Source: an uncultured Ruminococcus sp. (GTDB taxonomy: Bacteria; Bacillota; Clostridia; Oscillospirales; Acutalibacteraceae). From it: 64,000 nucleotides of DNA. This document shows, one piece after another, positions 1 through 64,000 of this stretch (position 1 is the first letter of the stretch; each line of letters begins with the position of its first letter). Under the pieces are notes generated by a model that saw only the letters and a program-made list of their open reading frames with translations, was not told the origin of the DNA and ran no database searches. A program made the position numbers and the translations under genes. The DNA lies in NCBI GenBank assembly GCA_902762615.1, contig CACWOX010000011.1, positions 1 through 64,000 of the forward strand, in the 5' to 3' direction.

Positions 1-131
1 GTTGTTCGTTTTCGTTTGAGTACTCCGTTCCTTTCGGAACGGTTCTCAAGGAATTACAGGTTCTTTCTTATCTTGCGTTGTTTAATTTTCAAGGTTCTGT
101 CGCTAACATTCTTTCGTCCGTCAGCCTTTTT
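1..131 (-). ncRNA. probable rRNA operon leader (16S gene beyond left edge)
   Basis: Read on the minus strand, this stretch contains CCTTGAAAATTAAACAAC followed by a CCTGTAATTCC element, which closely resembles the conserved leader just upstream of 16S rRNA in Bacillus/Clostridium rrn operons. A perfect hairpin (CCGTTCC/GGAACGG, 26-43) could be a processing stem. Two strong tandem promoters lie upstream (132-160 and 272-300). The 16S gene itself is not in the window. A leftward direction is co-oriented with replication from oriC at 42 kb, as expected for rRNA operons. The alternative is a 16S-23S spacer, but the upstream promoters argue for a leader. Confidence 0.65.
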
Positions 132-160
132 ATTGTACCACAGTCAAACTCATTTGTCAA
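132..160 (-). promoter_or_regulatory. sigma-A promoter, proximal of tandem pair (rrn P2)
   Basis: On the minus strand: TTGACA (155-160), 17-bp spacer, TACAAT (132-137). It is near-consensus and sits about 130 bp before the left edge, pointing into the rRNA-type leader. Confidence 0.75.
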
Positions 161-271
161 GAACTTTTTTCATTTTTTCAAAAGTTTTTTTGAAGCCATC
201 AAACATCTTTTAAATGAAAATCCGCCTTGTCTGTGTTTCTGTGGCAGCTGCTTTTTTGCGGCAGCTCAACT

Positions 272-300
272 ATGTTACCACATTACTTGTCGAATGTCAA
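272..300 (-). promoter_or_regulatory. sigma-A promoter, distal of tandem pair (rrn P1)
   Basis: On the minus strand: TTGACA (295-300), 17-bp spacer, TAACAT (272-277) with a TG-extended -10 (TGGTAACAT). It lies 140 bp upstream of the second promoter. Tandem spacing of this kind is typical of rRNA operons. The rest of 161-472 is AT-rich and contains no supported gene. Confidence 0.65.
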
Positions 301-400
301 GCATTTTTTTCATTATTTTTTATTTTCCCGACTTTTCGTTATATTCAACATTTTTTTCGACTGTTGACTCACACTTTTTTCAAATATTGTATCTGTATCA

Positions 401-429
401 TTGACTTTACTATCATGCTATGTTATATT
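401..429 (+). promoter_or_regulatory. promoter of the surface acylation operon
   Basis: TTGACT (401-406), 17-bp spacer, TATATT (424-429), about 45 bp ahead of the TTG start at 473. It is divergent from the rRNA-type promoters. Confidence 0.6.
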
Positions 430-472
430 TTTATTATTCAATCTAACCCAATCATAATGAGGTGCATTTCTA

Positions 473-1297
473 TTGAATAATATACCAAAGTTTTTACGGC
501 GCAATACTGCATGCATGATTTGCTCCTTTCTTATATTCCTTGCGGTTCTTTACGCGATGAATGCCATCTCCGGAGACGGCAAGACAGCTGCCTTCTCCGA
601 GACGGTCAACGGTATGAATTACCTGACGGAGACTGAGAAGCTCGACCCGTCGGCAGCCGATGAATTCTATCGCGCCAAAATCAAGCGTATTTCCGCCATG
701 GAACAAAGCAAAGAGGAAAAGAAACAGCTCATAGACGATATTATAAATGACAGAACAGATGTATTTTCCCTGTTCAAGGATTGTCTGATATTGGGCGACT
801 CTCGCGCCTTGGGCTTTTCCTATTATAAATTTCTGAATTACTCACAGGTTATGGCAGGCGGCGGCGACACCATTTTAAAGGTCAGAGAGCAAATGGATAC
901 CATTGTGAATCTCAATCCGTCATACATTTTCCTTTGCTATGGCGTCAACGACGCCGGCCGTACACTGTGGAACACAGGCGATGAGTATTCCAAGGATGTG
1001 CTTGCAGTCATCAATGAGCTTCAGCAGGCGCTGCCCGACGCTAAAATTTATTACAGCTCCATTATATGGATTTCGGACGGTGCTGCCCTCAAATTTCCCC
1101 CATGGGCGAAAATATACGAATACAGTGACGCATGCAAGGCGATGTGCGACGAAAACGGCATCCGATTTATTGACAACAGTGAAATCTGCGCACAGCTCAA
1201 AGAAAACAATATGTGGGCAGGGGACGGCGTTCATCTGAGCCAGCCTTTTTATAAGCTGTGGGGACGAAACCTTTTGCTTGCCACTCTGGAGGAGTAA
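473..1297 (+). CDS. SGNH/GDSL-type hydrolase, membrane-anchored
   Basis: 274 aa protein with an N-terminal membrane anchor (about residues 13-30) and an extracytoplasmic SGNH-hydrolase domain. Visible motifs are GDSR (108-111, nucleophile Ser110), GVND (157-160, oxyanion block) and DGVHLS near the C terminus (Asp251/His254 dyad). Proteins of this kind remove or transfer acetyl groups on polysaccharides. The TTG start at 473 is chosen because GAGGTG lies 8 bp upstream and the promoter is at 401-429. It is the first gene of a four-gene operon with DUF4358, MBOAT and DHHW genes, a recurrent Clostridia arrangement for acylating cell-surface glycans. The substrate cannot be told from the sequence. 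Confidence 0.85.
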   Translation: MNNIPKFLRRNTACMICSFLIFLAVLYAMNAISGDGKTAAFSETVNGMNYLTETEKLDPSAADEFYRAKIKRISAMEQSKEEKKQLIDDIINDRTDVFSLFKDCLILGDSRALGFSYYKFLNYSQVMAGGGDTILKVREQMDTIVNLNPSYIFLCYGVNDAGRTLWNTGDEYSKDVLAVINELQQALPDAKIYYSSIIWISDGAALKFPPWAKIYEYSDACKAMCDENGIRFIDNSEICAQLKENNMWAGDGVHLSQPFYKLWGRNLLLATLEE

Positions 1298-1301
1298 ATC
1301 A

Positions 1302-1793
1302 ATGAAAACCTTCCTTTTTGAAATTATCCGCTGGACAGCCGCCGCTGCCGCAATTATTTTCATAGCAATATCCGCGGGCGGCAGTGCAACCGTCAGCAAC
1401 GCCGACCCTCAGACAGTGTTTGAAGCTGTAAGTCAGGCTGCCGATACTTCCAGCATGCAGAATGCTCCCAATCAGATGATCAAGCGTCTTTACGGCATTG
1501 ACCCTTCGGAATATGAATTCTGCAAATTGTATTATCCTTTGACCAATATGGATGTGGACGAGCTGCTGCTAATCAAATTCTCTGATCTTTCACAGGAGCA
1601 GCAGGTGAACTCAGCCATCAAGGCACGACTTGACGGGCAGAAAAACGTCTTTGAAAGCTACGGTGTGGGACAAATGGAGCTGCTCACTAATCATTCGATT
1701 TACGTATCAGACGCCGGATTTGCTCTTTTCATTATAAACGGCAAAGCGGACGAAGCTCACGCGGCTTTTGACGATGCTTTAAGGGGGAAATAA
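1302..1793 (+). CDS. DUF4358 family lipoprotein-like/exported protein
   Basis: 163 aa with one N-terminal hydrophobic segment (about 7-26) and a predicted extracellular alpha/beta remainder. The segments LYGIDPSEYEF and YPLTNMDVDELLLIKF are typical of DUF4358, a family of unknown function that accompanies MBOAT/DHHW acylation genes in Clostridia. The ATG at 1302 is preferred over an in-frame upstream start at 1278 because GGAGGAG (1288-1294) is correctly spaced for it. It begins 4 bp after the upstream stop and ends 3 bp before the MBOAT gene, so the three are translated as one unit. Function is inferred from neighbours only. Confidence 0.75.
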   Translation: MKTFLFEIIRWTAAAAAIIFIAISAGGSATVSNADPQTVFEAVSQAADTSSMQNAPNQMIKRLYGIDPSEYEFCKLYYPLTNMDVDELLLIKFSDLSQEQQVNSAIKARLDGQKNVFESYGVGQMELLTNHSIYVSDAGFALFIINGKADEAHAAFDDALRGK

Positions 1794-1796
1794 AAA

Positions 1797-3206
1797 ATGT
1801 CTCTTACAGGAGTTGTATTCGTTTATTTTTTTCTTCCGGTCAGCATCGTGCTTTACAGGCTGATCCCTGATAAATTCAGAAATTTGCTGCTTCTCCTACT
1901 CAGCGTGTTGTTTATCGCATGGGGAAGTCCTGCTGACATCATACTAATTGTTCTGAGTATTGTTTTTAATTATTTTACCGCGCTGGAGCTTGACCATCTG
2001 CGCTGTGCAAACAAGGCCGCATTAAAAAAGCTGGTTCTTTTAACCGGAGTTGCCGCAAACGCCGCGCTGCTGCTTTTCTTCAAATATTTCATTTTCTTCA
2101 TGAACAGCGTTGGCACTGTCATAGGCGTGAGCTTTCATTTTTCCGTGCCTGCTGCCCCTATAGGAATTTCTTTTTTCACCTTTTCGGCAATATCCTGCCT
2201 TGTGGATGTAGCAAAGGGCGATGAGCCTGCCCTTCACAATCCTTTTGACTTCGCGCTTTACATTTCATTCTTCGGCAAGATAACCTCGGGTCCCATTGTA
2301 AAATACCGCGAAATGGCAAAGCAGATCAGAGAACGCTTGATAACCTCACAGTCATTGGAGAGCGGACTGAAACTGTTTATCATCGGGCTGGGCAAAAAAC
2401 TGATCATCGCAGGCAGTCTCGGCAAATTCTTTTACGCCATAAAAGCGGAGGATATCGGCTCGATGTCGGCTGTCACCGCCTGGCTGGGAGCGCTTTTCTA
2501 TTCGCTCATGCTTTACTATGATTTCAGCGGATATTCCGACATGGCAATAGGTCTGGGAAGAATATTCGGTTTTTCCTTCTCAAAGAATTTCGATCACCCC
2601 TACAGCTCGGTCAGCATGACCGATTTCTGGCGGCGCTGGCACATCTCGCTCGGCAGCTGGTTCCGCGATTACGTTTACATTCCGCTTGGAGGCAGCAGGG
2701 TAAGCAGAGGCAGGAATATATTCAATCTGTCGGTGGTGTGGCTGCTGACCGGACTGTGGCACGGTGCTAACTGGACATTTGTTGTGTGGGGCATCTATCA
2801 CCTTGCGCTGCTGCTGCTTGAAAAATTCGCATTTAAAAATGCAATCAGCAAAATTCCCGCATTCTGCCGCACTGTCATCACATTCTTACTCGCGGTCATC
2901 GGCTGGACTGTTTTCTTCTCGGACAATATCTCCTACGCCGGAAGCTATCTGCTGAGAATGATCGGCATTGGCGGCGGGTTATCCGATCAAACGGGAATAT
3001 ATTACCTCACCGGCGGCGGAATTCTGCTGGCAGCCGCCATCATCGGCGCCACTCCCCTTCTTTCGTCCATTGGCAGAAGTATAGACAAAGAGGACAACAT
3101 TCCCGTGCAGATCGGCTCCACCGTATTTTTTGCGCTGGTGCTGCTTTGCAGCACGGCATTCATGATAAGCGACACCGTGTCGTCATTCCTGTACGCTCAA
3201 TTCTGA
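1797..3206 (+). CDS. MBOAT family membrane-bound O-acyltransferase
   Basis: 469 aa polytopic membrane protein of the AlgI/DltB type. Hallmarks are the DFWRRWHISLGSWFRDYVYIPLGG-like block around residues 277-300 and the LTGLWHGANW block with the candidate catalytic His near residue 321. The family moves an acyl group, usually acetyl, from a cytoplasmic donor across the membrane to an exported polysaccharide. A Shine-Dalgarno AGGGGG precedes the ATG. It sits between DUF4358 and DHHW partners, which likely receive the acyl group on the outside. The exact glycan is unknown; it could be a capsule, teichoic acid-like polymer or other exopolysaccharide. Confidence 0.9.
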   Translation: MSLTGVVFVYFFLPVSIVLYRLIPDKFRNLLLLLLSVLFIAWGSPADIILIVLSIVFNYFTALELDHLRCANKAALKKLVLLTGVAANAALLLFFKYFIFFMNSVGTVIGVSFHFSVPAAPIGISFFTFSAISCLVDVAKGDEPALHNPFDFALYISFFGKITSGPIVKYREMAKQIRERLITSQSLESGLKLFIIGLGKKLIIAGSLGKFFYAIKAEDIGSMSAVTAWLGALFYSLMLYYDFSGYSDMAIGLGRIFGFSFSKNFDHPYSSVSMTDFWRRWHISLGSWFRDYVYIPLGGSRVSRGRNIFNLSVVWLLTGLWHGANWTFVVWGIYHLALLLLEKFAFKNAISKIPAFCRTVITFLLAVIGWTVFFSDNISYAGSYLLRMIGIGGGLSDQTGIYYLTGGGILLAAAIIGATPLLSSIGRSIDKEDNIPVQIGSTVFFALVLLCSTAFMISDTVSSFLYAQF

Positions 3207-3224
3207 TAAAAAGGAGGACGTATT

Positions 3225-4361
3225 GTGCAATACACTTCCAAAAAACACAAGCTGTGGATCACCTGCATGTTTTTGTGCATGGTCGTCTGTTTTGACATCA
3301 TTGCCCTTGTCACACCCGATAAGGAATTTTCCGAGACAGAAAACCGAATGCTTGCTCAAGCTCCAAACATCAACGGAAAGGCTCTTTCGGACGGCAGCTT
3401 TTGCGAGAATACGGAAAAATATCTCTCCGATCAGTTTGCCTACCGCGACGCATGGTCATCCATATCCTTTTTTACCCGCCATTCACTGCTTTGTCAGAGC
3501 GAAATGAACGGCGTCTATATAGGAAAGGACAACTATCTGATGCTGATTCCCTCCGAGCCGAAGGCAATGCGGCAGAAGCTCGATTCCATCAACGCTGTCA
3601 CCGAAAGATACAGCGAGATCAACCACTGTATTGCCGTCATTCCCAACGCCGTGACGGTAATGACCGACAAGCTGCCTTTATTTGTCCCGGCGTCAAAGCA
3701 GCCCGAACAGCTTTCCGAAATGGCAGACTCATTGAAGGGCATTCAATACTGCGACGTGACCCCATCGCTGAAATCCCATAGTGATGAAGACTTGTATTAT
3801 CACACCGATCACCATTGGACAAGCCGCGGTGCATATATCGCATTCAGGAGCATTTCTTCCTCTCTCGGGATTGACCCGGACAGCGCACAATTCGACATTT
3901 ACACCGTCTCTGAGAGCTTTGAGGGAACGCTCTCCTCAAAGAGCGGCAGTCACGGTTTTCATGATAGCATCGAGATATACGTGCCGAAAGGGAATCCGCC
4001 GCTGTCGGTAAAATATTCCGACACCAATGAGACAAAAGGCACTCTCTATCAGAAGGATTTTTTAGATACCAAGGATAAATACGCCCTGTTTTTGGGAGGC
4101 AATCACCCGATAGTCACTGTCACTACGACAGCCGATACAGACCGTTCACTGCTGCTGATAAAGGATTCCTATGCCAATTGCTTTGTACAATTCCTCACCC
4201 CGTATTTTGATCAGATCATCGTTGTCGACCCACGTTACTGCTATGACAGCATCGACGCGGTGATCAATCAGTACAGAATAACAGACCTGCTTTACCTGTA
4301 CAACGCCGATACATTCATGACAGACACATCACTCAGCGACTTTCTGATGCTTGCATCGTAA
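3225..4361 (+). CDS. DHHW family protein (AlgJ/AlgX-like acetylation partner)
   Basis: 378 aa with an N-terminal signal anchor (about residues 8-30) and a large outer domain. The sequence YYHTDHHWTSRGAY (about residues 190-203) contains the family-defining DHHW, equivalent to the His/Asp pair of SGNH-like AlgJ/AlgX proteins. A KDSYANCFVQFLTPYF segment near residue 314 would carry the Ser. These proteins are thought to work with an MBOAT transporter to place acetyl groups on exported polymers. It starts with GTG at 3225 behind AAAGGAGG. It is the last gene of the operon and is followed by the terminator at 4381-4428. Confidence 0.85.
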   Translation: MQYTSKKHKLWITCMFLCMVVCFDIIALVTPDKEFSETENRMLAQAPNINGKALSDGSFCENTEKYLSDQFAYRDAWSSISFFTRHSLLCQSEMNGVYIGKDNYLMLIPSEPKAMRQKLDSINAVTERYSEINHCIAVIPNAVTVMTDKLPLFVPASKQPEQLSEMADSLKGIQYCDVTPSLKSHSDEDLYYHTDHHWTSRGAYIAFRSISSSLGIDPDSAQFDIYTVSESFEGTLSSKSGSHGFHDSIEIYVPKGNPPLSVKYSDTNETKGTLYQKDFLDTKDKYALFLGGNHPIVTVTTTADTDRSLLLIKDSYANCFVQFLTPYFDQIIVVDPRYCYDSIDAVINQYRITDLLYLYNADTFMTDTSLSDFLMLAS

Positions 4362-4380
4362 CAGACCAATCCATAAAAAC

Positions 4381-4428
4381 AGCCTGAGCAACAAGGCAGC
4401 TTTCGCCAAATGCTCAGGCTTTTTTTTT
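4381..4428. terminator. bidirectional rho-independent terminator
   Basis: 10-bp stem AGCCTGAGCA (4381-4390)/TGCTCAGGCT (4411-4420) with T9 on the plus side and TTTTTA on the minus side. It separates the converging acylation operon and the YD-repeat genes. Confidence 0.9.
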
Positions 4429-4433
4429 ATTTG

Positions 4434-5421
4434 TTACAGCAAAAAATCACCGTGGAAACGGTTTCCTTGCAGTTCCCAGTCCATTTTCTGCACCTTTTGG
4501 CTGCCGTACTCATATTCGTATCGACGGAATAAAGCGTGTCCTTCGTCATATACCGACATTTTCACACAGTTGCCGTTGCCGTCGTACTCGTCGTATTCGG
4601 TTACGGTGGATGTTTCTTCCTGATAATCATTCCACGTTTCGCTTTTCTTTCTGCCGACTTCATCATAGGTGTATTCGATCACACAGTATTCATCCCCGTC
4701 TCCGTCAGTAACCGATTTCCGCAGCAGTTCGCCGCCGCTGCCGTATGCAAAGCGATGAGTGAGTTTGCCTAATTCGCCGCCCAATGAAACGTACTCGGTT
4801 AAATTGCCTGACTGGTCGTACCGGTAAATATAATGTCTCCTTTTCTTCAACGCAGCGTCCGGAAGCGTCGTATTTATGCTCGATCATACCGTTGAAGCCG
4901 CCGCTTTCATTATAGTAGACCATGCGCTTTACTTTGCCGCTGCCGTCGCGCAGAAAAGAGGTTTTGCCCGTATATTTCCCGTTTTCGTTTATTTCTATTT
5001 CTTTTACGAGTCCGTTCGTGTCGTAGGCGTAGCTGTATACAGCTTCTTCTTCATATCCCGAACTGAAATTTTTTTCATGGAAAATAAACCTTGTCAGCCT
5101 GCCGTTTTCATATTCATATTTCCCGACGGCTTCACGCCTTATTTCGGTTGCCAAGCCGGAAAGACCCATCTCATTCATTTGGTATATGATGTATTTGTGG
5201 CTTACCAGACAGCCGTCAGCGTCATATTCATAAAGATCTTCGTCGATAAGCTCGCCGTCGGCATTGTAACATTTTTCGGACAGTTTGGGATATTCCATCT
5301 CCGGCGGTGTCAAATCTTCCGCCGATTTTCCACAGGAAGCCGTGCAGAGCGTCATTGAAGCGATAACCAGTGCGAGGCAGAAGGAAGTTATTTTTCTGAT
5401 TGTTTTTATGTCCGTGTTCAT
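4434..5421 (-). pseudogene. YD-repeat lipoprotein, frameshifted (copy 1)
   Basis: An N-terminal frame (from 5421) has a lipoprotein signal with lipobox CTASC and YD-type repeats such as YEYDADG and KYDASGRC. The repeats then continue in a different frame from about 4850 (YRYDQSGN, YTYDEVGRK, YDEYDGNGN) to the stop at 4434. After about 4840 the first frame loses all resemblance to the family, so a single +1-type shift near 4830-4850 breaks the gene. RBS AAGGAAG precedes the start. It is the last of three tandem paralogues and shorter (about 329 codons) than the intact copy. It may be a true pseudogene or an assembly error. Confidence 0.75.
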
Positions 5422-5436
5422 AAGCTGTTTTCTTCC

Positions 5437-6692
5437 TTATCGTAAGTCAATCATCGAATAAAAATACGAAGCATAGAAATCCAGAGGTAATAGCCGTTCC
5501 TTTTCGGCGAGGACTCCCGCTGTGCCGAATTTGCAGCCGCGAGGAATTTTATCACCGTATTCCCGCGTAATCCTTCGTCCAAGTGCCATGCCGTTTTTGC
5601 TTTCCTGATATTCTGAAAATTCATGATAATTGCCGTTTTCGTCGAGTGCAGAATAGCGCGTTTCTGTCTTTTTAACCAATTCCGATGGAGGAATGTCCTC
5701 CCTTACAGCCGTACCGTCGTCGAAATAAGTAACGGTTTCTGTCAAGTGCCATTCACTGTCCCTTTTCAGACGTTTTGTCAGACGGTTGCGGTCGTCATAT
5801 TCATACAATATCTCTTCCGTTTCGCTTTTATTCTCTTTGCATTGGCGTACCATGCGCGAATGGCTGTCATACGCCACTTCCACGCGGTTGGAGCCTGCCT
5901 CTTTCCCGTCTCTAAGGAATTTATTCAAAACCGACACAGGTCGGTCTTTGTCATCATACTGATAATGCGCAGACACCACTGTCTCTTCGATCCGATCATT
6001 TTTGATGGTCGAAACGATATTTCCCTCCGCGTCGTACTCGGTTGTATCGGTATAGGAATACCCTGTCCCTCCTTGAAAGCTTAATAAAATGTCTCGGCTG
6101 ATTTCCAGCCGCCTGTTTTGTCATTCTCGGTGATCACGCACTCCGAACACATTTCGCTCTGCGATTCATAGATAAGATTTTCGTCGGAAAAATCCTTGGT
6201 CACGTCGCGCATTACAAATGTTTCCGTCTTCTGTTCTGAACCGGTCAAGCGTCCTTTTCCATCGTAATGATAGACCGTTGTCACCTTGTCATAGTGTTCG
6301 TCGTCGTCGTCGCAGCTCGGATACTCATATCCTCTGTATTCCTCGATCAGCCGTCCCGCTTCATCGTAACGGTAGGTTTCAAAATCCATTTCAAATAACG
6401 TATCATCAAATTGATCTCCGTAAAACCTGCCATAATGCCTTGCTGCCAGCAGATAGCCTTCCGGCGAATATTCGTATGTGTCACGCCATTCCGGATTTCC
6501 GTCCTTGTCATAATGACATTCCTCGGTGATCGGATAATAATAATTTTCATCCGCGTTTTGCCAATTGGCGGTTGTATCGCTCTCACTTACAGCCGAAATT
6601 CCGTTTTTGTGTTGGCATGAAGAAACTGTTGCCAGCATTATCGCTGCCAATGTGAGTGCAAGCGTTCTTTTGAGGATTATTGCTTTTCTCAT
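5437..6692 (-). pseudogene. YD-repeat lipoprotein, frameshifted (copy 2)
   Basis: The first part (6692 down to 6081, 203 codons) has a lipobox TVSSC and YD repeats. The family sequence resumes in the -1 frame, which is open from about 6100 and reads TTEYDAEGN, YQYDDKDRP and YEYDDRNRL down to 5437. The summed length (about 418 codons) matches the intact paralogue (422), so one small indel around 6080-6100 is the simplest explanation. Its ATG overlaps the TGA of the intact copy by 4 bp (ATGA), showing translational coupling. The residues after the lipoprotein cysteine (QHKNG, then NADENYYYPIT) closely match copy 3. Confidence 0.8.
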
Positions 6693-7957
6693 TTAAAAAA
6701 CATCCTTTCGTCCTTATCAAAATACAGTACTTCAAACCGCTGTTCCTCCTGTCGGTCTTGCGATGTGCCGTATTTCACGCCTTTGGGTATCTTATCGCCG
6801 TATTCGTAGGTGTACTTTCCGTTCATCTTCCAGTCTCCGTCATCGGTTAGCGTATAAACCGTGACGGTACCGCAGTTGCCGTTTGCGTCGTAATCGGAAT
6901 ATTCCTTTTTCCTGTCACTCAGTTGATAGTTCTTATCCTTGCACTCGTGATGGAACGTCATGCGAATCAATCTACCGTCTGAGGAATATTTGCACCGTTC
7001 GTGTCTTACATCGCCAAACCTATCGGTTTCATCACATCCGGCATAGGAACCGTCTTGGTTGTAAAAAAAGACCCATGATTCTGTATTGTTGTCGATCTTT
7101 CTTATTCGGGCTGTGACATGGGAGTGGTCGTCATATTCCACGCTGTAAAGGTATTCATACATATAGGCATCCGTCACATATCGGCTTGATCGTGAGGTCA
7201 CACGTCCTTTGCTGTCGTACTGGTATTCGTCGTAATAAGCCGTACCGTCGTTAAAGTGACTCTTGCTCCAAAGCAGCGCACCATTTTCATCGTACAGCTT
7301 ATCGACCCAGGGATCTAACAGAAAGGCTTTGTAGTCAGTATCGTGACTTGAGCTTAGCCTGCTCAGATAACCGCTGGTCAGCTTGTCGTCGTAATAGGCA
7401 ATGGTGGATCGACTGACAAAGCTGTCGGTTTTTACCAGCGCCGATTCGTCAATAGCCTCTTTTCTCTCTTTCATATTGAAGTTTTCACTCACATATTCAT
7501 AAGCAATCTTACGCCCCATGTCGTCATATTCATAGGTTGTCGTCCATCTGTCGTAGTGCCACTGGTCAATTTCAGCATCCCGCGCCGTCTGGTCGCTGAT
7601 TTGCTTGACCATTCTGCCTTTTTCATCATAGGTGTATTGAGAACTATTTGTCAGATAAATCTGCCCTTCCTCCTGCGTATAATATCGTTCCTTTAGCAGA
7701 TAGCCCTCAGGCGAATATTCATACTCGACATAGCTCGACAGTTCGCCATTTCCGTCATAAAAACACTGCTTGGTGATCGGATAATAATAATTTTCATCCG
7801 CGTTTTGCAAATCGGCAGCGGTATCGCTCTCCCTCACAGCCGAATCCCCGTTTTTCCCGTGCCGGCACGAAACCGCCGAAGCAGCCAGCAAGATTATTGC
7901 CAACGCCAGCGCTGCCGCTCTGCGTCTTACGCTTATTTTACTCTTGTTGCTTCTCAT
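6689..7957 (-). CDS. YD-repeat (RHS-like) lipoprotein, intact copy
   Basis: 422 aa lipoprotein with signal peptide, lipobox SAVSC at about residues 28-32, then a surface region rich in YxYDxxGR-type repeats (YEYSPEGYL, YTYDEKGRM, YEYDDMGRK, YQYDSKGRV, KYSSDGRL, DYDANGN). YD/RHS repeats build beta-rich shells or carbohydrate-binding surfaces in wall-associated proteins. This one is short and has no toxin-like C terminus, so it is not a classical RHS/WapA toxin. The ATG at 7957 follows GGAAAGGCGG, with the promoter at 7993-8021. It is first in an operon with two frameshifted paralogues. Function unknown. Confidence 0.8.
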   Translation of the reverse strand: MRSNKSKISVRRRAAALALAIILLAASAVSCRHGKNGDSAVRESDTAADLQNADENYYYPITKQCFYDGNGELSSYVEYEYSPEGYLLKERYYTQEEGQIYLTNSSQYTYDEKGRMVKQISDQTARDAEIDQWHYDRWTTTYEYDDMGRKIAYEYVSENFNMKERKEAIDESALVKTDSFVSRSTIAYYDDKLTSGYLSRLSSSHDTDYKAFLLDPWVDKLYDENGALLWSKSHFNDGTAYYDEYQYDSKGRVTSRSSRYVTDAYMYEYLYSVEYDDHSHVTARIRKIDNNTESWVFFYNQDGSYAGCDETDRFGDVRHERCKYSSDGRLIRMTFHHECKDKNYQLSDRKKEYSDYDANGNCGTVTVYTLTDDGDWKMNGKYTYEYGDKIPKGVKYGTSQDRQEEQRFEVLYFDKDERMFFK

Positions 7958-7992
7958 CAATGATACCGCCTTTCCAGAATTATCCTGATTGT

Positions 7993-8021
7993 ATTATACA
8001 TTATAAAAGATTATTATTCAA
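7993..8021 (-). promoter_or_regulatory. promoter of YD-repeat lipoprotein operon
   Basis: Minus strand TTGAAT (8016-8021), 17-bp spacer, TATAAT (7993-7998), about 35 bp from the ATG at 7957. Confidence 0.75.
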
Positions 8022-8169
8022 CAAACAAACAATTACAATAAATTATAATTCTGTAATTAATATTTTAATTATATCCGATTTCTTCAGACAATCTTCAGAT
8101 GAATCTGCTATGATATAGACAACAAATTCATTCAGGGAGGAATTATACATGAGCAAGGAAAATAAAAAC

Positions 8170-8205
8170 AACCGAACGGCTTGGAATTTCTCAAACCGTT
8201 CGGTT
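8170..8205 (-). terminator. rho-independent terminator after ATP-grasp gene
   Basis: Perfect 10-bp stem AACCGAACGG (8170-8179)/CCGTTCGGTT (8196-8205), with a T-rich tract on the minus strand (positions 8169 downwards). The interval 8022-8248 otherwise holds no supported gene. A short plus-strand frame starting at 8149 behind GGGAGGA runs through this hairpin and is doubtful. Confidence 0.85.
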
Positions 8206-8248
8206 TATTTATTGTTATTCTTTCATTACAAATCATTGACCGCTAAAT

Positions 8249-9454
8249 CTAAGCCTTCGATGAAAAACCTGCCTTGCTCTTGGCTTCCTCATACGCACTG
8301 TTCTGGTGAAGCTTTTCCTCCACCTTGCGGCTGAGAAGCCTCCTTGCCTCAAAGGAAGACTGTTCGCGGATGGCGGTCTGCTTCAGCTGGCTGCGATCCA
8401 GCGCCTTCAACGGCGGGAATTGCGCTATCGGGCTGTTATCGGAGTAATCCACCTGAATGAATTTGATCAGCTCTCTCGCCTTCGCCGCGTTGTCGGCTTT
8501 GAAAATATAGAAGTAGTCGCCAGTAATGTCAATGCCGGTGTAGCACCTTCCCTGCCTTCTGATTACCGGATCGAGCTTGCTCATGATGCGGTCGTGGGAA
8601 TAACGGTAGCTGCGGTCAAAGCGCCGTGTGACAAAAACCGTGGTTTCGGGCAGGATATGATAATCCATATTCATGCCCACCTTGTCGGCTGCCCACAGAT
8701 GACATACATCGCTGCTGCCGGTGCAGGCAAGCACATCGGCAAAATATTCCTCCGGCGGCAGGAAGGACGCGTCGCAAAGAATGATTTCCTTACCGACCGC
8801 AAATGTCAGATTAAAGAAGCCGCCTCTGAGTCTGACAGCATCCACCACCTTGAGAGCAGTCTCCATGAATCTCGCTTTAGGAGTGTCACATTCCTTGGCG
8901 GAAATACTGAAAAACGAGAGCAGTTCTTTTTTCTTGACTATCAGCTCCGGCAGATCGGAAAATTCATAAGCTGCCGCTCCTGTGACCTTGCCGTAACGGT
9001 TGACCATGCCGCAGCATCGCACTATGCGAGAACCTTCGGGAATAATCGGGTCGCCGTCTTCATCGCGCTTCATCACCTTTACGCCTACCGAAGCCGCGGC
9101 GTCGAATACCGCGTTTTTGTCGAACACCCGGCGGGCATAATCCACATCAAAGCCCACTACATTGAAGTCCCTGCGAAGGCTTGCCTCGAGGGTTGCCCAG
9201 TAATCGTTGAGAGATTCTATGCCGTCGGGTCTGCCGTATTTATACGAGAGGTAGGAAACCGCGCGATATACCGCATCGTAATCGTGCAGGTCGTCCACCT
9301 TGTAGTAATCGGTCAGACAGCCTTTGAGTCCGTGAGGAAAATATTCCTCGTCCGCGTCGCCTATGCCGAGCACATTCACACCAAGACCTCTGAGTGCGTG
9401 AATGTATCTCCAGCGATCCTCGGGATAATTAGGCGATATAAAAATAATATTCAT
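8249..9454 (-). CDS. ATP-grasp carboxylate-amine ligase-like protein
   Basis: 401 aa soluble protein. The N terminus (MNIIFISPNYPEDRW) is a Rossmann-like pre-ATP-grasp fold. The middle carries ATP-grasp-like segments, and later come GIDITGDYFYIFKADN and the family-typical RRFDRSYRYSH region. Such proteins join a carboxylate to an amine using ATP, but substrate specificity cannot be read here. The start at 9454 is preferred over a longer frame because GGAGGT lies 9 bp upstream; the extra 18 codons fall in the leader that contains 8-bp tandem repeats. The promoter is at 9564-9592 and the terminator at 8170-8205, so it is monocistronic. Confidence 0.7.
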   Translation of the reverse strand: MNIIFISPNYPEDRWRYIHALRGLGVNVLGIGDADEEYFPHGLKGCLTDYYKVDDLHDYDAVYRAVSYLSYKYGRPDGIESLNDYWATLEASLRRDFNVVGFDVDYARRVFDKNAVFDAAASVGVKVMKRDEDGDPIIPEGSRIVRCCGMVNRYGKVTGAAAYEFSDLPELIVKKKELLSFFSISAKECDTPKARFMETALKVVDAVRLRGGFFNLTFAVGKEIILCDASFLPPEEYFADVLACTGSSDVCHLWAADKVGMNMDYHILPETTVFVTRRFDRSYRYSHDRIMSKLDPVIRRQGRCYTGIDITGDYFYIFKADNAAKARELIKFIQVDYSDNSPIAQFPPLKALDRSQLKQTAIREQSSFEARRLLSRKVEEKLHQNSAYEEAKSKAGFSSKA

Positions 9455-9491
9455 AAAATAAATACCTCCGGCATTGAAAATCTTTCTATAT

Positions 9492-9539
9492 GCTAAGCAA
9501 ATAAGCAAATAAGCAGCTAAACAACTAAGCGACTAAGCA
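9492..9539. repeat. six 8-bp tandem repeats in 5' leader
   Basis: Six consecutive octamers of consensus NNTAAGCA (GCTAAGCA, AATAAGCA, AATAAGCA, GCTAAACA, ACTAAGCG, ACTAAGCA). They lie between the promoter at 9564-9592 and the ATP-grasp start codon at 9454, so they are transcribed. Confidence 0.85.
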
Positions 9540-9563
9540 GCCATTTACAGTAATATTATAACA

Positions 9564-9592
9564 ATTATAGCACGCAATTTTCCCGACTTCAA
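9564..9592 (-). promoter_or_regulatory. promoter of ATP-grasp gene
   Basis: Minus strand TTGAAG (9587-9592), 17-bp spacer, TATAAT (9564-9569). Confidence 0.75.
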
Positions 9593-9626
9593 CACTATCA
9601 GAAAAAATCTGAAAAAAATCAAAAAT

Positions 9627-11156
9627 TTATATCTTGCCGTCGCTCACGTCGGTTTCCTCGCCCGTGTGACCAAGATCATTCAGCACGAGCCTGCCGTCCG
9701 TCTTTTCAGCAATAGCCGATATTGCCTTGAATGCCGATTGGCAGGCTTGCCATTGCTTGTCGTCGGTGAATATCGCGGGGCGTTCCTCCGCCGCGACATA
9801 CTTTGCGCAGGGAACGGAAATATACTTCATATGGGAATTTTCCTCTCCCTGTCCGGAATTGCGTATAAGAAATACCGGGTTGTAGCTTCCCTGCGTGACC
9901 GACACAGTGCCGTCGCTTTTTCTTGCAACGCTGAGAGTTACCGTCATGCTTCGGGTCATTGTGGTTTTTGACTGTGCTATGAGCTTCTTTTCTTTTTCAA
10001 GGGCATTGCTTTGTTCGGGGGTCAGATTGCCTTTCAGCCCCATAATAGCCGGCTGACCGGGATAAATATTGTTGCCGTAAATGCAGCCCAGCGAATAGAA
10101 TACAAAGCATTCCTTCTCCAAGTCGCCGCTTTTGTATCCTATTATCTCCGCGCCCAGAGTGACACACGGACCGTAGCCCACTATCACATCCGCGCCGGAT
10201 TCGGCTATTTTTTTGGCTGTCTCCTTCATAAAGTCGGTTTCGACAAAGCTGCCGAGTCCTCCCCAGTTGACGCAGACCACAATGAATTCCGCGCCGCTCA
10301 TTTTCAGCTTGGATATGTCAGTCAAAGCCCGATCCGCCAGAGCGTCCTTAGACACATTGGCAATATGCCCCTTCTGCTCGGCGGTCAGACCGGCATAATC
10401 CGCGCCTTCTATGCAGTTGAGTCCAATAAGCCCGACGTTAACGCCGTTGAGCTTGGTAATATGGGTGTTGAGTTTATCCGGATCTCTGTCAGTAATGCCT
10501 ATGACGCCTAATGACTTGACATGAAGATTTGATATGGTGGCGCACATACCGTCGTAACCGTTGGCAAGGGCATGCTGATTTGCTCCGAATATGTAATTGA
10601 CTCCCAGTTCCGAAAGAGTGGAGGCAAGCGCGGTGGGATAATTCTTGCCCGCATCAAGACCGCCGAGCTGCTTATTCTCGCCGTAGGCATTCACCTGACC
10701 GCACAGCCCGACAATCGTCATATCTCCCGCCAGCGCCTCGGAAAGCTCCGACATGCCGTTGTGAAAATCGTATTTTTCATCTGCAAAGGCGGATTCCAGC
10801 ATATCCTGCGTCGGCATGACATTGCCGCCGAATGTAACGGTAAAGCTGCCGGATGGTCTGCTCTCCTGCTCCTGCTCTTCAACCGGAATCTGGTGTCCGC
10901 CCGACCTGAGCGAAGCCGCGATGAGCACCGCTCCCAGCATACTGACAAAGCCGATTACCAATATGACGCATAGACGCGTGAAGCGATCGGCGTCAACCCC
11001 GTCCACCAGCCTTCTGCGCGGACGGGCTTCATTTTCTGTGCCTCTGCCGGCGGGATTAGCCGAAACGTCGTCCTTGTTGAATATTTTGCCGAAAAACACG
11101 GCGATTCGGGCAAAAGTGCGGAGAATGGCAGAAAAAAAACTACCGATGATCTTCAT
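9627..11156 (-). CDS. CapA-like metallophosphatase-fold protein, divergent
   Basis: 509 aa with an Arg-rich cytoplasmic N terminus, a transmembrane helix at about residues 61-84, and an outer domain that follows the CapA/PgsA (poly-gamma-glutamate capsule) plan. The motifs are altered: GNVM replaces GDVM, LCGQVN stands where NLE is usual, NQH replaces NNH, VNWGG replaces the H-containing VHWG, and the usual HPH is absent. The fold is therefore supported, but a standard dinuclear-metal phosphoesterase activity is doubtful. The Shine-Dalgarno at 11156 is weak. No capsule ligase gene is adjacent, although an ATP-grasp protein lies downstream. Confidence 0.7.
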   Translation of the reverse strand: MKIIGSFFSAILRTFARIAVFFGKIFNKDDVSANPAGRGTENEARPRRRLVDGVDADRFTRLCVILVIGFVSMLGAVLIAASLRSGGHQIPVEEQEQESRPSGSFTVTFGGNVMPTQDMLESAFADEKYDFHNGMSELSEALAGDMTIVGLCGQVNAYGENKQLGGLDAGKNYPTALASTLSELGVNYIFGANQHALANGYDGMCATISNLHVKSLGVIGITDRDPDKLNTHITKLNGVNVGLIGLNCIEGADYAGLTAEQKGHIANVSKDALADRALTDISKLKMSGAEFIVVCVNWGGLGSFVETDFMKETAKKIAESGADVIVGYGPCVTLGAEIIGYKSGDLEKECFVFYSLGCIYGNNIYPGQPAIMGLKGNLTPEQSNALEKEKKLIAQSKTTMTRSMTVTLSVARKSDGTVSVTQGSYNPVFLIRNSGQGEENSHMKYISVPCAKYVAAEERPAIFTDDKQWQACQSAFKAISAIAEKTDGRLVLNDLGHTGEETDVSDGKI

Positions 11157-11213
11157 AAAGGATACACCACGCTTTTGATAAAGATTAGAATTATGTGAAA
11201 GGATTAATAGCGT

Positions 11214-11771
11214 TTACGCGGCGGAACCGAACAGCGAACTGAAATAATCTATCATCATCTGAAGCTCCTGCGGCATCTGTCCGGTCATCAAAGCGGTCAC
11301 AAGCGAGGAACCGACCGTCATGATAAGTCCGGCGGTTATCATACCAAACAGTATGGTGAAAAACGCGCTTTTCACCCGCATATCCAGCAGAGCTGCCACC
11401 AGCGATCCCGTCCATGCTCCCGTACCGGGAATGGGAATGGCGACAAAGATAAACAGTCCCCACTTGCTGTATTTGAGTACCTTATCCTTTTTCTTCTCCG
11501 CCTTTGCCTCTATCCAATGGGCAATCGGATGAAGAAAGCGGGTTTTTTTGAGCCAGTTGATCACAGGTCTGATCAGCAGCAAAATAAACGGAACGGGAAG
11601 TATGTTTCCGGCAATGGCAATGGGAAGTACCTCCCAAAGCGGCATATTGAGAACCAGCATACCGAAGGGTATGGCGCCGCGGCACTCGATAAGCGGTATC
11701 ATCGCAATAAAGAAAACCGCAAGCTCAGGGGGAAAATTATCCTGAAAAAAAGCTTGTATAGACTCAACCAT
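11214..11771 (-). CDS. small multidrug export family membrane protein (COG2426)
   Basis: 185 aa with four to five predicted membrane helices. The ECRGAIPFG block (about residues 29-37) and the GTGAWTGSLVAALL block (about 116-129) are diagnostic of the Sm_multidrug_ex/COG2426 family in the wider DedA-like set. The family name comes from limited evidence, so transport of drugs is not shown; a membrane lipid or ion role is possible. AGGAGG precedes the ATG and a consensus promoter lies at 11815-11843. It probably forms a transcript with the CapA-like gene 57 bp downstream. Confidence 0.8.
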   Translation of the reverse strand: MVESIQAFFQDNFPPELAVFFIAMIPLIECRGAIPFGMLVLNMPLWEVLPIAIAGNILPVPFILLLIRPVINWLKKTRFLHPIAHWIEAKAEKKKDKVLKYSKWGLFIFVAIPIPGTGAWTGSLVAALLDMRVKSAFFTILFGMITAGLIMTVGSSLVTALMTGQMPQELQMMIDYFSSLFGSAA

Positions 11772-11814
11772 GTGAAAGCCTCCTAAAGAATCTCAGTATT
11801 CTGACACATTATAC

Positions 11815-11843
11815 ATTATACATCAATATTTCGAGGATTTCAA
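11815..11843 (-). promoter_or_regulatory. promoter of small multidrug export gene
   Basis: Minus strand TTGAAA (11838-11843), 17-bp spacer, TATAAT (11815-11820). Confidence 0.75.
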
Positions 11844-11885
11844 CAGAAAAATATATTTATTGTTACAAAAGGCAGCCAACGGATT

Positions 11886-11914
11886 TTGACAAATCCATCA
11901 GGCGATATTAAAAT
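11886..11914 (+). promoter_or_regulatory. promoter of acyl-ACP thioesterase gene
   Basis: TTGACA (11886-11891), 17-bp spacer, TAAAAT (11909-11914), about 60 bp before the ATG at 11974. Divergent from the promoter at 11815-11843. Confidence 0.7.
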
Positions 11915-11973
11915 TACGTTTATATTAAAGATTTATAATTGAATAAACAATTTACTATCGGAGGAGTTACATT

Positions 11974-12726
11974 ATGACACTCAGCAATGAATCCGCATGC
12001 AGCTATACTTGCAGCGTGGGAATGGATATGCTCAACGGACAGGGATTGATGAAGCCCTACGGCTATCAGGCGCTTATCATGGATATTGCCGAAAGACATC
12101 TCAGGCAATTCGGACTTGGCGTCGATAATCTGCTGCAAAAGGGCATGTCGTGGGTGCTTGTTTCCTCTTCGGTTGAAATAATCGAGCCAATACGCGAGGA
12201 AATTACCCTGACCGCACGCACATGGCACTCAGAGCAGGACAAGCTGACCTTTCGCAGAGAGCTTTGCTTCTCCGACTCCGAAGGCAAACCGCTTTTTAAA
12301 GCATCAACCTTCTCGGTGCTGATGGATATAAACGACCGCCGCATCATCCGTCCCGACCGACTGGATTTTGAGATAGGACAGCCGCACAGCGAATTTCTCA
12401 TGGAAGCCTCGCCAAAGCTGCGCTTCAAGGGAGAAATGCTGCCATGCGACAGACGAAAGATCTACCCCAGCTGCATTGACCGCTTAGGTCACACCAACAA
12501 CTGCCGCTATCCGGAATTTGCATACGACGCGCTGACCGACGGCGAAATCGCCTCTCTGGATAGAATGCACAGAATGGATATTTACTTCAAAAGCGAATTG
12601 AAACCCGACGACAGCTTCACGGTAAGACGAAGCTCCTCGGAGGTTCAAAGCGGTGAACTGATAATTGACGGCATTCACGACGAGTCAGGCAAGCAGTCCT
12701 TTGTATGCCGTATGGTATTTGATTGA
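11974..12726 (+). CDS. acyl-ACP thioesterase (FatA/FatB-like)
   Basis: 250 aa made of two hotdog folds, as in bacterial acyl-ACP thioesterases (acyl-ACP thioesterase Pfam family). The second domain carries DRLGHTNNCRYPEFAYDAL (about residues 169-187), matching the Asp/His/Asn-rich D-x-N-x-H-x-N-N-x-x-Y region, here with GHTNN. The enzyme hydrolyses acyl-ACP to free fatty acid in the cytoplasm. RBS GGAGGAG precedes the ATG. Flanked by its own promoter and a terminator, so it is a single-gene unit with no fatty-acid synthesis genes beside it. Confidence 0.88.
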   Translation: MTLSNESACSYTCSVGMDMLNGQGLMKPYGYQALIMDIAERHLRQFGLGVDNLLQKGMSWVLVSSSVEIIEPIREEITLTARTWHSEQDKLTFRRELCFSDSEGKPLFKASTFSVLMDINDRRIIRPDRLDFEIGQPHSEFLMEASPKLRFKGEMLPCDRRKIYPSCIDRLGHTNNCRYPEFAYDALTDGEIASLDRMHRMDIYFKSELKPDDSFTVRRSSSEVQSGELIIDGIHDESGKQSFVCRMVFD

Positions 12727-12744
12727 TTTCTTATAATAAGACTA

Positions 12745-12787
12745 AAAATCCGATATACTGACAAATCATTGCAGCGTATCGGATTTT
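12745..12787. terminator. bidirectional terminator between converging genes
   Basis: 11-bp stem AAAATCCGATA (12745-12755)/TATCGGATTTT (12777-12787) with T-rich flanks on both strands. Confidence 0.85.
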
Positions 12788-12819
12788 ATTATTACGTATT
12801 GTATAATTGATAAATAATA

Positions 12820-13512
12820 TTACCTATATCTTTTCATTCCGCCCTGACCGTATGCGGGCGAACCGTTGTCCTCCACCTTAATACCAAGCAGTCTGACCAG
12901 ACCGATTGCCTGTGCAGAATCCATCGTAGACCCCTGAAGCTCTCCGCCGTTAAAGATGATCTTATCCAGACGGCTGCCTCTCAGATCCATTCCGGTGAGC
13001 AGCGTGCCGGATATATTCATCTCGGTAAGGTCGCACATGACAAACTCTGAATCCTTCATACGCGAATTATCCACGGCTGCTCCGGTCATATTGCAGCTGA
13101 CAAATTTGGTCACGGTTATTTTGGCATTGGAAAAATTCACCAGACGACAGTCCGAAGTCCTTATCAGCACATTATTGAGCACACCGAACGCCAGATTCAG
13201 TCCGGTCAGCTTGCTCTCGACGATCTCGCAACAGGTGAAGGTTCCCTGATTCATGTTCATAAAGGAAAAATCGCAGTTTTTGAAGTAACAATTGGTAAAT
13301 GTCACGCCCTCAAACAGGCAATCACGAAAACGGCAGTTCATAAAGACGCTGCCCGATACTTCAATGCCATTGACAATGAGATTTTTCATATCCTCATCAT
13401 CAAAATAATATCCGTATACGACATTCCTCTCTACATCGGCTTTCACCATCAGGTCAAGCGCAGATTCGTCTTTTTTCAGATTCATATTAATCTGAGGTTT
13501 TTCTCTTTTCAT
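12820..13512 (-). CDS. pentapeptide-repeat protein
   Basis: 230 aa. Most of the protein, about residues 45-205, is a run of A(D/N)LXX-type pentapeptides with frequent Cys/Asn/Phe (CRFRDCLFEGVTF, CYFKNCDFSFMNM, MDLRGSRLD), predicted to form a right-handed quadrilateral beta helix. Some relatives (Qnr/MfpA) mimic DNA and protect gyrase, but no sequence feature proves that here. The ATG at 13512 is used because the upstream in-frame GTG (13530) overlaps the GGAGG ribosome site itself. The promoter is at 13571-13599. Confidence 0.8.
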   Translation of the reverse strand: MKREKPQINMNLKKDESALDLMVKADVERNVVYGYYFDDEDMKNLIVNGIEVSGSVFMNCRFRDCLFEGVTFTNCYFKNCDFSFMNMNQGTFTCCEIVESKLTGLNLAFGVLNNVLIRTSDCRLVNFSNAKITVTKFVSCNMTGAAVDNSRMKDSEFVMCDLTEMNISGTLLTGMDLRGSRLDKIIFNGGELQGSTMDSAQAIGLVRLLGIKVEDNGSPAYGQGGMKRYR

Positions 13513-13570
13513 AATTTTATATTCCTCCACGTTGTTGATTGAGTTTTATTATCTGTAAATATCCAGAGTC

Positions 13571-13599
13571 ATTATAACAGACTCATAGAAGGATTTCAA
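13571..13599 (-). promoter_or_regulatory. promoter of pentapeptide-repeat gene
   Basis: Minus strand TTGAAA (13594-13599), 17-bp spacer, TATAAT (13571-13576). Confidence 0.75.
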
Positions 13600-13634
13600 T
13601 TCTAATTATTCAAATTAACGACATTTTTAAGTCA

Positions 13635-13663
13635 TTGACAAATGCCGCTTCTCATACTAATAT
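13635..13663 (+). promoter_or_regulatory. promoter of small lipoprotein gene
   Basis: TTGACA (13635-13640), 17-bp spacer, TAATAT (13658-13663), 39 bp before the ATG at 13702. It shows that an in-frame ATG at 13642 cannot be the start. Confidence 0.75.
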
Positions 13664-13701
13664 ATAAAAAGAAATACACCAGTCAAAGAAGGTATTGCAC
13701 A

Positions 13702-14046
13702 ATGAAAAAAATCATCCGCCATGCAGCCATCTTCATTGTTTCCTCTGCTGCGCTTCTGTTGTTGCTTTTGCTTTGCTCGTGCGGCTCCGATCTGGACGGC
13801 ACATGGGTTTCCCGAGAGGACGAGGATACCCGCATAAAGATCTCGGGCGAGAAGGTAAAAATATCCTATGACGATTTCCGTATCGAAGGTACATATGAGC
13901 TTGACGAAGACGCAAACATAATTTTTCACCTGACCGACAAAAACGGAAGCAAATATAAGATAACAGCCAAGCTGATGACCGATCAGAAAAACAAAACCAT
14001 TACCCTTATCAACCCCAAGGGAGATGAAGAGGTTTTTGAGAAATAA
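13702..14046 (+). CDS. small lipoprotein with GxW beta domain
   Basis: 114 aa lipoprotein: basic start (MKKIIRHA), hydrophobic stretch of leucines, lipobox LLCSC at about residues 24-28, then an 85-residue beta-rich domain opening with LDGTWVSREDEDTRIKI and later IEGTYELDEDANIIFHL. The G-T-W opening and alternating strands resemble small lipocalin-like/DUF5640-type modules, and the same plan recurs in membrane-anchored proteins at 17-27 kb. Monocistronic behind its own promoter. No enzymatic residues are evident, so a ligand-binding or structural surface role is only a guess. Confidence 0.75.
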   Translation: MKKIIRHAAIFIVSSAALLLLLLLCSCGSDLDGTWVSREDEDTRIKISGEKVKISYDDFRIEGTYELDEDANIIFHLTDKNGSKYKITAKLMTDQKNKTITLINPKGDEEVFEK

Positions 14047-14129
14047 GCGGAAAATGGTTGAAAAGATTGCCTTTTCATCTGATAAAATATTCCGTTTATT
14101 AATTTCTATACCAAATATTACAATATGTA

Positions 14130-14984
14130 TTATTCTTTCTTGACGAATTGATCGGGATAGCGGCGTATGTATTCAAATATGTATTGCTGTGCGACCCCCG
14201 CATATTCACTGCCTATCAGGGCTGTGCCGCTGGAGAATTCCGTCTCCAGCGCGCGGCGAATCCAAACGTCCACCGGAAAGCATTCCAACCGCCCGAAGCC
14301 ATAGAGCAGAACGCACTCAGCTACCTTCGGCCCTACGCCCTTCAAAGAGCGCAATATCTTGCGAGCCTCGTCTATCGGGGCTTTTTTTATATATTCAAAG
14401 TCGATTTCGCCGTTTGCTACACGCCGCGATACCTCGGTGAGATAGGACGCGCGATAACCGCAGCCAAACTGCCTGAAGGTCTCCTCCGACACTCCGGCAA
14501 GCGCCTGCGGCGTGGGAAAGGCATGTCCGTCGGCTTCATCACGGGCGAATTCCCCGTTGATGGCGGTTTCGCCGTAATGGAGACAGAGCCGTGAAATGAT
14601 GCCCCTGATGCGCGGAATGTTGTTGTTCTGTGAAATCACGAATGAGCAGAGCGCCTCCCACGGTTCCTGCGCCAGAATGTGAACGCCCGAGGCATATTCC
14701 GCGCTGTCGGCAAGTCTCGGCTCTATCTCGGTGACCGTCCTTCTGATTCCGTCATAGTCGCGGTCCAAGTCGAGATATTGGCGCCAAACGGCTTGGTAAT
14801 CGGCTTTGTCGGCTCCGTAAATCGTCAGCCCGTCGTCCTTCTGCTCCATCTCGACATATCTGCCGAATGCCGTGCCGCAAAGCCTTCCGTCTCTCTCAGT
14901 CCATCTGAAACACTGCCCGCTGGTGAGCGTGTCTAAAACCGAGAATTTTTTACGATTATAAGATATAAAAATATACCCATCCAA
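14130..14984 (-). CDS. ogg: 8-oxoguanine DNA glycosylase/AP lyase (OGG1 type)
   Basis: 284 aa. The N-terminal domain holds TSGQCFRW (21-28), typical of OGG1 proteins. The hairpin LKGVGPKVAECV (214-225) provides the catalytic Lys220, and PVDVWI places the catalytic Asp at 239, completing the HhH-GPD signature. ISQNNNIPRIRGII (118-131) is the usual OGG/AlkA segment with the Asn residues that flip out the base. The enzyme excises 8-oxoguanine and nicks the abasic site. A promoter candidate lies at 15119-15147, leaving a leader of about 130 nt that is AT-rich and has no clear structure. Confidence 0.9.
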   Translation of the reverse strand: MDGYIFISYNRKKFSVLDTLTSGQCFRWTERDGRLCGTAFGRYVEMEQKDDGLTIYGADKADYQAVWRQYLDLDRDYDGIRRTVTEIEPRLADSAEYASGVHILAQEPWEALCSFVISQNNNIPRIRGIISRLCLHYGETAINGEFARDEADGHAFPTPQALAGVSEETFRQFGCGYRASYLTEVSRRVANGEIDFEYIKKAPIDEARKILRSLKGVGPKVAECVLLYGFGRLECFPVDVWIRRALETEFSSGTALIGSEYAGVAQQYIFEYIRRYPDQFVKKE

Positions 14985-15118
14985 TTTTTGCTATTCCTCC
15001 ACATAATTTTATAATATTAATTACTATATATACAATTCGTAATATTTTCATCAAACAATAGCCAATCATCAGGCTTATTAAATCATTTCCCACACAGAAA
15101 ATGCAACTGGTGAAAAAT

Positions 15119-15147
15119 ATTATATCACATCTTCCCGACTTGTTCAA
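15119..15147 (-). promoter_or_regulatory. promoter candidate for ogg
   Basis: Minus strand TTGAAC (15142-15147), 17-bp spacer, TATAAT (15119-15124). The rest of 14985-15264 is AT-rich and shows no other feature. Confidence 0.6.
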
Positions 15148-15264
15148 CATTATTAAACAAATAAACCAACAACAATTAAACAATTGCACACAAATAATTA
15201 ATTGCTCTTTGCGGATATATATGATATAATATAATGTATATACAAATATATGTCATTATCTGCC

Positions 15265-16188
15265 TCACATAGCGATTCCTAAAGTGAGCATTTCCCTGAG
15301 CCGGTTGTACATAAAGCGAAAGCCGCTCAACGGCAGAGGACTGCTTCCGCTGCCCACCTCAACCGTGAATGCCGGCGCATGATACACCTCCATAAACCAG
15401 TCCTTGAGTCCAGCCGAGCTTGCCGATTTGTCAGGCTCACTAAGCGAATAGCCCGATGACATCGCAAGAATCCTCGCCATAATGTGCGAACGAGCCGGCG
15501 TAAAATTGCGGTAGCTCCAATATATCTCTTCTCCCACCGAGTGAAAAGCAACCAGATGACGAAATTTTTCTCTCGCGCAAAGCTCTGTCACGGCACGCGT
15601 TTCTGGTTCGCTTACGGGATATTCACCCGTCCAGCCCTCGGAAGATGGACCATTAATCCCCCGTTCCATCGCTATCGCACGCATATCGTCCCAGCCCGAA
15701 TTGAAATTGCGGTTGATGTCCACTCCTCCTGCGTTTGCCTTCCACCTGCGGCAGAAATCCTCGCTTTTGCAGCGCTCTATCAGATCGTCGTTCAGATAAT
15801 CGCTCAGTCCCGGAAGGTCAGCGCCGTTGATTGAAATTTCAACACCGTCGGGATTAAGTGAGGGAATGATGGTCAGCCCGCTGGATTCCAGCAGCCTGCC
15901 TATGTCCATCTCGCACATTCTTTCGCCCTTGGAGCAGGCAGCAAGAAGATCCTCCGCAAAATACATCATCAGCAGCGATGTGATCCACTCCCTGCCGTGA
16001 ACTCCGCCGCAGTACAGCACCTTTCTTCGGCGGCTTCCGATATGAATTGCATGGATTTTTCTCCCGAGCAGACTGCTGCCTATGACCGAAACCTCCATAA
16101 GACCGCCGTATTTTTCGGTCATCATCTTGATCCATGTCCTGATGTGAGCGCTGTCAGGCGGCTCAATACCGACTATCCTCTGATTCAT
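15265..16188 (-). CDS. M14 family zinc carboxypeptidase
   Basis: 307 aa. Zinc ligands are visible as HGRE (His64, Glu67) and His216 in AFHSVGEE; DINRNF (158-163) supplies the substrate-carboxylate Arg160; TVEVG gives the catalytic Glu277. These place it in peptidase family M14, close to the gamma-D-glutamyl-diamino acid peptidases that trim peptidoglycan peptides. There is no signal peptide, so a cytoplasmic recycling role is more likely than wall lysis. An AAGGGG/AAGGG ribosome site precedes the ATG. The start lies back to back with the Nudix gene. Confidence 0.88.
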   Translation of the reverse strand: MNQRIVGIEPPDSAHIRTWIKMMTEKYGGLMEVSVIGSSLLGRKIHAIHIGSRRRKVLYCGGVHGREWITSLLMMYFAEDLLAACSKGERMCEMDIGRLLESSGLTIIPSLNPDGVEISINGADLPGLSDYLNDDLIERCKSEDFCRRWKANAGGVDINRNFNSGWDDMRAIAMERGINGPSSEGWTGEYPVSEPETRAVTELCAREKFRHLVAFHSVGEEIYWSYRNFTPARSHIMARILAMSSGYSLSEPDKSASSAGLKDWFMEVYHAPAFTVEVGSGSSPLPLSGFRFMYNRLREMLTLGIAM

Positions 16189-16323
16189 TGTCCCTTTTCC
16201 CCTTCAATAATGGATGAATTTATAATTTTATGATTATAAATATGAGCGACGATGATTTTTAATAACATCTCAATGAATGAAAACAATATAGATAAATTAT
16301 ACTGCAAAAAGGAGACCGACGCA

Positions 16324-16896
16324 ATGGATCATTCCGGCAATCACAATTACGATAAGCTGATGGAAAAAACGCTTACTCAGACCTATCACTTCAAAGGAAA
16401 AATCATCAATCTGCGCGTAGACGATGTGGAGCTTTCTGACGGCAGCACATCCATCCGGGAGATTATCGAACACCCCGGCGGCGTATGCGTCGCTGCCCTT
16501 ACGCCTGACGGCAAGCTCCCCTTTGTCAGACAGTTCCGATATCCCTACATGGAAATAGTTGCCGAGCTTCCCGCCGGCAAGCTGGAAAAGGGTGAAGATC
16601 CTCTCGATGCAGTCAAGCGTGAGCTTGCAGAGGAAGTCGGGGCTCACGGCACCAACTGGCGCAGCATGGGCAATCTCTACCCCTCGCCCGGATACTGCGG
16701 CGAAATCATCCGGCTCTTTGCCTGTGACATTGATGTATCGGGCGAAAGCCACCCGGACGACGGCGAATTTCTCGAGGTGGAATACATTCCGCTCGAAAAA
16801 GCCGTTGAAATGGTGCTTGCAGGTGAGCTTCCCGATGCCAAGACCCAAACGCTCGTGCTGAAGCTGATGGCTGAAAGAACCCAAGGATCAATCTAA
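16324..16896 (+). CDS. NUDIX hydrolase, ADP-ribose pyrophosphatase type
   Basis: 190 aa. A complete Nudix box, G-x5-E-x7-R-E-L-x-E-E-x-G, is read at residues 85-107 (Gly85, Glu91, Arg99-Glu100, Glu103-Glu104). The preceding FVRQFRYPYMEIVAELPAGK is typical of ADP-ribose pyrophosphatases (NudF/YqkG), which split ADP-ribose into AMP and ribose-5-phosphate. The ATG at 16324 is favoured by AAGGAG (16308-16313); the frame is open 24 codons further up but without a ribosome site. Confidence 0.9.
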   Translation: MDHSGNHNYDKLMEKTLTQTYHFKGKIINLRVDDVELSDGSTSIREIIEHPGGVCVAALTPDGKLPFVRQFRYPYMEIVAELPAGKLEKGEDPLDAVKRELAEEVGAHGTNWRSMGNLYPSPGYCGEIIRLFACDIDVSGESHPDDGEFLEVEYIPLEKAVEMVLAGELPDAKTQTLVLKLMAERTQGSI

Positions 16897-16949
16897 GGCT
16901 TTTTCGGTGATTTTTTTATAAAATCATATAATTTGTAACTCTAAATGTA

Positions 16950-16978
16950 TTGCAATACTGCTGTTTTTGAGGTACAAT
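16950..16978 (+). promoter_or_regulatory. promoter of low-complexity membrane protein gene
   Basis: TTGCAA (16950-16955), 17-bp spacer, TACAAT (16973-16978), 65 bp ahead of the TTG start at 17044. Confidence 0.7.
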
Positions 16979-17043
16979 AATATGAGCTGCATTTTACGTT
17001 TTATTAAACAATTGTATTCAGAAAAGGGTACGGTGAAAGACTA

Positions 17044-18504
17044 TTGAATAACGGCAGCAACAGAAATTACGGCTATCCTCAGGGAAGAAGCTCCCGTTCG
17101 TCAGACAGTTATTCCGGAGGCGGATATTCTCAAAGCGGAAGCTCCCGCTCTTCGGGCGGATATTCCGATGACGATTATTATCAGAGCAGAAATTCACGCT
17201 ATGCCGGCAGCTCTTCGGGCAACTACTCCGGCGGCAATTACTCCCAAGGCAGAAGCTCCCGCTCTTCGGACAGCTATTCCGGCAGCTCTTCAGGCAGCTA
17301 CTCCGGCAGCAATTACTCCCAAGGCAGAAGCTCCCGCTCTTCGGGCAGCTACTCCGGCGGCAGTTACTCCCAAAGCAGAAGCTCCCGTTCTTCGGGCGGC
17401 TACTCCGGCAGCAATTACTCCCAAGGCAGAAGCTCCCGTTCTTCGGGCGGCTACTCCGACAGCAATTACTCCCAAGGCAGAAGCTCCCGCTCTTCGGGCG
17501 GCTACGCCCGAAGCCCTTACCGATCGCCTAAAGACAACGACGAAAAAATGCCGATATCCGTATTTATCGGCATAGGCATTACAGCTATTGCGGTCATTGC
17601 GCTGATCATTTCCATCTCTGTCAACAGCAACAAATCCAAAAACCGGAATTCGGCATATGACGACAATCTCACATCTCAATCTAACGTCAGCGGAGCAACC
17701 ATCATCGAGATACCGGACGAATCCGATACATCGGACGAAACCGAGTCTTCCAAACTGACTGCACAGAGCTTTGTCGGCACATGGTACAAAACTGACGTTT
17801 CACAAACACAGAAGGCAATCTTCATTATCACCATGCAGTATGAGGACAGCTTTGAATTCCGCCTTGAAATATGGAATGATAATGAAAGCGCCGTAATTAA
17901 CGATACGGCATTCTATACCGATGAAACGCACGCCGAATATTCTCCTAAAAAGAATGCAAAGATTATTTTTGAGAGAGGAACGGATTACGTCAGCATTACA
18001 CACACCGGCAGCAATTCATCGTTGGGTATTAAAGACAAATTCACCGTCGACGGTAAATTCACCGAACTTGAGCCGGATTATGCATCTCAAACCACCACAA
18101 CAACCACAGCCAATTCAAAAGTCACCTATGATTACAATATTTACAAATCCGACGCCGTGGTAAAAGCACTGTCAAGCAGGCTCTCGTCTGATGACTACGC
18201 TCTGTACAAGGACATGATGAAAAACGGGCTTAAATCGCCGATAGATTACGAGCGCACCAAAGACAAAAACGGCAAGCTGGTCAACGTCGATTCCGAACTC
18301 AATGCCGTGAAGTATTACGCTCACCTTAGCAGCAGCGGCTCGGATATGATCTTCATTTGCTCCGACAACGCTAATATATATGTGTTATTTTACAACAGTG
18401 AAGAAATTATCTATTACACCAATGACAAGAATTATGCCTCAAAAATGCCTGCATCGTTTCAGGCGGTTGCCAAGGCAAAGGACATAAAACCAACCTTCAA
18501 ATAA
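17044..18504 (+). CDS. membrane-anchored protein with Tyr/Arg/Ser/Gly low-complexity repeats
   Basis: 486 aa, not a recognised family as a whole. Residues about 8-160 are a low-complexity segment built from a 17-residue unit of the form GGYSGSNYSQGRSSRSS, with tyrosines and arginines evenly spaced. A single transmembrane helix follows (about 171-193), then an acidic Ser/Thr linker and a beta-rich domain starting FVGTWYKTD (about 243-251), and a C-terminal alpha/beta region. With the Arg-rich segment ahead of the helix, the positive-inside rule puts the repeats in the cytoplasm. TTG start at 17044 with a weak ribosome site. It heads a likely operon with the two downstream genes (gaps of 30 and 24 bp). 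Confidence 0.75.
   Translation: MNNGSNRNYGYPQGRSSRSSDSYSGGGYSQSGSSRSSGGYSDDDYYQSRNSRYAGSSSGNYSGGNYSQGRSSRSSDSYSGSSSGSYSGSNYSQGRSSRSSGSYSGGSYSQSRSSRSSGGYSGSNYSQGRSSRSSGGYSDSNYSQGRSSRSSGGYARSPYRSPKDNDEKMPISVFIGIGITAIAVIALIISISVNSNKSKNRNSAYDDNLTSQSNVSGATIIEIPDESDTSDETESSKLTAQSFVGTWYKTDVSQTQKAIFIITMQYEDSFEFRLEIWNDNESAVINDTAFYTDETHAEYSPKKNAKIIFERGTDYVSITHTGSNSSLGIKDKFTVDGKFTELEPDYASQTTTTTTANSKVTYDYNIYKSDAVVKALSSRLSSDDYALYKDMMKNGLKSPIDYERTKDKNGKLVNVDSELNAVKYYAHLSSSGSDMIFICSDNANIYVLFYNSEEIIYYTNDKNYASKMPASFQAVAKAKDIKPTFK
17083..17496 (+). repeat. degenerate 51-bp coding repeats
   Basis: Tandem in-frame repeats encoding the 17-residue Ser/Gly/Tyr/Arg unit. The last three units, 17344-17394, 17395-17445 and 17446-17496, are nearly identical; earlier units are more divergent or of other lengths. 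Near-identity at DNA level makes copy-number change by slippage or recombination likely. Confidence 0.9.
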
Positions 18505-18534
18505 TATTCAGGCTCGGAAAGGGTGCAAACAACA

Positions 18535-19269
18535 ATGAGCACGTTCAACCTGCTGATTATACTGCTATTCATACTGCTTTTTGGAGCAAGGCTCTTCATG
18601 TACTGCGTCAATATTGAAATGCCGCGTGTTTCGGAGGTCATTACTCTTGTGATGATGCTTATGCTTATTTGGGAAATCATCATAGCAATATTTGAATTTC
18701 CTGCTGCGCTCATTGACGGTATCATATTCATATGCATGGGAAACAAAGCCATAGCTATAGGCTGCGGCGTGGTCATTCTGATCGTATTGGTCTTTATCTT
18801 TATCATTATTTTCCCAAAGATCAAGTGGAATAAAATTCTGTCGTTTTCACCTCTGAAATATGCCATAATCGGCATGCTGCTGATATTCGCAACGATTTAC
18901 ACCGAGCTTTTCAACGGCAGCTACTCGTTCAAGGATTTGGACGAATACAACGAATTCAAGCAGGAATTTTCCCAATACGACAATCACTTCTGGCCGACCA
19001 AATTCATACGCGAGGTCGAGGACAACGGCAGAGAGATACTCACCAAAACCTCGGTCTATCCGTGGGATGTGTCGATTTCCGACGGCAAACAGTTTGCCTA
19101 CAAGGTTGTTACCTATTACGATGAAAGTGAACTGACAAACCAGCCGATTTTATACTACTATCCGTTCACCTACAATACCTATGCGGGCGTTGACCCAAGA
19201 CCTGTACTCAAGGCTGACGCCGTATCGGCAAGCGATTTGAACAATGTGAGCGATTCAGACCGAAATTAA
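18535..19269 (+). CDS. hypothetical polytopic membrane protein
   Basis: 244 aa. Four predicted membrane helices in the first 125 residues (approximately 5-24, 34-54, 70-92, 100-120), then an outer domain of about 120 residues with many aromatic residues (YDNHFWPTKF, YYDESELTNQPILYYYPF). No family recognised. The start is taken as the ATG at 18535; a GTG at 18523 directly abuts the GGAAAGGG ribosome site and is less likely. It lies 30 bp after the low-complexity protein gene and 24 bp before the SEC-C gene, so the three are probably co-transcribed. Confidence 0.65.
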   Translation: MSTFNLLIILLFILLFGARLFMYCVNIEMPRVSEVITLVMMLMLIWEIIIAIFEFPAALIDGIIFICMGNKAIAIGCGVVILIVLVFIFIIIFPKIKWNKILSFSPLKYAIIGMLLIFATIYTELFNGSYSFKDLDEYNEFKQEFSQYDNHFWPTKFIREVEDNGREILTKTSVYPWDVSISDGKQFAYKVVTYYDESELTNQPILYYYPFTYNTYAGVDPRPVLKADAVSASDLNNVSDSDRN

Positions 19270-19293
19270 CTGTTGAAGAAAGGATGTTAAAAT

Positions 19294-20415
19294 TTGTCCG
19301 ATAAGAATAACATTACAGGCGAGGCAAAGGAATTATTGCTTGCTAAGTTATTGGAAGGCAGCAAAAAACATCGCATTAAATCCATATCCGAACGCTACAA
19401 CATAAAGCTTTCCGAAAAAAACACAAAGCAGCAAATGATAGATGCTGCTCTGCCTGCAATTGAAATGCAGTTCGGTGTGAAATTAAAGCATTATTCCAAT
19501 GACGAGCTGCAACTTGCCATGAATTGCTTTACAGAAAGCGAGATATCCGAACAATTAGCCGAAGAAGTAATGAATTCCGCTCCTTTCGCTGACGGAGCGA
19601 TATTTATAACAAGCAAAAAGGACAAATTCTACGCTGCCGTGCCTCATGAGCTGGCTGGCAAGCTGATGATGCGCTGTGTTAAGCAGTGTAAACAGTGTAC
19701 ACAATGCACACCAAGCACGACAGGCGAAATAGATCGCTGCGCTCTGGCATGTGCTGCGATTTACGGCAGCTTCACCCCGGGCATGCTCGCCAATGCAGCC
19801 AACACTGCCTATTCCATTGATCTGACCGACCAGCAGGCGGAGCAATATTTGACCACAGCCGATACAGATGCATTTGCATACGCCGACGGCATGGCTGTCA
19901 GCTCTTCGGCAGGTTCATTGGAAGTGCAGCAGGAAGCCGCAGCAATCGACTTTTATATTCCCTACCGCGGCGAAATTGAAGCGTATGCAGCCTACGGTGC
20001 AGACTCGAGCGATTATTATTACCGTCAGATCGTTAATTTCGTCTACAACAACACTGATATTACATACGACAAAGCGGCAGTATTGATGCGCGAGATAGCC
20101 GACTGGTGCAGAAAAAACGAAGGCTTTGCGCCGATATTTGAAACGCTGAAACAATCCGGTCTTAGATTATCACCGGATCAATACAACTATTTGCTCGGTA
20201 TGATCGGTGAACTTAGCAACCGCACCCGCAAGCCTTCTCTCAAAGGTCACAAGCCGGAAGAAATCGAAGGATTAAAGCCGGTTATCATTCCCAGCGTGCA
20301 GATTTCCGCCGCAAAGCGTGAGCCTGTCAGAGTGGAACATAAGATCGGCAGAAATGACCTGTGTCCCTGCGGCAGCGGAAAAAAATACAAAAAGTGCTGC
20401 GGCAAAAATAAATAA
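19294..20415 (+). CDS. SEC-C motif protein with extra cysteine cluster
   Basis: 373 aa cytoplasmic protein. The C terminus is a textbook SEC-C zinc-binding motif, [20 protein letters not shown] (about residues 351-370), the module that ends SecA and many accessory proteins and can bind zinc, SecB or ribosomes. The body is mostly helical and unassigned. Residues about 128-152 contain [11 protein letters not shown] and CALAC, an unusual additional cysteine group. The TTG start at 19294 has AAAGGATG 9 bp upstream. Last gene before the terminator at 20434-20487. Confidence 0.75.
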
Positions 20416-20433
20416 TCTTATTATCAAAAAAAG

Positions 20434-20487
20434 AAAACACCCCGGTATCCATCGGAATTGCTCCGTGATTGCCGGGATGTTTTTTTA
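20434..20487. terminator. terminator between converging genes
   Basis: Stem AAAACACCCCGG (20434-20445) with CCGGGATGTTTT, one mismatch, followed by T7 on the plus strand. A-rich on the other side, so it may work in both directions. Confidence 0.75.
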
Positions 20488-20497
20488 ATAATTGTTG

Positions 20498-21865
20498 TTA
20501 TTCTTCCGATGAAACTTCTTCCTCCGCTTCGGAAAATACATCGACATGCTCTTCTTTAGATTGCTCACTTGAAAGTTCATTCGTCAGCTCATCGGAAATA
20601 TCATCCGATGTTTCTGATGATTCGGCGTGGGTTGTGGTAACAGCCCCCGATTCGCTGCCTGATGAGGAAATATTGGTGCTGACAGCGGTCTTTTGCTCCG
20701 TTCTGTAATAGCTCTTGTTCATGAAGCTGATTCCCACGACAGAATCCTCCCTGACAGCATATTCAATGATCCAGCTTCCTGTGGTATAATTATGCTCCAT
20801 TATTGAGTTGCATCCGTACTGTACTATATAGTCGCAATCTTCAAATTTGAACGTATGCTCTTTGCCGTTGTAATACTTATCAAGGTAACTGCCTATGCTG
20901 TACACCCTGCCGCCCACAAACGTGTATAAATTTTCGGCTGCAAGTATCGAATTGAGCTTATTCTGATCCTTTATTACATCTGACGCTCTGTAAAGTGTGG
21001 TCGCTCCGCCATTGACACAGAGATATCCGTCTGTGAGCTGCGCCAGAGTGGCTCCTATTCCGATCTTTCTGACTGGAACAATGCCAAACGTCGCCTCTGT
21101 CCATGTAACGGATGAAATATTGCATCCTGCGCCTCTGTTTTCATCGAGCCATTGAAAATTTATGATCTCGTCGCTGTTTATGCTGCCGGATTGCTCTATT
21201 TCAGAAAAATCCTCAGTCAAAGGCTTCACATGCAGCGTTACGCTGCCGAGATTTGATTCCAGTGTAACCTTAATACACCCGTTATCGCTGAACTCCGAAC
21301 AATCCCAGCTGACCGATGAAGGCGACAGCTTATCCACAAAATCTCCCAGCGTGCTCAGATCATCCGCAATGGAAGACACATCGTTATAATTAAACGGCTG
21401 CATATTGTTTGAAACTCTCTCTGTATCACTCTGCTCCGGATCGCGGTTGGCGGCAGTGGTAGAAGATGTCTGCGATGTGACGGTAGTGGTAACAGTGGTC
21501 TGTTCGTCACCGGTGGATGATGTGGCAGATGTGGTGCTCTGAGTATCTTCCTGAATTACTGTATCTTCATCTTTATCCTTCTTTTTCTCTTTTGCGTCAA
21601 AATTCTTCTTATATTCCTTGTACGCTCTCTTAACGACTTCCGAATCGTCAAATCCTAATTCAACAGTCTCTGCTACCGTTATCTCTGTGACGGCAGAATC
21701 AGAAGGATTGTAAACCTTAGCGCCATTGTCGGCGGTCAGCGATCTTCCTCCGTGCCTCATACTGCTTAACGAAACGATAGACAGTGCAGTAAGCATAGAT
21801 ATAGCCAGACAAAGACCGCACGACGTGCATAATGAATGTCTGCTTTCTTGACTCGGCTTTTTCAT
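20498..21865 (-). CDS. membrane-anchored exported protein, paralogue of the 21915-22916 product
   Basis: 455 aa. One membrane segment near residues 17-34, a charged Lys/Glu stretch (about 80-100), a Ser/Thr-rich linker, then a beta-rich domain and an acidic Ser/Glu tail. The end of the main domain (IVQYGCNSIMEHNYTTGSWI, then VVGISFMNKS) aligns with IIRYGFNSIVDTDEASGQWY and VVGIYYQMKS in the neighbouring gene, so the two are paralogues. Ribosome site GGAAGG. No known family recognised. A surface-exposed protein of unknown role. Confidence 0.65.
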   Translation of the reverse strand: MKKPSQESRHSLCTSCGLCLAISMLTALSIVSLSSMRHGGRSLTADNGAKVYNPSDSAVTEITVAETVELGFDDSEVVKRAYKEYKKNFDAKEKKKDKDEDTVIQEDTQSTTSATSSTGDEQTTVTTTVTSQTSSTTAANRDPEQSDTERVSNNMQPFNYNDVSSIADDLSTLGDFVDKLSPSSVSWDCSEFSDNGCIKVTLESNLGSVTLHVKPLTEDFSEIEQSGSINSDEIINFQWLDENRGAGCNISSVTWTEATFGIVPVRKIGIGATLAQLTDGYLCVNGGATTLYRASDVIKDQNKLNSILAAENLYTFVGGRVYSIGSYLDKYYNGKEHTFKFEDCDYIVQYGCNSIMEHNYTTGSWIIEYAVREDSVVGISFMNKSYYRTEQKTAVSTNISSSGSESGAVTTTHAESSETSDDISDELTNELSSEQSKEEHVDVFSEAEEEVSSEE

Positions 21866-21914
21866 ATTAATCTGCCTTCCTTTCTGTCAGATTTGACCTG
21901 AAGCCAAAGCAATA

Positions 21915-22916
21915 TCAGTCGTCAGCGCTTTTCATCTGATAATATATGCCGACAACCTTTGAATTGGCTGTTGCGTAATCTATGTACCACTGACCGGATG
22001 CTTCATCGGTATCGACAATGGAATTGAATCCGTAGCGTATGATATTTTTGCTGTTGTTGGCAAACGGATACGCGTCGGGATTGTCCTTGTAGTTATATTC
22101 GATCATGGTTGTGGTTTTGTAGAGCTTGCCGCCGATATATGCCTCTTGGGCTTTATCGTACTTTTTGATCTTGGCGCTGTCGGTCAGCACATCCTTCATT
22201 TCATAGAAGATGTATGACTTGGCAGGTTCCGGATCTTTATAGTAGGCTTCGGAAATATCTGCATAAGCAGTGCCGATCTTAACGCCTCTGGGAAGAGTGA
22301 AATTCATCTTGTTTGAAAACCAGACAATCGCCTTGGCTCGACACTCTTTCTTTTTGCACTTATCATAGATTTCCCACTCGGTCACGTCTTTGCCCGAGCC
22401 TACTACCTCGCCGTTGATGGTGTAATTGGGAGCTTCATATGGCACACCTATCACCGCATAGCTTCCGTCGTAAGCAATCAGCTTTACTTCCACCTCGCCG
22501 GTCGCTTTGATATTGTCGGTATTCCATTCGTAGGATGCGGGACTTACCGCCTTGACAAACTGCGCAAAGGTCTTGATGCCCTCCGTAATGCCGTCGATAT
22601 CACTTCTGCCGAAAAAGCCGGTTTTCTGAGCCTTTTCTTCTTTGGACGAAACATCGGATTCTGCGGAAGATTCGGAGTCGCTGCTGACCTCGCCTTCGCC
22701 GTCTTCTTCCTCGTCTTCGTCATCTATTATAATGATTCGGTTGCCGTCTGAATCCACACTTACTGTTTCGGTGTAATCCTTGTTTCCGCTCTTGCCTTTG
22801 TTGTCGGAGCCGCTGCCGTTTATTCCGGTTATCGTAAAGAACAGCAGTATAATCACCAAAACTGCCGCAAAAGCCGATGCCAGACCGATCACTATGCCTT
22901 TGGTTTTTTCGTCCAT
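21915..22916 (-). CDS. membrane-anchored exported protein, paralogue of the 20498-21865 product
   Basis: 333 aa with a cytoplasmic tip (MDEKTKG), a membrane helix at about residues 7-29, a strongly acidic linker (DDEDEEEDGEGE near residue 66), a Ser/Glu stretch, and an outer domain of about 230 residues sharing its layout with the next gene (GVKIGTAYADI versus GIGATLAQL; see that entry for the C-terminal match). Probably co-transcribed with it, 49 bp apart, from the promoter at 22998-23026. Not assigned to a named family. Confidence 0.65.
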   Translation of the reverse strand: MDEKTKGIVIGLASAFAAVLVIILLFFTITGINGSGSDNKGKSGNKDYTETVSVDSDGNRIIIIDDEDEEEDGEGEVSSDSESSAESDVSSKEEKAQKTGFFGRSDIDGITEGIKTFAQFVKAVSPASYEWNTDNIKATGEVEVKLIAYDGSYAVIGVPYEAPNYTINGEVVGSGKDVTEWEIYDKCKKKECRAKAIVWFSNKMNFTLPRGVKIGTAYADISEAYYKDPEPAKSYIFYEMKDVLTDSAKIKKYDKAQEAYIGGKLYKTTTMIEYNYKDNPDAYPFANNSKNIIRYGFNSIVDTDEASGQWYIDYATANSKVVGIYYQMKSADD

Positions 22917-22997
22917 TCTACTAACACACCTTTTTCATTTTATTTAATCCCTGAAGTATGGGATATTGGAGCATATTTTACCTTATTTACAATATAT

Positions 22998-23026
22998 ATA
23001 ATAGAATAATCAGCCCGATTCGTCAA
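22998..23026 (-). promoter_or_regulatory. promoter of the paralogous exported-protein pair
   Basis: Minus strand TTGACG (23021-23026), 17-bp spacer, TATTAT (22998-23003). The interval 22917-23246 otherwise holds only a short direct repeat at 23188-23215. Confidence 0.65.
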
Positions 23027-23187
23027 TAGAATCCGCCGAAAAAGAGGTTACGATTTCGTCACAAAAGCCGCAATGTGGGACTTTTTTTGTAATTTGCCGT
23101 TAATAAAATGCTATTTTACTGATGTTTTGCAACTATTATATCATCATTTTTTTAACATTGTGCCTTTATAATGTTAATAAAAATTGC

Positions 23188-23215
23188 GAAGCAGGAGCTA
23201 TGAAGCAGGAGCTAT
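23188..23215. repeat. 14-bp direct tandem repeat
   Basis: GAAGCAGGAGCTAT occurs twice back to back (23188-23201, 23202-23215) in the spacer downstream of the metallopeptidase gene. Function unknown. Confidence 0.8.
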
Positions 23216-23246
23216 ACTAATACAAATTCCGGCATGAGAGATTATA

Positions 23247-23777
23247 TCATCCAATTGAGGGAGTTTGTCTCAGCAGCGATTCCCTTTGGCGGTAATCAGG
23301 CATGACACTGTAAATAAAGTCGTAAAACGCCGCGCTGTGATCATGATGCCGGATATGAGCAAGCTCATGCACCACTACACAGTCTACCGCTTCGGGGGGA
23401 TACAGCATCAGCAAACAGGAAAAGCACAGGCTGTTTTTCCCGCTGCAGCTGCCAAACCGCTTGCGCGCCGAGGTTATTTTGATTCCGGTAGGCTCCACCT
23501 TCATCAGTTTAGCGTAATGCTCCACCCTCGGCGGCAATACCTCTTTTGCTCTTTCGACAAGCTCCTTCATAAGCTCGGGTGTTATGAGCTTTGACTGCTC
23601 CATTCGCCTGCGTGCCTCGGGCATATGCTTTTCTATCCAGCCCGATTGATTGCTGACGATTTTGTCGATCTCCTGCTTTGGAGTCCTCAACGGAGCACGC
23701 ACTACAAGATGGCAGTTTTCGTCAATGCGTATAGATATTGTTTTTCGCTTAGACCTTATCAAGGTATAATCGTACAT
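23247..23777 (-). CDS. YgjP-like (DUF45) zinc metallopeptidase
   Basis: 176 aa. The zinc motif HELAHIRHHDHSAAF (137-151) supplies His137, Glu138 and His141, with His147 as a possible third ligand. RSKRKTISIRID at the start and RFGSCSGKNSLCFSCLLMLYPPEAVD before the motif are typical of the YgjP/DUF45 family, related to SprT and M48 peptidases. Cytoplasmic, substrate unknown. Full length for a short family member. It ends the minus-strand run 27468-23247. Confidence 0.85.
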   Translation of the reverse strand: MYDYTLIRSKRKTISIRIDENCHLVVRAPLRTPKQEIDKIVSNQSGWIEKHMPEARRRMEQSKLITPELMKELVERAKEVLPPRVEHYAKLMKVEPTGIKITSARKRFGSCSGKNSLCFSCLLMLYPPEAVDCVVVHELAHIRHHDHSAAFYDFIYSVMPDYRQRESLLRQTPSIG

Positions 23778-23827
23778 TATTTCACTCTCTTATTATATAC
23801 CAATCGTTTAATATCTTATTTATATTA

Positions 23828-24289
23828 CTATTCGGAATATTTTATTATTTTTTTGATCAATAGCGTTATGCCCGGCACATGGAAAACCTTCATTTTATAT
23901 ACATTATATGTCGTCAGAATCATGCATACCAAGCACACGACCTTGACAAGTGACATAGCGACTCCCAGCGTTCCGAGAGTGAGCAGTTGATTTCCCGCAG
24001 CGGACTCCATAGCTGCCTCGGCGTAGGGTGTCATCACCAGCGTCAGCCACGAGAATAAACTGATGAACGCAGAAGAAACAAAAATCTGAATATCGCTAAG
24101 ACGTGCCAATTTGCTTCTTCTCTCTATAATGGCAGCAGCAACCGGAACGACCCATGCAAAATAGCTTGCATAAGGAACAAATGAAACCGCAAGTGTCGCT
24201 GCGCCAACCATTACTGCGGATATATTCTCATCCAGACCGAACAGTGACGATTTGCCTATCGAAGATGAGCCTGAATTTTCATGCTGCAC
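23828..24289 (-). CDS. hypothetical small membrane protein
   Basis: 153 aa with three predicted helices (about residues 25-55, 67-87, 106-127) and basic loops. Its pattern recalls DUF4870-type small membrane proteins but no diagnostic motif is visible. GTG start at 24289, preferred because AAGGAGG is well spaced. Part of the minus-strand run of zinc-ribbon membrane proteins. Confidence 0.6.
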   Translation of the reverse strand: MQHENSGSSSIGKSSLFGLDENISAVMVGAATLAVSFVPYASYFAWVVPVAAAIIERRSKLARLSDIQIFVSSAFISLFSWLTLVMTPYAEAAMESAAGNQLLTLGTLGVAMSLVKVVCLVCMILTTYNVYKMKVFHVPGITLLIKKIIKYSE

Positions 24290-24311
24290 GGTATCCCCTC
24301 CTTATAGAATA

Positions 24312-24339
24312 GATTATTGATTATTGATTATTGATTATT
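24312..24339. repeat. four 7-bp tandem repeats (GATTATT)
   Basis: GATTATT four times in a row, overlapping the stop codon of the zinc-ribbon gene (24335-24337). One of a group of heptameric repeats near stop codons in this window. Confidence 0.85.
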
Positions 24340-25537
24340 TCAGCTGATATACTACCTGAACATTGGTATCGACATTGATAAATGTTCCTGTCTTTCCGTC
24401 TATTATATAGTATAGCCGTTTTATGTCGCCGTCCTCATACATTATCGTCAGCATATCGTGTCCGTTTTTCCTGTTGGTAGTGTACTTTCCCTGCTTGTGG
24501 ACATGCCAGCCGTCATCTGATTTTACTGAAATCATTGCCCTGCCGCCCGGTTTGAATTCCATTATTATATTCGGGCTGCCGTCTGAATCGGTGGAAACGA
24601 TCCATTGACCGTTGATATCCGACGACATCATCATATTGACCACTATCAAGCCGCAGAGCAGCAGCACCACGATAAAAAAGACAACGCCCCATACCCGTCG
24701 GCGAAGATAGTAGCCTTCGCTGTCATCCTCAGCCCTCTTGCGCTTCATGCTGCCGAATTTCTTATAGTAGACTTTTTCCAGAATCCCATTTATAAAGCCG
24801 GAGGTTTTTGCATCAAACTTATCGTAAATTCTCCTGCACCTGTCAAGCACATTCCTGCGGAAAAATCCCTTGATTCTCAGCACAGCACCGTCGTACTTTT
24901 CCCACATGGATGTGAGAATTTTGTCAAGCCCCTTTTCCTCCGGGAACTCGCTGAGTCTCTTTGCCGCTTCCGACATTTCAGAGTCGTCGTTGTCTGCATC
25001 AGATGACGTATTGGCAGAATGATCGGCTGCACTGTTTTGAGATTCTTTTTTCCTATCGTTTTGTGCGATTTCCTGATCGAGCTTTTGAAAGCTCTGTGCA
25101 AGCTGGTATCTTTCGAGATCGGTGATGCCATCCTTGAAGTAATACTCCGCCAGCAGATCGTCCTCCTTGTTGTTTACCAGATGGCGAATGCTTGACGAAA
25201 GATCGCGGTGTCTTCTGTCATATTCATTTTCTGTATCTATCATGGAGGAAAGATCTACCGGATCAAAGCTCTCATCGGGAAAATTATTGGCGGGATTGTG
25301 CTCAATTGGCTTTTCCGGAATTGTTTCTTCCGGTCTGTCAAATTTAAGCACAGGTGAAAAAGAGGCGTCCGACAAATCAATGTCGGATACCTCGGTTTCT
25401 CTTCGCATGACTGAGATCTGTTTGCGAACACGGGTCATGGTGTCGCCATCCGGCACAGCAAGCCTTGCCGATGTGCCGCAATTCGGACATCTCTCAGAGT
25501 GTGGATTAAGTTCCTGGTTGCACTTTGGACATCTCAT
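24335..25537 (-). CDS. zinc-ribbon, single-TM protein with outer GxW domain
   Basis: 400 aa. An N-terminal zinc ribbon (Cys3, Cys6, Cys17, Cys20: CPKC ... CPNC) is followed by a long disordered, charged cytoplasmic region, a transmembrane helix at about residues 282-304 and an outer domain starting INGQWIVSTDSDG with predicted beta strands. The same architecture recurs in the neighbouring genes. Ribosome site AGGAGGT. Likely co-transcribed with the genes at 25569 and 26410. The order of domains suggests linkage of a cytoplasmic partner to the cell surface, but no function is known. Confidence 0.7.
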   Translation of the reverse strand: MRCPKCNQELNPHSERCPNCGTSARLAVPDGDTMTRVRKQISVMRRETEVSDIDLSDASFSPVLKFDRPEETIPEKPIEHNPANNFPDESFDPVDLSSMIDTENEYDRRHRDLSSSIRHLVNNKEDDLLAEYYFKDGITDLERYQLAQSFQKLDQEIAQNDRKKESQNSAADHSANTSSDADNDDSEMSEAAKRLSEFPEEKGLDKILTSMWEKYDGAVLRIKGFFRRNVLDRCRRIYDKFDAKTSGFINGILEKVYYKKFGSMKRKRAEDDSEGYYLRRRVWGVVFFIVVLLLCGLIVVNMMMSSDINGQWIVSTDSDGSPNIIMEFKPGGRAMISVKSDDGWHVHKQGKYTTNRKNGHDMLTIMYEDGDIKRLYYIIDGKTGTFINVDTNVQVVYQLK

Positions 25538-25568
25538 GGAAAGATTTACCTCCTGACAGATCGTATCA

Positions 25569-26405
25569 TTATTCCACTCTGTTTAATATCCACACAGTAT
25601 TATCAACTGTAAACTCTATTTTATCGTCAGTGATAAATTTCAGATTGCCCACCATAGTATCGTTGTCAAAATATTCCTCGAGACCGTCGAGCGTAAGGGT
25701 GCATTTGCCGCCGTCCTTTATTTTGTACGATCCTTCAAACTTTTTAGAGAAGAGAAAGGCTTTAATGGTACATTTTGCATTTCCCTTGCCGTCGAATTCA
25801 AATACCCCCGGCAGCGTCATATTTTTATAGGGAACATCGGTGCTCCACTTGCCCTTGATTTTTTTGTTCATATACTTTGCAGTCAGCTCCTCGGGTATTT
25901 CGGGTTCGGACGAAACCTCCTGAGAAGAAAGCGCCTCGGATGAAACCGGTTCAGAGCTTACCTCTGAGGATATATCCTGTGAACTAACCTTACTTTGTGA
26001 CGAAACATCCATCATCTCATCTGCCTCATCAATGAAAGCAGATTTCTCGGAGAAATAATCGCTAAGGAACACCGAGCCTGCCACCATGACAATCACCAAT
26101 GCCACAGCTGCAAAGACAATCAAAAAATATTGCAGACAGCCCTCTGATCCGGTTTTGACATGTGGGTTATTTGTTATTTTACCTGTCTTTTTATTGACAT
26201 ACACGTATTGTACCGAATTAGGATCGGCTTTTTGCGGCTGGGGATTCTGTGCCTTATTCTTCGCTGTATCTTCACGCGAAGGCGACCTGCCGCTGACAGG
26301 CGCTGCATTGCCTGCGTTCGTTCTGTTAACTACCTTTTCACCGCAGCCCGGGCAGAATTGAGCCTTATCATCGAGCTTGCGTCCGCATTTTCTGCAATAT
26401 ATCAT
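25569..26405 (-). CDS. zinc-ribbon, single-TM protein with outer GxW domain
   Basis: 278 aa. Zinc ribbon Cys4/Cys7/Cys18/Cys21 (CRKC ... CPGC), a short linker, a membrane helix at about residues 91-112, a Ser/Glu-rich stalk (repeated EVSSEPVSSEAL-type units, about 140-172) and an outer beta domain that opens KIKGKWSTDVPYKN and ends near FTVDNTVWIL. The stalk looks like an extracellular spacer. It starts 4 bp after the stop of the upstream gene, so the two are translationally linked. Unknown function. Confidence 0.7.
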   Translation of the reverse strand: MIYCRKCGRKLDDKAQFCPGCGEKVVNRTNAGNAAPVSGRSPSREDTAKNKAQNPQPQKADPNSVQYVYVNKKTGKITNNPHVKTGSEGCLQYFLIVFAAVALVIVMVAGSVFLSDYFSEKSAFIDEADEMMDVSSQSKVSSQDISSEVSSEPVSSEALSSQEVSSEPEIPEELTAKYMNKKIKGKWSTDVPYKNMTLPGVFEFDGKGNAKCTIKAFLFSKKFEGSYKIKDGGKCTLTLDGLEEYFDNDTMVGNLKFITDDKIEFTVDNTVWILNRVE

Positions 26406-26409
26406 TCTA

Positions 26410-27468
26410 TCATTCCTTAGTCAGATCTATTTCGGCGCCGACTCCGTCCATATCGTTGAATTGCAGAATACTACCGGTCACCGTGTAATACATATTCACA
26501 GTGTAGTCCTGATTATCCATCGGATTTTTCAGAGTCATTTTTAAATACTGCTCGCCGTCAGGATCACTGAGCTTTTCAAAGCTGCCGCTCAGGCTTACAG
26601 GTGTATCATTGAGCACAAGATTGACATACATCGAACCACTGCTGTTAAATTCCCATGTGGAAGACATGGTGTCCTGATCAAGCTCCTTGATAGCCTCAAT
26701 TCCCAACGCCACCGAACTGATGTTGCCCTTCCAGCGACCGATAAGAGGATCCGCAAACGAATTCACATAGCTCCATATGCAGAAGGCTGCTATGACGGCA
26801 AGACAAAGCGCACTGAAAACACCCAACCCTCTGAATTTGCGGCTTTTAAGTCTGCGAAGCTCCTTTGGAGTGACCGCAACATACATCTGATCGTCACGAA
26901 GCTCGGGCAGACCTCCGCTGACATGGGCAGTACCGGAAGCTATGCCGTTGAATTCGCGCTCCTTGGGAGCGTAATTCGGGCGTGCGTTCTTTTTGATCGG
27001 CTCGTTGATGCGTTCCTCGTTTCGCTCGGCATGGCGCGCATTTTTAATCTTTACGGTTGTCTCATAGCTCAGGCTTTTTTTGGTCACGCTAGCAGGATCT
27101 GTCACCGGAACAGGCATATCGGGTATGACAAGATCTTCCTCCGGCATAATAAACGGTGCGGATGATGCCTCAGCTTCTTCGGCTTTGTCGGCTGTAAAAG
27201 TAAGAACCGGAGTAAAATCCTCATTTTCGCTGTAGGTCGGAGTCTGATCCGGATCAGCTGATTTCACCGCATCACCGTATGAACCGTAAAAATCGGGATT
27301 GAAATTCTCGATACTCTTTGTATCATCAAGAGTAGGAATATCAAAATTCAGTTCCGGGATATCTTCAATCGGTGCATCAGGCACAGTACTGTCAGACATT
27401 GGAATGGGCTGTAATGACAGATCGCTGTCGTCCGTCGTTGTCTGTGAAGGGCTGTAAATATCTTTCAT
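26410..27468 (-). CDS. single-TM protein with outer GxW domain, no zinc ribbon
   Basis: 352 aa. An acidic disordered N terminus of about 200 residues, a basic patch (KELRRLKSRKFRG), a membrane helix at about 222-242, then an outer domain starting IGRWKGNISSVALG. The domain shares the GxW-plus-beta-strand layout with the two downstream genes but the protein lacks the Cys ribbon. Ribosome site AGGAGAG; it is first in its operon behind the promoter at 27507-27535. No named family. Confidence 0.65.
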   Translation of the reverse strand: MKDIYSPSQTTTDDSDLSLQPIPMSDSTVPDAPIEDIPELNFDIPTLDDTKSIENFNPDFYGSYGDAVKSADPDQTPTYSENEDFTPVLTFTADKAEEAEASSAPFIMPEEDLVIPDMPVPVTDPASVTKKSLSYETTVKIKNARHAERNEERINEPIKKNARPNYAPKEREFNGIASGTAHVSGGLPELRDDQMYVAVTPKELRRLKSRKFRGLGVFSALCLAVIAAFCIWSYVNSFADPLIGRWKGNISSVALGIEAIKELDQDTMSSTWEFNSSGSMYVNLVLNDTPVSLSGSFEKLSDPDGEQYLKMTLKNPMDNQDYTVNMYYTVTGSILQFNDMDGVGAEIDLTKE

Positions 27469-27506
27469 AACACTCTCTCCTATTTAAAATTTTTTTATAT
27501 AATTTT

Positions 27507-27535
27507 ATTATACTAAAAAAAACCGACAATTGCAA
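27507..27535 (-). promoter_or_regulatory. promoter of zinc-ribbon membrane protein operon
   Basis: Minus strand TTGCAA (27530-27535), 17-bp spacer, TATAAT (27507-27512). Divergent from the promoter at 27620-27648. Confidence 0.75.
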
Positions 27536-27619
27536 TACAACCTGTAAAATATAAATAATAATTTTTATAATTTTATTTTGGCTTTGCATTAACAATATTT
27601 ATATTTTTTTTCGCCAATA

Positions 27620-27648
27620 TTGCTTTTTCTTTTTATTTGGTGTATATT
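27620..27648 (+). promoter_or_regulatory. promoter of plus-strand zinc-ribbon gene
   Basis: TTGCTT (27620-27625), 17-bp spacer, TATATT (27643-27648), 55 bp before the ATG at 27703. Confidence 0.65.
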
Positions 27649-27702
27649 AATGAATGGTAGATTATATTTTTATCTTGATTATAATGAAAAGGAAGTTTGC
27701 TT

Positions 27703-28623
27703 ATGAAATGCATTAAATGCGGATATGAAACAAATGCTCAATTCAGCCGGTGTCCATCATGCGGCACAGTTCAGCCTGCAGGGCAGACGTTCACTACAGT
27801 CACCGCTCCACGCAATGTTCCCCGTAAACGCACCGGAGGTGAAAAGGCGTCTATAGCCATCGCAATCGTTGTTTCCGTACTCAGTGTGATCGCTGCCTTT
27901 ATCATTTTCATCGCGTATATGACAATAACAGTCAAAAATTTAAGCGATAATTACGAGTACGGAACAGACGCATTCGATGATTTTGACTCCAATGAATACG
28001 ACGACGATTTTGAGGAATTCTTCAAGGATTTTTACAACAATAATGACAATGAGAATTACGGCTTAAAATCACCGGCTGGACTGAATACACCCATTACGTT
28101 CAAAGAGAAGCTCTACAGCTTTTCGGAGGGTGAAATTGAGACTGAATACGAGGTTTCCGTGACCAATACCTATCGCGGAGATGCTGCTTTGAAGCTGCTT
28201 GAAGGCGCTGCCCTCCCGAAATACGACGAGGATGAAAATGAAATTTATCTCGTTAAATTCAAGGTGAAGATCACCGATCAGGAAAAGGACGCCATTGTTA
28301 CACTTCCAATGAGTTCTCCCGCGGCTTATCCATCCGATACCGACAGTCTCTTTTCCGATGATTACGACGTTATATCCAACCTGGATTATGTAAACAAATT
28401 CGCCCTGATCAGCAAGGGTGAGACTGTCGAAACATGGCTGGCATTTATCGTGGACAAGGAAGACCGGAATCCCTGCATTTTGTGGAACAGCTTGGAAAAC
28501 AAAGCCTTCCGTGATACAAACGACGCCATCTCTGATAAGGATTCTGTCGAAGCAGGTGCTGCTATACAAAAGTCAGATGCGGCTGAAAACGAAACTTCAT
28601 CTGATGAAGCCTCATCGGATTGA
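27703..28623 (+). CDS. zinc-ribbon, single-TM exported protein
   Basis: 306 aa. Zinc ribbon Cys3/Cys6/Cys17/Cys20 (CIKC ... CPSC), membrane helix at about 50-75, an acidic Asp/Asn/Glu stalk (about 90-120) and an outer domain rich in beta strands (TEYEVSVTNTYRGDAAL, IYLVKFKVKITDQEKD) that resembles DUF4352/telokin-like surface domains rather than the GxW type. Serine-rich acidic tail. The start at ATG 27703 is supported by GGAAG 7 bp upstream. Adjacent to the fibronectin-like gene, 52 bp away. Confidence 0.7.
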   Translation: MKCIKCGYETNAQFSRCPSCGTVQPAGQTFTTVTAPRNVPRKRTGGEKASIAIAIVVSVLSVIAAFIIFIAYMTITVKNLSDNYEYGTDAFDDFDSNEYDDDFEEFFKDFYNNNDNENYGLKSPAGLNTPITFKEKLYSFSEGEIETEYEVSVTNTYRGDAALKLLEGAALPKYDEDENEIYLVKFKVKITDQEKDAIVTLPMSSPAAYPSDTDSLFSDDYDVISNLDYVNKFALISKGETVETWLAFIVDKEDRNPCILWNSLENKAFRDTNDAISDKDSVEAGAAIQKSDAAENETSSDEASSD

Positions 28624-28675
28624 TTATTCTGATTGTTATTTTTACTAAATATATAACAGAACGGAATTTTTGATT

Positions 28676-29731
28676 ATGGATATTAGCAATATCAGCATTA
28701 CACAAAATGAAAAAAAGCTTAACAAAATTACTGCCATACTGATTTTGGTCGGAGCTGTAACATCACTTTGTCTTGTTTTCTTTTTCTATCAGCTGTTTAA
28801 TGCTAAGAACAACAGCGTTACACCCAAAATTTTCAAGGCAGAGCAGATCGGCTCAACTGACTCGTCCATTCTACTTGTATGGAGCAGTTCCGATGCCGCC
28901 AAGCAATTCATTGTGAAGTACAGAAGTACCGACAGCAGTGAATATTCGGAATTTACCACAGATAAACCGTTTGCCGCTATTCACGGACTTAAAGCAAATA
29001 AAAGATATAAAGCAGTCGTTGCTCCGTTTGACGGGGTAAACGAATATGAGCCTGTCACTGTTATTTGCAATACTTCGTCATTTTGCCGTGTAACAGATGT
29101 CAATGTCGATACCGTCACAAACAGCAGCGCACACATTGCTTGGAATTATGAGGGAATGAATGGGGGTTTTACCGTCGTCGCTTATGCGCTGGATCAAAAC
29201 GGAAAACGTCATGTTACCTCTCAAAAGGTAACAACTGCTCCCGGGTCCGCTAACGAATGTATTCTGGAGAATCTGTTGTCAGAACTCCATTATACAGTGT
29301 GTGTCATGCCGAACACCAGATATGCAGAGGTAGGTAAATTTACATTTACAACAGAAAAATATTCCAAGGAATATAATTTACTAAATATAGTACGATTTGT
29401 AATTTGCTTAAAAGATTCTTCCGATTCTATGCATGTCAGCACTGTAACCAATCTGGAGCCGAATCAAGATTATATGACGTCAATGATTATAAGCGGTGAT
29501 ACTAATTCCGACCACAAGATCGGATGTAAGCTTTATATTACCGATCAGGAAGGCAATATTATCAGCGATTTTACCAAGCCGGACGTTTACACAAATCCTG
29601 AAAATAAAGCCTCTTATGCCTACCGCACCATTACAATGGACTTCACAGCGCCCGAGCAACCCGGTGATTACATGATATTTGCTGTATTTGACAATGTGAC
29701 TGTCAGGAAAAATACCTTTAAGGTCATCTGA
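28676..29731 (+). CDS. membrane-anchored fibronectin type III-like protein
   Basis: 351 aa. A membrane helix at about residues 20-42 is followed by two fibronectin type III-like domains (SSILLVWSSSDAAKQFIVKYR and SSAHIAWNYEGMNGGFTVVAY, each with a GLKANKRYKAVV- or LLSELHYTVCVM-type strand) and a C-terminal beta domain (about 230-351). There is no sorting signal, so the helix is the anchor. A surface adhesin or scaffold is plausible. Terminator at 29771-29810 closes the unit. Confidence 0.75.
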   Translation: MDISNISITQNEKKLNKITAILILVGAVTSLCLVFFFYQLFNAKNNSVTPKIFKAEQIGSTDSSILLVWSSSDAAKQFIVKYRSTDSSEYSEFTTDKPFAAIHGLKANKRYKAVVAPFDGVNEYEPVTVICNTSSFCRVTDVNVDTVTNSSAHIAWNYEGMNGGFTVVAYALDQNGKRHVTSQKVTTAPGSANECILENLLSELHYTVCVMPNTRYAEVGKFTFTTEKYSKEYNLLNIVRFVICLKDSSDSMHVSTVTNLEPNQDYMTSMIISGDTNSDHKIGCKLYITDQEGNIISDFTKPDVYTNPENKASYAYRTITMDFTAPEQPGDYMIFAVFDNVTVRKNTFKVI

Positions 29732-29770
29732 TCATTATTCCAATCCGCAATATACAATAATATGAAATAA

Positions 29771-29810
29771 AACAGCAGGCAGCTTTTTAGGCATAACCTG
29801 CTGTTTTTTT
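29771..29810 (+). terminator. rho-independent terminator
   Basis: Stem AACAGCAGG (29771-29779)/CCTGCTGTT (29797-29805) followed by T7. Confidence 0.9.
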
Positions 29811-29938
29811 ATTGTGAGTTATTACTAATCGGAATATTTATTTCATACAATTGCCGGTAATCATCTTATCCACAGCATCCAACCTCCATGCTGAGTCAGA
29901 TATCTACAAAAGTAACCGTATGACTTGCAATACCTGAA

Positions 29939-30466
29939 TCAGTTTTCGAGCTTTGTTCTGCCGTTTTTAAAGAAATTGGTCTTTTTGAGTGCGATAATCA
30001 GCGGAATACCAAGTACCAGAAGGACGCCGAGTTCTCCGGCGCCGACTTCAAGAGCACACAGCCAGAAAGGAAGCTGACAGACAACCGCAAGCTCACCTCC
30101 GACAATAAATGCATTGAATATGACGGGCGGAAGCAGCGAAAGGAATGGAACGCCTTTTATCTCCACATTGCGAAGCATTCGCGTACATATGGCTGCCAGC
30201 AGCGTTGCGATACTGCCAAGCACCACGTCCAGCCAACCGGCGATATTGGCTCCCATGCCCACTCCGATTGCGTTGGAGATAATACATCCTACCGTCAAGC
30301 CGGGGATCGACGAGAATGTAAAGATCGGCATGATCGTCAATGCTTCTGACGCACGAAACTGGATATTGGCGAACGATAAAGGCGCCAAGACGAGAGTTGC
30401 GACAGTGTAAAGAGCCGCAATCATTCCGCCCTGCACCAGCGGGACGAGTTTGCTTTTGTTGTTCAT
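29939..30466 (-). CDS. queT: QueT family queuosine-precursor transporter
   Basis: 175 aa with about five membrane helices. The pattern GGMIAALYTVATLVLAPLSF near the start and NIQFRASEALTIMPIF (about 34-49) are characteristic of the QueT (COG4708) S-components of ECF transporters, which import queuine or preQ1 for tRNA wobble modification. The ATG at 30466 follows GGAGTG. A structured leader lies directly upstream (30484-30541). ECF energising subunits are not in the window and would be shared from elsewhere. Confidence 0.85.
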   Translation of the reverse strand: MNNKSKLVPLVQGGMIAALYTVATLVLAPLSFANIQFRASEALTIMPIFTFSSIPGLTVGCIISNAIGVGMGANIAGWLDVVLGSIATLLAAICTRMLRNVEIKGVPFLSLLPPVIFNAFIVGGELAVVCQLPFWLCALEVGAGELGVLLVLGIPLIIALKKTNFFKNGRTKLEN

Positions 30467-30483
30467 TTTTAAAATCACTCCGT

Positions 30484-30541
30484 ATTTTGATTAGTTGTCC
30501 AGTCGAGTCGGACAAGGTCAGGAGGTTGCGACTGACCTTAT
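30484..30541 (-). promoter_or_regulatory. structured leader of queT, candidate preQ1-type riboswitch
   Basis: On the minus strand, an 8-bp hairpin AAGGTCAG/CTGACCTT encloses loop TCGCAACCTC. It is followed by a small hairpin GTCC/GGAC and then the CGGAG ribosome site. The loop/stem junction ACCTCC could pair with the GGAG, giving an H-type pseudoknot with an embedded hairpin, the layout known for preQ1-II and preQ1-III riboswitches, which precede COG4708 genes. Sequence consensus was not tested, so this is a proposal. Confidence 0.45.
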
Positions 30542-30549
30542 TTATAAAA

Positions 30550-30587
30550 ACACGTGATAGGCATAATGAAATTGATTTATCACGTGT
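30550..30587 (-). terminator. terminator downstream of MGMT-like gene
   Basis: Perfect 10-bp stem ACACGTGATA/TATCACGTGT followed on the minus strand by TTTTTATAAA. It separates the CNNM-MGMT unit from queT. Confidence 0.85.
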
Positions 30588-30638
30588 AATTATCAAAAAA
30601 TATTACGTTTTGTAATTAATAAATTCTATATTACAGTT

Positions 30639-30965
30639 TTAACTGTTTGCTCCATCCCACAGATACAACGAGAGATCAACTGTGAATTCATTGCTGACCT
30701 TAACGCCTTCGGCTTCCAGCAATTCTTTCTGTACCTGCTTTCCTCCGAACGCAAATGCAGGAGCAAGCCCTCCGAAACGGTTGACAACGCGATGACACGG
30801 AATCACCACCGGCTCAGGGTTGCGATGCAGTGCGCTTCCTACTACGCGAGAAGCCTTTGGAGCACCGCAGAGAGCAGCGATCTGACCGTATGTTGCCACT
30901 TTGCCCTTTGGAATTTTTCTCACTGCTTTATACACCCTGTTATAAAAATCATTATCATTACTCAT
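30639..30965 (-). CDS. methylated-DNA--cysteine methyltransferase, DNA-binding-domain type
   Basis: 108 aa, consisting only of the C-terminal domain of O6-alkylguanine-DNA alkyltransferase. PCHRV (56-60) keeps the acceptor Cys57, so it could be active, unlike ATL proteins that carry Trp there. KIPKGKVATYGQIA (17-30) is the usual helix-turn-helix entry and RVVGSAL (40-46) the arginine-finger segment. It overlaps the stop of the CNNM gene by 8 bp (30958-30965), so the two are translated together, an unusual pairing with no known logic. Confidence 0.85.
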   Translation of the reverse strand: MSNDNDFYNRVYKAVRKIPKGKVATYGQIAALCGAPKASRVVGSALHRNPEPVVIPCHRVVNRFGGLAPAFAFGGKQVQKELLEAEGVKVSNEFTVDLSLYLWDGANS

Positions 30966-32346
30966 TGGAATTTTTCTTTACTTTTTCCTTCAATAATTTA
31001 TTCGTTTCAGGCTCATTTTCAGAGAAGTTTGCTGCTTCATCTCCCGAATTTTTGACCACATGCACCTTTGTGATTCTGCGGTCAATCACCTGTTCCACAG
31101 TGAATTCTGCATTTTCATAGGTGACGGTGGGATGCTCATTTTCAGTTGGTATCCTTCCCAATGTGCTGACTATATATCCAGCAAGAGTGTCATAATCGCC
31201 CTCGGGCAATTCGATATCAAGCAGATCCGATACCTCATAAATGGAAGTGGTTCCGTCTATCGTAAATGTGTTATCGTTGACCTGACTTATTTCCTCGTCC
31301 TCGTTGTCAAATTCATCCTGAATATTGCCGAGTATAGATTCAATCAGATCTTCCATTGTAATGATGCCGGAAGTACCTCCGTATTCATCAACCACAACAG
31401 CCATCTGCACCTTTGTCTCGGTCATCTCTCCGAACAGTTCGCTGAGCTTTTTTGTTTCAGGAATATAGCATGCCGGACGCATCAGCTTGTAAATGGGAGT
31501 ATCACAGTTCTCCGAATTGCCTACGAATTTCAGCAAGTCTTTAACGTAAAGAACGCCTTGAATATTGTCAAGATCGTCCTTATAAACGGGAATTCTGGAA
31601 AAGCCGTTTTGCAACGCAAAATCGACCGCCTGACGCACATCTGAAGTATACTCCAGCGCCTCGACATCCGTTCGGTGAGTCATCGCTTCACTTGCCGTTG
31701 TATCGCCAAATTCAAAAATATTGGCGATCATGTCGGCTTCAGATTCCTCTATGACGCCCTTTTCCCCGCTTGCGTCCACCATCATCATAATTTCGTCTTC
31801 TGTCGCCAGCTTTTCATCAGCGTGAGCCGGCACTCCGAATATCTTGACGACAAAATTGCTGATGGCAAGCATCAGAATAATATACGGATACAGAATTTTG
31901 ATCAAGAACCTGAGTGTTCCGGAAACCGCATATGCAATGATTTCACAGCGATGAATTCCGATTTTGCGGGGAATTATTTTGCCGTTGATAAGGTAAAAGC
32001 TCAGAACCAAAAACACCGAGCAAACAATCGCCATCCATTTTGCCGACGAAGCATTTGATACATTCCACATGAGAAATAATTTCTTCACACGCGGACAGAC
32101 ATCGTTCAAGGTCAGTATCGAAACGGCAAATGTACAGAACGTGATAAGCGCACGCACTGTCGCATTAAAAATCGGCTTGCTTGCAGACCTCAGCTCAGCA
32201 AGATATGCTGCCCTTTTATCATTCTCTTCCTTTAACTGTTTAACGCGACTGATATTGACCGATAAAACAGCCGCTTCACTCAAATGAAGAAAAAAAGTCA
32301 TCAACGTAAAAAGAAGAATGAGTGCAATGCAAATATAAAGGTTCAT
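30958..32346 (-). CDS. CNNM/CorC (HlyC) family transporter with CBS domains
   Basis: 462 aa. The N-terminal half is the CNNM membrane domain with about four helices, the middle carries two CBS domains (around residues 205-330, with TMEDLIESILGNIQDEFD at the end) and the C terminus is a CorC_HlyC domain (about 345-425, with YEVSDLLDIELPEGDYDTLAGYI). Family members are linked to magnesium efflux; the older name haemolysin is misleading. Ribosome site in ATAACCTCCTGA-equivalent position (AGGAGGT on the minus strand). The promoter is not clear within 32347-32760. Confidence 0.88.
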   Translation of the reverse strand: MNLYICIALILLFTLMTFFLHLSEAAVLSVNISRVKQLKEENDKRAAYLAELRSASKPIFNATVRALITFCTFAVSILTLNDVCPRVKKLFLMWNVSNASSAKWMAIVCSVFLVLSFYLINGKIIPRKIGIHRCEIIAYAVSGTLRFLIKILYPYIILMLAISNFVVKIFGVPAHADEKLATEDEIMMMVDASGEKGVIEESEADMIANIFEFGDTTASEAMTHRTDVEALEYTSDVRQAVDFALQNGFSRIPVYKDDLDNIQGVLYVKDLLKFVGNSENCDTPIYKLMRPACYIPETKKLSELFGEMTETKVQMAVVVDEYGGTSGIITMEDLIESILGNIQDEFDNEDEEISQVNDNTFTIDGTTSIYEVSDLLDIELPEGDYDTLAGYIVSTLGRIPTENEHPTVTYENAEFTVEQVIDRRITKVHVVKNSGDEAANFSENEPETNKLLKEKVKKNSNE

Positions 32347-32701
32347 ATGACATAACCTCCTGATTTACACACACCGGATAAAACAGATAATATGACAGAT
32401 TTTCGCGGCGTACTGTCTGCGTCGTTCATGGAACTTATTTCTCCCTTCAAAAGCTGTTCAATTAAAATATTAAAAATACATTTATAAAAACTATTATAAA
32501 TGAAAAGCGTAATAATGTCAATAGCCTTTATTATCTTTTGGTTTTTATATGAAACTTTTTTTTAAAAAAATAACAACTCTGTTATTGAATTTTCCACCAC
32601 ACATTGTTGAAACAGTTGAAAATTGAAAATCATTATATATATTTGTAAAATTGTTGTTGAAAACCTGCAATATAATGATATCTGTTCTTTCTATATAAAA
32701 T
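32347..32701. other. AT-rich spacer without gene
   Basis: About 355 bp with several GTTGAAA/TTTCAAC motifs (32600-32665) and one near-consensus DnaA box TTTTCCACC (32590-32598). No open reading frame of note. It must hold the promoter of the CNNM gene, but no convincing -35/-10 pair was assigned. Confidence 0.5.
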
Positions 32702-32736
32702 AACAGCCCAAATTAAAAAATAATTCGGACTGCTGT
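32702..32736 (-). terminator. terminator after parB
   Basis: Imperfect stem, ACAGCAGTCCGAAT with ATTTGGGCTGTT on the minus strand, followed by ATTTTA. It closes the parAB unit. Confidence 0.65.
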
Positions 32737-32760
32737 CTATACACATATTATTTATTATAA

Positions 32761-33624
32761 TTATTCGTTATGATTGGATCCAAGGCGATTCGCAAGCTCG
32801 GAAAGATCTTCATTGGAGAAGAAATCTATTTCAAGCGTGCCTTTTTCAGATGTGCCGACTACTTTCACTCTGCGTCCCAAAGCCATTGAAAGGGCAATTT
32901 CAACCTCGTCAAAATAATTATCCCGCTCGACCTGAGGCTTTTTCGAGGTTTTGTCCTCCCCTTTTTCCTTTTTTACCTGTTTTTCAACATCGCGGACTGT
33001 CATTTTTCTTTTCACAGCCTGACAGGCAATCTTGACCATTGTCTCTTCGTCGTGAAGTCCAAGAAGGGGGCGAACATGTCCGACCGTAAGATCGCCGGCA
33101 GTAAGCATTCCCAACACAGAATCAGGCAATTCAAGCAAACGAACGGAATTTGCTACACTTGGACGTGATTTTCCGACCCTGCCTGCCACCTGTTCCTGCG
33201 TCATACCGTACTCATTCATCAAATGACGGTATCCTTCGGCTTCTTCCACCGGATTGAGGTCTTCGCGCTGAAGATTTTCTATCAGTGCAATCTCGTCAAC
33301 TTCCTTATCACTCAGTTCGCGGATAACAACCGGAACCTCTGTAAGTCCTGCACTCTGTGCAGCTCTCCAGCGTCTTTCGCCTGCGACAATCTGGTACCCT
33401 CCGCCCGGTATCTGACGAACAATCAACGGCTGGATAACGCCAACTGCCGCGATGGAATCAGCCAATTCCGCAAGTGCCGCCGGATCAAATTCCTTTCTCG
33501 GCTGGTCACGGTTTGGCTCCAGCTCCGATATCCGAAGTGTACGTGCGCTGTCACCTTCCTCTGTGATATTGTCCATAAAAAGCGAATCCAGACCTTTGCC
33601 GAGTCCGCCTCTCTTGCCTGCCAT
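32761..33624 (-). CDS. parB: chromosome partitioning protein ParB (Spo0J)
   Basis: 287 aa. LRISELEPNRDQPRK (about 29-43) and VIQPLIVRQIPGGGYQIVAGERRWRAA (58-84) form the ParB CTPase N domain with the GERRWRA motif. A helix-turn-helix (GMTQEQVAGRVGKSRPSVANS, about 134-154) recognises parS, and the C terminus dimerises. The protein loads on parS as a CTP-dependent clamp and recruits SMC. Four parS sites lie within 6 kb. Ribosome site GGAGGAG. Downstream of parA with a 45-bp gap. Confidence 0.95.
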   Translation of the reverse strand: MAGKRGGLGKGLDSLFMDNITEEGDSARTLRISELEPNRDQPRKEFDPAALAELADSIAAVGVIQPLIVRQIPGGGYQIVAGERRWRAAQSAGLTEVPVVIRELSDKEVDEIALIENLQREDLNPVEEAEGYRHLMNEYGMTQEQVAGRVGKSRPSVANSVRLLELPDSVLGMLTAGDLTVGHVRPLLGLHDEETMVKIACQAVKRKMTVRDVEKQVKKEKGEDKTSKKPQVERDNYFDEVEIALSMALGRRVKVVGTSEKGTLEIDFFSNEDLSELANRLGSNHNE

Positions 33625-33669
33625 TATAATACTCCTCCATTCTTAACTGTAATCAGATCATTCAATCAT

Positions 33670-34437
33670 TTATTTCTTGTTTTTCTTTATTATTTCCTTT
33701 GCCAGCTTATCATAAGCCTCTGCACCCTTTGATTTTTTATCAAAGTAATTAATCGGCTGACCGTAACTCGGAGCCTCTGACAATCTTACGGTACGAGGAA
33801 TCACCGCCTTGAATACCTGCTTCGGGAAGTACTTTTTAACCTGCTCTGCCACTTCTTGAGTGAGATTCAGTCTGCCGTCGTACATCGTAAACAGCACGCC
33901 TTCAATTTCAAGATGTGAATTGAAGGTGCGCTTTATTCTGGAAACTGTATTGGTAAGCTGTGCAAGACCTTCCAGAGCATAATATTCGCACTGAATCGGA
34001 ACAAGCACGCTGTCGGCTGCGTTTAATGCATTAATCGTTATCAGATTGAGCGAAGGAGGACAATCTATAAGCACAAAATCGTATGCCTCACGTGCTGCTG
34101 CAAGCCCTTTTTTGAGTATTGCCTCTCGATTATCCATCTCGGATATTTCAAGATCTACACCAGCCATTTTTATGTCAGACGGAACGATGGATACATTTTT
34201 GAATTCGGTCTTGACTGCGGCTTGATCAGCGGCTATTTCTCCGAGCATCACATTGTAGGAGGACTGCTCATTTTCCTGCTTACCAATTCCCAAACCGGAT
34301 GTCGCATTGCCCTGCGGGTCAATATCCACAAGAAGTACCTTTTTATTCATTGCACCAAGCGCAGAAGCAAGATTGACGGCTGTTGTAGTCTTACCAACAC
34401 CGCCCTTCTGGTTGGTAACTGCAATTATTTTGCCCAT
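33670..34437 (-). CDS. parA: chromosome partitioning ATPase ParA (Soj)
   Basis: 255 aa. The deviant Walker A KGGVGKTTT occupies residues 11-19, DIDPQGNATSGLG (38-50) is the Walker A' region, and VLIDCPPSLN (about 120-129) the Walker B. ParA binds DNA as an ATP dimer, works with ParB in segregation and in Bacillus also regulates DnaA. Soj length (253 aa) is matched. Encoded just upstream of parB. Confidence 0.96.
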   Translation of the reverse strand: MGKIIAVTNQKGGVGKTTTAVNLASALGAMNKKVLLVDIDPQGNATSGLGIGKQENEQSSYNVMLGEIAADQAAVKTEFKNVSIVPSDIKMAGVDLEISEMDNREAILKKGLAAAREAYDFVLIDCPPSLNLITINALNAADSVLVPIQCEYYALEGLAQLTNTVSRIKRTFNSHLEIEGVLFTMYDGRLNLTQEVAEQVKKYFPKQVFKAVIPRTVRLSEAPSYGQPINYFDKKSKGAEAYDKLAKEIIKKNKK

Positions 34438-34563
34438 TGTTTAAAGCACCTTTCTTTTTTATTGAGTTATTGTGTTATAAGTTACATATAAAATTATATC
34501 ATATACAGCTTGAATTACAATCCCTTTTCTGACTTTTTTCTTTAATTTTATGTTAATTACAGA

Positions 34564-34579
34564 TGTTTCACGTGAAACA
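34564..34579. promoter_or_regulatory. parS site 1
   Basis: TGTTTCACGTGAAACA, a perfect 16-bp parS palindrome, between parA and rsmG. Confidence 0.97.
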
Positions 34580-34608
34580 TCCATTGTTTTTCACCGCATT
34601 TAAACAAT

Positions 34609-35319
34609 TTATAGCGGCTTTCTGCTTATTTTCGCAGAAACCCGTGGAAACTGCGCCGGCGTTGGCTTAACTTTATCTACAATAATTATTGTTCTGCCAC
34701 TCTGATCAGATATTGAATACTCATTCACTGAACGTATCTTGCCTCCAAGGGTTCCAATTCCCGGTCGGGCAGAATTAAGCTCCTCTCCAATATCCGGTCC
34801 TTTCATTGAGACAAATCTGCCTCCTACCTTGACATAAGGAATGCAGTACTCTGATAATTCCCTCAGATTAGAGACAGCTCTTGCGCAGGCAAAATCAAAT
34901 TGCTCTCTCAACGCAGGAAGTCTTCCCCCTTCTTCAGCACGCATATGTATCGTTTGAACATCCGCTCCAACTTCAACTGCAACAGCATTCAAAAAAGTAA
35001 TTCTTTTATTAAGGCTGTCCAGAAGTGTAACTTTTAAATCCGAACGAACAATTTTCAAGACCATTCCGGGAAATCCTGCGCCTGTTCCGACGTCAATGAG
35101 AGACGATTCTGACGGAATATCCACATATTTTAAGATGGCAAGACTGTCCTCAAAATGTCGTGTCATTATTCCCTGGCTGTCAGTAATTCCGGTGAGATTA
35201 ATTTTTGTATTCCAGTCAACCAGCATTTCAGCATATTTATCAAGCTGATTTAATTGTTGCTTACTTAATTCAACGCCATATATTTGAGCTTTTTTGATCA
35301 TACCATCGCAATCAATCAT
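34609..35319 (-). CDS. rsmG: 16S rRNA (guanine527-N7)-methyltransferase RsmG
   Basis: 236 aa. LIDVGTGAGFPGMVLKIV (about 87-104) is the S-adenosylmethionine-binding loop, and NLTGI (about 40-44) and ARAVSNLRELSEYC (about 140-153) are typical of RsmG/GidB. It methylates G527 of 16S rRNA; loss gives low-level streptomycin resistance. GAGGAG lies 9 bp before the ATG. Overlaps the mnmG stop by 8 bp, so the two are translationally coupled. Confidence 0.95.
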   Translation of the reverse strand: MIDCDGMIKKAQIYGVELSKQQLNQLDKYAEMLVDWNTKINLTGITDSQGIMTRHFEDSLAILKYVDIPSESSLIDVGTGAGFPGMVLKIVRSDLKVTLLDSLNKRITFLNAVAVEVGADVQTIHMRAEEGGRLPALREQFDFACARAVSNLRELSEYCIPYVKVGGRFVSMKGPDIGEELNSARPGIGTLGGKIRSVNEYSISDQSGRTIIIVDKVKPTPAQFPRVSAKISRKPL

Positions 35320-37225
35320 TTTTCTTTTCTCCTCTTTCTGATTTTGTTTCCTTAGTGAGCCAGATCAGAAGAACGGAAATGTCTGCCGGACTGACACCTG
35401 AGATTCTCGACGCCTGCCCGATATTTTCAGGACGGATTTTGCTTAACTTTTCAATTGCTTCAAGTCTAAGACCGTTAATCTGCTTGTAATCAATCCCAAT
35501 AGGCAGCTTTTTACATTCCAAACGACGTGCTTCATCAATTGCAGCCTGCTGCCGTTTGATATATCCTTCGTATTTAATTTCGACCTCGACCTGCTCAAAT
35601 ATATACTTTGGCAGGTTTGGTCTTGTTGTGTCCACTTCAGTAAGGGCATCGTAATTTAATTCCGGTCGTTTGATCAGTTCAATTAACCTTACAGGATTGT
35701 TTATCGGAGATGTTTCACGTGAAACAAGCACCTTATTTACCTCATCAGATGCCGGAATTGTTGTATTCCTAACCCGTTTTAATTCTGTTTTCTTTAACTC
35801 CTGTCGATGAAGGAATTTAGCGTATCTATCGTCAGAAATCAATCCAATTTCATGACCAATAGGCATCAGACGCGCATCAGCGTTGTCCTGTCTCAGAATC
35901 AGCCTGTATTCAGAACGTGACGTCATCATTCTGTAAGGATCGGCAACGCCTTTAGTGACCAGATCATCAATCAACGTACCGATATAGCTTCCCGAACGCT
36001 CCAAAATAAGCTCATGTCTCCCCAATACGCTGAGTGCAGCATTAATTCCTGCAACAATTCCCTGTGCAGCTGCTTCTTCATAGCCTGAACTGCCGTTAAA
36101 CTGTCCCGCACCAAATAGTCCGGGAAAATCCTTGAATTCAAGCGTAGCACGAAGTGAAAGCGGATCAACGCAATCATACTCGATTGCATAGGCGGTACGC
36201 ATAATTTTGACATTTTTCAGACCAGGAATAGACTTATACAAAGCAATTTGAACATCCTCCGGCAAGGAAGAAGAGGCTCCTTGCAGATACATTTCCTCCG
36301 TGTCAAGTCCACACGGTTCAATAAAAAGCTGATGTCTCTCTTTCTCCGAAAATCTGACAATCTTATCTTCTATACTCGGGCAATATCTGGGACCAATACC
36401 GTCAATTTTTCCGCTATACAAGGGGGAACGGTGTATATTGTCAAGAATTATTTTCTTAGTAGTTTCATTTGTCCAAGTAACATGACAGACAACTTTGTTT
36501 TCGAGTGAAATATCAGCTTTTTCAAGCGTATCGTAGGAAAAAGGTGTAATCTCCTCGTCCCCCTCCTGCACTTCAAGGTTGCTGAAATCAATTGACTGCC
36601 TGTGAATTCGCGCAGGTGTACCTGTTTTAAATCGGCGGCATTGCACGCCCAGTTTTCTCAGGCTCTTTCCAAGAGAAGTTGCAGCGAACATGCCGTCCGG
36701 ACCGCCTTCATAACTGACATCGCCAACATATATTCTTCCCCCGAGATAGGTTCCGGTGGCTATGATTACGCACTTTGCACAGTATGTAGCGCCCATTTTC
36801 GTGACGACTTCCCATCGGTATTGTCCCTCAATTGGCTGTATTTCTGTGATTTCAGCCTGTTTTAGGTCAAGATTTTCCTGCAATTCGAGTGCATGCTTGA
36901 TTCTTGCTGAGTATTTTCTGCGGTCAATTTGCGCCCTGAGACTGTGAACAGCCGGACCCTTTCCCCTATTGAGCATTCTGCTTTGTATAAAGGTATCATC
37001 GGCAGTTCTTCCCATTTCTCCGCCGAGTGCATCCACTTCGCGCACAAGATGCCCCTTTGCGGTGCCGCCGATGGATGGATTACAGGGCAGATTGCCGACC
37101 GCATCCATATTAATTGTAAAAATAATCGTGCTGCATCCAAGTCGTGCTGAAGCAAGTGCTGCTTCGGTACCCGCATGACCCGCACCAATGACTGCAACAT
37201 CGTAGTTTCCTGCTATAAAATTCAT
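35312..37225 (-). CDS. mnmG: tRNA uridine-5-carboxymethylaminomethyl modification enzyme MnmG
   Basis: 637 aa. The FAD-binding GAGHAGTEAALASARLG (15-31) and the family block PCNPSIGGTAKGHLVREVDALGG are both present, with the C-terminal helical domain intact. With MnmE it installs the cmnm5 group at U34 of tRNAs. The gene carries a parS site inside its coding sequence (35711-35726), where VSRET codons encode the palindrome. Located between mnmE and rsmG in the classic order. Confidence 0.97.
   Translation of the reverse strand: MNFIAGNYDVAVIGAGHAGTEAALASARLGCSTIIFTINMDAVGNLPCNPSIGGTAKGHLVREVDALGGEMGRTADDTFIQSRMLNRGKGPAVHSLRAQIDRRKYSARIKHALELQENLDLKQAEITEIQPIEGQYRWEVVTKMGATYCAKCVIIATGTYLGGRIYVGDVSYEGGPDGMFAATSLGKSLRKLGVQCRRFKTGTPARIHRQSIDFSNLEVQEGDEEITPFSYDTLEKADISLENKVVCHVTWTNETTKKIILDNIHRSPLYSGKIDGIGPRYCPSIEDKIVRFSEKERHQLFIEPCGLDTEEMYLQGASSSLPEDVQIALYKSIPGLKNVKIMRTAYAIEYDCVDPLSLRATLEFKDFPGLFGAGQFNGSSGYEEAAAQGIVAGINAALSVLGRHELILERSGSYIGTLIDDLVTKGVADPYRMMTSRSEYRLILRQDNADARLMPIGHEIGLISDDRYAKFLHRQELKKTELKRVRNTTIPASDEVNKVLVSRETSPINNPVRLIELIKRPELNYDALTEVDTTRPNLPKYIFEQVEVEIKYEGYIKRQQAAIDEARRLECKKLPIGIDYKQINGLRLEAIEKLSKIRPENIGQASRISGVSPADISVLLIWLTKETKSERGEKKND
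35711..35726. promoter_or_regulatory. parS site 2 (inside mnmG)
   Basis: TGTTTCACGTGAAACA, perfect 16-bp match, within the coding sequence of mnmG. Confidence 0.97.
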
Positions 37226-37256
37226 AGTATCTCCCCAATATAATTGATTGTTTTAT

Positions 37257-38621
37257 TTACTTTCCGACACAGAAATTATGGAATACGGCGTCGGCAACAA
37301 CATTACTGACCCTCTCCCCTGTCAATTCAAGCAGATATTCTATTGCACTGTCAAGTGATACATTCACTGCATCCAATGTAATACCAGCTGTAAGTGCCGT
37401 TTTCGCCTCTTCTACCATTTGCAGGCAGTTTCTGCAACAATTGATCTGTCTTTCTCCGGAAAGAATACCATCGGCAGGATTTAATTCAGCCACGCCAAGT
37501 AAATCGGAAATTGCATTTCCCAACTCGTCAATTCCACTTTCATCCTTTGCGGAAATAAACATAATTTTTTTAAGATTATTTTTAATATACTCTGCATCAA
37601 GCCTGTTTTCCATATCATTTTTGTTAATGACCGCAATACATGGCAGTAACTTAACACTTTCAATTAAAGAAATATCATCATTATCCAATGGAAGTGAATT
37701 GTCAAAAACCGCAATGACAAGACCTGCCCTCTTCATGCGATCTTTCGCTCTTTCTACTCCGATTGATTCAACAGGATCAGCTGTGTTATGAATTCCTGCC
37801 GTATCGGCAAGTCTGAGAATGACATCTCCAAGAACAATCTTTTCCTCTACAATGTCCCTTGTAGTTCCGGCAATATGCGTTACAATGCTTCTCTCGCACC
37901 CGGCAAGACAATTCATTAGAGTGGATTTACCGACATTTGGCTTTCCTACAATGACTGTATCAACTCCGTCGCGTATTACTTTTCCTGCGTCACCGTCGTC
38001 AACCATTTTACGCAATCGCTTTGTACAGTCTTCCAAATTTCTGATCAATTCATCTCTGTCAACAGGAACGAGATCCTCTTCCGGATAATCCGCCCATGCT
38101 GCAAGATGCGACGCATATCCAATGAGTTCTTTTTTTATATCATCAATTTTTGCCGATAACCTTCCCTCCATTGCCGACAAAGCAGCTCGAGCTGCTTGTT
38201 CTCCTTGTGCGGATACAATATCCATCACTGCTTCCGCCTGCGTAAGCGATATTTTGCCGTTTTCAAATGCTCTGCGGGTGAATTCGCCTGCCTCCGCTAT
38301 CCGAGCTCCTTTTTCAAGTACAGCTCTCAGAACGCTTTTAATGACATACAATCCGCCGTGACAGGATAGCTCTACTACATTTTCGCCTGTATAACTTTTT
38401 GGTGCTCTGAATACAAGCGCTATTGCAGTATCTATTTTTTTTTTGTTGTTGTATACATATCCGAAATGTGCGGCATAACCGCGAGATTCTGTTAATGGCT
38501 TTCCGTCGGCTGATTGGAATACTCTGTCGGCAATTTCTATTGATTGTTTCCCTGAGATTCGCACTATCCCTATTCCGCCGGCAGCCTGCGGTGTTGCAAT
38601 TGCCGCAATGGTATCGCTCAT
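37257..38621 (-). CDS. mnmE: tRNA modification GTPase MnmE (TrmE)
   Basis: 454 aa. The N-terminal formyl-THF-binding domain starts SDTIAAIATPQAAGGIGIVRISG; the GTPase domain has G1 GKPNVGKST (around residue 220), AGTTRDIVEE for G2 and DTAGIHN for G3; and the C terminus ends in CVGK with the catalytic Cys. The start is placed at ATG 38621, with AGAAGGA 8 bp upstream; an in-frame ATG at 38642 lacks a site. Promoter at 38659-38686. Partners with MnmG, 31 bp downstream. Confidence 0.97.
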   Translation of the reverse strand: MSDTIAAIATPQAAGGIGIVRISGKQSIEIADRVFQSADGKPLTESRGYAAHFGYVYNNKKKIDTAIALVFRAPKSYTGENVVELSCHGGLYVIKSVLRAVLEKGARIAEAGEFTRRAFENGKISLTQAEAVMDIVSAQGEQAARAALSAMEGRLSAKIDDIKKELIGYASHLAAWADYPEEDLVPVDRDELIRNLEDCTKRLRKMVDDGDAGKVIRDGVDTVIVGKPNVGKSTLMNCLAGCERSIVTHIAGTTRDIVEEKIVLGDVILRLADTAGIHNTADPVESIGVERAKDRMKRAGLVIAVFDNSLPLDNDDISLIESVKLLPCIAVINKNDMENRLDAEYIKNNLKKIMFISAKDESGIDELGNAISDLLGVAELNPADGILSGERQINCCRNCLQMVEEAKTALTAGITLDAVNVSLDSAIEYLLELTGERVSNVVADAVFHNFCVGK

Positions 38622-38658
38622 TGATGATTCCTTCTTATACATAGTTTTATACTTAACT

Positions 38659-38686
38659 ATTATATCACAGATTTTCTGAATTGCAA
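38659..38686 (-). promoter_or_regulatory. promoter of mnmE-mnmG-rsmG
   Basis: Minus strand TTGCAA (38681-38686), 16-bp spacer, TATAAT (38659-38664), about 35 bp upstream of the mnmE ATG. Confidence 0.65.
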
Positions 38687-38715
38687 TTACATTTACTATA
38701 TTTATATTTTATTAT

Positions 38716-38731
38716 TGTTTCACATGAAACA
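38716..38731. promoter_or_regulatory. parS site 3 (one-base variant)
   Basis: TGTTTCACATGAAACA, one change from the perfect palindrome, between mnmE and jag. Confidence 0.9.
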
Positions 38732-38761
38732 ATGAAAGCCATTATCAACTGACAAACAAAA

Positions 38762-38777
38762 TGTTTCACGTGAAACA
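38762..38777. promoter_or_regulatory. parS site 4
   Basis: TGTTTCACGTGAAACA, perfect, 46 bp from parS site 3. Confidence 0.97.
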
Positions 38778-38780
38778 TGA

Positions 38781-38815
38781 AAAATTCCGGTCAAAGAAAT
38801 TCATCCTTGACCGGA
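38781..38815 (-). terminator. terminator after jag
   Basis: 9-bp stem TCCGGTCAA (38786-38794)/TTGACCGGA (38807-38815) followed on the minus strand by ATTTTT. Confidence 0.85.
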
Positions 38816-38839
38816 GTAAACACACAAGATAATTAGAAA

Positions 38840-39769
38840 TTATTTTTCGCTGTTATAGTCAATCTTGCCATAGGTAAAGCTGCCCTCGTAATCGCTCTTA
38901 GGAGCGGACGTTGCACGGCTGTCAGAATCATAGTTTCTTGAATAATTATTCCTGTCACGATAGCTGCCTCTGCCGCCACGATTATAACTGCCCTTGCCGT
39001 AACCGCCTCTCCCGCTGCGGTTGTATTCTCCTCTACCGCCGCGATTGTAACCGCCCTTGCCGTAGCTTCTGCCGCCGCGATCTCTGCGGTTGCCGCCCAG
39101 CTTTGCATACTTCACGGGAATACCGTCGGCGCCTTCATCAAGTCCCTCAGGACCGATAACAACATGACGCTTTTCATTCTCGCCCACCGACCAGCTTGTC
39201 ACGCCGTCTATTTCCTGTACGGCAGTATGAATAATGCTTCTCTCATAAGGGCTCATCGGTTCAAGAGCAATATTCTTCTGGAGCTTGACAGCCTTGTAAG
39301 CAGTCTTGGAAGCAACTGTTTCAAGCGTCTTTTCGCGCTTCTCTCTGAAATTCTTTACATTAAGAGACACCTTAAAATATCCGTCACATGCATTATTAGC
39401 AGTAAGGCTGACCAGATACTGCAAGGCTGTAAGCGTGTCTCCCCTATGACCGATCACTACGCCAAGATCATCGTCGTTACCGTTGATATTAAGAATCGTG
39501 CGTTCCTCAGTCACCTCTTCGGTGATTTCAAGATCCTTGACTCCCATATTCGTGAGAATGTCGGTAAGATAAGAAATCGCTACTGAAGCAGGCGTCTCTT
39601 TAACATAAACCCTTACCTTTGCCGGAGCACCGCCGAAAATACCGAGAATTTTTTGCTGAGGCTGTTCAATTACTTCATAGTCAACATCTGACTGTTCCAC
39701 ATCAAGCTGAACGCAGCCGTTTTCAATTGCTTCTTCTACCGTAGCACCGGTAACAATTATTTCCTTCAT
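38840..39769 (-). CDS. jag: RNA-binding protein Jag (KhpB) with RGG-rich tail
   Basis: 309 aa. A Jag_N domain (1-50, MKEIIVTGATVEEAIENG) is followed by a KH domain (about 80-150, with VIGHRGDTLTALQYLVSL) and an R3H domain (about 155-215, ERSIIHTAVQE). The last 95 residues are unusual: an Arg/Gly/Tyr-rich stretch of units such as KGGYNRGGRGEYNRSGRGGYGKG. Jag/KhpB binds small RNAs and regulates cell elongation and envelope synthesis. RNA-binding RGG tails are rare in this family. Ribosome site AAAGGACG. Follows yidC, as in most Firmicutes. Confidence 0.93.
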   Translation of the reverse strand: MKEIIVTGATVEEAIENGCVQLDVEQSDVDYEVIEQPQQKILGIFGGAPAKVRVYVKETPASVAISYLTDILTNMGVKDLEITEEVTEERTILNINGNDDDLGVVIGHRGDTLTALQYLVSLTANNACDGYFKVSLNVKNFREKREKTLETVASKTAYKAVKLQKNIALEPMSPYERSIIHTAVQEIDGVTSWSVGENEKRHVVIGPEGLDEGADGIPVKYAKLGGNRRDRGGRSYGKGGYNRGGRGEYNRSGRGGYGKGSYNRGGRGSYRDRNNYSRNYDSDSRATSAPKSDYEGSFTYGKIDYNSEK

Positions 39770-39812
39770 TTCAGAAACGTCCTTTCAAATTAGGTATAAT
39801 CTATTAATTACT

Positions 39813-40979
39813 TTACTTCTTCTTTTTTCCCTGATAGTCAGATGATGACTGTTTACCTTTGCTGCCGCCCTTTTTCTTTTTGGACAAATTATTTTTCCTG
39901 CTGCCGCTTTGCGTACCGTTTGTCTGAATCTGCTTTGTCTCTTCGACATTATCGGATTCAGTCGCATTGCTTGCCGTTTCGGAAACCTGCGGCAGCGCGT
40001 AAATAGGCGCAAACTTCTTTATTCCCTTTTTAGAATAAGTTGCTGAAACCACACTTTCCTCTTCCAGCTTAATCTTTGCAAGCCTTTGTGCCTCCGACTT
40101 GGCGTTGAGAATTGCCGCGTTGTAGTACTTATTGACCACCCAGCTCTGAGCGGGAGCAAACAGGCTGCTGCATGTCCAGTAGAGCGCCATTGCGGAAGGA
40201 ACAGACAGCGATATCCATGCCGAGAAAAGACCCATGGTAATCCCCATCATATTCGGGCTGCAACCGTTCATCTGAGCCTGATTTGTATTGCCTGTCAGCT
40301 TATTGGTGAGCAGCATACCGCCTGCACTGGCAAAGAACACAACAAATGTGAGTATGATTGCCGGATTCCAGAATTTAGCGATGGAAAGCAGATCTATTCC
40401 AAGGAAGTTAAACTGCTGGCTGAGATCATAGACAGGCTTGAGCAATTCCGCTTCGGTCGAAGTAAAGCCGTATTTTGCGTAATTGCCGCCAATATTTCTC
40501 ACAGCCTCGATCACATTGATCTGGGAATAAAATGAGCTGGACGTCGAAGTATACACCTCACTGAGCGTCTTGACTCTGCTGATAGCGGAAGCAACAGCCG
40601 GATTTGACATATCCAAATGCAGTGTGCAGGTCAGAGGCATGCAGATTGCTCTGTAGAGACCGTAGAAAATCGGGAGCTGAATGAGCATAGGCAGACAGCC
40701 GCCTGCCGGACTTTGTCCTTCCCTCTGATAGAGCTTTGACACCTCTTCGTTGTATTTTGCCTTGTCGTTTCCGTATTTCTCCTGCAATTCCTTCATTTTA
40801 GGCTGCAAACGCTGCATACCAGCCATGCTCTTCTGCTGCTTGATGGTCAGCGGAAACAACAGTAATCTGGTAAACAGTGTAAACAGAATGATGGAAACAC
40901 CGAAATTTCCCGATATACTGTTAAAGAAGTACAGCACATATCCGAAAATCGAACCGATGAAATTAAATAAAGCATCCAT
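39813..40979 (-). CDS. yidC: membrane protein insertase YidC
   Basis: 388 aa polytopic protein. The opening segment (MDALFNFIGSIFGYVLYFFNSI) and the block GGCLPMLIQLPIFYGLYRAI (about 93-112) are the Oxa1/YidC core with the hydrophilic-groove helix. There is a Lys-rich C-terminal tail (about 330-388, KKKGGSKGKQ) that contacts ribosomes. YidC inserts membrane proteins alone or with Sec. Lacks the large periplasmic domain of Gram-negative forms and has no lipobox. RBS TGGAGGA. A 157-bp spacer with a perfect hairpin lies upstream. Confidence 0.95.
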   Translation of the reverse strand: MDALFNFIGSIFGYVLYFFNSISGNFGVSIILFTLFTRLLLFPLTIKQQKSMAGMQRLQPKMKELQEKYGNDKAKYNEEVSKLYQREGQSPAGGCLPMLIQLPIFYGLYRAICMPLTCTLHLDMSNPAVASAISRVKTLSEVYTSTSSSFYSQINVIEAVRNIGGNYAKYGFTSTEAELLKPVYDLSQQFNFLGIDLLSIAKFWNPAIILTFVVFFASAGGMLLTNKLTGNTNQAQMNGCSPNMMGITMGLFSAWISLSVPSAMALYWTCSSLFAPAQSWVVNKYYNAAILNAKSEAQRLAKIKLEEESVVSATYSKKGIKKFAPIYALPQVSETASNATESDNVEETKQIQTNGTQSGSRKNNLSKKKKGGSKGKQSSSDYQGKKKK

Positions 40980-41011
40980 CTGTTAAAAAAATCCTCCATT
41001 CAATAATTAAT

Positions 41012-41034
41012 TTTCATTGAATGATTCAATGAAA
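41012..41034 (-). promoter_or_regulatory. perfect hairpin in yidC leader
   Basis: Perfect 10-bp inverted repeat TTTCATTGAA (41012-41021)/TTCAATGAAA (41025-41034) with a 3-nt loop, about 35-55 nt upstream of yidC. It has no T tract, so it is not a terminator. Possible RNA structure that controls yidC translation or protects the processed mRNA end. Confidence 0.5.
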
Positions 41035-41136
41035 TAAAATATTTCAAAGCAGAAAGAAAATATGCTGTAGATTTTTTCTATTTAGTTTTTAAAATACATT
41101 TTAAAAATAATTTTATTTGTAAAATAATTAATGCAG

Positions 41137-41406
41137 TTATTCATTCTGCTGTTTTTTTGATTTTGTCTTTTTAATTTTTTCCTTCTTTTCCTTCTTTTCT
41201 GGCACAGGGTCGTAGCCGCCGGGATTGAAGGGATTGCACCTGAGAATCCGCCATATGCCCATCAAAGTGCCTCTGAAGGCGCCAAAACGCTCTATAGCGG
41301 TGTAGGTATAATTGGAACAGGTAGGATAAAAACGGCACTGAGGCGGCGTTCTGGACGAAATATGCTTCTGATACATGCGAATAAGCCAAAGTAGAAACCG
41401 TTTCAC
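41137..41406 (-). CDS. yidD: membrane protein insertion efficiency factor YidD
   Basis: 89 aa. The family signature is present ([27 protein letters not shown], then [24 protein letters not shown]), with an amphipathic N terminus and a Lys/Glu-rich tail beyond the conserved part. It assists YidC in membrane insertion. Start overlaps the rnpA stop by 4 bp. Confidence 0.95.
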
Positions 41407-41738
41407 TTGAGAACACCTGCCTCCTTGAGCTGCTTTCTCATTATTAAGGCAATATCGGTGCTCTTTTTGTACACAGTCGCGGTGCGTGCCACAAATACAA
41501 TATCCCAGCTGCCTGACGTTTCGGCATACATGGAACGAAAAGCCTCGCGTATGACTCTGCGGCAGCGATTTCTCGCCACAGCCTTGCCGATTTTCTTTCC
41601 CGATGTAACGCCGATCTTAATGCCGCCATATTTCTTTTTAAAGCAATATGTGATCAAATAAGGCGACACAAAGCTCCTGCCTCTGTTATAAGCACGACGA
41701 AATTCATAATTCTGTTTGATGACAGAATATTTTGCCAT
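41403..41738 (-). CDS. rnpA: ribonuclease P protein component
   Basis: 111 aa. [28 protein letters not shown] (about 41-68) contains the RNR motif region typical of RnpA, and [12 protein letters not shown] follows. The protein activates the catalytic RNA of RNase P in tRNA 5' maturation. Located downstream of rpmH, separated by a 246-bp spacer that holds a terminator-like hairpin. Confidence 0.96.
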
Positions 41739-41763
41739 AATTCAACAAATCCCTTTTCATAAA

Positions 41764-41791
41764 AACAAAAGCCACTTGCTAATAAGTGGCT
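41764..41791 (-). terminator. terminator/attenuator between rpmH and rnpA
   Basis: Stem AGCCACTT/AAGTGGCT (41770-41791) followed on the minus strand by TTTGTTTTT. It would let rpmH be expressed more strongly than rnpA. The 41792-41984 part shows no further feature. Confidence 0.8.
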
Positions 41792-41984
41792 CTGCATGAA
41801 GATAACTCGATAAACAGCGGAAGCAGCCGTTGTGCATAGTGCAAATATACAAAACTCCCCTGCGTCCGATACCTGTTTCCTTCCCTGTCGCCGTCATCAT
41901 GCCGCAGACAGCGCGTCGGAAAGCGCTGCTGCAGCCTGACAGAGGCAAAAAATCCGAGCCTTTAACCCAATTAATTGGTTGTAA

Positions 41985-42119
41985 TTAATAGGTCAATGTC
42001 TTTCTTCCCTTGGCTCTGCGTCTTGCAAGCACCTTGCGGCCGTTCTTTGTAGCCATTCTCTTGCGGAAGCCGTGCTCGACCTTTCTCTGACGCTTTTTGG
42101 GCTGATATGTTCTTACCAT
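41985..42119 (-). CDS. rpmH: 50S ribosomal protein L34
   Basis: 44 aa, highly basic ([20 protein letters not shown] start, ending RKTLTY). It is the exact size of bacterial L34 and a component of the large ribosomal subunit. Ribosome site AAGGAGG upstream of the ATG; near-perfect promoter at 42158-42187. Adjacent to oriC, as in most bacteria. Too short for a usual 60-residue cut-off, so easily missed. Confidence 0.98.
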
Positions 42120-42157
42120 CTGCGTTTCCCTCCTTTTTAAGAAAAACATACTAATGT

Positions 42158-42187
42158 ATTATAACGCATTTCTATCCCGAATGTCAA
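42158..42187 (-). promoter_or_regulatory. promoter of rpmH
   Basis: Minus strand TTGACA (42182-42187), 18-bp spacer, TATAAT (42158-42163), consensus hexamers. Confidence 0.85.
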
Positions 42188-42199
42188 TATAAATTTTTG

Positions 42200-42437
42200 C
42201 CTGAAATTACTCTTTTTGCCGGATTCTGGCGCTGATAAAGCGACCGAGTTTTCAACCTATTGTGGAAAAAAAGGTGGACAACCACAAAATATAAGAATAT
42301 AGCTGACGATTTAAACAAAAAATTAAGCAAAAATTTTGAGATTTTTTAAATATTTCGCTTATTTCGACCTGTGGATATATATAAGTTTTGCACAAAAGTT
42401 TAAAATACATTTCTCAAAATTCCTATGTCAAATTCTA
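42200..42437. other. oriC, part 1 (DnaA boxes upstream of dnaA)
   Basis: Between rpmH and dnaA, where gene direction flips. DnaA boxes matching TTWTNCACA: TTTTCCACA on the minus strand (42261-42269) and TTTTGCACA on the plus strand (42386-42394); near match ATATCCACA on the minus strand (42370-42378). AT-rich tracts at 42283-42360. Confidence 0.85.
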
Positions 42438-42466
42438 TTGTCGTAACGGCAAAACAATGCTATAAT
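42438..42466 (+). promoter_or_regulatory. promoter of dnaA
   Basis: TTGTCG (42438-42443), 17-bp spacer, TATAAT (42461-42466), about 58 bp before the ATG. Confidence 0.75.
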
Positions 42467-42523
42467 ATACGCAGTAAAAAAATATATAATAAGTAAATTT
42501 CAGAAAGGAAAAAACCACAGATT

Positions 42524-43945
42524 ATGGAAATTACACAGCTTTGGCAAAATGTCTGCGACAAGCTCAAAGAGCAGGTCAATGACATTTTATTTAACGTATG
42601 GATAGAGCCCCTTGTGCCATACGATCTTATAAACGGCAGCGAAATGATTATCATTGCGCCGTCACAGTTTCACAAGGACGTCATCATTGACCAGCACATT
42701 GGAGCAAAGATCGAAAAAGCCATCTTCAACACGGTCGGCTTTGAGGTAACGCTCAAAATTCTGGTAAAAGGGGAGGACCTTCCCGCAGGCTCCAGCGCTT
42801 CATCCGTCGAAGAAATCAACTGGCACGACGCAATAGCCAGCTACAGCACACCGTCTTCCGAAGTCACTCCGCAGCCTGAACCGGTCAATATTCCGCAGGG
42901 TCAGATGTATTCTTCCTCGGACGAATCCTACTATGAATACACATTTGACACCTTCATTGTCGGATCCTCCAACAAATTCGCTCACGCTGCCAGCGTAGCC
43001 GTCGCGGAAAATCCGGGCGGCGCCTACAATCCTCTGTTCATCTGGGGTCCCTCCGGAATGGGAAAGACACACCTGCTCTTTGCCATTCAGAACGCAGTAC
43101 AGAAAAAATTTCCCGAGAAAAAGGTCAAGTACATCAAAGGCGACCAGTTCACCAACGAACTGATTGAGGCGATAGGGAAGGGCAAGCAGAACGAATTCCA
43201 CCAGAAATACCGCTATATCGACGTTCTCATGGTGGACGACGTGCAATTTATCAGCGGCAAGGTGCAGACGCAGGAGGAATTTTTCCATACCTTCAACACC
43301 CTGCATCAGGAGCACAAGCAAATCGTCCTCACCAGCGACCGTCCCCCCAAGGAAATCCAGACGCTCGAGAGCCGTCTGCGTTCCCGCTTTGAAATGGGTC
43401 TGCTCGCCGACATTCAGCCGCCTGAATTTGAGACGAGAATCGCCATCATCAAGCGCAAGGCAAAGCAGTGCAACATGGAAATAAGCGACGAGATCGCGGA
43501 ATTCATAGCCGAGCGCCTCAAATCCAACATCCGTCAGCTCGAGGGCGTTGTCAAGCGCATCAACGCCACCTATCAGCTCGACAAGGAGCTGCCGTCGCTC
43601 ACAATGGCGCAAAACGCCATCCGCGACGTAATGAACGATGTACAGCCCACGCCGATCACCATTGAGCGCATTATTGAGGAAGTGGCACGTACCTTTGAGG
43701 TAACGGCAGCCGATATCAAGTCACCCAAGCGTGCCGCGCAGATTTCGCAGGCAAGACAGGTGGCAATGTACGTCGTGCGTGAGGTCACAAACCTTTCCTA
43801 TGAGGAAATAGGCAAGGAATTCGGCAGAGATCACTCCACCGCTATTTACGCCGTGCAGCAGGTCGAGAGAAACATGAAGAACCGCTCCGACTTCCGCAAC
43901 ATGGTCAACGATCTCATCAAGAATATCAAGGTTTCCGCACAGTAA
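42524..43945 (+). CDS. dnaA: chromosomal replication initiator DnaA
   Basis: 473 aa. Domain I at 1-85 (MEITQLWQNVCDKLKEQVND), a variable linker rich in Ser/Pro/Gln, AAA+ domain III with Walker A GPSGMGKTH (about 177-185) and Walker B LMVDDVQF, and domain IV helix-turn-helix ending DHSTAIYAVQQVERNM. It binds DnaA boxes and opens oriC. AGAAAGGAA lies upstream at a slightly long spacing (13 bp). Terminator at 43993-44028 separates it from dnaN, so dnaN relies on its own promoter. Confidence 0.98.
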   Translation: MEITQLWQNVCDKLKEQVNDILFNVWIEPLVPYDLINGSEMIIIAPSQFHKDVIIDQHIGAKIEKAIFNTVGFEVTLKILVKGEDLPAGSSASSVEEINWHDAIASYSTPSSEVTPQPEPVNIPQGQMYSSSDESYYEYTFDTFIVGSSNKFAHAASVAVAENPGGAYNPLFIWGPSGMGKTHLLFAIQNAVQKKFPEKKVKYIKGDQFTNELIEAIGKGKQNEFHQKYRYIDVLMVDDVQFISGKVQTQEEFFHTFNTLHQEHKQIVLTSDRPPKEIQTLESRLRSRFEMGLLADIQPPEFETRIAIIKRKAKQCNMEISDEIAEFIAERLKSNIRQLEGVVKRINATYQLDKELPSLTMAQNAIRDVMNDVQPTPITIERIIEEVARTFEVTAADIKSPKRAAQISQARQVAMYVVREVTNLSYEEIGKEFGRDHSTAIYAVQQVERNMKNRSDFRNMVNDLIKNIKVSAQ

Positions 43946-43992
43946 CCACAGCTTTGATTTGCTCGATGAGATGACAATTTCATTGAAAACAA

Positions 43993-44028
43993 AAACAGTC
44001 CCGGGGTAAAATCCGAGGCTGTTTTTTT
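43993..44028 (+). terminator. terminator after dnaA
   Basis: 12-bp stem with one mismatch, AAACAGTCCCGG (43993-44004)/CCGAGGCTGTTT (44013-44024), then T run to 44028. Confidence 0.88.
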
Positions 44029-44464
44029 CGTATTTGACCGGTATTAACGGTTGAAAAGCTGTTTAAACCACGTTGAATCGCTGTTAAAAACCCAGCCGCC
44101 GTATTTTGCTCAATCTGTTGGCATTTAACCTGATATTTAACAATCAACGTGGAAAGCTGTTAAAGATTGTTAATTGTTGAATACTGTGCAAAACCTTTCC
44201 CACCATATTCAAATCTGATTCAACAGAAAAAGATTTCAAAAATCGCCGTTTTATGAGAATCGAAGAGATTTTTAACAGATTCAACACCCCCTACTGCTGC
44301 TGCTGTACTTAACTTATAATTATTATTATATTCATTTTCAAAATATGACTGCTCCGCGCAGCAAAATTTTTCCTTCGCAGTTTTCCACACTGCACGTTAA
44401 AAACATACACGCTCTTTTCCAATCCCGTTTCCATAAAAATATCCGTGATTTTACAAACTCGCAC
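44029..44464. other. oriC, part 2 (dnaA-dnaN intergenic region)
   Basis: No gene. Contains DnaA boxes TTTTGCACA (minus, 44185-44193) and TTTTCCACA (plus, 44381-44389), an AT-rich tract 44310-44346 that could be the unwinding element, and four copies of GTTGAAT/ATTCAAC (44072, 44176, 44218, 44279) with nearby CTGTTAAA motifs. Together with 42200-42437 it forms the bipartite Firmicutes-type origin. Confidence 0.8.
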
Positions 44465-44493
44465 TTGTATTCATTTACACAATAAGCTATAAT
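44465..44493 (+). promoter_or_regulatory. promoter of dnaN
   Basis: TTGTAT (44465-44470), 17-bp spacer, TATAAT (44488-44493), 38 bp before the dnaN ATG. Confidence 0.75.
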
Positions 44494-44530
44494 AAAAGGT
44501 ACGACAGTAAACTGAAAGGAACGAAATAAT

Positions 44531-45640
44531 ATGAAAATAAAATGCAACCGCGAAATGCTTTCCGACGCTATCAACAAGGTTTCCAGAGCCGTAGCGCTGC
44601 GCTCCACCATGGCAGCATTGGAGGGAATATATTTCCGCACCGAGGAAAGCTCGCTTTATATCTGCGGATACAACCTGGAACTCGGCATATCTACCAAAAT
44701 ACTTGCCAACGTCTACGAGGAAGGCAGCGTTGTTCTTTCCTCCAAACTCTTCTGTGAAATTGTCAGAAAGATGCCCGGAGACGAGCTGGAAATCAACTGC
44801 ACTGAAAATCTGATTACCACCATACGCTCCACCGACGCGGAATATTCTATTATAGGCATATCGGCTTCCGATTTTCCCGAGCTTCCCGTCATTGAGAGCG
44901 ATCACAGGATATCTCTTCCTCAGGGAATGCTCAAATCTATGATTTCACAGACCATTTTTGCAGTCAGCGATAGCGATTCCCGTCCGACCTGCACAGGTTC
45001 TCTCTTTGAAATAACCGAGAACAGAATACGCATTGTCTCAGTGGACGGTTTCCGGCTTGCCATGCGCACCGAAGCGATCACAGGCACTTTCGACACTTCA
45101 TTTATCGTGCCTAAAAAGACGCTCGAGGAATTACTCAAGCTGCTCGAGGACGACGAGGAAAAGCGCGCTGAAATTTGCGCGACCCGCCGACATATCGAAT
45201 TTATGATCAACGGCTGCACCATCATATCCAGACTCATCGAAGGAGATTTTCTCGATTACAACAATGCCATTCCCGCGCAGAATGACAAGGAAGTCAGGGT
45301 CAGCACACGCCGCATGATCGAGGCAAGCGAGCGCATGGGTCTGCTCATCAGCGACGCTATCAAGAGTCCTGTGCGCTGCGTTTTCGGCAATGACGAGATC
45401 ACCTTCAACTGCCGCACAGCGGTAGGCTCGGCAACCGACAGATTTTCCGCCGACGCACCCAACGAGCCTTTGGAGATAGGATTCAACAACCGCTATCTGA
45501 CCGATGCCTTCAGGGCTGTTTCCACCGACGAGGTGCGCCTGATCATCGGTTCTCCGGTCAATCCCGTCAAGGTGCTGCCGCCGGAGGGCGAGAATTTTCT
45601 GTTCTTGCTGCTGCCGGTCAGACTGCAAAAGAACGATTGA
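44531..45640 (+). CDS. dnaN: DNA polymerase III sliding clamp, beta subunit
   Basis: 369 aa with three repeats of the clamp fold (MKIKCNREMLSDAINKVSRA start; C-terminal KVLPPEGENFLFLLLPVRL with the family ending LPVR). A ring dimer tethers the polymerase to DNA. GAAAGGA lies 9 bp before the ATG. In the canonical position between dnaA and yaaA/recF. Confidence 0.98.
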   Translation: MKIKCNREMLSDAINKVSRAVALRSTMAALEGIYFRTEESSLYICGYNLELGISTKILANVYEEGSVVLSSKLFCEIVRKMPGDELEINCTENLITTIRSTDAEYSIIGISASDFPELPVIESDHRISLPQGMLKSMISQTIFAVSDSDSRPTCTGSLFEITENRIRIVSVDGFRLAMRTEAITGTFDTSFIVPKKTLEELLKLLEDDEEKRAEICATRRHIEFMINGCTIISRLIEGDFLDYNNAIPAQNDKEVRVSTRRMIEASERMGLLISDAIKSPVRCVFGNDEITFNCRTAVGSATDRFSADAPNEPLEIGFNNRYLTDAFRAVSTDEVRLIIGSPVNPVKVLPPEGENFLFLLLPVRLQKND

Positions 45641-45695
45641 TTTTTATATTTATTATTGAAAAAATATTTTAATAAAAAATTACGGAGCTGGTTTT

Positions 45696-45926
45696 GTGGA
45701 ACACCGTATTATAAAAATCTCGACCGAGTTTATCAAGCTCGACAGCCTGCTTAAATTCGCCGGAATAGCAGCTGTCGGAGGGGAAGCGAAATTCATGGTG
45801 ACGTCAGGCGCAGTCACGGTCAACGGCGAGGTCTGCACCATGCGCGGCAAAAAAATCCGCCCGGGCGACATTGTCACGATTCCCTGCGACAGCGTGGAGC
45901 TGGAGGTAAAGGGCGTTAGCGTATGA
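45696..45926 (+). CDS. yaaA: S4-domain protein YaaA
   Basis: 76 aa. A compact S4 RNA-binding domain ([27 protein letters not shown]... KKIRPGD), the conserved small protein between dnaN and recF in Firmicutes. Role in ribosome assembly or quality control is suggested by family, not shown. GTG start at 45696 with GGAG upstream. Overlaps the recF ATG by 4 bp (ATGA), coupling their translation. Confidence 0.93.
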
Positions 45927-47020
45927 TAGCCCGCAGACTTTACACGCAGAATTATCGCAATTTATTTTCAGACGATATAGAATTTGCCGACGGCGTCAAC
46001 GTCATCAGCGGTCAGAACGGACAGGGAAAGACCAACCTGCTTGAGGCGCTCTGCCTTTTCACCGGCGTGCGCTCCTTCAGGGGGGCGAAGAATCTCGAGC
46101 TGATAGCCAAAGGGGAAAAATTTGCCCGCATGGAGCTTGATTTCTTTGCCGAAAAGCGCGAGCAGAGCGCCAGCCTTGTTATCACTGACAAGAAGCAGGC
46201 AACTCTCAACGGGGTCAGGCTGACGGCAGCTACGGGATTTATCGGCAGATTCTGCGCGGTGGTGTTTTCGCCCGACAACATGAGCCTTGTCAAAGGCGGC
46301 TCGACCGAGCGCCGGAGATTCCTCGACGCGGCGATATCCCAGCAGTTTCCGACATATCCGCGGCTGCTGGTGGAATACAACCGCATACTCGCGCAGCGCA
46401 ACGCCTTTCTCAAAAAATCAGCCACGACGGCAGGCTTTGAGTCAATGCTGGAAATATGGGACGAAAATCTCTCCATGACAGGGGCAAAAATCTCCTGCAA
46501 GCGTGCGGAATATGTTTCTCGCCTGAGTGGGAAAGCGGTCGAGATTTTCGACGGCATTTCCTCGGGAAGAGATACCATCGGACTGCGCTATTCATGCAGC
46601 TATTTAAATCCCGAATCGGTGAGCGAGACGGCAGCCGCGTTAAAAAATCAGCTGGAAGCCCATCGCGCCTCCGATCTTGCCCAAGGCTGCACCAATTACG
46701 GCGCTCACAGGGACGACCTGCACATTTCGGTCAATGATATGGCTTCGCGTTCATACGCCTCTCAGGGGCAGAAGCGTTCCTGCGTGCTGGCTCTCAAGCT
46801 GGCGGAGGCGTCGCTGCTGGAGCAGTCGGCAGGGGAGAGACCCATCGCCGTGCTGGACGATGTAATGAGCGAACTGGACGGCTTGCGGCAGGATTACCTT
46901 CTCAATCACATGGACGGCTGGCAGGTGTTTATATCCTGCTGTGACCCGCATACGGTCAAGGGTCTGGACAAGGGACGGATTATTGCCGTAGAAGGCGGGA
47001 AATTTTCCGCCTTGCAATAA
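45923..47020 (+). CDS. recF: DNA replication and repair protein RecF
   Basis: 365 aa SMC-like ATPase: Walker [10 protein letters not shown] (about 31-39), LSxxQ-type signature region around [18 protein letters not shown] and Walker B-type [12 protein letters not shown] near the C terminus. It helps load RecA at gapped DNA with RecO and RecR. Starts inside the yaaA stop and is followed by the remB gene. Confidence 0.96.
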
Positions 47021-47073
47021 TGCTTTCAGTATGATTCATTACAGATCTTTCTGATAAAGGGGTTGATCATAAA

Positions 47074-47325
47074 ATGTATCTTCACTTAGGAAACAATTAT
47101 GTGATTCCCGAAAGGGAGATCATCGGTATATTTGACATGGACAACACCACGATATCCAAGCACACACGCAATTTATTGAGGCTTGCGGAAAAGGGCGGCA
47201 AGGTGACGGCTGTTACAAGCGATTTGCCCAAGAGCTTTGTGCTGTGCAGGGACGGCAGCGTTTATTTATGTCAGATTTCCCCCTCAGCGCTTGCAGGACG
47301 TGCCGAACAGGGCATAGGAATATAA
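47074..47325 (+). CDS. remB: extracellular matrix regulator RemB (DUF370)
   Basis: 83 aa. MYLHLGNNYVIPEREIIGIFDMDNTT start and SDLPKSFVL core are typical of the DUF370/RemB (YaaB) family, the small regulator found between recF and gyrB in Firmicutes. In Bacillus RemA/RemB affect matrix and osmoprotection genes. AAAGGGG precedes the ATG. Closed by the terminator at 47335-47378. Confidence 0.9.
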   Translation: MYLHLGNNYVIPEREIIGIFDMDNTTISKHTRNLLRLAEKGGKVTAVTSDLPKSFVLCRDGSVYLCQISPSALAGRAEQGIGI

Positions 47326-47334
47326 TTTCATAGG

Positions 47335-47378
47335 GCGTCATATTTTGAGTGTCACAGCCGAAATATGGCGCTTTTTTT
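47335..47378 (+). terminator. terminator after recF-remB unit
   Basis: 11-bp stem GCGTCATATTT (47335-47345)/AAATATGGCGC (47361-47371), one G-T pair, then T7. Confidence 0.9.
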
Positions 47379-47427
47379 GTTGTAGCAGCTGTTGCGTCGA
47401 ATTATTTGATGACTTTGTTAAAATGTG

Positions 47428-47456
47428 TTGAATTTTACGAGGAAATTTGCTATAAT
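47428..47456 (+). promoter_or_regulatory. promoter of CotH gene
   Basis: TTGAAT (47428-47433), 17-bp spacer, TATAAT (47451-47456). Sigma-A type, with no sporulation-type promoter visible. Confidence 0.75.
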
Positions 47457-47508
47457 TTTAGCAAAACAATACTGTGGTTTACGTTTTTAATGATGGAGGA
47501 AGCTTTTT

Positions 47509-48996
47509 ATGAAAGTCATCTTAAAAATATTAGCCTGTCTGGTCGCCGGATGTATGCTTTTCAGCATCATGACCGCACTGAAAATCAATGCCGATATGCT
47601 TTCGGAGGACAGCGTTCTGATTGACAGCCAGGAGGAACAGCCGGACCAGCAGGCTTTATATGAGGAATTGTTTGATCCGAACAGCGTGGTGGGAATTGAA
47701 ATTCATATTGCCAGGGAGCAGATCGCCGACATTCAGAAGGATTACGAGTATTACAGGAAGCTCAAGGCAAAGTCCACCACCTACCGCATTGCCGACAGCG
47801 TAACGTTCACCGTCAACGGCAGAAAATACGTTATCGAGGAAGTCGGCATACGCATGAAGGGCGAAAATTCGCGCTGCAATTTTTACAATGACATTCTGGG
47901 AATTTACAACCTGATCAATTTGCGCATCAGCTTCAACCAGACCTTTGACGACACAAGCGATTACGGGCTGGACGCAAAGGTCTGGAGCAGCGACCAAGAG
48001 CGTGAGCAGCGCAGGAAACGCACCTTTGCCACATTGAAGTCAATGGAGCTGAAATGGAATCAGACCGCCGACAATACCTATGTGCGCAACCAGTATGTCA
48101 ATGAGGTGTTTCGTTCGTACGGAATTCCGGCGCAGAAATGCTGTCTTTCAACGCTCTCTGTGAGCGGCTGCAAGCTGGGCATTTACAAGATATTTGAACC
48201 GATCGACGAGCAGTTTATTCACCGTAATTTCCCGCAGTCAGACTGGGGAGGAGATCTCTACAAGGCAAGGGGAACCAGCAGCTCAATTGCCGCATTCCTG
48301 CCGGAAAGCACCTATGGAATTGCCAAAAAACAAAAAGCGGAATTCTACAATTATGACCTGAAAACCAATACCGACCAACCAAATCACGAAAGTATGCGGC
48401 AACTGATCGAGGTGGTCAACCGTGAGGGCGTCACCAAAGATGAAATTGACAAAGTGGCGGACACAGATGAGCTTGCGCTTTTTCTCGCCATAAATTTTGC
48501 GATGGGAAATCAGGACGATATGCGTTGCAATTATAACAATTACTTCGTATATTTCCGCAAAAGTGACGGAAAGGCGGTATTTATTCCCTACGACTGCGAA
48601 ATAGTGATGGGTGACATATATTCATGGAACCCGCCGGGAAACGGCATGACAGAGCTTTCCCCGTATTTTATGCAGCATGCCGATTTCGACTTTGAGCAGG
48701 CAAATCCCTTAGTGTGTCAGGTCATTACCAGAAATGGCTGTTACAATGGCAAATATCAGTCCTTCCTGCGTGAAATTGCCCAAAGCAAATGGATGAAAGC
48801 CGAAACATTCCGCAGCTATTACAATCCCGCCGCGGCCAATTACGGCGACAAGGTCATTTCAAAATACAATTTCATGAGTACGATGAATATGAATCTCGAA
48901 TTTTCGTTGGAAGGCGGCGATCAATGCAACGGCAACATGTCGGTTGAGGAATTCATGGAAAAGATGAAGAAAAACATCATGGAAAATACCGACTGA
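47509..48996 (+). CDS. CotH kinase family protein, exported
   Basis: 495 aa. A hydrophobic N-terminal segment (LVAGC at 11-15 resembles a lipobox, but the hydrophobic residues continue, so an anchor is equally possible) precedes a CotH domain. Kinase-like motifs: IEEVGIRMKGENS (about 110-122), the FLAINFAMGNQDD catalytic-loop region (about 326-338) and IPYDCEIVMG for the metal site. CotH phosphorylates serines of spore-coat proteins; here a sigma-A promoter and outer location point to a surface, non-sporulation role. Inserted between remB and gyrB. Confidence 0.85.
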   Translation: MKVILKILACLVAGCMLFSIMTALKINADMLSEDSVLIDSQEEQPDQQALYEELFDPNSVVGIEIHIAREQIADIQKDYEYYRKLKAKSTTYRIADSVTFTVNGRKYVIEEVGIRMKGENSRCNFYNDILGIYNLINLRISFNQTFDDTSDYGLDAKVWSSDQEREQRRKRTFATLKSMELKWNQTADNTYVRNQYVNEVFRSYGIPAQKCCLSTLSVSGCKLGIYKIFEPIDEQFIHRNFPQSDWGGDLYKARGTSSSIAAFLPESTYGIAKKQKAEFYNYDLKTNTDQPNHESMRQLIEVVNREGVTKDEIDKVADTDELALFLAINFAMGNQDDMRCNYNNYFVYFRKSDGKAVFIPYDCEIVMGDIYSWNPPGNGMTELSPYFMQHADFDFEQANPLVCQVITRNGCYNGKYQSFLREIAQSKWMKAETFRSYYNPAAANYGDKVISKYNFMSTMNMNLEFSLEGGDQCNGNMSVEEFMEKMKKNIMENTD

Positions 48997-49148
48997 TGGA
49001 CAAATCGGATGTGCCTGAGCAGGAGAGAATTTGTGTAAGGTTTTTACTCGGTTGCAGCAAATGAATCAACCCAAAAGCGTTCAATATTATTAGTATTAAT
49101 ATACTAATAAATAGCGCAAAAATTTATAAATTAAGTATGGCAATTTTT

Positions 49149-51362
<2,214 letters not shown>

Positions 51363-51792
51363 CGCTCATGTTCGTTCGCTCAAAGAATGAAGAATAAAAA
51401 ATATTTTTAACCATACGCAAAATACAATTCCACATCGCGATATGCCCGCCAATCGGAAGATTTTGACAGTCTGAGTGGAGAATCCTGTAAAAACGGTGGA
51501 AAACTCGGTGGAAAAGGTTGATAACTTACTGTAATATTCAAAATTGAGGTATTCAGAATAACTCTATGTAATATCAAATAATTAAAATACAGGAAGTTTC
51601 AAGAGTTTTAACCGAGTTTTCCACAAAGTTATGTTGAATTAAAGTGGATTGACGGGGAAAATCAGAGAATTATTAAAAACTCAGTTGAACTTAGTGGAAA
51701 ACTGTGGTAAACATATCAGATTATTACAAATCGTAACGCACCCATCTTAAAAAGTTATTAACAAATGCAGCGCAAGGGAGATTTTCAAAAAA
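51363..51792. other. non-coding spacer with DnaA-box-like cluster
   Basis: 430 bp without a gene. Holds one consensus DnaA box TTTTCCACA (51617-51625) and four one-mismatch boxes: GGTGGAAAA (51495-51503 and 51507-51515, 12 bp apart), AGTGGAAAA (51693-51701) and TGTGGTAAA (51703-51711), the last four in inverse orientation. It begins with a sequence shared with 59146-59178. Confidence 0.6.
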
Positions 51793-52953
51793 ATGGACAA
51801 TGAAACGCTTCAGAATCAGCCGACTGCCGCGCCTGATTTACCTGAAAATGATGAAAAACCTGCAATAAAAATCAAATACAAAATCACCGAGCAGGATTTT
51901 ATGACCCAGATGGATTTTATGATTAAAAAGACCGTTTCCGGAATGAAGCTCAAAAGCCGGTTCATGCTCTGCGCTTCGGTTCTGTTGATCGTGCTGCTAT
52001 TGGCGATGATTGACTGGCGAGGATATCTGCCGATCATCATTATTCTTCTATTTCTGGCGGTTTTGCTTTTGGGATTAAACCAAATATTTGTTTTCATTCT
52101 CAGAATGGCTAATGCCAAAAACGTAAAGGAACGTAGAAAAGCAGGTGAATTTGATTCTCCGATTGAAGCCTCCTTTTATCCCGATCGGATGACGGTTACC
52201 GGAGCTGCCACTCACACCGTGTTCCAATGGAACGAAATGACCGGTGCATATGAAGTCGCTGACGGTCTTTACATTGTGCATCAGCAATACAGGTATTTTT
52301 ATATTCCCGCCCGATTTTTCGATAAGAATACATCAGCCGCTGTGATGGACATTTTACAGCAGATTCTTGGCAAAAAATTCAGCCGTGACGCTCAGATGAA
52401 TCTTCCCGAAGCTGCCGAAAATCCCGGAGAGGCGGTGAAGCCCGCAGCGGAGGAAGGCGAGCCGGCATTCCGATATGATTTTGCCATGACAGGCAAGGAC
52501 ATGACAGCGGTTTCGGGTCGCAGCAGCAGGATCATGCTGGCTGCCGTGGGAGCGGTCATCGCGGCAATATGCGGTAGCTGGGCTTACGGCTCGATGAAAA
52601 ACGGAAATACGTATTACGCAGTGCTTGCCGTATTGGTTTGTGTTATTATGATCGTCGTGTTTGTATCGACATATAACAAAAAGATGAATGCGGCAAATTT
52701 CCCGACCAAAAACATCAGCCTGCGCTGGTACGGCGACCATGTGACGGTCGTGACCTATCAGGAGGACGAAGCGACAAACCTCGTACCGTACTCAAAGCTG
52801 AAGAAAATAAAAAGGCAGGGAAATCTCACTGTAATGCTATTCAAGGATAATACCTTTCTCTATGTTCCGCAATCATCCTTTTCCGATGACGCAGAAAGGG
52901 CAAAATTCGAGGAGTTTTTGAAGGAGAAGATTATAAAATATTTCAAACAGTAA
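51793..52953 (+). CDS. YcxB-like membrane protein, duplicated domain (copy 1)
   Basis: 386 aa. Two halves, each with a membrane pair and an outer or inner beta domain of YcxB type: first half residues 25-200 (helices about 56-75 and 78-103, then FYPDRMTVTG ... YFYIPARFFD), second half 225-386 (helices about 252-270 and 276-295, then LRWYGDHVTVVTYQ ... TFLYVPQSSFS). YcxB-like proteins have no assigned function. AAGGGAG precedes the ATG. Paralogue of the next gene, 57 bp away; both sit between gyrB and gyrA. Confidence 0.75.
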   Translation: MDNETLQNQPTAAPDLPENDEKPAIKIKYKITEQDFMTQMDFMIKKTVSGMKLKSRFMLCASVLLIVLLLAMIDWRGYLPIIIILLFLAVLLLGLNQIFVFILRMANAKNVKERRKAGEFDSPIEASFYPDRMTVTGAATHTVFQWNEMTGAYEVADGLYIVHQQYRYFYIPARFFDKNTSAAVMDILQQILGKKFSRDAQMNLPEAAENPGEAVKPAAEEGEPAFRYDFAMTGKDMTAVSGRSSRIMLAAVGAVIAAICGSWAYGSMKNGNTYYAVLAVLVCVIMIVVFVSTYNKKMNAANFPTKNISLRWYGDHVTVVTYQEDEATNLVPYSKLKKIKRQGNLTVMLFKDNTFLYVPQSSFSDDAERAKFEEFLKEKIIKYFKQ

Positions 52954-53010
52954 TATTTATATTAAAAATTACAATTTTAATATAATAGGAATATAAGGAG
53001 TTACTGAATT

Positions 53011-54222
53011 ATGGACACAACGCTTCAAGAATCTGAAGCACCTGAGATGGTCAACGAACAGCCTTTGTTTGAATTAAGGTATCGAATGACCGCACAGGAT
53101 TACTCGCTTTTGTGCCGGAATGTTGAAAAAACGTTTCATCCTCCCAAAAAAGAACAGACAGCTTCTCTCAATAAAAAGCGGCAGGATCATACCGGACTGA
53201 TCGGACTGCTTGTAATATGGCTGCTCCTGATGCTGCTGGTTGTCATAAATAATCCCACCGATACAGGGGGCATCAGCAAGGCGATATTAGGCGCGGCTGT
53301 GGTGTTGTGGCTTTGGTTTTATTTTTTGCTTATGAAAAAGCGGAAACACAAGGTTTCCGCCAAAAAAGAAGCGTATATTGAGGAAAACAAGAGCGAAGCC
53401 GACCGTCCTTACAGGATGGCAATATACGCCGACAGAATGGAAATCCTTTGTCCTACCTTTCATTATATATTTAATGCCGAAGAGTGCCGTAGAGTGATCG
53501 TCTTTTCTGAGGGCGTTTATTTACATTGCGGCACAAGCCTTTGCTTTTACATTCCTGCAAGATTTTTTGACAGCGAAGTCTACGATTCCTTCTGTCAGGC
53601 GATAGATGAAAGCGACATTCCCCGTTATTTTGCGGAGTTCGAGCAGATGACGCTGAATGAATCCAGAGAAATCGTCACAGATGAAATAGAGGATATTTCA
53701 GACCCGGCAGCGGAAAAACTTCCTCCGCGTTTCAGCTTCGCCTCTACGACGGAAAGAAAATATGTGACAAGACCCAAAAAACGCTGGGCGGTAAAAATAC
53801 TGTGGTCGGTGTTGTGGCGCTCGGCGCTTGCCGTGCTGATGTTATGGCTTCGACCTGACGCGTGGTATCTGCGTTGTATCTGTGAAACACTGGGCGTCAT
53901 ACTGTTGCTTCACTCTCTGCTGTATATCATCGCTATGGTGAGAATGCTTCGGCGTATGGAAAAATTTACGCCGTGTAAAATGAAAATCGGTTTTTACAAT
54001 GAGTATTATTCAGTCGAATCAAAATACGGAACGATACATTATGATTACAGTGTAATAGCTGACGTAAAAAAACACGGGAATGCTGTTTATTTATATCATA
54101 AAGACAGTCATTTCACATATATACCGCGTTCCGCATCTCAGAGCAAAGAGGAATTTGTCGGGATCGAGCGGTTTTTGAAAGAAAAAATGAATGAACATTC
54201 AAATAAAAATTCCAAATTGTAA
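53011..54222 (+). CDS. YcxB-like membrane protein, duplicated domain (copy 2)
   Basis: 403 aa, same plan as the preceding gene: first half with helices about 64-84 and 88-107, then MAIYADRMEILCP ... LCFYIPARFFDSE; second half with helices about 271-290 and 293-313, then MKIGFYNEYYSVESKYG ... HFTYIPRSASQ. Sequence identity with copy 1 is modest, so the duplication is old. Ends 46 bp before gyrA. The translation start follows AAGGAG (52995-53000). Function unknown. Confidence 0.75.
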   Translation: MDTTLQESEAPEMVNEQPLFELRYRMTAQDYSLLCRNVEKTFHPPKKEQTASLNKKRQDHTGLIGLLVIWLLLMLLVVINNPTDTGGISKAILGAAVVLWLWFYFLLMKKRKHKVSAKKEAYIEENKSEADRPYRMAIYADRMEILCPTFHYIFNAEECRRVIVFSEGVYLHCGTSLCFYIPARFFDSEVYDSFCQAIDESDIPRYFAEFEQMTLNESREIVTDEIEDISDPAAEKLPPRFSFASTTERKYVTRPKKRWAVKILWSVLWRSALAVLMLWLRPDAWYLRCICETLGVILLLHSLLYIIAMVRMLRRMEKFTPCKMKIGFYNEYYSVESKYGTIHYDYSVIADVKKHGNAVYLYHKDSHFTYIPRSASQSKEEFVGIERFLKEKMNEHSNKNSKL

Positions 54223-54268
54223 TAATTACACTTAAAATTACAAAATAAACAACAGGGAGATACAGCCA

Positions 54269-56779
54269 ATGGAATATGAAGGTCATGAAAACCAAAAAAT
54301 CATAGAGGTCGACATCAATCACGAAATGAAGGATTCCTTCCTTGCCTATTCGATGTCGGTCATCGTGCAGAGAGCTTTGCCGGATGTGCGAGACGGCTTG
54401 AAGCCGGTTCACAGGCGAATTCTTTACACAATGTTCGAGGACGGACTCTATCCCGAACGCGCCTACAAGAAGTGCGCCACCACCGTCGGCGCCGTGCTGG
54501 GTCGCTATCATCCTCACGGTGATGCCTCGGTGTATGACGCGTTGGTACGACTGGCGCAGGATTTCTCAATGAGATACATGCTGGTTGACGGACACGGCAA
54601 CTTCGGTTCCGTGGACGGCGATCCGCCTGCCGCCTACCGTTACACCGAAGCCAAGATGAGCAAAATCGCAATGGAAATGCTCACCGATATAGACAAGGAA
54701 ACGGTTGATTTTACCAACAACTTCGATGATTCTCACCAGGAACCGACGGTTCTTCCGTCGCGCTATCCGAATCTGCTGGTCAATGGCTCGACGGGAATTG
54801 CGGTCGGCATGGCAACCAACATCGCGCCCCATAATTTAAGGGAGACAATTGACGCGGTCTGTCTGCTGCTGAAAAATCCTGACGCGACGCTCGACGAGCT
54901 GATGGAGTGCATCAAGGGTCCCGACTTCCCGACCGGCGGTATCATTATGGGGCGTGCCGGAATTCGTGCGGCATATGCCACCGGACGCGGCAAAATCACC
55001 GTCCGCGCCAAGGCTGAAATTGTCGAACGTCCCAACGGACGCTATCAGATCGTCGTCACCGAGCTGCCTTATCAGGTCAATAAAGCCCGACTGATCGAGA
55101 GCATCAGCGACCTCGTCAAGGAAAAGAAGCTGGAAGGCATCAGCAACTGCGACGACCATTCCGACCGCGAGGGTATGAGAATCACCATCGACGTCAAGCG
55201 CGACGCTTCTCCGAATGTGGTGCTCAATAACCTTTTCAAAAATACACAGATGCAGATCACCTTTGGCGCGATTCACCTTGCTATCGTGGACGGCGTGCCG
55301 AGAACGCTTACACTCAAGCAGATGCTCGAATACTACATCAAGCACCAGCTCGAGGTGATTCTGCGCCGAACCATTTACGATCTCAAAAAGGCAAAGGAAC
55401 GCGCCCATATCCTCGAAGCATTGAAGGTGGCGCTCGATTTCATCGACGAAGTGATCGCCATTCTGCGTTCGTCCAAGAATATCCCCGAAGGCAAGCAGCG
55501 ACTCATGGATCGCTTTGGCTTTGACGAGGTGCAGGCACAGGCAATCGTGCAGATGCGTCTCGCACAGCTCACCGGCATGGAGAAGGAAAAGCTCGAAGCC
55601 GAGTTGAAAGCCCTTCTGGAAAAAATCGAGGACTGCAACGACATCATAGCGCGCGAGGAACGCCGCCGTGACATCATTATGGAGGAATCTGAGGAAATAG
55701 CCCGTAAATACGCCGACGAACGCCGCACGGCAATTGAGACGATTTCGGGCGAAATGGATATTGAAGACCTCATCAAGGAAGAGGACTGCGTGATTACCTT
55801 CACCGCCTTCGGCTATGTCAAGCGCCAGAAGCTGGACACCTACCAGCTCCAGCACAGAGGCGGCAGAGGCGTCAGCGGAATGGCGCGGCGTGAAGAGGAC
55901 GTTCCCACCGAAATGTTCATCACGTCGACCCATGACTATGTCATGTTCTTCTCCGACAGAGGACGCGTTTATCGTCTGAAAGGTTACGAAATTCCCGAAG
56001 GCTCACGCTCTTCCAAGGGTATTAATATAGTCAACCTGCTTCCGCTCGAGGGCGATGAAAAGATCACCGAAATGATCCGCGTTCTGAAAAACTACGATCA
56101 TGAGATGTATCTGGTCATGGTCACAAAGAACGGACTCATCAAGCGCACAGCGCTCAGTGAATTCAGCAATATCCGCAAGAAGGGATTGATTGCACTGAGT
56201 CTGCGCGACGATGATTCTCTTGTCTGGACCCGCCTGACCAACGGCACCAATGAGCTTCTTGTCGCAACCAAGGGCGGCTATGCGATCCGCTTCAACGAGA
56301 ACGACATCAGGGCAATGGGTCGTGGCGCAGCAGGCGTTCATGCCATCAGACTGCGTGAGGGCGATCAGGTTGTCGGAATGTCGATACTGCGCGAGGGCGG
56401 CAGGGTGCTGACCGTCAGCGAAACGGGCTACGGCAGATTGACCCCCATTTCCGACTACCGCCTGCAAAGCCGCGGCGGTATGGGCATCAAGAATTACCGC
56501 GCTGAAAACGGCGATGTGGCAGCAATCCGCGTTGTGGACGATGACGACGACGTTATCATTATCAACAGCTCCGGCGTTATCATCCGCATTGCGGTCAGCG
56601 AAATCAGAGAATGTTCGCGTCCGAGTAAAGGCGTCCGCGTGATGAAGATCGAGGACGGCGGCAAGGTTGTCGCGTTGGCGAGAGTCAAGCACGAGGAAGG
56701 CGAGCAGACCGATTCCGTAGACAACACTGCGGAAGAAGAGGCGGAAGAAAGCAGCAGCGAAGCGGAAATTGAAGAATAA
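54269..56779 (+). CDS. gyrA: DNA gyrase subunit A
   Basis: 836 aa. The catalytic Tyr is in YRYTEAKM (about 118-125), the quinolone-resistance region is [16 protein letters not shown], and the C-terminal beta-pinwheel carries the GyrA box QHRGGRG (about 529-535), a variant of QRRGGKG; the box distinguishes it from ParC. The acidic tail ends [11 protein letters not shown]. Introduces negative supercoils with GyrB. AGGGAGA precedes the ATG. Closed by the terminator at 56824-56863; the gyrB-YcxB-YcxB-gyrA set may be one transcript. Confidence 0.97.
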
Positions 56780-56785
56780 TAATGA

Positions 56786-56813
56786 AATAAACAATAAATA
56801 ATAAGCAATAAAC
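56786..56813. repeat. 7-bp tandem repeats after gyrA stop
   Basis: AATAAAC, AATAAAT, AATAAGC, AATAAAC in phase, starting 7 bp after the gyrA stop codon. Confidence 0.85.
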
Positions 56814-56823
56814 AAAAAAACAT

Positions 56824-56863
56824 AAGCACTGTGATTTTCAGAATTGATTTCACAGTGCTTTTT
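56824..56863 (+). terminator. terminator after gyrA
   Basis: 11-bp stem AAGCACTGTGA (56824-56834)/TCACAGTGCTT (56850-56860) then TTTTT region. The remainder of 56864-57002 is AT-rich with no gene. Confidence 0.9.
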
Positions 56864-57002
56864 GCTATAAATAATAAGGAATAGATGATTTGTCAATATA
56901 TTTTAAAGTTAAAATCGGACATAAAACATAAAGCAGATTGCCAACATGAACAGGGTAATTTAAAAATTCAAAAAATATTCATAAAAAATCATATAACAGC
57001 TA

Positions 57003-57031
57003 TTGACAATCAAATGAACCTGTAATATAAT
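57003..57031 (+). promoter_or_regulatory. promoter of DUF1836 gene
   Basis: TTGACA (57003-57008), 17-bp spacer, TATAAT (57026-57031): full consensus. Confidence 0.88.
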
Positions 57032-57076
57032 CAAATTAATTTAAGTAATAATCAAATAAACTCGAAGGTGAATCAG

Positions 57077-57643
57077 ATGACGCGCGATAATAATGATGTA
57101 ATCAATAAACAGGAGCTTGTGGATTTTGAAGCGATACGTCCGGCATTTGCCGTAACAGGAGGGCTTATGCTCTCGCAGGTGGTGGAAATGACCGGTCTCG
57201 GCGGCTCCACCATACAGAATTGGATCAAGCGCGGCTGGATTATGTCTCCGGTTGACAAGAAATACAGCGAGCGTCAGGTGGCGCGAATTCTCATTATTGA
57301 CATGCTGCGCAAATCCATGCAGCTAGAGAACATTCTCAAGCTGATGGAATGTGTCAACGGCGATGTGGAAGACCAGTCGGACGACATCATCAAGGACGCT
57401 GATCTCTACATATACATTTATAATATCGTCAAGCGAACTGAGCCTTTTGAACACTTCACGCTCGACCGGCTGGACAGTGTGATAGACGAGGAAATTAAGG
57501 ATTATCACGGCACGGACGAAAACTACACCGGACACGTCAGCGACGCAGCCAAGCGGCTTCACGATGCGTTGAAAATCATTCTGCTGACCTACATGAGCAG
57601 CGAGCTTCGCAAACGCGCCGAAGCCGAATTGGAGCTAATGTGA
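57077..57643 (+). CDS. DUF1836 family, MerR-like DNA-binding protein
   Basis: 188 aa. A winged HTH like MerR (GLMLSQVVEMTGLGGSTIQNWIKRGWI, about residues 29-55, then KKYSERQVARILIIDMLR) followed by the helical DUF1836 body, which lacks the MerR C-terminal effector domain. Typical of a Clostridia regulator family with unknown targets. ATG 57077 is used with GAAGGTGA just upstream; a GTG at 57068 overlaps that site. Full consensus promoter at 57003-57031. Confidence 0.8.
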   Translation: MTRDNNDVINKQELVDFEAIRPAFAVTGGLMLSQVVEMTGLGGSTIQNWIKRGWIMSPVDKKYSERQVARILIIDMLRKSMQLENILKLMECVNGDVEDQSDDIIKDADLYIYIYNIVKRTEPFEHFTLDRLDSVIDEEIKDYHGTDENYTGHVSDAAKRLHDALKIILLTYMSSELRKRAEAELELM

Positions 57644-57675
57644 AGTATGAAGTATGAAGTGTGAAATGTGAAATT
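57641..57675. repeat. 7-bp tandem repeats starting at the stop codon
   Basis: TGAAGTA, TGAAGTA, TGAAGTG, TGAAATG, TGAAATT in phase; the first unit starts with the TGA stop codon of the DUF1836 gene. Confidence 0.9.
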
Positions 57676-57693
57676 AGAAAGGTTGGAAGAAAT

Positions 57694-57945
57694 ATGAATT
57701 TAGAACTGATCTTGGGGATTGTCATTATATTGGTTGTCGCGGCTGTTGTCATTTTGGCAGCCAGAATTTATCAGAGGGAGAGAGAGGAAACGGGATATCA
57801 TCAGGGCAGATATTACAGGCGTAATCAGCACATCGGTGCGTTTCTCGGAAATTATTTCATGAACAAGGACGGCATGGGAGATGAAAATTCTGACGGCAGA
57901 ATTGAAACCGATGAGGAAATGTTTCTTTTTTCCGACAAGGAGTAA
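57694..57945 (+). CDS. small single-TM protein
   Basis: 83 aa: hydrophobic helix at about residues 4-24, then a basic Arg/Tyr/Gln segment (RIYQREREETGYHQGRYYRR), and a C-terminal part with DENSDGRIETDEE, which resembles a single EF-hand-like acidic loop. No family recognised. ATG 57694 follows GGAAGAA; an in-frame start at 57661 lies inside the heptamer repeats and is unlikely. Upstream of the NfeD-like gene in the same direction. Confidence 0.6.
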   Translation: MNLELILGIVIILVVAAVVILAARIYQREREETGYHQGRYYRRNQHIGAFLGNYFMNKDGMGDENSDGRIETDEEMFLFSDKE

Positions 57946-58047
57946 AGAAAATCAAATAATATCATAAAGATATATTTAGATGAGTGGAAAGAAATAATAA
58001 GAAAGAATTGAAAAGAGCGTCAGCAAGGGGACAGGATTTTATAAGTG

Positions 58048-58082
58048 TGAAGTGTGAAATGTGAAGTGTGAAGTTTTGAATT
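58048..58082. repeat. 7-bp tandem repeats (TGAAGTG type)
   Basis: TGAAGTG, TGAAATG, TGAAGTG, TGAAGTT, TTGAATT in phase. The surrounding 57946-58197 has no gene. Confidence 0.9.
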
Positions 58083-58097
58083 TTCACATGCGGAAAA

Positions 58098-58163
58098 GAG
58101 TATCAAAAAGGGAATAGGGCAAAGGGAGTTTTATATAGGGGAGAGTATCAAAAAGAGAATAGG
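58098..58163. repeat. direct repeat of a 21-bp element
   Basis: Near-identical 21-bp elements (one base different) starting GAGTATCAAAAAG at 58098-58118 and 58143-58163, 45 bp apart. Confidence 0.75.
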
Positions 58164-58197
58164 AAGTAAAATTCAATGAAAGGAGTTATATAAAAAT

Positions 58198-58401
58198 ATG
58201 AGAAAATGCATACGCTGCGGTACCGAGATGATCGAAAGCGGTCATATCACCGGCGCGGGATTCAAGCTCAACGACCGGGAATTCAAGACATATCCCATCA
58301 AGACGGCGATTTGTCCCAAGTGTCACGAAGTTTCGCTCTACATCGAGGATCAGGAATTTGACAAGATGACAGGTCGGGCATTAATCGAAAGGAAAATCTG
58401 A
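58198..58401 (+). CDS. small zinc-ribbon protein
   Basis: 67 aa. CIRCG at 4-8 and CPKCH at about 39-43 provide the four zinc ligands, with a beta-rich central part (GAGFKLNDREFKTYPIKTAI). Similar small ribbons occur as nucleic-acid-binding or YgiT-like domains, but this one has no HTH. AAAGGAG upstream of the ATG, with a spacing of about 11 bp. In the small-gene group before the NfeD-like gene. Confidence 0.7.
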   Translation: MRKCIRCGTEMIESGHITGAGFKLNDREFKTYPIKTAICPKCHEVSLYIEDQEFDKMTGRALIERKI

Positions 58402-58408
58402 AACAATG

Positions 58409-58457
58409 TGAAATTTGTAATGTGAAGTGTGAAATAAGAAATGAAAAATGAGAAACG
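58409..58457. repeat. seven 7-bp tandem repeats
   Basis: TGAAATT, TGTAATG, TGAAGTG, TGAAATA, AGAAATG, AAAAATG, AGAAACG in phase, 7 bp after the stop codon of the zinc-ribbon gene. An inverted copy lies at 58474-58506, so transcripts can form a stem of about 15 bp. Confidence 0.85.
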
Positions 58458-58473
58458 CTGACATTCCTTACAT

Positions 58474-58506
58474 AACTTCACATTTCACACTTCACACTTC
58501 ACACTA
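58474..58506. repeat. inverted copy of the heptamer repeats
   Basis: Minus-strand reading gives TGAAGTG, TGAAGTG, TGAAATG, TGAAGTT in phase. Paired with 58409-58457 it makes a long hairpin just upstream of the NfeD-like gene. Confidence 0.85.
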
Positions 58507-58527
58507 ACAAAGGGGTGTTTATAAAAA

Positions 58528-59145
58528 ATGAAAGAATGGTTTATGAATGATCCGCTGCGCGGCGCCTTGCTTTGCGTGGCTGTGCCTGCGACGGTCATCA
58601 TGATATTGCAGACCGTGATGATATTCATTGGTATGGCGGGGCATTCCGATGTGGATATGCCGGACGACAACGGCATCGACGGCGTATTCGGCAGCGATTC
58701 GCCCGACGCTCCCGACGGAAATTTCGGCGATTCCGGTCTGCGAATCTTCACCGTGCGCGGGATGGTCGCTTTCTTCGCGGTCGGCGGCTGGGCAGGGCTT
58801 TCGGCTCTGTCTCTCAGCGGAAGCGCCGCGGCTGCCATTATCACCGCCTTCATCGCCGGAACGCTTGCGCTGCTGCTGGTGGCGTGGTTCTTCAAATGGG
58901 CGGCTTCGCTCAACGAAAACGGCACGTTGCAGATGGACAGCGCGGTCGGCAAGGTGGGCGAGGTCTACATAACGATTCCGCCCTCCATGAGCGGCGCGGG
59001 CAAGGTGAACGTCATCATTCAGGGCAGACTCACGGAAGCGGAAGCCATGACCGAATGCGACCGTCCGCTGAAATACGGTGAGCCTGTGGAAGTCGTCGGC
59101 ATGGCGGTGGGAAATGTATTTAAAGTAAGACCGGTATCAAAATAG
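58528..59145 (+). CDS. NfeD-like membrane protein with C-terminal OB domain
   Basis: 205 aa. Three predicted membrane helices (about 13-34, 77-93, 101-122), a 35-residue acidic outer loop between the first two, and an OB-type domain at the C terminus (about 138-205, GTLQMDSAVGKVGEVYITIPP ... PVEVVGMAVGNVFKVRPV). NfeD proteins are the usual partners of flotillins; a flotillin gene lies 1.6 kb downstream in the same direction. Starts ATG 58528; GGGG upstream is a modest ribosome site. Confidence 0.8.
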   Translation: MKEWFMNDPLRGALLCVAVPATVIMILQTVMIFIGMAGHSDVDMPDDNGIDGVFGSDSPDAPDGNFGDSGLRIFTVRGMVAFFAVGGWAGLSALSLSGSAAAAIITAFIAGTLALLLVAWFFKWAASLNENGTLQMDSAVGKVGEVYITIPPSMSGAGKVNVIIQGRLTEAEAMTECDRPLKYGEPVEVVGMAVGNVFKVRPVSK

Positions 59146-59167
59146 CGCTTACATTCGTTTGCTTAGA

Positions 59168-59202
59168 GAATAAAGAATAGATAATACATAATAGATAATA
59201 AT
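59168..59202. repeat. five 7-bp tandem repeats
   Basis: GAATAAA, GAATAGA, TAATACA, TAATAGA, TAATAAT in phase, 23 bp after the stop codon of the NfeD-like gene. Confidence 0.85.
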
Positions 59203-59278
59203 GTCGGAAGCGCTTCGCGCTTGGAATGAAAATAAAGAATGAACAACCAACGGAAAAGGAAAACAAGGAGTAAGTGTT

Positions 59279-59500
59279 ATGTCAGATGTACTTCATCCTA
59301 TTAAAATTACCAAATGCCCGTTCTGCGGCGGGACGGAATTTGTGTACGGCTATCAGGCGGATTATGGAGCCATCACAGGCAGCGAAAGTGTATTGACGTC
59401 GCAGACTCTGCGCTACATCATCTGCCGGAACTGCGGCAGCGTGGTTCACAGCTATGTCGATAATCCCGAAAAGCTGTTGAAACGGAGCAATCGCAAATAA
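59279..59500 (+). CDS. small zinc-ribbon protein
   Basis: 73 aa. CPFCGG (about 13-18) and CRNCG (about 50-54) are zinc ligands; the region between is beta-rich with a short loop (TGSESVLTSQTLRY). Unlike the other zinc-ribbon proteins in this window it has no membrane helix. It lies between the NfeD-like and LRR lipoprotein genes. AAGGAG is 8 bp upstream of the ATG. Probably an adaptor or nucleic-acid-binding protein, but no function is known. Confidence 0.7.
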   Translation: MSDVLHPIKITKCPFCGGTEFVYGYQADYGAITGSESVLTSQTLRYIICRNCGSVVHSYVDNPEKLLKRSNRK

Positions 59501-59536
59501 ATCGCAAATAAATTCTTTTAATATTTTTGATTGATA

Positions 59537-59565
59537 TTGCCAATTGCGCGGAGGTGTGATATAAT
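59537..59565 (+). promoter_or_regulatory. promoter of LRR lipoprotein gene
   Basis: TTGCCA (59537-59542), 17-bp spacer, TATAAT (59560-59565), 50 bp before the GTG start. Confidence 0.7.
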
Positions 59566-59616
59566 AAATCCGTCATTGTTCCGCGTGACGGATAAAAAAT
59601 ATCGGGGGAATGTTCC

Positions 59617-60588
59617 GTGAATGTCTCAAAAAAGGCAAATCTTATCAAAGCGCTGCTGCTTGCCGTTTCAGTGGCGGCAATCGGGCTGGTTGCCGGTTGC
59701 ACGTCGGGGTTGGCCGAGCCGTTTGACATGAGCAATCTGTATTATGAATACGATACCGTGAGCGACGGTGACGGCGAATATATTTTAATAACCAAGCATA
59801 TTGCTTCACAATCTGATGTAAAAATCCCCGATACGATTTACGGTATTCCTGTCAGAGAAATTGCCGATTCGGTCTTTGCGGATGATGAGACAATCAAGTC
59901 GGTCACCTTCGGCAAAAATATGAGGTGCATCGGCAGCAATGCATTCGGCAATTGTAAAAATCTGCAAAGCATCACATTCAATGTCAGCATGAGCGACATC
60001 GGCGAATACGCTTTCACCAAATGCACATCTCTCAAGTCGGTCACATTGCCGGATCAACTGAATTCAGTGGGACGGGGAGCCTTCTACGGCTGCAAGTCAC
60101 TGGAAGAAATTTCGGTTCCGCAGAGTCTCAAAAAAATAGGCGGCAGGGCATTCACCGATACCGCATGGCTCCGCGTGCTTTCAAAAGAAAAAACCGTGAC
60201 GGTGGGCGATGGAATATTGATAGCCTACAACGGTGATAAAACCGAAATAAAGCTGTCAAATAATATCAAGTGTATTTCGGGTGCATTTGCCGGTAATAAA
60301 TTTATCACAAGCGTCTCTCTTAAAAACGGCATAACGGCTGTAGGAGACATGGCATTTATGGGGTGCAGCTCATTACAGGAAATCAATATTCCTTCCACGG
60401 TAACTGAAATCGGCGGCAACGCTTTCTATGGCTGCACATCTGTCAAGAGACTTGTTATTCCGGAAAATGTTCAATCTATCGGCGCGGATGCATTCACAGA
60501 TTGCAGCGCAGCCATATTCGTGAAGGAAGGCTCCTATGCCGAAAAATACTGCGCGGAAAACGGATTGGATTGCTTTGCAAGTAAGTAA
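59617..60588 (+). CDS. leucine-rich-repeat (BspA-like) lipoprotein
   Basis: 323 aa lipoprotein: signal peptide with lipobox LVAGC at about residues 24-28, then BspA/LRR_5-type repeats of about 23 residues such as IGSNAFGNCKNLQSITF, IGEYAFTKCTSLKSVTLP, VGRGAFYGCKSLEEISVP and IGGNAFYGCTSVKRLVIP. Such repeats mediate binding to host or polymer surfaces in gut bacteria. GTG start with GGGGGAA upstream. Located between zinc-ribbon and flotillin genes, with its own promoter. Confidence 0.88.
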   Translation: MNVSKKANLIKALLLAVSVAAIGLVAGCTSGLAEPFDMSNLYYEYDTVSDGDGEYILITKHIASQSDVKIPDTIYGIPVREIADSVFADDETIKSVTFGKNMRCIGSNAFGNCKNLQSITFNVSMSDIGEYAFTKCTSLKSVTLPDQLNSVGRGAFYGCKSLEEISVPQSLKKIGGRAFTDTAWLRVLSKEKTVTVGDGILIAYNGDKTEIKLSNNIKCISGAFAGNKFITSVSLKNGITAVGDMAFMGCSSLQEINIPSTVTEIGGNAFYGCTSVKRLVIPENVQSIGADAFTDCSAAIFVKEGSYAEKYCAENGLDCFASK

Positions 60589-60721
60589 TTACAGATAGTA
60601 ATATTACCCTTAGAATATTCGTATTGGAATTTTTACTGAGGAGGCAAATCAATCTTTCAGTATATTATAAGGCTTAATGCTTTATTTTATAAAAAATATA
60701 TTAAAAAGGGAGTAAAAAATT

Positions 60722-62119
60722 ATGCCATCAGAAGTATTGATCACACTGGCAGTCATAGCGCTGCTCATTTTCAGCATGTTTGCTGTTGTTTTATCGAGAT
60801 ACCGCAAGTGTCCCTCGGACAAAATTATGGTTATTTACGGTAAGGTAGGCAACGACAAAAACGGCGAGAGCATGTCGTCAAAATGTATTCACGGCGGTGC
60901 GGCATTCGTGTGGCCTGTCATTCAGGATTACCAGTACCTCGACCTCACGCCCATTTCCATCAACGTCGATCTGACCAACGCGCTTTCGCGCCAGAATATC
61001 CGTATCGACGTACCCTCCAGATTTACCGTCGGTATTTCCACCGAACCCGGCATCATGCAGAATGCCGCCGAGCGTCTGCTCGGTTTGCGCCTGAGCGAGA
61101 TTCAGGAGCTTGCCAAGGATATTATCTTCGGTCAGCTGCGTCTGGTCATTGCAACCATGGAAATCGAGGAAATCAACACCGACCGCGACAAATTCCTCGA
61201 AGCGGTCAGCCACAACGTTGAGAGCGAACTGAAGAAAATCGGCTTGCGCCTTATCAACGTCAATGTCACTGATATCACCGACGAATCGGGTTACATCGAG
61301 GCTCTCGGTAAGGAAGCCGCAGCGCGTGCCATCAACGACGCAAAGATCAGCGTCGCCCAGAAGAACCGCGACGGTTCTATAGGTCAGGCAAACGCGCAGA
61401 AGGACGAGAGAATCAACGTTTCCTCTGCCAACGCAGCCGCCATCAACGGTGAAAACGAAGCCAAAGCAGCCATTGCCCAGTCCGACGCAACACGCCGTGA
61501 ACGCGAGGCGGAAGCTGCCAGACGCGCCGTGGCAGCTGAGAATGTCGCAAAGGCAAAGGCACTGGAAGAGTCCTATGTCGCAGAAAAGCAGGCGGAAGAA
61601 TCCCGTGCCGCAAGAGAACTCGCTACCCAGAGAGCCGACGTCATTGTCAAGGCTGAGATCGAAAAGCAGCGTATTGAGATAGAAGCCGAAGCCGAGGCAG
61701 AGATGATCCGCCGCAAGGCAAAGGGTGAAGCAGACGCCATTTATGCCAAGATGGAAGCACAGGCAAGAGGTATGCAGGAGATACTCACCAAGCAGGCGGC
61801 AGGTTTCGCTCAGATCGTCGCAGCCGCAGGCGGCAGCTCAGAGGACGCCGTGCAGCTCATTCTCGCCGACAAGATGGAAGATCTGGTCAAGACACAGGTC
61901 GAAGCCGTCAAGGATATCAAGATCGACAAGGTCACCGTCTGGGATAGTGGCAGCAAGGAAGGCGGCAAGACTTCCACAGCCAACTTCATCAGCGGACTCA
62001 TGCAGTCGGTTCCGCCTCTTAGCGAGACCTTCAAAATGGCAGGCATGAAGGTGCCGAAAATGCTCGGTACGGATATTTCCGATGAATCAGCCGAAAAGCC
62101 TGCTGACTCGAACAAATAA
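60722..62119 (+). CDS. flotillin-like SPFH protein
   Basis: 465 aa. An N-terminal membrane hairpin (about 4-25) is followed by the SPFH/band-7 domain (about 28-200), a coiled coil rich in Glu/Ala/Lys/Arg (about 205-345: AEAARRAVAAENVAKAKALEE, RRKAKGEADAIYAKMEAQARGM), and a C-terminal assembly segment. Flotillins scaffold membrane microdomains with NfeD-type partners; the NfeD-like gene lies upstream in the same cluster. GGGAG precedes the ATG. The name floA/floT cannot be chosen from the sequence alone. Confidence 0.9.
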   Translation: MPSEVLITLAVIALLIFSMFAVVLSRYRKCPSDKIMVIYGKVGNDKNGESMSSKCIHGGAAFVWPVIQDYQYLDLTPISINVDLTNALSRQNIRIDVPSRFTVGISTEPGIMQNAAERLLGLRLSEIQELAKDIIFGQLRLVIATMEIEEINTDRDKFLEAVSHNVESELKKIGLRLINVNVTDITDESGYIEALGKEAAARAINDAKISVAQKNRDGSIGQANAQKDERINVSSANAAAINGENEAKAAIAQSDATRREREAEAARRAVAAENVAKAKALEESYVAEKQAEESRAARELATQRADVIVKAEIEKQRIEIEAEAEAEMIRRKAKGEADAIYAKMEAQARGMQEILTKQAAGFAQIVAAAGGSSEDAVQLILADKMEDLVKTQVEAVKDIKIDKVTVWDSGSKEGGKTSTANFISGLMQSVPPLSETFKMAGMKVPKMLGTDISDESAEKPADSNK

Positions 62120-62245
62120 TCCTATTTTTTAAATACCGATCATTTCTCCGTCCATGTTTTCAACATTGATTTAAAATTTGTTGAAAGCACGGGCGGATTT
62201 TATATTGTAAAAATATGAAAAATTAAGAAATTTCTTAGCTCAGCG

Positions 62246-62274
62246 TTGAAATAACGTGGCATGTCTGCTATAAT
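62246..62274 (+). promoter_or_regulatory. promoter of the right-edge lipoprotein gene
   Basis: TTGAAA (62246-62251), 17-bp spacer, TATAAT (62269-62274), 57 bp before the TTG start. Confidence 0.8.
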
Positions 62275-62331
62275 GAATGAATACTGTGATTGTCTGAAAT
62301 GATTGTGGATCAATACAAGGGGGAATCTATT

Positions 62332-64000
62332 TTGAAGGTGCGTGGATTCAGTAAGCGTATTTTCACTTTGCTTACTCTGACAATATCCGTTATTCTTTTG
62401 ATGCTTTGCGTATCCTGCTTTAAAGGCGAATCGGTAAAAGATGATTCTGTCAACGAAGAAACTGATGAAAAATTATTTCTTATCACAGACGATACACCGA
62501 ATTGCAGCATGATCATATCCAACGAGACATTTACCTTTCTCAATCAAAATGATGATTATTCATACATACTGGATATGATGAATGACTACTTCAATGTTGT
62601 CATTAACGATGAAATAGACCCGAATGTCGTCTACATCAAGGCGGTAAGCGAAAAAATAGACGCCGAGGTGAGACTGGCGCAGGTTTATGAACCGTCCAAT
62701 AAGGCAACTGTCATGATTCAGATTGCCGAAGCAGGCAGGTCGGTATTCAATGAATATAATTTTGACAAAATTGCAGAAGAAGAAAAAGAGGTGCCTAAAG
62801 CAACAGGCAATGAATTATATACCAATCTTGTATCAAGCTTAAAAACAATCGCTGATAAAGGTTCCGTATACAGCGTCAAGGCGATGAAAGATGAGTTTAA
62901 AGAAAAGACAAATCAGATTTACAATACATCCGACAGGATTCTCAACGACAATGAGGTCAAGACCCTGAAATACAATGATTATTATATTGATATCAACGAT
63001 GAAACAGGTATATCCATTGTATGCGGTTCTCAGGAAACGGTCGTTACGGCGCTGGATTATTTTCTAACGGAATATATCGAGATGGGTACTTCCGGACAAG
63101 GCGATTATTATATTGACGTACCCGATTCAAAGATGCATTTAGGTCATTATCTCAGTGATACAATTGGCGATGTTCCGGTAAGCGAATACAGCATTGTCTA
63201 CTACTGTGACAATACTTATTATGACAGCCGTGAAAACGCCAAGTACCTGAAAGAATATTTTTTGAAAAATTACGGAGTGGAACTGCTCATTCATCAGACT
63301 GACGGTTCCAATTCCGATACCAATAAAAAACTCAAAAATAAAATTGTCATAGGCAAGTCTGATCTTGTTCTCAGCGAAAAATTTTACAGTGAAAATCAGG
63401 ACATATTGGATTATGAGATATTGCATCAGGGCAATAATCTTTATATTTTGGGAGGTTCCGACCTTACCATCAGATATGCGATAGATTATCTGATTGATGA
63501 GTTTTTCTCCAAGGAGATACCGGTTCCCATAGCATATATCAACAGCGGAAATATTTACAAAAAGGTCGTTTATCCAAAGTATGGAGATTCCACCCTCAGA
63601 ATTATGTCCAATAATGTGTGGTATAACAATGTAGGCAATACGTGGAGCACATTCAAACTTGATTCTTCCAATCAGACGAGATATAAACAGATAGCGAAGG
63701 TATATCTTGCCTATTCGCCTGACGTTATTTCCTTTCAGGAGCTGTTTCCAAGTCATAATTGTTCCGAATATATGCTTAGTGAGATAAACAAGGGCGACAA
63801 AAAATACCAGTTTGTCGACGGAGCAAGGGAATTTTATGTCGTCAGGAATCACACTCCGATTATATATAATACCCAGACGCTGGAGCTGCTGGATTCCGGC
63901 GCACATGTATTTTCATACGGCTCCAATTCCAATTCAAAATCATATACCTGGGCATATTTTAAAGAAAAAAAGACAGGCTATCAGTTTATCGTGATTTCGA
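62332..64000 (+). CDS. lipoprotein with endonuclease/exonuclease/phosphatase domain (truncated by window edge)
   Basis: At least 556 aa, open to the right edge. TTG start with AAGGGGGAA 6 bp upstream. Signal peptide and lipobox LCVSC (about residues 23-27), then about 390 residues that contain two similar alpha/beta modules (YYIDINDETGISIVCGSQET and EILHQGNNLYILGGSDLTIRYAIDYL), resembling the domain that precedes catalytic domains of some glycoside hydrolases. From about residue 421 (LRIMSNNVWYNN, then VISFQEL) an EEP-type phosphoesterase domain begins. The frame is not in the usual ORF list because it has no stop in the window. Substrate unknown. Confidence 0.75.
   Translation, partial: MKVRGFSKRIFTLLTLTISVILLMLCVSCFKGESVKDDSVNEETDEKLFLITDDTPNCSMIISNETFTFLNQNDDYSYILDMMNDYFNVVINDEIDPNVVYIKAVSEKIDAEVRLAQVYEPSNKATVMIQIAEAGRSVFNEYNFDKIAEEEKEVPKATGNELYTNLVSSLKTIADKGSVYSVKAMKDEFKEKTNQIYNTSDRILNDNEVKTLKYNDYYIDINDETGISIVCGSQETVVTALDYFLTEYIEMGTSGQGDYYIDVPDSKMHLGHYLSDTIGDVPVSEYSIVYYCDNTYYDSRENAKYLKEYFLKNYGVELLIHQTDGSNSDTNKKLKNKIVIGKSDLVLSEKFYSENQDILDYEILHQGNNLYILGGSDLTIRYAIDYLIDEFFSKEIPVPIAYINSGNIYKKVVYPKYGDSTLRIMSNNVWYNNVGNTWSTFKLDSSNQTRYKQIAKVYLAYSPDVISFQELFPSHNCSEYMLSEINKGDKKYQFVDGAREFYVVRNHTPIIYNTQTLELLDSGAHVFSYGSNSNSKSYTWAYFKEKKTGYQFIVIS

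Follow-up and report, generated by a model that had tools for sequence, protein, structure and literature searches.

The question raised by this locus is whether a long, repeat-rich tail at the N-terminus of a membrane protein in an uncultured Ruminococcus sp. has a function of its own and, if so, which of its residues carry it. The protein is encoded by ORF 17044–18504 (+) of the window, i.e., the whole stretch of 64,000 nucleotides analyzed here. A sequence-only reading of the same DNA had proposed that tyrosines in the tail could drive a FUS-like condensate on the membrane. We favor, at a probability of roughly 45%, a different reading, in which the tail would be a disordered, fast-turnover, arginine-based multivalent arm by which the protein gathers into clusters or is held by anionic partners.

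Gene call and distribution

ORF 17044–18504 encodes 486 aa and begins with a TTG start codon, which we consider credible, as 11 further homologues have a TTG at the corresponding position and stop codons were found two or three codons 5′ of it in L009 and L006; in L016 an ATG three codons upstream of the TTG offers an alternative start. The TTG pattern, together with the conservation of the outer part, rules out a wrong start or a chance frame. The source genome (2.99 Mb, 83 contigs) carries a single copy of the gene, which was present in 17 of the 18 genus genomes examined (the source and 16 further). In the remaining one (G004, 87% complete) neither this gene nor its partner gene (see below) was matched, which may reflect loss or an assembly gap. 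A profile of the outer part matched 10 of 300 sampled genomes of the family, four of these ten belonging to the same genus, while the source genome was the sole match among 394 sampled genomes of the order. Nine loci among genome contigs were assigned to uncultured Ruminococcus, Clostridiales, Clostridia, Bacillota, and Clostridium, five of them with RUG isolate names, which we take to stand for rumen. Tblastn against phages returned no match and a phage origin was ruled out. Pfam yielded no family at E ≤ 1 for the product, NCBIfam gave one weak match across the membrane helix (14.9 bits vs. a cut-off of 70), and no paper on the protein family was found among the literature matches listed.

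Domain organization and membrane topology

The N-terminal tail (residues 1–161; 17044–17526, +) is predicted to be disordered, as the AlphaFold2 model has no secondary structure over residues 1–173 (pLDDT mostly 31–36). It is followed by a single membrane helix (residues 174–193; 17563–17622, +), indicated by hydrophobicity and by a model helix of low confidence (pLDDT ~45–53), an acidic Ser/Thr linker (residues 194–242; 17623–17769, +; pLDDT mostly < 50), a predicted outer lipocalin-like beta barrel with a GTW motif (residues 243–345; 17770–18078, +; pLDDT mostly > 90), and a conserved C-terminal alpha/beta domain (residues 364–486; 18133–18501, +; pLDDT mostly 75–95) with many invariant columns across 18 aligned sequences. 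The single helix and the outer GxW beta domain of the sequence-only reading are thereby borne out, the latter as the predicted barrel (AlphaFold2, Foldseek).

The side of the membrane on which the tail lies was deduced from homologues. All 18 homologues have basic residues directly after the helix, so that the local flanks alone leave the orientation unfixed, and three of them (G003, G016, and G017) carry an acidic flank on the N-terminal side. The homologous outer module, however, also sits on proteins with a lipoprotein-type signal peptide, namely L070 (E 1.5e−13, tblastn, query residues 85–310 of 326) and L071 (barrel part, E 1.1e−10), whose lipoboxes were judged by eye, with L027 as a weaker case. 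The tail is therefore most likely cytoplasmic, as had been proposed. An extracellular tail, which the flanks would allow and even favor in G003, G016, and G017, was rejected in view of these lipoprotein homologues and of the basic N-flanks of L047, L049, and L069 (by eye).

Two other proteins of the window, encoded at 24335–25537 and 25569–26405 (both −), combine a zinc-ribbon-like motif at the N-terminus with one helix and an end of the G-x-W type, i.e., the layout described above with a zinc ribbon replacing the tail; only 25569–26405 passes the Pfam cut-off. A domain common to the tail protein, the zinc-ribbon protein 24335, and lipoprotein 13642 was rejected after an empty profile comparison, a weak test with single sequences.

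Repeat structure and turnover of the tail

The repeats that had been noticed in the N-terminal part are confirmed as eight blocks over residues 14–161 (17083–17526, +) of 17, 17, 21, 25, 17, 17, 17, and 17 aa, the last being degenerate; their borders were set by eye from the translation. Tandem Repeats Finder (TRF) recovered a 51-bp array of 4.3 copies (17285–17505, +; score 379, 93% matches), overlapped by a 75-bp period at 17198–17358 (2.1 copies, score 280). The description of the 51-bp units as near-identical holds for the second half of the repeat blocks, the first half being looser. Assemblies from short reads may shorten an array of this size (221 bp). Open frames at 17168–17575 (+) and 17290–17679 (−) cross the array in other frames, as expected where units are whole codons, and are no sign of additional genes.

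Tyr and Arg had also been described as evenly spaced. Against shuffled sequences this is true of Tyr (P 0.0015–0.004) but not of Arg (P 0.12–0.35), and the even Tyr spacing in the source species results from the repeats. Among four long tails without strong repeats it recurs in G005 (P 0.01) and not in G002, G013, or G084, and it was consequently rejected as a sign of selection.

Across the genus the outer part is conserved and the tail is not. Tails of 79–260 aa occur in 13 of 17 genus members and the other four have ≤ 69 aa (lengths measured in part from the start of the frame), the overall range being under 30 to 260 aa; the values for L010 and L011, both cut at contig ends, are minima. A clear period was found in ten of the 13 long tails (8, 10 in three species, 11, 12 in two, 13, 17, and 39 aa), i.e., units of seven lengths, and in G007 the repeats are confined to the second half of the tail. 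G002, G005, and G013 have long tails of the same composition type with a weak or no period. A tree of the outer parts, whose deep part is unsure owing to long outer branches, groups the 13 long-tailed species in a single clade (98/96); the four short-tailed species, which have no repeats, branch earlier. A separate tail of 201 aa, rich in Arg, Gln, and Tyr (30 Arg, 4 Lys, 18 Tyr), was found in another genus (L048, genome G084), whose three examined congeners have short tails; with this second long tail, the switch between short and long tails has occurred twice or more. Repeat units are thus replaced between species, in line with the quick change predicted from the near-identical units (one genome per species was compared). 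The sequence-only reading was to fail if close relatives lacked the repeats or kept a fixed structured domain in their place; this came half true, as the tail stays disordered in the relatives while these particular repeats are gone.

Arginine bias and column variability within the repeats

Residues 1–169 of the source species comprise 18 Arg, 2 Lys, 9 Asp + Glu, 21 Tyr, 63 Ser, 30 Gly, 8 Gln, and 11 Asn, with 29 charged residues (0.17). Pooled over the 13 long tails, Arg:Lys is 284:27, compared with 62:287 in their outer parts, and the Arg share of the tail exceeds that of the outer part in 13 of 13 species. Arg also outnumbers Lys in the four short tails and in L018, which lie outside this pool, and the ORFs of the window as a set (49 with ATG starts) have 0.43 Arg of Arg + Lys. 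Avoidance of AAN codons was ruled out as the cause of Lys scarcity, because the same 13 tails hold 181 Asn (212 in their outer parts). The bias is also present in the little-periodic tails of G002 (17:3), G005 (31:4), and G013 (30:4). As the long tails form one clade, part of it may be shared ancestry.

Tyr, on the other hand, makes up 0–15.8% of the residues across the long tails, and the repeat units of three species (G011, G015, and G012) have none. The net charge per residue ranges from +0.131 to −0.063, being positive in ten of 13 tails and slightly negative in G003, G016, and G017. Since charge, Tyr content, and length all vary, no single property other than Arg is held, and Arg, not Tyr, is the common feature of the long tails.

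Within ten arrays, columns with Arg or Tyr were invariant in 30 of 34 cases and other columns in 61 of 108 (P 8e−4), copies inside one array not being independent events. The difference persisted for Arg-only columns (18/20, P 0.011) and for Arg/Tyr against Ser + Gly columns (37/62 invariant, P 0.005). The pooled pN/pS of adjacent units was 0.46, with per-array values of 0.17–2.06 that were near or above 1 in three of ten arrays and highest in the source species, where inclusion of the end blocks inflates the value.

A second tail of the same genomes served as a control. The protein encoded at 38840–39769 (−), which we take to be KhpB/Jag-like, was found in 17 of 18 genus genomes and ends in an Arg/Gly/Tyr-rich C-terminal tail of stable length with 12–19 Arg, 4–9 Lys, and 9–15 Tyr (in the 15 of 17 tails that were listed). 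In G011, G015, and G012 this tail has 11, 11, and 9 Tyr, respectively, which rules out a genome-wide loss of Tyr-rich tails in the species with Tyr-free units. As the KhpB-like tail keeps Arg, Lys, and Tyr, the loss of Tyr and the lack of Lys are particular to the protein studied here.

Gene neighborhood

The adjacent gene (18535–19269, +), our candidate partner, encodes what is predicted to be a membrane protein, with several helices, a beta part at its C-terminus, and an uncertain fold (model pLDDT 59). It adjoins the tail-protein gene in all 16 further genus loci and in L018, and also lies next to L047, L048, and L049; it was not found in the stretches available around L045, L046, L069, L070, and L071. 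A NUDIX gene lies upstream in 13 of the 16 further genus loci and in L018, and was not found at L010, L011, and L017, whose flanks are short. A SEC-C gene lies downstream in 15 of 16, another gene taking its place in L009.

Further along the window, two adjacent membrane-type proteins at 20498–21865 and 21915–22916 (both −), each of which matches homologues of the other at 23–30% identity, are diverged paralogues. The GC skew changes sign near 46 kb (within about 44000–48000); this switch, between genes 39813 and 54269, presumably YidC-like and gyrase-A-like, would fit a replication origin.

What the tail may do

The favored reading describes an envelope protein that would be anchored by one helix, with the barrel and the C-terminal domain outside and the disordered tail inside. 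The working parts of the tail would be its many Arg, joined by Tyr in most species and set in a background of Ser, Gly, Asn, and Gln. The Arg residues, and Tyr in species that have it, could bind other tails weakly and likewise anionic partners, for which RNA, acidic proteins, and lipid head groups are candidates; such contacts may hold the protein in clusters or on a tether, along with the membrane protein from the adjacent gene. Tandem DNA repeats would be born, expanded, and replaced lineage by lineage, which is possible if composition, not order, matters. The Arg bias in 13 of 13 long tails, its presence where periodicity is weak, the separate G084 tail, the lower variability of Arg/Tyr columns, the pooled pN/pS, and the partner gene support the Arg-based arm, as do the contrast with the KhpB-like tail and the reported weakening of prion-like condensates by Arg-to-Lys replacement (PMC11820118). 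Against it stand the wide ranges of net charge, Tyr content, and length, the swollen state of two Tyr-free tails in the polymer model described below, and the spread of pN/pS among single arrays. That repeats were swapped while arginines were kept suggests a tail that may act as a loose, sticky arm for clustering; multivalent binding, clustering, and the identity of the partners are what we infer from this pattern.

The main rival, and a serious one even if we hold it to be rather unlikely, is a nearly neutral disordered spacer, in which slippage expands whole-codon repeats at a permissive N-terminus and selection acts only against sequences prone to folding, aggregation, or membrane insertion. 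The shifting units, lengths, Tyr content, and net charge agree with it, as do the short tails in four of 17 genus members and in three of four examined genomes of the genus of G084, and the three arrays with pN/pS near or above 1. A neutral spacer does not, however, account for Arg in place of Lys in every long tail despite plentiful Asn, for the recurrence of this bias in another genus and in tails lacking strong repeats, or for the lower variability of Arg/Tyr columns.

A bolder version of the Arg-based arm, which we consider doubtful, would see the tail as an evolvable clustering device with a grammar of Arg, hardly ever Lys, and optional Tyr, in which the repeat itself is exchanged outright between lineages; the birth and expansion of repeats would then tune membrane clusters in which RNA or KhpB-type RNA-binding proteins may take part.

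Still more doubtful is the proposed homotypic, FUS-like condensate driven by Tyr stickers, for which the 21 Tyr and 18 Arg among residues 1–169 of the source species speak. A rough Monte Carlo model of single chains (two runs each, convergence unproven; five of the 13 long tails) gave scaling exponents of 0.475/0.487 for the source-species tail, rising to 0.540/0.548 with Tyr replaced by Ser and 0.559/0.570 with both Arg and Tyr replaced by Ser; the near-neutral, Tyr-bearing G017 gave 0.453/0.460 and G005 0.514/0.496. Replacing Arg by Lys gave 0.495 and 0.558, a spread that, with the crudeness of the model, tells against a firm reading. A mild, small self-attraction of the source-species tail is thus plausible in the model. 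The Tyr-poor tails of G011 (0.582/0.583) and G015 (0.568/0.563), with Tyr-free units, were swollen, so self-clustering would not be family-wide, and by the same model Tyr-free tails would need an oppositely charged partner. The Tyr-free units of G012 and a charge fraction exceeding that of FUS-type domains also argue against a Tyr-driven condensate.

The least probable reading, an electrostatic or topological anchor in which a basic tail holds the N-terminus inside and hugs anionic lipid, could help where the flanks fail to fix the orientation and agrees with the ten net positive tails, but Lys would do equally well and is avoided, and the tails of G003, G016, and G017 are slightly negative with acidic N-flanks.

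If the Arg-based arm holds true, the family would be a natural experiment in which a disordered region keeps its function without keeping its sequence (one conserved protein bearing 13 long tails, units of seven lengths, a second origin in another genus), revealing what evolution retains of a sticker grammar (Arg in preference to Lys) and what it can dispense with (Tyr), and extending membrane-linked clustering to a group of uncultured Bacillota. A neutral spacer would instead make it a clean case of unconstrained repeat turnover.

Comparison with known systems

Like the prion-like domains of FUS, EWSR1, and hnRNPA1, the tail of the source species is predicted to be disordered, is rich in Ser, Gly, Tyr, and Gln, and has Tyr and Arg as candidate stickers, 9 of its 21 Tyr standing in a [GS]Y[GS] context. 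It differs in its higher charge (0.17, compared with 0.02–0.1 given for six prion-like domains including FUS and EWSR1 in PMC11820118), in carrying Arg within the repeat, and in its membrane anchor; furthermore, no RNA-binding domain was found in the protein, Tyr is dispensable in relatives, whose aromatic stickers are not conserved (G011, G015, G012), and phmmer with the tail against PDB returned no sequence at E ≤ 1, a weak test for low-complexity sequence. The same paper reports that replacing Arg by Lys destabilizes prion-like condensates (PMC11820118). On sequence grounds, the label "FUS-like" would fit the composition in the source species and neither a conserved grammar nor membership.

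The KhpB-like tail is likewise Arg/Gly/Tyr-rich and disordered, yet it is C-terminal on a soluble protein, keeps Lys, and is stable across the genus. With lipocalin/calycin barrels the outer domain shares a predicted barrel and an N-terminal G-x-W, and Foldseek listed several lipocalins among other barrels (probability 0.95–0.99 but E of 0.028 or worse); it differs from them in having no Foldseek match at E ≤ 0.001 and no Pfam or PDB sequence match. The mycobacterial ABC transporter Rv1747 is driven by FHA domains and phosphorylation, of which none were seen in the protein studied here, and no homology is claimed. Its disordered cytoplasmic part phase-separates and it forms nanoclusters in the membrane (PMC9312465); the likeness lies in a cytoplasmic disordered region on an integral membrane protein, with clustering as the candidate function.
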